Source of the DNA: a bacterium
Lineage (GTDB): Bacteria; Lindowbacteria; 2-12-FULL-62-27
Assembly: GCA_016202645.1 (NCBI GenBank)
Contig: JACQOF010000132.1
Span: forward strand, 1 to 20,260
DNA: 20,260 bases
Reading direction: 5' to 3'
Shown: one piece after another, positions 1 through 20,260 of the stretch
How positions within the stretch are numbered: the stretch's first letter is position 1
Layout: the number at the start of each line of letters is the position of its first letter
The notes under the pieces: generated by a model
The model's input: only the letters and a program-made list of their open reading frames with translations
Told to the model about the DNA's origin: nothing
The model's database searches: none
Program-made: the position numbers and the translations under genes

Positions 1-1245
1 CACATGCACCGGTTCCTCCACCGCCGTGCGGAAAATTTCCCTGCCGGCGGCGTCGAAGGCGATGACGGTGTCATTGTACATCGTGAAAGGGATTTTTTTG
101 CCGCGATGGTCGATCTCGGTCTCGTAGACCTTTTTTCCCTCCTCGATTTCGTACCGGAAAATAATCGCCTGGTGTTTTCGGAAAAGCTGGAGGACGGCCA
201 GAAGCTCGCGGCTCGGCGCGACGTACGTTTCGATGGCCGAATCGACGCCGGGGCCGAACATCTGACGCAGGTACGGGCGCGGCACCCATCGCGGCGGGAT
301 GTAGTAGCCGTTCGGTTCGGTGCCGAACTGTGGGTAGAGAGGGAGCGCGACTTTGGCGACGTGGACGAGATAATACAGCGGGTTGGACCGGTCCTCTTTC
401 CAAAACCCCGTTTTTTGATCGATCCCGACGAGTCCCTGCAGGCGGATCTGGCCGACGCACGCTGTCATGCACCGAGTCTCCATCGGGCGGCCTTCCGAAA
501 TCGGATCTTTCCCCTCGATGCGCGGGTAGCAGGCTACGCATTTCTCCGACACGCGCGTCGTCCCGCGGTACATCGGTTTTTTGTACGGGCAGGCCTCAAC
601 GCACTTGCGGTATCCGCGGCACCTCTGCTGGTCGATGAGCACAATCCCGTCCTCCTCGCGCTTGTAGATCGCCTTGCGCGGGCAGGCCGCCAGACACGCC
701 GGATAGGTGCAGTGATTGCAGAGGCGCTGAAGATAAAAAAACCACGTGCGGTGCTCGGGAAGCGCCGAGCCCTCCTCCGACATGGGCCGCGCGGCACTGG
801 CCTTGCGATAAGAATCTTCAAACGTCACGGCTGCGTCCTCGCCGTGGTTGGGGCCGCGCCAGGCGTCTTCGTCCGGGATGAATCCGACCGCGCGCTTGTG
901 GCCGTCCGGGCCGTAGTATTTTTCGGCGGCTTCGAAAATAGTCTGGCCGTTGAAAATGCCGTTGTTCCACACCTGCCCGCCCGGATTGGCCTGTTCGAGC
1001 ATCGAGAGGAGTTTGACGTCCCAGAATTTCGGATAGCCGCCGTAGGGTTTGGTCTCGACGTTGTTCCACCACATGTATTCCTGGCCTTTCGAAAACGTCC
1101 ACGTCGATTTGCAGGACATGGTGCAAGTCTGGCAGGCGATACAGCGGTTGATGTTGAACACGAACGCGAACTGCTTGTCGGGGTGCGCATCGTCGTAGGG
1201 ATACGACATCTTTCGGCCGATCTGCCAGTTGTAGACTTCAGGCAT
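1..1245 (-). CDS. nxrB: Nitrite oxidoreductase/nitrate reductase iron-sulfur (beta) subunit, NxrB type, 3' end outside window
   Basis: This is the electron-transfer subunit of a type II DMSO-reductase-family enzyme; it passes electrons between the Mo subunit and the haem subunit. The frame is open for 415 codons from ATG 1245 to the window edge. Four cysteine groups are visible: C35/C38/C41/C45, C176/C179/C184/C188, C209/C215/C219 with Tyr212 where a fourth Cys would be, and C236/C239/C259/C263. That is the NarH layout of three 4Fe-4S clusters and one 3Fe-4S cluster. The N terminus (MPEVYNWQIGRKM), the YMWWNNVETKPYGGYP stretch and GTEPNGYYIPPRW match what I remember of Nitrospira NxrB (about 429 residues), so only about 15 residues should be missing. 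There is no signal peptide, so it probably crosses the membrane with Tat-carrying NxrA. A GGAG element lies 7 bases before the ATG, and only 2 bases separate it from the nxrA stop. A Nar-like nitrate reductase role is the alternative. Confidence 0.93.
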   Translation of the reverse strand, partial: MPEVYNWQIGRKMSYPYDDAHPDKQFAFVFNINRCIACQTCTMSCKSTWTFSKGQEYMWWNNVETKPYGGYPKFWDVKLLSMLEQANPGGQVWNNGIFNGQTIFEAAEKYYGPDGHKRAVGFIPDEDAWRGPNHGEDAAVTFEDSYRKASAARPMSEEGSALPEHRTWFFYLQRLCNHCTYPACLAACPRKAIYKREEDGIVLIDQQRCRGYRKCVEACPYKKPMYRGTTRVSEKCVACYPRIEGKDPISEGRPMETRCMTACVGQIRLQGLVGIDQKTGFWKEDRSNPLYYLVHVAKVALPLYPQFGTEPNGYYIPPRWVPRPYLRQMFGPGVDSAIETYVAPSRELLAVLQLFRKHQAIIFRYEIEEGKKVYETEIDHRGKKIPFTMYNDTVIAFDAAGREIFRTAVEEPVHV

Positions 1246-1247
1246 GG

Positions 1248-4200
1248 CTACACTCCCTCCACTTTCGTGAGGTCCCCGGTCAGGTACGCCTGCATCACGC
1301 TGTTTTCGTTTCCCGGCGTAAACCCGCTCGTCGCGGGCGCCCAGACGCCCTTGCCGCCGAGGCCGCCCGGTTCGGCTTTCGTGATTTTCACGAGGGTCTC
1401 CTTCGGCGTCGTGTTGATCATGTGGTTGTCGGCTTCGCCGCCGAACAGGAAAGCCATCCCGATTTTGGTTTTGTGAAAGAGCGTGTCGGTCTGGTGCATC
1501 GGCATGAGCCACGATCGCGTGATCGACTGCTGGGAACCATACCTCAGGTTCGACTGATAACCGGTGTCAGCCGAAAGCGCCCGGCCGTCCGGCCGCGTCT
1601 CGTGGGCCTTGACGCTGCGCTCGGTCGCGATGAACGGCGCGTGTTTCATCATCACCGTGTGGTACGGATAGGCGGGATTGTATTTCACGCGGAGCATCAG
1701 CCGCGCCACGCGGTAAAACGGGTCGGTCGGCTTCCAGCCGATGTAAGGGCGGTCGGCCGGGTTGGCGTCGACGTAGACGTAATCGCCGTCGCCGATTCCC
1801 AGGTCCCGCGCGGTGGCGGGATTGATGTGCAATTGATGCTCCCCGACCCCCGGCATGCGTTTGTCCACGCGGTACGGATCGCCGAAATTGGAATCCCAGA
1901 TCAGATTCCAGTCGGTGTCGCTCCACTGCGAGTGGACGCGGTGGCGGGTTTTGGGCGTCAGGCAGAAAAATTTGTATCCTTTTTCCCAAAGAGGATTGAC
2001 CGTACGCTTCACGGCGGGCCACGGTTTTTTGACGTTCCGCACGTGCCGCGCGTCCCAATGCATCTCGCTTTCGGGGATGCCGAAATCGTCCGGCCGGATG
2101 AAGGGATTGGAGCTGACGATGACATTCGGCAGATAGGGCGTCGCCTCCGGGCCTTCCCGGTGGACGATGAAATTCTCGCCGTGCTCGATGGCGTCCGGGA
2201 TGTCGCAGTAGGCGTTGAGGCGGCCGGTGTCGGTCCAGAACGGATGGTCCTCGTGGACCTGCTCGTAAAATGGAATGCGCGGATAGGTGCGGTAGAGCAT
2301 GAGCGCGACGCCCGGCTCGCCGTATTTTCCGGCCATGATGTCCTCGTACTTGTAGCCGCGCAGGGTGGACGACGCGTCGAGGAGGCGCTGAATGTAAATC
2401 TCCGGACGGCCTTCGAGCGCGAATTTCCAGTATTCCTCGCACCGTTTGTCGTTGATCACTTCCCCAACCGCTTTGGCCATTCCGGCGAGGATCATGACGT
2501 CGTCGCGCGAGTCGTAGAGCGGCTCGATCCCGCCTTTCCAGATTTGAACAAACGGGTTGGAGCAGGACGTCGTGATCTCGGCGGTTTTCGTCTCGCACCA
2601 GCTGCTCGCGGGAAACGCGAAATCGGCGTATTCGATGCTGGCGGTCATCTGGATGTCGTTGGACAAGATCATGTCGATTTTTGGGTCGACGTTTTTGATC
2701 ATCTCATAAGCCCACTTGGCGTTGTTGATGAGATTGACGTTCGTGAACCAGATGGCTTTGGTGGGCGTCGGCATGTGGGATTTGCCGGTGAAAACTTTCC
2801 GGCCGTATTTCGGCGTGTTCACGATGAGGGGTTTGTCCCCGTGGTTCCAGTAGGCGACGGCCTCGTCGCGGATGTATGCGTGGACGTGAATATCCTTGCC
2901 GTCCGCGTTCGGATCGAGGTTCGGTTCGAACGGGTCCTCGGCGATCCACGTCTTGAATCCCTTGCCGCACCAGGGCGCCGCCTGAAAATTGGCGGCTTTG
3001 TAGTTGCCCGCCCACGTGTGCGACCCCGCGCCGGGAAGGCCGATGTTGCCGGTGAGCATGAGGGGCAGGTAGGTCGCGCGGTTGACGAGAGTGGCGTGGA
3101 ACCAGTGGTTGATGCCTTCGCCGACGTGGATCGCAGCCGGCTTGATGGCCGCGATATCGCCGGCGAGCCGCCGCACAAGTTCCTTCGGGGCGTTGGTCAT
3201 CTCGTGGACGGAATCGAGATCGTAGTCACGCAGGTGGATTTTATACATCTCAAAAAGCGGCATGACCTCGAGTTCACGGCCGTTCGACAGTTTAACGACG
3301 AATTTCCCCTCGATGGCCGCGTCGATCCCGAGTTTGGCGAAATTCTTTCCAACTTCGTCCCGGCTCACGGCTTGGGGGCCGCGCGTCTTGAGGTCCCACA
3401 CGACAAAATCGCCGAGTTTCACGCGCTGGTCGTCCGTCAGGCCCTGTACCTCGTAGCCCACGCCGCCGCGAAGGTCCTTGAGGGTGTATCCGGGAAACAC
3501 GTCCGACGCCTTGAGGCGGGTCAGGGTGTCAGTCCGTACCAGGAGAGGAAAGTCGGTGAACTCCCTGACGAATGCGGCGTCGTATTTCTTTTCGTCGATG
3601 AGCAGTTTCGTGAGGCCGAGGAATAGCGCCGTGTCGCTGTTGGGCCGGATCGGGATCCAGTAATCGGCCTTGGTCGCCGGCGGGCTGTACTCGGGCGTGA
3701 TGACAACGATCTTGGCGCCGCGTTCGAGCGTTTCAATGAACCAGTGGGAATCGGGCATTTTGTTTTCGACGAGGTTCTTGCCGCACTGGATGTGGAGTTT
3801 GGTGAATCGCAGGTCGTTGAAGTCGCAGTCGGAGGCCTGAAGACCGTGGACGAACGGGTGGCCGGGCGCCTGATCGCCATGCCAGGTGTAATTGTCCCAG
3901 ATGCGGCCGGCCAGGGCGCTTCGGCGGTCGACGCCGCGGACATGAACGTCAACCAGCGCCAGCGTGTTGCAGAACCGGTACATGCCGTACTTGCCGATGA
4001 CGCCGAGGAGTCCCATCCCGCCGCGGGTTTTGATCGCGCGCGTTCCTGCGCCCTCCATCGCCTCGACCATCTCGGGCGCGTAGCCTTCGGCCAGAAGTTT
4101 TCTCCGGCCGTCGTCGCCGCTGTAGTGTTTGGCGATCGCGACGAATCCCCGCGCGGCGTATGAAAACGCCTCATCCCACGTCACGCGCAAAAATTTGTCC

Positions 4201-4778
4201 TGGCCACGCGCGGTGAATTTGTATTTGTCACGGAGCGCCGGCGTGAGATAGGGAAATCCGTCGTCCGCCCAGGCCTTCCAGCCTTTGCGCAGGAGCGGCT
4301 GCTTGAGCCGGTAAGGCCCGTAGACGCGCCGCGGAAACGTCATCCCTTTCGGGCACATCCGCGGGTTCCAGTTGCGGGTGGCCTTGTTGCCGTAGAGGTC
4401 CCCGTAGTTCTGCGTGTCGTAATTCTGCTCGACCCGGACCATCACGCCGTTCCGGACGAACGCGCGGACGCGGCAGGCATGGGTGTCGTTGGGCGAGCAC
4501 ACATAGGTGAATGAGCTGTCGTAGCGGTACTGGTCGCGATAGACTTTTTCCCAGCCGCGTTCCGGATAATAGTCGAGGGGATTTTCGACTCCGACGATGG
4601 ATTTGAGCTGTCGGAGATTTGGTTTGCCGCAGGCGGCCAGAAGCGCCGCGACGCCGGTTGCCTGAACGAAGCCGCGGCGCGAGATGGTCCACTGGGGTTG
4701 GGGATTTTGGATTTCGGATTTTGGATTTCGGATTTTGGATTTCGGATTTCGGATTTCGGATTTTTTTGGATCGGTCAT
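1248..4778 (-). CDS. nxrA: Nitrite oxidoreductase/nitrate reductase molybdopterin (alpha) subunit, NxrA type, Tat exported
   Basis: Catalytic bis-MGD molybdenum subunit of 1176 residues, close to the size of Nitrospira NxrA. The ATG at 4778 is chosen because AAGGAG lies 7 bases upstream and because it makes an ATGA overlap with the preceding gene. The frame stays open to 5060, but that would duplicate the end of the upstream gene. Residues 7-28 are a translated heptamer repeat (SEIRNPK type). A twin-arginine motif SRRGFVQ follows at 33-39, then a hydrophobic stretch ending LLAAC (Cys50), a possible lipobox. The FS0 region is C94, D98, C102 and C142 (MCPKG). Asp302 in WHGDQAPGHP corresponds by eye to the Mo-ligating Asp of NarG. 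KMPDSHW and the C-terminal molybdopterin-dinucleotide-binding part are present and the frame is intact. The Nxr identity is inferred mainly from the partner subunit. The direction of catalysis (nitrite oxidation or nitrate reduction) cannot be read from the sequence. Confidence 0.92.
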   Translation of the reverse strand: MTDPKKSEIRNPKSKIRNPKSEIQNPQPQWTISRRGFVQATGVAALLAACGKPNLRQLKSIVGVENPLDYYPERGWEKVYRDQYRYDSSFTYVCSPNDTHACRVRAFVRNGVMVRVEQNYDTQNYGDLYGNKATRNWNPRMCPKGMTFPRRVYGPYRLKQPLLRKGWKAWADDGFPYLTPALRDKYKFTARGQDKFLRVTWDEAFSYAARGFVAIAKHYSGDDGRRKLLAEGYAPEMVEAMEGAGTRAIKTRGGMGLLGVIGKYGMYRFCNTLALVDVHVRGVDRRSALAGRIWDNYTWHGDQAPGHPFVHGLQASDCDFNDLRFTKLHIQCGKNLVENKMPDSHWFIETLERGAKIVVITPEYSPPATKADYWIPIRPNSDTALFLGLTKLLIDEKKYDAAFVREFTDFPLLVRTDTLTRLKASDVFPGYTLKDLRGGVGYEVQGLTDDQRVKLGDFVVWDLKTRGPQAVSRDEVGKNFAKLGIDAAIEGKFVVKLSNGRELEVMPLFEMYKIHLRDYDLDSVHEMTNAPKELVRRLAGDIAAIKPAAIHVGEGINHWFHATLVNRATYLPLMLTGNIGLPGAGSHTWAGNYKAANFQAAPWCGKGFKTWIAEDPFEPNLDPNADGKDIHVHAYIRDEAVAYWNHGDKPLIVNTPKYGRKVFTGKSHMPTPTKAIWFTNVNLINNAKWAYEMIKNVDPKIDMILSNDIQMTASIEYADFAFPASSWCETKTAEITTSCSNPFVQIWKGGIEPLYDSRDDVMILAGMAKAVGEVINDKRCEEYWKFALEGRPEIYIQRLLDASSTLRGYKYEDIMAGKYGEPGVALMLYRTYPRIPFYEQVHEDHPFWTDTGRLNAYCDIPDAIEHGENFIVHREGPEATPYLPNVIVSSNPFIRPDDFGIPESEMHWDARHVRNVKKPWPAVKRTVNPLWEKGYKFFCLTPKTRHRVHSQWSDTDWNLIWDSNFGDPYRVDKRMPGVGEHQLHINPATARDLGIGDGDYVYVDANPADRPYIGWKPTDPFYRVARLMLRVKYNPAYPYHTVMMKHAPFIATERSVKAHETRPDGRALSADTGYQSNLRYGSQQSITRSWLMPMHQTDTLFHKTKIGMAFLFGGEADNHMINTTPKETLVKITKAEPGGLGGKGVWAPATSGFTPGNENSVMQAYLTGDLTKVEGV
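4705..4760 (-). repeat. Heptamer tandem repeat translated in the NxrA N terminus
   Basis: Eight contiguous copies of TCCGAAA or TCCAAAA (read on the minus strand) begin six codons after the nxrA start. Because three 7-mers make seven codons, they encode a 7-residue peptide period, SEIRNPK/SKIRNPK/SEIQNPQ. The same unit occurs at 5563-5590 in the next gene upstream. Confidence 0.95.
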
Positions 4779-5611
4779 CTGGTTTCTCCTTGTGAAGTTT
4801 CGGTTCTTTCCTTGCATCGCACGCAAACCGGCGAATCGTCGCGCAGGTCCGGGAATTCCGCCTTCAGGGCGGCCCGGACGCCGGGCGACAATTCCGAAAC
4901 CTGAATGATGTCCTCGGACGGAAAGCGGCACAGATCGCAAATGCCCGCCGCGACGGCCTGCGACCCGAGCTGGGCCCTGCAGAGGTCGAACATTTCTGGA
5001 AACGTCCGGCGGCCGCCTGCCTCTCCGGTTTGCAGACGCCCCTCGGCCGACGACGCCCACATGCCGGAGAGCGCGGCGCGGATGCGCTCCTTTTCCGAGG
5101 GCATCATGTTGTCCAAAAGTTCCGGGGCGTGGCCGAAGGACGGATCAAAGCAGTCGGCGGCCTGGATGAGTTCCCGGCGCAGGTTCGCACGGAATTCCTC
5201 AACCGGCGCGAATGACTCCGGCCGGCATCGCAGAACCATCCGCCCGTCCCTGGTCACGTCAACGCCTTCCTCTGCGCGGCTCCGCGCCGCGATGATCGTG
5301 ACGGACGAGGCCGCGGCCAGCGACGCCTCGCGTTCCGCCAGACATTCGTCCACCACGGTTGGGATCCCGATGCGCTGAAAAAATCTTCGGTCAAGCGCGG
5401 CGAACGCGGCTTCGCGGCCATATTCCGGCTGGTCGTAGATGTCGTCCAGCTCGGCGCGGTATGACGCGATCCATGCCGAATCGTTGTCCGAAGCGGCGTC
5501 CACGCGCCGCCGGACCGCCGATTCGATCAAGGCGGGATCGTAGGTGACGGGGGGGATCTGGATTTCGGATTTCGAATTTCGGATTTCGGATTTGCCTTTC
5601 AACTCTTTCAT
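4775..5611 (-). CDS. Unassigned protein with C-terminal CxxC pairs, encoded inside the nxr operon
   Basis: A 278-residue soluble protein that I cannot assign to a family. The ATG at 5611 is chosen because it forms an ATGA overlap with the stop of the cytochrome gene, and its own stop makes an ATGA overlap with nxrA, so all three should be translationally coupled. No signal peptide or membrane segment is seen. After a translated heptamer repeat (residues 8-18) comes a mostly helical, charged body, including the segment LRRELIQAADCFDPSFGHAP. Near the C terminus CDLCRFP and VCVRC form two CxxC pairs about 30 residues apart, a likely zinc or Fe-S ribbon. The place between the subunit genes suggests a dedicated maturation or assembly factor taking the role of NarJ, but I see no TorD/NarJ signature. 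That role is inference only. The alternative is a small structural or regulatory subunit. Confidence 0.82.
   Translation of the reverse strand: MKELKGKSEIRNSKSEIQIPPVTYDPALIESAVRRRVDAASDNDSAWIASYRAELDDIYDQPEYGREAAFAALDRRFFQRIGIPTVVDECLAEREASLAAASSVTIIAARSRAEEGVDVTRDGRMVLRCRPESFAPVEEFRANLRRELIQAADCFDPSFGHAPELLDNMMPSEKERIRAALSGMWASSAEGRLQTGEAGGRRTFPEMFDLCRAQLGSQAVAAGICDLCRFPSEDIIQVSELSPGVRAALKAEFPDLRDDSPVCVRCKERTETSQGETR
4786..4791 (-). promoter_or_regulatory. Shine-Dalgarno site fixing the nxrA start
   Basis: AAGGAG on the minus strand lies 7 bases before ATG 4778. It sits inside the last codons of the upstream gene and supports the short nxrA start rather than the far upstream one at 5060. 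Confidence 0.8.
5563..5590 (-). repeat. Second heptamer tandem repeat, in the N terminus of the CxxC protein
   Basis: Four copies of the TCCGAAA unit (one with a T substitution) start seven codons after ATG 5611 and encode SEIRNSKSEI. The unit and reading phase are the same as in nxrA (4705-4760), giving the same peptide. Confidence 0.9.
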
Positions 5612-7149
5612 GGCCGGAGCGCCATCCGGTGCCACTGCGACACCACTTTCTGCCCGTCCCGGTCGCCGGCGGCGCCGTCCCAGATCGCGATCGCGATCGG
5701 CCGCTCGTCTCCCATCGAAAACATTGCGTCCATCTCGTCTCCGGAATGAAGTTCGTGCAGGAGGACCAGCGTCCAGACGCCGCCGCGCCACTGGCCGTTG
5801 CCGGCGATGCTCTGATGGCCGTGCGGCTGGGCGGTAAGACTGCCGGGGCCTTTGGCGTTGTATTCGGTGCAGGGGCTTTTGCGTTCGGGATCGGAGAGGG
5901 GGTTTTCAGCCGCCCACGCCGTGAGAAACGTCGGATCGTCATAGTCTTTGACCGGTCGCAGGCGATCGTCGTGGCGCGCGCCGCTCCAGTCCTTCCCCAA
6001 AAACGGATACGCGTCGGCCACCATGTTCGGATAGGCGCTTTCGACGTCCCGCCGCTCCCGCTCCGCCAGTTTGAGGTCAATGTCCGCCTGAAGATCGGCC
6101 TTCCAGTGCCAGATGTTCGACGGCGAGAGCACGGCGCCCATGCCGAAAAATCCGGGTTCATCGGACAGCGGGAACTGCACCGCCGCCGCGTCGACGAACC
6201 GGTCGACTTCGACGTTTGAGGCGTCCTTCGACGGATCAAACCAGACGAGATGCACCGCGAGCGTTTTGCCGTCATGCGCCGCGCGGACTTCCGCGAAGCG
6301 CGGAAACCGGGAGCGCTGCCAGAGGGGGCGGAGCGCGACGCGGACCGGCGGCGATTTCGTCCAGACCGGATCGTATGGATTGTCGGTTATTTTGGAGGTC
6401 AAGGCCGCCACGATGGTTTGCGGCTCGTCGGAGAGACTCGATTCCGTGGAGAGGGATTTCACGTATAGCGTCAGGTTCCAGCGTTCCTCGTCTGTCAACA
6501 ACTCCCCGAAACTCGGCATAGGCGTTCCAAGCATGCCGGTGGTAAATCGCGTGTAGATGTCGCGGGGATCATCGCCGCCTTTGAATATCCCGAGCGTGAA
6601 GTCAGCCGGCGGAATGGGAAACCCCAGATCGTCCTTGAGCGCCGCCGCAGACGGCCCGTCGCCGACGCCGCCGGCGCCGTGGCATTTGGCGCACTGCATT
6701 TTTTCGTAGACTGATTTTCCCGACGCAAGCCGGGTCGGTGTCACCGCCGGCGGAGAGCCGGCATGGATCGGCTGGGAGGGCGGCGCTGAAAAGGCATCCG
6801 GGGCGAGTGTTTTAATATGGGAAAGGACGGCGGATATTTCCCTATCCGACAGGCGCCCCTTCCACGCCGGCATCGCCGAGCCCGCCATGCCGTTTTCCAC
6901 GACACGCCGGAGATCCTCCTCGGTCGGCGCCGGATCCATGACGGACCGGATTTTGTATACGCCCCGCGTGAAATCCCTGGGACGCGGATACAAAAATCCC
7001 GCCAGCTCGCCGTCGCCTTTTCCCGCCGCGCCATGACACGGCGCGCAGGAAGTTGCGTAAACTCTCCGACCGACATCCTCGGAAGGAATCCGCCCACAGG
7101 CAACAAGGAACAGCGATAAGATACCGACCGAACAGAATTTTCGATTCAC
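5608..7149 (-). CDS. Diheme cytochrome c lipoprotein fused to an ethylbenzene-dehydrogenase-type haem-b domain; candidate NxrC (gamma) subunit
   Basis: Predicted electron-accepting subunit of the NXR complex (513 residues from GTG 7149). This start gives MNRKFCSVGILSLFLVAC, a clean lipoprotein signal with LVAC lipobox at Cys18, so it is probably membrane-anchored and periplasmic. A TTG at 7197 would add 16 residues; neither start has a clear Shine-Dalgarno sequence. Two cytochrome-c sites follow: C35-x2-C38-H39 with a likely Met93 ligand, and C153-x2-C156-H157 with Met211. Residues about 255-513 resemble the EB_dh haem-b domain of type II gamma subunits: VDRFVDAAAVQFP, FFGMG (Met337) and GQKVVSQWH (Lys501) match the places of the Met/Lys haem-b ligands known in ethylbenzene dehydrogenase. 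It would collect electrons from NxrB on haem b and pass them through two haem c to a soluble carrier. It is the first gene of the operon and overlaps the next by 4 bases. Confidence 0.88.
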   Translation of the reverse strand: MNRKFCSVGILSLFLVACGRIPSEDVGRRVYATSCAPCHGAAGKGDGELAGFLYPRPRDFTRGVYKIRSVMDPAPTEEDLRRVVENGMAGSAMPAWKGRLSDREISAVLSHIKTLAPDAFSAPPSQPIHAGSPPAVTPTRLASGKSVYEKMQCAKCHGAGGVGDGPSAAALKDDLGFPIPPADFTLGIFKGGDDPRDIYTRFTTGMLGTPMPSFGELLTDEERWNLTLYVKSLSTESSLSDEPQTIVAALTSKITDNPYDPVWTKSPPVRVALRPLWQRSRFPRFAEVRAAHDGKTLAVHLVWFDPSKDASNVEVDRFVDAAAVQFPLSDEPGFFGMGAVLSPSNIWHWKADLQADIDLKLAERERRDVESAYPNMVADAYPFLGKDWSGARHDDRLRPVKDYDDPTFLTAWAAENPLSDPERKSPCTEYNAKGPGSLTAQPHGHQSIAGNGQWRGGVWTLVLLHELHSGDEMDAMFSMGDERPIAIAIWDGAAGDRDGQKVVSQWHRMALRP

Positions 7150-7278
7150 CGACCGTGGGTACTGCAAAAAGCACTCCCGCACGGACGGACGGCCCAAAAT
7201 GTTTTACTTTTTTCTGACGATGGCAGACTTAGGGGCCTCAAGCAACCCCAGCCCCTCTCCGGTAAAATTCTCCCCCGC

Positions 7279-7315
7279 ATGACCGTTTGGTCATTTGCAA
7301 CGACCTTCCGGTCAT
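7279..7315. promoter_or_regulatory. Tandem inverted repeats, candidate double operator
   Basis: ATGACC-GTTT-GGTCAT at 7279-7294 is a perfect 6+6 inverted repeat. ACGACC-TTCC-GGTCAT at 7300-7315 is the same site with one mismatch. Their centres are 21 bases apart, two helical turns. The pair lies between the divergent nxr operon (start 7149) and corA (start 7449). This is the geometry of a dimeric repressor or activator, TetR-like in appearance, but the regulator is not in the window. Confidence 0.6.
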
Positions 7316-7361
7316 CTCACCTTGGCATGCTGTTTCCAGATTTCACAGTGGCGCAAATAAA

Positions 7362-7379
7362 CGAATTCGTCTGAATTCG
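7362..7379. repeat. Perfect inverted repeat in the corA upstream region
   Basis: CGAATTC-GTCT-GAATTCG is a perfect 7+7 inverted repeat with a 4-base loop. It could be an operator or a short hairpin, and no T run follows. It lies 70 bases before the corA start. Confidence 0.5.
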
Positions 7380-7409
7380 GGAGAGGGGTCAATATATCCC
7401 CGCCAAGAC

Positions 7410-7438
7410 TTGCGAAAAATCTCCACGGAAAGTACTAC
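7410..7438 (+). promoter_or_regulatory. Weak candidate corA promoter close to the start codon
   Basis: TTGCGA (7410-7415), a 17-base spacer and TACTAC (7433-7438) lie 10 bases before the corA ATG. The boxes match the consensus only 4/6 and 3/6. The call rests on spacing and on the same layout at three other genes here. Confidence 0.3.
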
Positions 7439-7448
7439 AGCGGTCTGT

Positions 7449-8420
7449 ATGGAGACGAAATTGCAGACCAAACTCCATGTCATACGGGAAACCGCCGTGG
7501 AGGCCGTACCCATCGAGCGTCTGCCTGAACTGATCACGGCAGGCGAGACGGTCTGGCTGGACGTTCTGGGGAAGGACCAGGCGGAATTCGCGTCGTTGGT
7601 CGAGCCTTTCGGGTTTCATCCCCTGTCCCTCGAAGACGCGATGGAGGCGGTTCTCCGCCCGAAGGTCGAGACGTTTTTGAATTATGTTTTCATCGCCGTG
7701 CGCGCGATCAACCACGAAGCCGGCGCCAGGCCGCACGACACCATCGGCCTGAAACTCTTTCTCGGCGAACGCTTTCTCGTGTCCGTCCACCGCCGGCCCA
7801 TCTCCAGCATCGCCACCGTACAGGCGCGACTGCCGCAGCTGCTCAGGCGAAGTTCCCACCCGTCCATTATTCTCGCGGACATGTGCTCGGATGTCATCGA
7901 TTATTTTGATCCGGTCGTGAGGAACCTCGAAGACCGCATCGAGGAACTCGAGGAGGCGTCCTTTCAGAATCCGTCGGTCTCTGCCGGCGAGGCGCTTCTG
8001 GCGGCCCAGCGGGAGGTTCTGCTTCTGCGGCGGGCGGCGGTCCCCGTCCGGGATCTTCTTCACACAGTTCTCGACCGCGCCGATCCCCTGATCACGGCTG
8101 AATCGCGCGTGCATCTCCGGGACGCGCTCGACGAAATCACCCGGATCACCGACTGGCTCAACATCCTTCGCGATCTCTCCACCGGCGCCCTCACCATGTA
8201 CCAAGCCGCCCTCGACAATCAGACCAACGCCATCATGAAATTCCTGTCCATCGCCGCCACCCTGGCATTGCCCCTCAACGTCATCGTCGGATTCTACGGC
8301 ATGAACGTCGCGAACCTTCCCGCCGCCAGAGAAACCTGGGCGGTCTTCATGGTCGTCGGCATCATGGCCTCCGTCCTTCTGTCCCTGCTTCTGGTCTTCC
8401 GGAGAAAACGCTGGATTTAG
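7449..8420 (+). CDS. corA: CorA-family Mg2+/divalent metal transporter
   Basis: Inner-membrane channel of 323 residues, normal for CorA. A long soluble N-terminal region with acidic helices is followed by two C-terminal transmembrane helices. The diagnostic YGMN motif (GMN at about 284-286) ends the first helix and the protein finishes with a basic FRRKRWI tail. The ATG at 7449 is chosen because homology-like sequence (METKLQTKLHVI...) begins there; the frame extends upstream to 7287 only through the control region. There is no Shine-Dalgarno sequence. It is the only plus-strand gene in the window, divergent from the nxr operon and ending 6 bases from the convergent σ54-activator gene. It probably carries Mg2+, but the family also includes Ni/Co/Zn transporters. 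Confidence 0.93.
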   Translation: METKLQTKLHVIRETAVEAVPIERLPELITAGETVWLDVLGKDQAEFASLVEPFGFHPLSLEDAMEAVLRPKVETFLNYVFIAVRAINHEAGARPHDTIGLKLFLGERFLVSVHRRPISSIATVQARLPQLLRRSSHPSIILADMCSDVIDYFDPVVRNLEDRIEELEEASFQNPSVSAGEALLAAQREVLLLRRAAVPVRDLLHTVLDRADPLITAESRVHLRDALDEITRITDWLNILRDLSTGALTMYQAALDNQTNAIMKFLSIAATLALPLNVIVGFYGMNVANLPAARETWAVFMVVGIMASVLLSLLLVFRRKRWI

Positions 8421-8426
8421 GCCGGG

Positions 8427-9914
8427 CTAGGACGCGGGGATGTTCAGTTCCTTCAACAACCTCGACAAATATGTCCGTTGAATTTCCAGAATTTTCGCGG
8501 CGGCGGTCTGGTTCCCGCCGGTCTGCGCGAGACTCTTGATGATGTAGTCCCGCTTGAAGCGGTGCTGGGCCTCCTTGAACGAAACGATACGGTCGTCTGA
8601 AAGTTCTTTCATCTGCGTCAGCGATAAATGTTTGAATTCGATCTTGTCCGTCGTGCACAGCACCACCGCTCGCTCGATGGCGTTCTGAAGTTCCCGTATG
8701 TTGCCGGGCCAGGAATAGTCCTGGAGCAGTTTCGAAGCGCGCTCCGAAAATCCGTGGATCTTCTTCTGCATCTGCCGCGTATATATCTTCAGGAAAAAAT
8801 CCGCCAGGACCGGAATGTCCGTTTTGCGCGCACGGAGCGGCGGTATCTGAAGCGGGACGACGTTGAGACGATAATAGAGGTCCTCCCGGAACCGCTTTTC
8901 CCGGATCTCCTCATCGAGCCGCTTGTTCGTCGCCGCGATCACCCGCACATTCACCTCGATCGGCTCCGCGCCACCCAGACGCTCCAGAACCCGCTCCTGC
9001 AAAACCCGGAGAAACTTCACCTGAAGCGACATCGGCAGTTCCGCAACTTCGTCAAGAAAGAGCGTGCCGCCGTCCGCCAGCTCAACTTTTCCCAGTTTCC
9101 GACCGGCGGCGCCGGTGAAGGCGCCTTTTTCGTAGCCGAAGAGTTCCGCCTCCAGAAGCGTTTCGGGGATGGCGCCGCAGTTGATCGCGAGGAACGGACC
9201 CGACGCGCGCGGACTTTCGTTGTGGATCGCCTGCGCCAGAAGCTCCTTGCCGGTGCCGCTCTCGCCGAGAATGAGAACGGTCGAATTGGTCTTCGCGACC
9301 ATCCGCCCCGTCTCGATGATCTGCTCCACGACGGGATCTTGCGACTGGATGTCCTTGAAGGAATACCGCGCCGATAAGGCCGATTTCAAGTTCCGGTTCT
9401 GCTCGAAAATCCGCTCGTACAAACGCGCCTTGTCGATCGCCAGCGCCGCCTGATTCGCGAAAACTTCGAGAATCTCCACGTCCTCGCGGCTGAACTGGAT
9501 TTCCGCCGAAGAATGGATCACCTCCAAAACACCCACCGTGCGGCCTTTCACCTTCAGCGGAATCGCCGCCATCGACTCATGCTGTTCCTCCAGCTCGTCC
9601 GCGATTTTTTTGTAAAACCGCGGATCCTTCGACGTGTCCGGCACCACCACGGTCTCGCCGTTCTTCGCAACCCAGCCCGCAATCCCCTTCCCCAACGGCA
9701 GTGTATACTTCTTGACCTCCTTTGCCCCAGGGCCGGTCGCCGAGACAAACTTCAAATTCTTCCCGGAATCGTCGATCAACAAAATCGCCCCCGCCTCAGC
9801 CGACACGATCTCCGACGCCGATGTGAGCACACGGTCCAGCACTTCGGCAAATCCCGTCTCGCTGTTGACCAGCGCAAGTGTCTCAAATAGTTTCTTGAAT
9901 TTTTCCTGATCCAT
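8427..9914 (-). CDS. σ54-dependent transcriptional activator with N-terminal GAF sensor (NtrC/NifA-like)
   Basis: Cytoplasmic regulator of 495 residues. A GAF domain (about 20-165) replaces the usual receiver, so it should sense a small ligand or redox state rather than phosphorylation. The AAA+ domain follows: Walker A GESGTGKE at 217-224, the σ54-contacting GAFTGA loop at 264-269, Walker B GGTLFLDEV at 282-290, then the sensor segments and the SWPGNIRELQN signature. The C terminus is a Fis-type helix-turn-helix (TGGNQTAAAKILEIQRTYLSRLL). Its target genes are unknown, and I found no convincing -24/-12 promoter in the window. It stands alone with a good σ70-type promoter immediately upstream and converges on corA. 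An NtrC, FhlA or NorR type would fit equally well, though no NorR-specific feature was recognised. Confidence 0.95.
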   Translation of the reverse strand: MDQEKFKKLFETLALVNSETGFAEVLDRVLTSASEIVSAEAGAILLIDDSGKNLKFVSATGPGAKEVKKYTLPLGKGIAGWVAKNGETVVVPDTSKDPRFYKKIADELEEQHESMAAIPLKVKGRTVGVLEVIHSSAEIQFSREDVEILEVFANQAALAIDKARLYERIFEQNRNLKSALSARYSFKDIQSQDPVVEQIIETGRMVAKTNSTVLILGESGTGKELLAQAIHNESPRASGPFLAINCGAIPETLLEAELFGYEKGAFTGAAGRKLGKVELADGGTLFLDEVAELPMSLQVKFLRVLQERVLERLGGAEPIEVNVRVIAATNKRLDEEIREKRFREDLYYRLNVVPLQIPPLRARKTDIPVLADFFLKIYTRQMQKKIHGFSERASKLLQDYSWPGNIRELQNAIERAVVLCTTDKIEFKHLSLTQMKELSDDRIVSFKEAQHRFKRDYIIKSLAQTGGNQTAAAKILEIQRTYLSRLLKELNIPAS

Positions 9915-9927
9915 ACAGGTTCAACGG

Positions 9928-9956
9928 AGGATACAGCAAGATTTGTATCGAGTCAA
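9928..9956 (-). promoter_or_regulatory. σ70-type promoter of the σ54-activator gene
   Basis: TTGACT (9951-9956), exactly 17 bases, then TATCCT (9928-9933) on the minus strand, 13 bases before ATG 9914. Transcription would start about 6 bases before the ATG, leaving almost no leader and no room for a Shine-Dalgarno site. Confidence 0.6.
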
Positions 9957-10011
9957 CTTGTGTATACCTTTAAAGGGTGAGGCAGGATATTTCTATACGC
10001 TAAAGTGATCC

Positions 10012-10362
10012 CTAAATGGGAATTCGCCGGATGGTCACTGTGCGGATGTAGTCATGGAGAAGTTTCTTCTGGATCGGAGTGATGGAGACAAATTGAAGAC
10101 CCATGATGGTAGTGTCGCGCCAGCGCACGACAACCTTCGTGTTCACGATCTTGCCGTTCATTCGAAACTTGAGGCGGCAATCGCCGCCCTCGTCAATGTC
10201 CGTCAGATTTTCGTGCGCGAACGCGCATCCGACCAGACTGATGTTCACGATATATCCGACGTAATACTTCTTCTTGTATCGAACTTCCGTCCGGAAAAAC
10301 GCGATCGCCCGGACCGCCCGCCGACGATCCTTTGCGCCGCCCGATTTCTGCGTTGTGGCCAT
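10012..10362 (-). CDS. Single-domain PilZ protein, probable c-di-GMP receptor
   Basis: Soluble protein of 116 residues, nearly all PilZ domain. Both c-di-GMP-binding elements are present: RRAVR (R14-x3-R18) near the N terminus and NISLVG (N40-x-S-x2-G45), the (D/N)xSxxG motif that starts the beta barrel. Such stand-alone PilZ proteins act as adaptors that change motility, secretion or a partner enzyme when c-di-GMP rises. No partner is encoded beside it: the gene lies 97 bases upstream (in minus-strand sense) of the σ54 activator and 49 bases after nupC, so it is probably its own transcript. The ATG at 10362 has no Shine-Dalgarno sequence but has a promoter-like -10 box 9 bases away. Confidence 0.9.
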   Translation of the reverse strand: MATTQKSGGAKDRRRAVRAIAFFRTEVRYKKKYYVGYIVNISLVGCAFAHENLTDIDEGGDCRLKFRMNGKIVNTKVVVRWRDTTIMGLQFVSITPIQKKLLHDYIRTVTIRRIPI

Positions 10363-10371
10363 GTTGGGTCA

Positions 10372-10400
10372 AGAGTACCGGAGAAGATTCATAAAATCAA
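10372..10400 (-). promoter_or_regulatory. Candidate promoter of the PilZ gene
   Basis: TTGATT (10395-10400), 17 bases, then TACTCT (10372-10377) on the minus strand. The -10 box ends 9 bases from ATG 10362, implying a leaderless or nearly leaderless transcript. Confidence 0.42.
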
Positions 10401-10411
10401 GAAAAATTCTC

Positions 10412-11671
10412 TCAGACCAGGATTCCCGCGACGGTGGCGGTCATGAAGGAGGCCAGGGTGCCGCCCCACCACGCCTTCATGCCGAGGCGCGCCAAGTCCT
10501 GCTTGCGGCCCGGCGCCAGCGCGCCTATGCCGCCGATCTGGATGCCGATGGAAAGAAAATTCGAGAATCCGCAGAGGGCGTACGTCGCAATCACGACGGA
10601 CCGCGGGTCCAGGACGCCCGGATTGGCTTTCAAGTATTCAGCCATGTGCAGATACGCGACGAATTCGTTTAGAACGGTCTTTTCGCCCATGAACTGCCCG
10701 ATGATCTGGCAGTCCTTCCAGGGCGTCCCCATGACCCACGCCAGAGGCGAGAAAATAAGCCCGCAAATCTTCTCGATGGTCATCCCCGCCACGCCGAACT
10801 GGCCGAAGGTCCACCCAACGCAGGCATTCGCCATGGCCAGGAGCGCCATGAAGGCCACCAGCATGGTGCCGACGTTGAGCGCGAGCTGTAAACCCGTTGA
10901 TGCGCCGTTGGCCGCCGCTTCGATCACGTTGATGCTCGGATCCTTGTAGGCGATCTCCAGAGTCCCGAGAGTTTTCGGGTGGGAGGTCTCCGGGATCATG
11001 ACCTTCGCGATGACGATGGTCGCGGGCGCCGACATGACGCTCGCCGCAAGCAGGTGGCCGGCGATGTCGGGGAAATAGGCGTTCAGCATCCCGACGTAGG
11101 CCGCCATGACGCCGCCCGCCACGGTCGCCATCCCGCCGATCATGACGCACAAAAGTTCCGACTCGGTCATGTCATCGATGTAGGGCTTGATCAGAAGCGG
11201 TGCCTCCGTCTGGCCCACAAAAATGTTGGCGGAAACCGACAGCGTCTCGGCGCCGGACGTTCCCATGAACCGGCGCATCACCCGGGCGAACATCAGCACC
11301 ACCCACTGCATGACACCCAAATAATAGAGAACGGAAATCAGGGAAGAGAAAAAAATAATCGTGGTCAGCACCTGAAAGGCGAAGAAAAATCCAATCGACC
11401 CCGGCGCACCCGGCGGAATGGCCAGGGCATTGAAGACGAACTTGGCGCCCTCGGTCTGGAAGGAGAGGATGTTCATGATGAGCTGGTTCATCCTGTCGAA
11501 GAACCATCGACCCGGCGGGGTCTTGAGAACCACAAAAGCGAAAACGAATTGAAGCGCCAGTCCCCAGAGGACGGGACGCCATTTGACGCCGCTCCGGCTC
11601 TTGCAGAATATCCACCCCAGAAACACCATGATCAACGTGCCGAACAGACTGACAATCCCGTGAATCTCCAA
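10412..11671 (-). CDS. nupC: NupC-type concentrative nucleoside transporter (CNT family)
   Basis: Inner-membrane nucleoside/cation symporter of 419 residues with about ten hydrophobic segments. CNT signatures are clear: NIFVGQTEAPLLIKPY for substrate and ion binding, NEFVAYLHM, and the C-terminal YALCGFSNFLSIGIQIGG. I chose TTG 11671 (MEIHGIVSLFG) because a strong GGAGGT lies 5 bases before it and the hydrophobic protein starts there. The longer ATG frame from 11797 would cover the end of the protease-like gene. Only one base separates the upstream stop codon from the TTG, so the Shine-Dalgarno sequence is inside the upstream gene and the two are coupled. It probably takes up nucleosides for salvage. 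The specific substrate is unknown. Confidence 0.93.
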   Translation of the reverse strand: MEIHGIVSLFGTLIMVFLGWIFCKSRSGVKWRPVLWGLALQFVFAFVVLKTPPGRWFFDRMNQLIMNILSFQTEGAKFVFNALAIPPGAPGSIGFFFAFQVLTTIIFFSSLISVLYYLGVMQWVVLMFARVMRRFMGTSGAETLSVSANIFVGQTEAPLLIKPYIDDMTESELLCVMIGGMATVAGGVMAAYVGMLNAYFPDIAGHLLAASVMSAPATIVIAKVMIPETSHPKTLGTLEIAYKDPSINVIEAAANGASTGLQLALNVGTMLVAFMALLAMANACVGWTFGQFGVAGMTIEKICGLIFSPLAWVMGTPWKDCQIIGQFMGEKTVLNEFVAYLHMAEYLKANPGVLDPRSVVIATYALCGFSNFLSIGIQIGGIGALAPGRKQDLARLGMKAWWGGTLASFMTATVAGILV

Positions 11672-11672
11672 G

Positions 11673-12092
11673 TCACACCTCCCCTGGCCGTATTTTTGAA
11701 AAGGCGCTGGTTTTGCCGTCCATGCACACCCGAAATCGATCCAATCCCTGAAACCGGCCAAGCAGGGGCGGGACGGCGTCATTCGAAGAGAATACAACGG
11801 ACATGCTGAATTCAGTGGATCCGATCCTGCAGGAGAGGGGTTTTTCGCAAAAATGTCCAGCCGCCGATCCGCCGACGCCGTGGGATTTTATCGGCCGACA
11901 ATCTTTATTCAGGGATATTCCCAGCTCACGGCCCACCTTGCCGGGCAGATAGGTAAAATCCGCCCCACTGTCAACGATCACGTCAATGTCCAGCCAGAAG
12001 CCTTTGATGGATTTGACGCCCAGGATTGCAACTGGCAAACCCTTGGAACCGCGGCCTTTTTTTGAATAAGGCAGATAAGGAAAGGAGGCCAT
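11673..12092 (-). CDS. Retropepsin-like aspartyl protease family protein
   Basis: Small protein of 139 residues from ATG 12092. The segment DVIVDSGADFTYLP carries the D-S-G-A catalytic triad of retropepsin-like aspartic peptidases, with a glycine-rich flap-like GVGGSA further on. The C-terminal PPLLGRFQGLDRFRVCMDG is the usual 'LLGR-F-DRF' ending of bacterial members. One such half-site domain would act as a homodimer. There is no signal peptide, so it is probably cytoplasmic and its substrate is unknown. The ATG shares its A with the stop codon of the 65-residue gene before it (TGATG), and its stop is one base from the nupC start, so it is the middle of a coupled three-gene chain. Whether it is an active protease cannot be told from the sequence. 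Confidence 0.8.
   Translation of the reverse strand: MASFPYLPYSKKGRGSKGLPVAILGVKSIKGFWLDIDVIVDSGADFTYLPGKVGRELGISLNKDCRPIKSHGVGGSAAGHFCEKPLSCRIGSTEFSMSVVFSSNDAVPPLLGRFQGLDRFRVCMDGKTSAFSKIRPGEV
11677..11682 (-). promoter_or_regulatory. Shine-Dalgarno site deciding the nupC TTG start
   Basis: GGAGGT on the minus strand, 5 bases before TTG 11671 and within the last codons of the upstream gene. It justifies a non-ATG start. Confidence 0.75.
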
Positions 12093-12289
12093 CAACGGCA
12101 AATGAGAATCCACGTGCCCGAAGATTCGAAAGACAAATGGGGTGTCTTGCCTTCCTTGACCATTTTCCCGCACATCTTGTGAATCTCCAGCCAGGAATTT
12201 TTGCACACCAACCGTTGGCCGTCATAAAGGCGGTATGTAATGGCAGCCCTGCGTTTATTGGCGGCGGGTGAACATTTTTTCTTTTTCAC
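12092..12289 (-). CDS. Small unassigned basic protein (65 residues)
   Basis: Not recognised. The GTG at 12289 is chosen because a near-consensus promoter ends 6 bases before it; the frame continues upstream only through that promoter. The protein begins MKKKKCS, is rich in Lys/Arg with three further Cys residues, and contains ITYRLYDGQRLVCKNSWLEI. It has no membrane segment. The stop overlaps the start of the retropepsin-like gene (TGATG), which implies co-translation and perhaps a physical partner, substrate or regulator of that protein. The overlap with a real gene downstream and the strong promoter are the evidence that it is expressed. A chance frame is possible. Confidence 0.62.
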   Translation of the reverse strand: MKKKKCSPAANKRRAAITYRLYDGQRLVCKNSWLEIHKMCGKMVKEGKTPHLSFESSGTWILICR

Positions 12290-12295
12290 AGGACA

Positions 12296-12324
12296 AGTAT
12301 AGGGCCAGACAAAAAATCTGTCAA
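12296..12324 (-). promoter_or_regulatory. Near-consensus σ70 promoter of the small gene-protease-nupC chain
   Basis: TTGACA (12319-12324, 6/6), exactly 17 bases, TATACT (12296-12301, 5/6) on the minus strand. Only 6 bases lie between the -10 box and GTG 12289, so transcription should begin at or next to the start codon. It is the best promoter match in the window. Confidence 0.75.
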
Positions 12325-12354
12325 GAATGGCGGGGCGTGGTGCCGAATGGGAAT

Positions 12355-12421
12355 GTGTCGGTGTCGGGGTGTCGGGGGTCATTCTTGGTGTCGGTGTCGG
12401 TGTCGGGGGTCATTCTTTGTC
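12355..12421. repeat. GTGTCG hexamer repeats interleaved with GGGGGTCATTCTT units
   Basis: Runs of GTGTCG (at 12355, 12361, 12369, 12388, 12394 and 12400) alternate with GGGGGTCATTCTT at 12374-12386 and GGGGGTCATTCTTT at 12405-12418. A third copy begins the inverted repeat at 12422. The whole 12290-12516 interval holds no gene beyond the promoter at its left end. Confidence 0.85.
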
Positions 12422-12483
12422 GGGGGTCATTCTTTAACAAATGTAACAGACTCCAATGTTATGATTGTTAAAGAATGACCCCC
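12422..12483. repeat. Long inverted repeat, REP/MITE-like palindrome
   Basis: GGGGGTCATTCTTTAACAA (12422-12440) is perfectly complementary to TTGTTAAAGAATGACCCCC (12465-12483), a 19-bp stem with a 24-base loop that itself holds TAACA/TGTTA. No U run follows on either strand, so it is not a classical terminator. It lies 33 bases past the stop of the copper lipoprotein gene. The sequence type recalls dispersed REP-like palindromes, but no transposase is nearby. Confidence 0.85.
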
Positions 12484-12516
12484 TGTCCCCCTGTCTCCCC
12501 TTTAATAAATTTAGAC

Positions 12517-13350
12517 TTACCAGAGAAAATTCAGGCGATGGGATTCGGCGGAAACGACCAGCTTGGGCGGGGTGCCCGGCAGGGACCGGTCGTCAGATTG
12601 GATGTCCCGGGGGGCGTTCAGGCTTTCGTGCCAGGTTCGGACGGTATACGTTCCCGGGGCGACGCCTTCAATGCGGGATGTTCCCATTGTGTCGGTGACG
12701 GCCGCGTAAGGATTATCGGTCACGACCAGGTAGGCGGTCATCCAGTAGTGAACGTCGCAAACAATTTTTGCGATCCCGGACTTCTCGATTTGCAGGGTCA
12801 GCTCCTTGACCGACGCGGGCTGGGCCCTGGACTGGCGGCGGAAGAGCCCCGCCACGGGCGAGATCGAAATTGTATGCAGAATGCCATCACTGTTGAATAC
12901 ACGGACGGGACGGCCGGGGCGGGCCAGGCCCACATGCGGAATGAACCGGCAGGCTTTCTGGTCCAGAGGCGCGGCGTGAAATTCTGAGGGGGCGGGGACG
13001 GGAACTGACGGGATGAGTTCCACGAAGACATGGGCCAGTTCACCCTTCGGGCCGACCACCAGGGATTCGTCCTCAATCTGGCCGCCGCAGACATGCGCGT
13101 CGGTCGTGACTCGCGAGGGCGGCTTGGCACGAAGGGTTCCGGCGTACACGGCGGTAATTTCGACGCGGGACGCGGGTGCGGCGGATGCATTGGACTGCGG
13201 AGCCGGAGGCGGACGATGGTCGACGCTGGCGGGGGATCCGCAGGCGGTGAGGACAGACATGCCGAAAACAACGAGTGCAGAGGGCGTCACCCCCCTCCCG
13301 ACCTCCCCCTCAGGGGGGGAGGAGGGAAGAGGATGACAAAATCGGAACAC
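12517..13350 (-). CDS. Cupredoxin-like lipoprotein with a probable type-1 copper site
   Basis: Exported protein (277 residues from GTG 13350) with a hydrophobic stretch ending in lipobox LTAC. The ligand pattern of a type-1 copper site is visible: His in NSDGILHTISI, then C-D-V-H-Y-W-M (Cys-x2-His-x2-Met). The segment that follows, PYAAVTDTMG to APGTYTVRTWHE, looks like a small carboxypeptidase-regulatory/CNA-B-type beta domain, a combination I recall from periplasmic proteins annotated as plastocyanin- or methylamine-utilisation-like. It may carry electrons or bind copper. The GTG overlaps the upstream stop (TAGTG). However, the first 20 codons translate a G/C-rich palindrome, so GTG 13290 (257 residues) or a lost ancestral start is possible. 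It is the last gene of the GldG-type operon. Confidence 0.8.
   Translation of the reverse strand: MFRFCHPLPSSPPEGEVGRGVTPSALVVFGMSVLTACGSPASVDHRPPPAPQSNASAAPASRVEITAVYAGTLRAKPPSRVTTDAHVCGGQIEDESLVVGPKGELAHVFVELIPSVPVPAPSEFHAAPLDQKACRFIPHVGLARPGRPVRVFNSDGILHTISISPVAGLFRRQSRAQPASVKELTLQIEKSGIAKIVCDVHYWMTAYLVVTDNPYAAVTDTMGTSRIEGVAPGTYTVRTWHESLNAPRDIQSDDRSLPGTPPKLVVSAESHRLNFLW
13302..13322. repeat. GC-rich hairpin at the 5' end of the copper lipoprotein gene
   Basis: CCTCCCCC (13302-13309) pairs with GGGGGAGG (13315-13322) across a 5-base loop, with further partial C/G pairing outside. It resembles dispersed intergenic palindromes whose translation reads PPEGE-type peptides, and it makes the start of the overlapping gene uncertain. 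Confidence 0.6.
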
Positions 13351-13856
13351 TACCGGCCTGATTCGAGCAGTTGCCGGACTGTAAAGGGATTGAAATCCCG
13401 CACGGCGCGGACGGATGGGTTGCCGGACTGACGCATGTAGGTCAGGAGTCCATCCGGGGCGCGTTTGCCGGCGAAGAGCGCGATGCCGGATGTATCATTC
13501 AAGGAAATCCGGACGGCGGCGGTTTCTTCAAGATCGAACAGCGAATATTTTCCGGGAGAATCGGTCACCACGTAAATGGAGGTCAGACCGCCGAGCATTT
13601 CCAGAAACTGCGAGACAACACCAGTGTCTGCTGGAATCTCACCCGTGTCCGTCGCCACCGACCAGCCGATAAGTTCGCGCCGGAGCCGGACAGATTTTCC
13701 GCCGGGGTCAGCGACCGAGATCAGCGAGATGTTGTCCGGCGAGACGGAGATCCAGGCGGCGGGGGGAGGCGTGGAGGGCAGACGGCCGCCAATGACATAC
13801 AGCGCCAGAAGCCCCGCGGCGAGGGCCGTCCAGATCGCCAAGGTCCGGGGGCTCAC
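13350..13856 (-). CDS. DUF4340-type membrane-anchored protein of the GldG operon
   Basis: A 168-residue protein with one N-terminal transmembrane helix (LAIWTALAAGLLALYVIGG) and a periplasmic domain. GTG 13856 is chosen because it forms a GTGA overlap with the GldG-family stop; the frame runs on to 13877 inside that gene. The domain pattern (a conserved W-x-V repeat such as GWSVATDTGEIPADTGVVSQFLEML, then SLNDTSG and a final RDFNPFTVRQLL) is that of DUF4340 proteins, which commonly follow gldG-like genes. These proteins usually have several repeats and are longer, so this is a short one-repeat version. Its function is unknown. Co-encoding suggests a partner of the ABC complex. Confidence 0.75.
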   Translation of the reverse strand: MSPRTLAIWTALAAGLLALYVIGGRLPSTPPPAAWISVSPDNISLISVADPGGKSVRLRRELIGWSVATDTGEIPADTGVVSQFLEMLGGLTSIYVVTDSPGKYSLFDLEETAAVRISLNDTSGIALFAGKRAPDGLLTYMRQSGNPSVRAVRDFNPFTVRQLLESGR

Positions 13857-15364
13857 GACGCCAGAGACTCCTCCCACCGGCGGCGGCGGACGCGCCGGAT
13901 CTGCCAGCGGATGATTCCCGTCAGGATGATCGTCAGCGGCATCAGGAAGAGATTGGCCGACTTGATCAGATTTCGCCGGTCGTCCGAAAGATTCTTGAGC
14001 GGACGGAACGTGTTTGCCTTGGAGCGGATCGAGATAAGATCTTCGGAAGAGGCCAGCCAGTCGATGAGATTCGAGGCGAACGTCAGGTTCGCGTCGCCGC
14101 CGCCGCGCTCCTCGTCCAGGAAGCCCGCGTTGCCCAGCACCATCAATCGAATATTTTTCTGAATGGAGACGCCCAGCGCAAACGGGCCTTTCTCGGCGCC
14201 CTCCACATTGATTTTTTCCATGGGACTCACCACAAACGGCTGGGCGATCCGGTAGCTCTCCGCGGTCGAGCGGGCCAGAACGGTGACGCCGGAAGAATCA
14301 AGAATTTCGAGAGCGGAAACGAACGGAAGAGCGATTTCCTGGAGCGGACGGGTGACCGGGTGTTCGGGCGAAAGACCGGGGTCGGCCGGGTTCTGTGACC
14401 GGGCGACGCGGGGAATAAAGGGAAAATGGACAACCCGCTGAATCGTGAAAAATCCCTGCTGGCTCTGGACCTGCACCGGCACGTTCTGCGCGTCGGCCAC
14501 GAGGCCCTCCTTGAATCGCACGCCGGCGGATTGGAGAATCCGGTCCAGGCCGTGATCCACTTTTCGCGCGAAAAAATTTCCCATGTGAACGTCGTACTGG
14601 TCGACCAGCAGGGCCATCGGGACTCCCGAACGCATCGTTGTCTCCAGCGCGGCCAGGGCCGTGTCCGAAAACGGCCGGCGGGGGCCCACCACGACGATGG
14701 ACGAAACCGGTTCGATCGGGCCGGACTCCAGATCTTCCAGCAGGCGCAGGTCATAGTGCGCGGACAGATAAGCCCGCAGTTGTGCCGGAGGCTCCATTTC
14801 GCCTTGGCCGGTAGTCCAGCCGATGACGGGTTTTCGCGTCCCAGTCAATTTCAGGAGGCGGCTGACCAGCTCATATTCGAGGTTCCGGGTCTCGGTCACG
14901 GCCGGGATCACTTCTTTTTTGTCCTCATAATATATCGCCAGGCCCATCATCCCCTCCTGCACTTCGAACTTGTCCTGCCGCACGGCCGTGAACTGAAGCG
15001 GCGGGACGCCGGCCCGCATGGCCTCTTCTTTCGATTCGGGTTTCGTCATGTCGGCAAACTCGACTACAAGGCCGCCCCGCGAGGCCGCGGACATTTCGTC
15101 CAGAAGTTCCCGCAGATACCGGCGGTTGGGAGCATACTCCGGCGGGAGCTGTTCGTCGAAAAAGACCCGCACGCGGACGCGGTCGGGAAGGGCCCCGAGA
15201 AGGCGCCGGGCGGCGGTGGACAGCGAATATATCTTGTCCTCCGTGAAATCGAGCCGGGTAAAGTACTGGTAGGAAACAAGGTTGACGAGGACCAGAACGC
15301 CGGTGATGATGGCGAGACCCGCCGTCGAGAGCACTCCGATCCGACGTTTCGGAGCGGCGCTCAT
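13853..15364 (-). CDS. GldG-family ABC transporter auxiliary protein
   Basis: A 503-residue protein with an N-terminal transmembrane helix (STAGLAIITGVLVLVNLVSYQYF), the typical segment RLDFTEDKIYSLS that opens the GldG/ABC_transp_aux domain, a large periplasmic region, and a second helix (LFLMPLTIILTGIIRW) before a very basic tail RRVRRRRW. Of the two in-frame ATGs I chose 15364, which overlaps the permease stop as ATGA and has GAGG 8 bases upstream; ATG 15370 would leave only 2. GldG is named for Bacteroidetes gliding, but this family is widespread in non-gliding bacteria, so no gliding role is implied. It probably works with the ATPase and permease upstream in export or envelope processes. 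The substrate is unknown. Confidence 0.9.
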   Translation of the reverse strand: MSAAPKRRIGVLSTAGLAIITGVLVLVNLVSYQYFTRLDFTEDKIYSLSTAARRLLGALPDRVRVRVFFDEQLPPEYAPNRRYLRELLDEMSAASRGGLVVEFADMTKPESKEEAMRAGVPPLQFTAVRQDKFEVQEGMMGLAIYYEDKKEVIPAVTETRNLEYELVSRLLKLTGTRKPVIGWTTGQGEMEPPAQLRAYLSAHYDLRLLEDLESGPIEPVSSIVVVGPRRPFSDTALAALETTMRSGVPMALLVDQYDVHMGNFFARKVDHGLDRILQSAGVRFKEGLVADAQNVPVQVQSQQGFFTIQRVVHFPFIPRVARSQNPADPGLSPEHPVTRPLQEIALPFVSALEILDSSGVTVLARSTAESYRIAQPFVVSPMEKINVEGAEKGPFALGVSIQKNIRLMVLGNAGFLDEERGGGDANLTFASNLIDWLASSEDLISIRSKANTFRPLKNLSDDRRNLIKSANLFLMPLTIILTGIIRWQIRRVRRRRWEESLAS

Positions 15365-16071
15365 TTCCATCGCCTCGATCCGAGACTGTATGCCGTCAGG
15401 TAAAGAAAAAATCCCGTCAGCGTGAGGAAGTAGATCACGTCGCGGGTGTCGACGACGCCGCGGGAAATGTTGCCGATGTGGCTGTCGACGCCGATGAAAT
15501 CCAGGACGGCGGACACGGCGGGCGGGAAAAATACAGTGAACTTGCCGGCGAGGAAAAACGCCATCATGATGAGAAACCCGACGATGAACGCGAGAATCTC
15601 GCGCTGAGTGACGCTCGAGGCAAACGCGCCCATCGAGAGAAACGCAAGGCCCATGAGACCGAGCCCCCCGTAGGACGCCAGGGTCCGGCCGCCGTCCACA
15701 TCGCCGGCGAAGGAGACGCTGACCGGAAAAACAAGAGTGGCGGCCAGAGCAGACGCAAGGAGAGTTGCGGCGGCGAGAAATTTGCCGAGAACGATCTCGC
15801 CGTCCCGCACCGGAAGCGTGGCGAGGACTTCGAAAGTCCCCCGGGACAGCTCCTCCGAGAAAAGCCGCATGGTGATCGACGGAATAAAAAACAGGAAAAG
15901 AAGCGGGGCGATCTCGATGAAGGTCGACACTGAAGCCTCGCCGCGCAGGAACATGCCGGAGGAAAAAAGCCAGCCCGAGAGGATGAGAAAAACCGTCAGA
16001 AAAACATAGGCGATCGGCGAATTGAAATAGGTCAGGAGTTCCTTCCGGAGAATCACCCGCACGCTTGACAT
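15361..16071 (-). CDS. ABC-2 type transporter permease (GldF-like)
   Basis: Integral membrane protein of 236 residues with about six helices and the ABC-2 arrangement: RVILRKELLTYFNSPIAY at the N terminus, a cytosolic LFSEELSRGTFEVLATLPV loop that contacts the ATPase, and a final HIGNISRGVVDTRDVIYFL segment characteristic of the GldF-type permeases. ATG 16071 shares its A with the ATPase stop (TGATG), and homologous sequence begins there; the longer frame to 16155 lies inside the ATPase gene. It forms the pore with the neighbouring ATPase, presumably as a dimer. The substrate is unknown. Confidence 0.92.
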   Translation of the reverse strand: MSSVRVILRKELLTYFNSPIAYVFLTVFLILSGWLFSSGMFLRGEASVSTFIEIAPLLFLFFIPSITMRLFSEELSRGTFEVLATLPVRDGEIVLGKFLAAATLLASALAATLVFPVSVSFAGDVDGGRTLASYGGLGLMGLAFLSMGAFASSVTQREILAFIVGFLIMMAFFLAGKFTVFFPPAVSAVLDFIGVDSHIGNISRGVVDTRDVIYFLTLTGFFLYLTAYSLGSRRWK

Positions 16072-17012
16072 CAGATCGATTTTCCTCCGCCCGTCAATTT
16101 CAGGAAAATTTCCTCGAGGGACGACGCCGGCTGGGATAATTCCAGCAGAGTCCATCCGGAACTCACGGCCAGGCGAAAAACCGGTTCGCGAAGGTCCTCC
16201 GCGGCGGCCACCCGCGCTCGGATGAAACCGACGCCCGCGGGCTCGGCATGAACCGACCGGACTCCGGGCAGCGCGCCGAGACGGGCCCGGAGATCGGCGT
16301 CATCCGCAGCCTTTACGAGAAGCGTGAGTTCGGATGCCTGGGCGTGCGTCGCCCGGAGTTCGGTGATGCCGCCGTCCGCAACGATCCGGCCGGCCGAAAT
16401 GATGAGAACGCGGGAACAGACGGCCTGGACTTCCGACAAAACGTGCGTGGAGAGAATCACGGTCTTTTCTTTTCCGAGGGACGAAACCAGATCGCGGACT
16501 TCGACGACTTGCGACGGATCCAGTCCGCTCGTCGGCTCGTCCAGAATCAGAAGGTCCGGGTCGTGCAAAATCGCCTGGCCAATGCCGACCCGCTGGCGGT
16601 AGCCCTTCGAAAGTTCGCCGATGCCCTTGCCGAAAACCTTGCGGAGTCCGCAGGATTCGACCGAACGCTCGATGCCCGCGGCCAGGCGGGCGCCCGCCAG
16701 ACCCCGGAGGCCGCCGATGAATTCCAGATACTCGCGGACGGTCAACTCCGGATAAAGCGGGGTTGTCTCCGGCAGATACCCGACGCGGCGGCGGACTTCG
16801 AGACTTTCCGAGACGACATCATGCCCGGCAACCGCCGCCGTGCCGGACGTCGGCGGAAGATACCCGGTCAGCATCCGCATGGTCGTGGTCTTGCCGGCGC
16901 CGTTCGGCCCCAGAAAACCGACGATCTCGCCGCGGCGGATCGAGAAAGTGACTTCATCAACGGCCGGCTCGCGGCCGTAGCGTTTGGACAAGCGCTGTGT
17001 TTCGATCATCAT
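16071..17012 (-). CDS. ABC transporter ATP-binding protein (GldA-like)
   Basis: Cytoplasmic ATPase of 313 residues. Walker A GPNGAGKTT, the Q-loop region (YLPETTPLYPELTV), signature LSKGYRQRVGIGQA, Walker B LLILDEPTSGLDP and the switch His in STHVLSEV are all intact. The C-terminal extension of about 90 residues is usual for ABC-2 drug/GldA-type ATPases. The start is one of two adjacent ATGs (17012 or 17009), with no strong Shine-Dalgarno sequence; the frame further upstream runs into the preceding gene. It lies 22 bases after the TPR-LysM gene and overlaps the permease by one base, so it powers that permease. Confidence 0.94.
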   Translation of the reverse strand: MMIETQRLSKRYGREPAVDEVTFSIRRGEIVGFLGPNGAGKTTTMRMLTGYLPPTSGTAAVAGHDVVSESLEVRRRVGYLPETTPLYPELTVREYLEFIGGLRGLAGARLAAGIERSVESCGLRKVFGKGIGELSKGYRQRVGIGQAILHDPDLLILDEPTSGLDPSQVVEVRDLVSSLGKEKTVILSTHVLSEVQAVCSRVLIISAGRIVADGGITELRATHAQASELTLLVKAADDADLRARLGALPGVRSVHAEPAGVGFIRARVAAAEDLREPVFRLAVSSGWTLLELSQPASSLEEIFLKLTGGGKSI

Positions 17013-17034
17013 GATGTTTGGTGGCAAACCCTGT

Positions 17035-19095
17035 TTAGAGAGAGCCCAGCTCCCGCTCGGCGAGGGACGCCCATCGGGTGCGGGGACCCAGCTTGATGGC
17101 GTCAATGTAGTAGAAAAATGCCTTATCCTTGTCCGACATCGCGTGATAGACCTTTCCCAGGTGAAAACTCACGGCCGAGCGCGAAGGCAGATCGTCGGCC
17201 GGGATCAGACGGTAGGCTTCCTGGAGCGCTTCGAGCGCCGCGGCGTGGGCCAGCCGGGTGTAATGGATCCAGCCGAGCGTGTCGTAATAGTAGCCCCGGC
17301 CTTCGGGATCGATCGAGATGGCGCGGTCGACCAGCTTTTCGGCGTCGTCTAGATTTCGATTTTGTTCCGTGTACAGATAGGCAAGGCCGTTCATCGCGTC
17401 GGCATAGTCGGGGTAGACCGACAACGCCTCCTTGTAGGCGGCCTCGGCTTCCTTGAAATTGCCGGATCGGCGGAGGTCCTGGGCTTTCTGGAGCGATTCC
17501 TTGGCGGCCGCCAGGCTCACCCGGGACTTTTTGTCCTCAATCATGTCTTTCTGCAAAGCGGCGGTTTTCTTCATGAGGTCGGCGTAGTCGCGCTTGAGTT
17601 CCATCAGGCTCTTCTCTTTCTTCTGCGTCTCCTCCCTCAGCCAGGCCAGTTCCGCCACGGTCGTATCCAACTTCAGGTCGTGTTCCTCCCGCAGTCTCGC
17701 GATTTCGGAATCGTAATAGGCGCGGACCAGCCCGATCTGCGCGTCGTAGGCATCCCGCATTTTGGTCAGGGTCTCGGACAGGGTCTCGTTCTGCTTTTCC
17801 AGGACCTTCACCTTTTTTTGGCGCTCGGCCATCGCACCATCCAGCTCGGCCGACCGGACCTGCAGGGCCTTGGCGCGTTCGACCGAATCCACCATGTTGG
17901 ACATCTCGCCCTTCAGCGCGACGTTGCGGTCCTGGAGATCCTTCATCTGCTGAATGTGGGTGATGACCTCCTGCTTGAGCTGGTCGTTTTGCTTTTTTTG
18001 CGAATCGAGCTGGGCCTTCAGAAACTCCACCTGCTTTTCCAAGACCTTCTGGCCGTGCACGTCCTTCTGGAGTTCCAAAAGTCTCGTCTGAAGGGCCTCG
18101 TATCCCTCCGACCGGTTGTCGACCCACTTTTTGATTGAATCCACCGACCGGTCAATATCGTCCGGAGATACGCCCTCCCACTTCGGTTCGAAGGGCGGCG
18201 GCACGGATGCCGCCGTCCCCGCCCCATGCGAAGCCACGGACGGCGAAGCTCCAAGCGGGGACGGAGCGGACGAGCCGCGCGGCGCGGCGGGCGCCGGCGA
18301 AGGCGGCGCGCCCGGGATTTTCAATTCCTGGCCGACTTCAAGGGTGTAGGGCTTTCGAATGTTGTTCAGTTTGGCGATCTCGACGTAGCGATCCGTGGAT
18401 CCCAGGAACTTTTTGGCGATTTTGGAAAGCGAGTCATTTTTCCGGACGGTGTAGACGGCGGGCGGAACCGAACCGGCGGGTTCCGGCGGGCGCGACGGAA
18501 CTGTGAAGGTTGGCTTGGCGGGCAACCCGGCCGGGCCTTTTTCCGGAGACATCGGCGGCGCCAGCGGGCGCGGCGGCGCCAGCGGTGTTGAGGGACTCTG
18601 ATCAGGCGCGGCCTGAATGGACCGGAGCCTCTGGCCGGAGATTCGCGCGGCGATGCTCCGGGGATAATCCTTGGACAGACGGCGCCACACCCGCTCCGCT
18701 TCCGCGGAATTCCCGGACGAGGCGTGGACGGTGCCAAGCTGGAGGAGCGCGTCGGGAATGGCGGAGGCGGCCGGATATCTGCGGAGAAGTTCCTCGTACG
18801 CGGCGCGCGCGCCGGCGGCGTCGTTCATTTTTTGTTTGGCGCTGGCGATCGAGAAAAGCGCTTCGGGCGCCAGGATGTGCTCGGGGTGATTTTCGGAAAC
18901 CAGTTGGAACACGCTCACGGCGCTGGTGTAGGAACCCTTGCGGAAATATTCGTTGCCTTTTTCGTAGAGCGAGGCAACGGGGTCGAACGGTTCCTCCGCC
19001 GACACGGAAGCCGGGAGGGCCAGAAGTACAGCCGCCAGAAAATAAGCCGGGCGATTCAGAAACTTCAACACAATACCTCGATCATTCTGCCGCAT
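17035..19095 (-). CDS. Exported TPR-LysM-coiled-coil protein, probable cell-envelope organiser
   Basis: A 686-residue multidomain protein: signal peptide (FLNRPAYFLAAVLLALPASVSA, cleavage near residue 33), N-terminal TPR/Tol-Pal-system-like repeats (36-160), a Pro-rich linker, a LysM peptidoglycan-binding domain (YTVRKNDSLSKIAKKFLG to VGQELKIPG, 215-262), a second Pro-rich linker, a long coiled coil (about 330-545), and C-terminal TPR repeats (about 545-680) that contain EAEAAYKEALSVYPDYADAMNGLAYLY. It probably sits in the periplasm bound to the cell wall as a scaffold. ATG 19095 has GAGGAA directly against it, which is too close. TTG 19068 (MKFLNR...) has GAGGT 6 bases upstream and gives a tidier signal peptide, so the protein may be 9 residues shorter. 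It lies 19 bases after comM and 22 before the ATPase. Confidence 0.88.
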   Translation of the reverse strand: MRQNDRGIVLKFLNRPAYFLAAVLLALPASVSAEEPFDPVASLYEKGNEYFRKGSYTSAVSVFQLVSENHPEHILAPEALFSIASAKQKMNDAAGARAAYEELLRRYPAASAIPDALLQLGTVHASSGNSAEAERVWRRLSKDYPRSIAARISGQRLRSIQAAPDQSPSTPLAPPRPLAPPMSPEKGPAGLPAKPTFTVPSRPPEPAGSVPPAVYTVRKNDSLSKIAKKFLGSTDRYVEIAKLNNIRKPYTLEVGQELKIPGAPPSPAPAAPRGSSAPSPLGASPSVASHGAGTAASVPPPFEPKWEGVSPDDIDRSVDSIKKWVDNRSEGYEALQTRLLELQKDVHGQKVLEKQVEFLKAQLDSQKKQNDQLKQEVITHIQQMKDLQDRNVALKGEMSNMVDSVERAKALQVRSAELDGAMAERQKKVKVLEKQNETLSETLTKMRDAYDAQIGLVRAYYDSEIARLREEHDLKLDTTVAELAWLREETQKKEKSLMELKRDYADLMKKTAALQKDMIEDKKSRVSLAAAKESLQKAQDLRRSGNFKEAEAAYKEALSVYPDYADAMNGLAYLYTEQNRNLDDAEKLVDRAISIDPEGRGYYYDTLGWIHYTRLAHAAALEALQEAYRLIPADDLPSRSAVSFHLGKVYHAMSDKDKAFFYYIDAIKLGPRTRWASLAERELGSL

Positions 19096-19114
19096 TTCCT
19101 CATGGAAAATTAGG

Positions 19115-20260
19115 TTACCTCGCCTCGGTTGTCAACACGTCAAGCGCCCGGAACCGGACCGCCTCAAGGAAATGCTCCGGGGCGATGGGGCCGGGTTCCG
19201 CGGCGCCGGATTCCACGGCGGACAGGTCCGCAATCGTGCGGGCGACTTTGAGGATTTTTTCAATCGACCGCGGCGAGACGCTCATGCGGTCGATGGCCGA
19301 CCGGAGAACCCGGGCGGATTCGTCCGAAAGCGCGCAGTGCCGGCGGACTTCCGACGGCGTCAGATGCGCGTTCGTCCGGCGCCCGTCGCCCAGCCGGAGG
19401 CGTTGAATGGCCCGGGCGGCGGTCACGCGCGCGCGAATGGCGGCGCTGCCCTCGCCGGGGGGGCCTTCGAGGATCAGGTCGGTGCTTTCGGGAGACAGCT
19501 CCACTTGAAGATCGATGCGGTTGAGGATCGGGCCGGAGAGTTTGTTGAGATAGCGGCGGATTTCCGTCGCACTGCAGCGACACGGCCGCGCGGGATGGTT
19601 GTAGTAGCCGCAGGGACAGGGGTTCATCGCCGATATCAATAGAAAATTCGCCGGGTAGGTGATCTTGGCGGCGGCGCGGCTGATCGTGACGCGGCGGTCC
19701 TCCAGGGGCTGGCGGAGAGATTCCAGGCAGGAGCGGTGAAACTCCGGGAATTCGTCCAAGAAAAGAACGCCGCCGTGCGCGAGGGAAATCTCGCCCGGCG
19801 TTCCCTGGGGGCCGCCGCCGATGAGCGCGACGTCCGAGAGGGTGTGATGGGGCGAGCGGAACGGGCGAACTTCGAGAAGGGTCGGCTCGGCCAGAAGGCC
19901 CGCGACGGAATATATTTTGGTGACGTCCAACGATTCACGGGGATCCAGAGGCGGCAGGATCGTCGGGAGGCGGTAAGCCAGCATCGACTTGCCCGTGCCG
20001 GGCGGCCCGATCAGAATCAGATGATGGCCGCCGGCGGCGGAAATTTCCGCGGCGCGGCGCGCCATGTGCTGGCCCCGGATCTCGGAAAAGTCCAGTTCGG
20101 AAACGACCCGCGGACGGCGGCGGGTCGGGCGCGCGCGGCGGCGGGGAGACGGCAGATCCTCAATGGGAGCGGCGAGACCGGAAAGATGAGCCAAGCCGCG
20201 GACCGGGCGGCGGCGGGAATGGTTCGAGGACGCCAGCAAGGCGGCGTCCGGAAGATTCGA
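19115..20260 (-). CDS. comM: ComM/YifB-family Mg-chelatase-like AAA+ ATPase, 5' end outside window
   Basis: The frame is open to the window edge; 381 C-terminal residues are visible and about 120-180 N-terminal ones (the Lon-protease-like ChlI domain) should lie beyond it. Walker A GPPGTGKS, the Walker B region GGVLFLDEFPEF, the cysteine pairs NPCPCGY and CRCSATEIRRY (zinc-binding in this family) and the C-terminal Mg_chelatase_C helices are present. E. coli-type ComM/RadA-like helicases extend heteroduplex joints during natural transformation, and many bacteria without competence keep the gene. It is followed after 19 bases by the TPR-LysM gene and may lead the seven-gene run. A TTG at 20239 is only an internal codon, not the start. 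Confidence 0.93.
   Translation of the reverse strand, partial: SNLPDAALLASSNHSRRRPVRGLAHLSGLAAPIEDLPSPRRRARPTRRRPRVVSELDFSEIRGQHMARRAAEISAAGGHHLILIGPPGTGKSMLAYRLPTILPPLDPRESLDVTKIYSVAGLLAEPTLLEVRPFRSPHHTLSDVALIGGGPQGTPGEISLAHGGVLFLDEFPEFHRSCLESLRQPLEDRRVTISRAAAKITYPANFLLISAMNPCPCGYYNHPARPCRCSATEIRRYLNKLSGPILNRIDLQVELSPESTDLILEGPPGEGSAAIRARVTAARAIQRLRLGDGRRTNAHLTPSEVRRHCALSDESARVLRSAIDRMSVSPRSIEKILKVARTIADLSAVESGAAEPGPIAPEHFLEAVRFRALDVLTTEAR

Follow-up and report, generated by a model that had tools for sequence, protein, structure and literature searches.

Ca. Lindowbacteria encode a nitrite oxidoreductase (NXR) with nothing to set it apart within the known periplasmic family, and this enzyme of the anammox/Nitrospira/Nitrospina type probably functions there mainly as a respiratory nitrate reductase that feeds NrfHA. 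The genes were identified on contig JACQOF010000132.1, which we analyzed over its entire length of 20,260 bases (hereafter, the window). The source assembly is 2.9 Mb in size and 82% complete. The suspicion in the preliminary description that the host is not a known nitrifier was correct, as the genome belongs to Ca. Lindowbacteria. A literature search returned no paper mentioning nitrite oxidoreductase in Lindowbacteria, and we extend the NXR family to this group. The significance is modest, and lies in the host phylum, the likely direction of the reaction and an unexplained protein family (P0003) encoded within the operon.

The nearest nxr loci are in two other Ca. Lindowbacteria metagenome-assembled genomes (MAGs), RIFCSPLOWO2_12_FULL_62_27 (genome G001, locus L022, on a 508-kb contig) and nzgw232 (genome G002, locus L021). 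NxrA is 89-90% identical to its counterparts in these genomes, and the order gamma-P0003-A-B is common to both. The MAG contig studied here is merely 20 kb, as might be the case if it derived from another organism and was binned in error, but the shared gene order and high NxrA identity in two further Lindowbacteria MAGs, one of them on a long contig, make this very improbable.

Operon structure and gene order

Four tightly coupled open reading frames on one strand had been described, and this arrangement holds (Table 1). ATGA overlaps join the gamma stop to the P0003 start and the P0003 stop to the NxrA start, and a 2-base gap separates the NxrA stop (1250-1248) from the NxrB ATG (1245). The operon had also been described as complete, self-contained and without narJ. 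However, the contig stops within nxrB, and a torD gene directly follows nxrB in both Lindowbacteria relatives. In G001, the gene with a PF02613 (TorD) match begins 1 base after nxrB and is followed, via an ATGA overlap, by a gene for a protein of ~90 amino acids; the G002 contig carrying the remainder of nxrB has this gene order too. No PF02613 match was found in the assembled genome studied here, which would fit a loss of torD at the contig break. Thus, the apparent four-gene operon lacking narJ is the product of an assembly edge. The lack of narI, in contrast, is genuine and holds for the nxr module in general: none was found among the operon open reading frames here or in the operons of the relatives.

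Table 1. Features of the nxr operon in the window.
Feature	Position	Strand	Remarks
NxrB, iron-sulfur subunit	1..1245	-	cut by contig end; 415 aa present
NxrA, molybdopterin catalytic subunit	1248..4778	-	match to Kuenenia NxrA 7b04_B; tree
Mo ligand Asp305 of NxrA (= Kuenenia Asp275)	3873..3875	-	alignment; PMC8387239
C-S-P-N-D of NxrA: FS0 Cys97 and Asp101, substrate Asn100 (P0002 numbering)	4485..4499	-	alignment; PMC8387239
Tat motif SRRGF of NxrA	4668..4682	-	then lipobox-like LLAAC-G, Cys codon 4629-4631
Heptamer tandem repeat (KSEIRNP peptide repeats)	4702..4764	-	just 3' of nxrA start codon
P0003	4775..5611	-	278 aa; NXR-cluster protein, zincin-like predicted fold and 4-Cys ribbon
CxxC of P0003 (C263, C266)	4814..4825	-	invariant
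CxxC of P0003 (C225, C228)	4928..4939	-	invariant
RELIQ of P0003 (residues 146-150), site of family HExxH	5162..5176	-	alignment of 28 members
Same heptamer repeat as in nxrA	5560..5593	-	just 3' of P0003 start codon
Gamma subunit	5608..7149	-	513 aa, GTG start; Pfam/NCBIfam, PDB matches, predicted model
Predicted haem-b axial Lys501 of gamma (= Kuenenia NxrC Lys305)	5647..5649	-	alignment; PMC8387239; nearly invariant
Predicted haem-b axial Met337 of gamma (= Kuenenia NxrC Met155)	6139..6141	-	alignment; PMC8387239; nearly invariant
Second CxxCH haem c site of gamma (C153-H157)	6679..6693	-	invariant in 19 fusion gammas
First CxxCH haem c site of gamma (C35-H39)	7033..7047	-	invariant in 19 fusion gammas

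We compared 48 nxr loci from genomes of many phyla. TorD was seen in 33 of these, and many of the remaining loci are truncated. The Lindowbacteria order is gamma-P0003-A-B-TorD-s, where s is the ~90-aa protein. Acidobacteriota and KSB1 have gamma-A-s-B-TorD-P0003, Planctomycetota P0003-A-s-B-TorD-gamma, and anammox bacteria g-B-TorD-P0003 homologue-A. The last order is that of the Kuenenia cluster, which also includes NXR-T and many cytochromes. MAGs of Acidobacteriota, KSB1 and non-anammox Planctomycetota (L023, L034, L046, L047, L065 and others) encode the same set as Lindowbacteria (a gamma subunit with a fused di-haem domain, a P0003 homologue, A, B, TorD and usually the ~90-aa protein) and differ in gene order. 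The Lindowbacteria operon thus has a standard nxr gene set in one of its several orders; its composition is not unusual, and the window holds only part of it. Two accessory proteins accompany NXR across phyla in this comparison, the P0003 family and the ~90-aa protein, neither with an assigned function.

Catalytic and iron-sulfur subunits

NxrA matches the Kuenenia NXR (7b04_B) with 1904 bits, compared to 204 bits for the next PDB family, and is 67% identical to it over 955 columns. Identity is 77% to two Planctomycetota MAGs and falls to 24-26% for NarG and ClrA. We placed the protein in a quick maximum-likelihood tree that has SH-aLRT support only and a root left uncertain by long outgroup branches; its rows include Brocadia, Kuenenia, NarG and ClrA, and are without named Nitrospira or Nitrospina sequences and without Ser, Ddh, Ebd and Pcr. 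NxrA grouped with the other Lindowbacteria (support 100) and then with Planctomycetota L023, L047 and L065 (support 99), within a clade that also holds anammox bacteria, Acidobacteriota, KSB1 and others. NarG and ClrA fell outside. The phylogeny proposed as a check therefore gave no placement in either of the two other clades tested, NarG and ClrA.

The ligands of FS0, the substrate and Mo in the Kuenenia NXR have been described (Chicano et al., 2021; PMC8387239), and alignment indicates that NxrA retains them: C97, D101, C105 and C145 for FS0, N100 for the substrate and D305 for Mo. The K. stuttgartiensis NXR-ABC complex (kustd1700/1703/1704; PDB 7b04) thus shares with Lindowbacteria the FS0 Cys3/Asp set, the Asn and the Mo-Asp, as well as the Met/Lys pair at haem b of the gamma subunit.

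EbdABC and ClrABDC follow the same A-B-gamma plan, with a gamma of the haem-b EB_dh type, and have a chaperone of the TorD type, so it is reasonable to ask if the Lindowbacteria protein is a type II DMSO-reductase-family enzyme for chlorate, selenate, ethylbenzene or dimethyl sulfide. Its EB_dh gamma, TorD and soluble periplasmic design fit such an enzyme, and the subfamily models TIGR03477-79 are matched. However, all three scores are under their cut-offs, FS0 has Cys3/Asp where Ebd and Clr have a His ligand, the gamma subunits of those enzymes are without c haems, and they belong to another substrate clade. NxrA is only 26% identical to ClrA, which was compared by tree and identity (Ebd and Pcr by pairwise score alone). 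We consider this alternative highly unlikely. Still less credible is a nitrate reductase of the NarGHI type, whether cytoplasmic or in the membrane. Distant homology is all that favors it, and it is at odds with the Tat signal, the Cys/Asp at FS0 in place of the NarG His, the missing narI, the tree, the 24-25% identity to NarG, and a score of 133 bits for the narG model against a curated 1084 bits. The preliminary assignment to a periplasmic NXR-type enzyme, with a soluble or lipoprotein haem-b gamma that carries two c haems, is supported.

The N-terminus of NxrA has the motif SRRGFVQ and scores 18.9 bits against TIGR01409 (cut-off 16.7), confirming the Tat-type export signal that had been read from the sequence. 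LLAAC-G follows the Tat motif in NxrA of all three Lindowbacteria and AAC-T in several Acidobacteriota; the feature is absent from anammox sequences, including Kuenenia NxrA, whose enzyme is housed in the anammoxosome. Together with the lipobox of gamma, the lipobox-like Cys of NxrA suggests that both subunits may be anchored by lipid in place of NarI.

NxrB matches its Kuenenia counterpart with 588 bits, and the PDB family that comes next reaches 207 bits. Its sequence had been called Nitrospira-like; among the sequences compared, which included no named Nitrospira, the nearest relatives found are from Planctomycetota (72-74% identity). Each of its 15 cysteines is kept in 42-45 of up to 45 aligned rows. 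The protein starts with MPEVYNW and has no Tat signal.

A predicted three-haem gamma subunit

The gene that is first in the operon encodes, as initially described, a lipoprotein in which two CxxCH sites are joined to an EB_dh domain (lipobox LFLVAC-G; Pfam E 1.7e-21). Its score against TIGR03477 is 113 bits, under the curated cut-off. The start at 7149, from which M337 and K501 are counted, matches that of the L022 orthologue. Residues 41-250 of the encoded protein (P0004) match the di-haem cytochrome 6h5l_B of Kuenenia (Kustc0457/Kustc0458) with 202 bits, and residues 301-527 match NxrC (7b04_C) with 101 bits. The predicted model (pLDDT 77) has TMt values of 0.92 to 6h5l_B, 0.67 to 7b04_C and 0.78 to EbdC (2ivf_C). 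Based on the domain matches, the aligned haem-b Met and Lys and the model, the prediction of a three-haem subunit (two c and one b) is well supported. Kuenenia NxrC differs in that it is without a fused di-haem domain; conversely, 6h5l_B, which resembles the N-terminal 210 residues of gamma, is the partner of a HAO-like protein and has no haem-b domain fused to it.

The fusion had been presented as a distinctive feature, but the survey does not bear this out, and we rejected the idea that it is unique to the Lindowbacteria operon. The fusion gamma or a truncated copy occurs in about 25 of the 48 nxr loci, in Acidobacteriota, KSB1, Planctomycetota, Poribacteria, Tectomicrobia and other phyla. 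Several anammox clusters have a fusion gamma a few kb from nxr, alongside the simple NxrC. Moreover, candidate NXR gammas that unite haem c sites and an EB_dh haem-b domain have already been described in Nitrospina gracilis as alternative forms of NxrC (Lücker et al., 2013; PMC3578206). These alt_NxrC proteins, which we liken to the Lindowbacteria gamma by description rather than by sequence, are extra to simple NxrC copies and are encoded outside the nxrABC operon.

Direction of the reaction

The preliminary description called the enzyme nitrite-oxidizing or nitrate-reducing. The enzyme type is upheld; the direction, which that wording left open, is addressed by genome content, and this favors nitrate reduction. 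The suggested search for oxidases, carbon fixation and nitrite reductase genes was carried out family by family. We identified an NrfA (448 bits, five CxxCH) and an adjoining four-haem NrfH-like protein. No PF00115 haem-copper oxidase is present in the assembled genome, and there is one weak bd-like oxidase match (49 bits) beside a cytochrome b. Nothing scored above cut-off for RuBisCO (one 45-residue match is sub-threshold). There was no PF02239 match for NirS, for which the relatives have weak partial matches. Apart from NxrA, we saw no molybdoenzyme of the nitrate type in the assembled genome. Three cytochrome-b loci (four match rows, two of which are one gene) and one NrfD-type protein were also found.

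Given the presence of nrfHA, the lack of a detected haem-copper oxidase, RuBisCO or other nitrate reductase, and the fact that purified Kuenenia NXR works in both directions (PMC8387239), we favor reduction of nitrate via nitrite to ammonium over nitrite oxidation as the likelier process. The same ambiguity of direction has been noted for 19 Planctomycetota NXRs (PMC10732223). The missing oxidase and other genes are weak evidence because the assembly is 82% complete and because the relatives encode haem-copper oxidases and, in one case, a NapA-like enzyme. Specifically, G001 and G002 both carry COX1 genes, one of those in G001 on the nxr contig, and the NapA-like enzyme of G001 was recognized by reading the sequence by eye. 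A COX1-like match next to nxr in G001 (C4:69726, 26 bits) was rejected as an oxidase, being below cut-off in an open reading frame that looks NnrS-like by eye.

These COX1 genes, and the wealth of nitrite oxidizers in the NXR clade (PMC10732223), are what would be expected if Lindowbacteria were nitrite oxidizers in which an oxidase receives electrons from nitrite by way of the gamma cytochrome. We regard this as a minority possibility, given that the genome studied here encodes nrfHA, has just the bd-like match in place of a PF00115 oxidase, and has no RuBisCO above cut-off.

In the favored nitrate-to-ammonium pathway, TorD, encoded just past the contig end in the relatives, would insert the cofactor before export, and folded NxrA-NxrB would be co-exported via the Tat route. 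Electrons would be exchanged between the Mo site and FS0 of NxrA, and the iron-sulfur clusters of NxrB would relay them to or from haem b of gamma. The di-haem domain may then hand electrons to or from periplasmic carriers and bc-type complexes; we identified no carrier that would connect gamma with a quinol complex. The membrane attachment would be by lipid for gamma, and probably for NxrA, instead of the NarI helix bundle. Nitrite formed by NXR would be converted to ammonium by NrfHA. A literature search for NXR combined with nrfA returned no paper that satisfied the full query. The other nitrogen genes found here point to conversion of nitrate to ammonium, a warning against deducing nitrite oxidation from nxrA and nxrB in a MAG unless their context is considered.

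The P0003 family

Homologues of P0003 occur in 35 of the 48 nxr loci (22-57% identity), and the protein matched no Pfam or NCBIfam family. Residues E147, D153, W185, R192, C225, C228, C263 and C266 are invariant in the family. Of 28 members, 22 have HExxH on the helix with E147. All three Lindowbacteria have RExxQ at this place, so that the HExxH motif of zincins is replaced in the Lindowbacteria protein (RELIQ here). The predicted model (pLDDT 90) contains a three-stranded sheet. The leading VIA-align rows are mostly zincin metallopeptidases, with Z up to 7.0 over ~90 residues, which hints at a zincin-like fold and is a level of similarity that can also arise by chance. Foldseek gave no match to the model at E <0.001, and a sequence search against solved structures gave none.

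We considered if P0003 could be the NarJ/TorD chaperone, and rejected this: none of the 28 members matches PF02613, the model is not all-helical, and the relatives have a separate torD. A role in NXR maturation is a guess. Our tentative and rather doubtful proposal is that the family, which most NXR clusters of many phyla include, may be an unrecognized NXR maturation factor that derives from zincins and has a zinc ribbon at its C-terminus. In Lindowbacteria it would have been reduced to a pseudo-enzyme, and this, with a lipid-anchored NxrA, could give an NXR dedicated to nitrate-to-ammonium respiration.

By its place in the anammox clusters, the P0003 homologue appears to be kustd1701 of Kuenenia, listed as an unknown protein (PMC6423088). 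The putative zinc-finger protein that Lücker et al. (PMC3578206) noted in these nxr clusters may be a member of the P0003 family.

Heptamer repeats and gene content of the window

Tandem heptamer repeats of the AAATCCG type were identified in frame in two genes of the nxr operon, where they add KSEIRNP peptide repeats to the products of nxrA and of P0003, the gene for a 278-aa NXR-cluster protein. The relative's locus L022 has a short heptamer copy, at the P0003 start only. A further array is present on another contig of the window's own genome (G000:C48, L098).

Heptamer tandem repeats (AAATCCG type) in the window
Array	Window position	Strand	Location
1	4702-4764	-	In frame, immediately 3' of nxrA start codon
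2	5560-5593	-	In frame, immediately 3' of P0003 start codon

The remainder of the contig (7287-20239) encodes CorA, a GAF/sigma-54 activator, PilZ, a nucleoside transporter, a retropepsin-like protein, DUF4340 and Gld-like ABC transporter proteins, a TPR/LysM protein and a Mg-chelatase/ComM-like ATPase (assigned by eye). We recognised no nitrogen genes among the genes of this region.

Other nxr loci

A protein of ~90 aa accompanies NXR clusters: in L022 it is encoded at 14447-14722, and small ORFs matching it occur in 19 further nxr loci, several of these matches being weak, with E up to 1e-3. Its gene lies 3' of torD in Lindowbacteria and between A and B elsewhere. At locus L010 (G077:C2, 571-3097), NxrA is split across several frames, with an NxrB-like frame adjoining; this locus is possibly decayed or poorly sequenced.

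We also identified a second NxrA-like type (~40-44% identity), paired with its own B, at L088 (G002:C365, 2241-8479), L008, L009 and L144. This type clusters with a plasmid-encoded enzyme from the haloarchaeon Natronococcus. Both types are present in the Lindowbacteria relative G002, in which the second-type locus also includes gamma and TorD genes.
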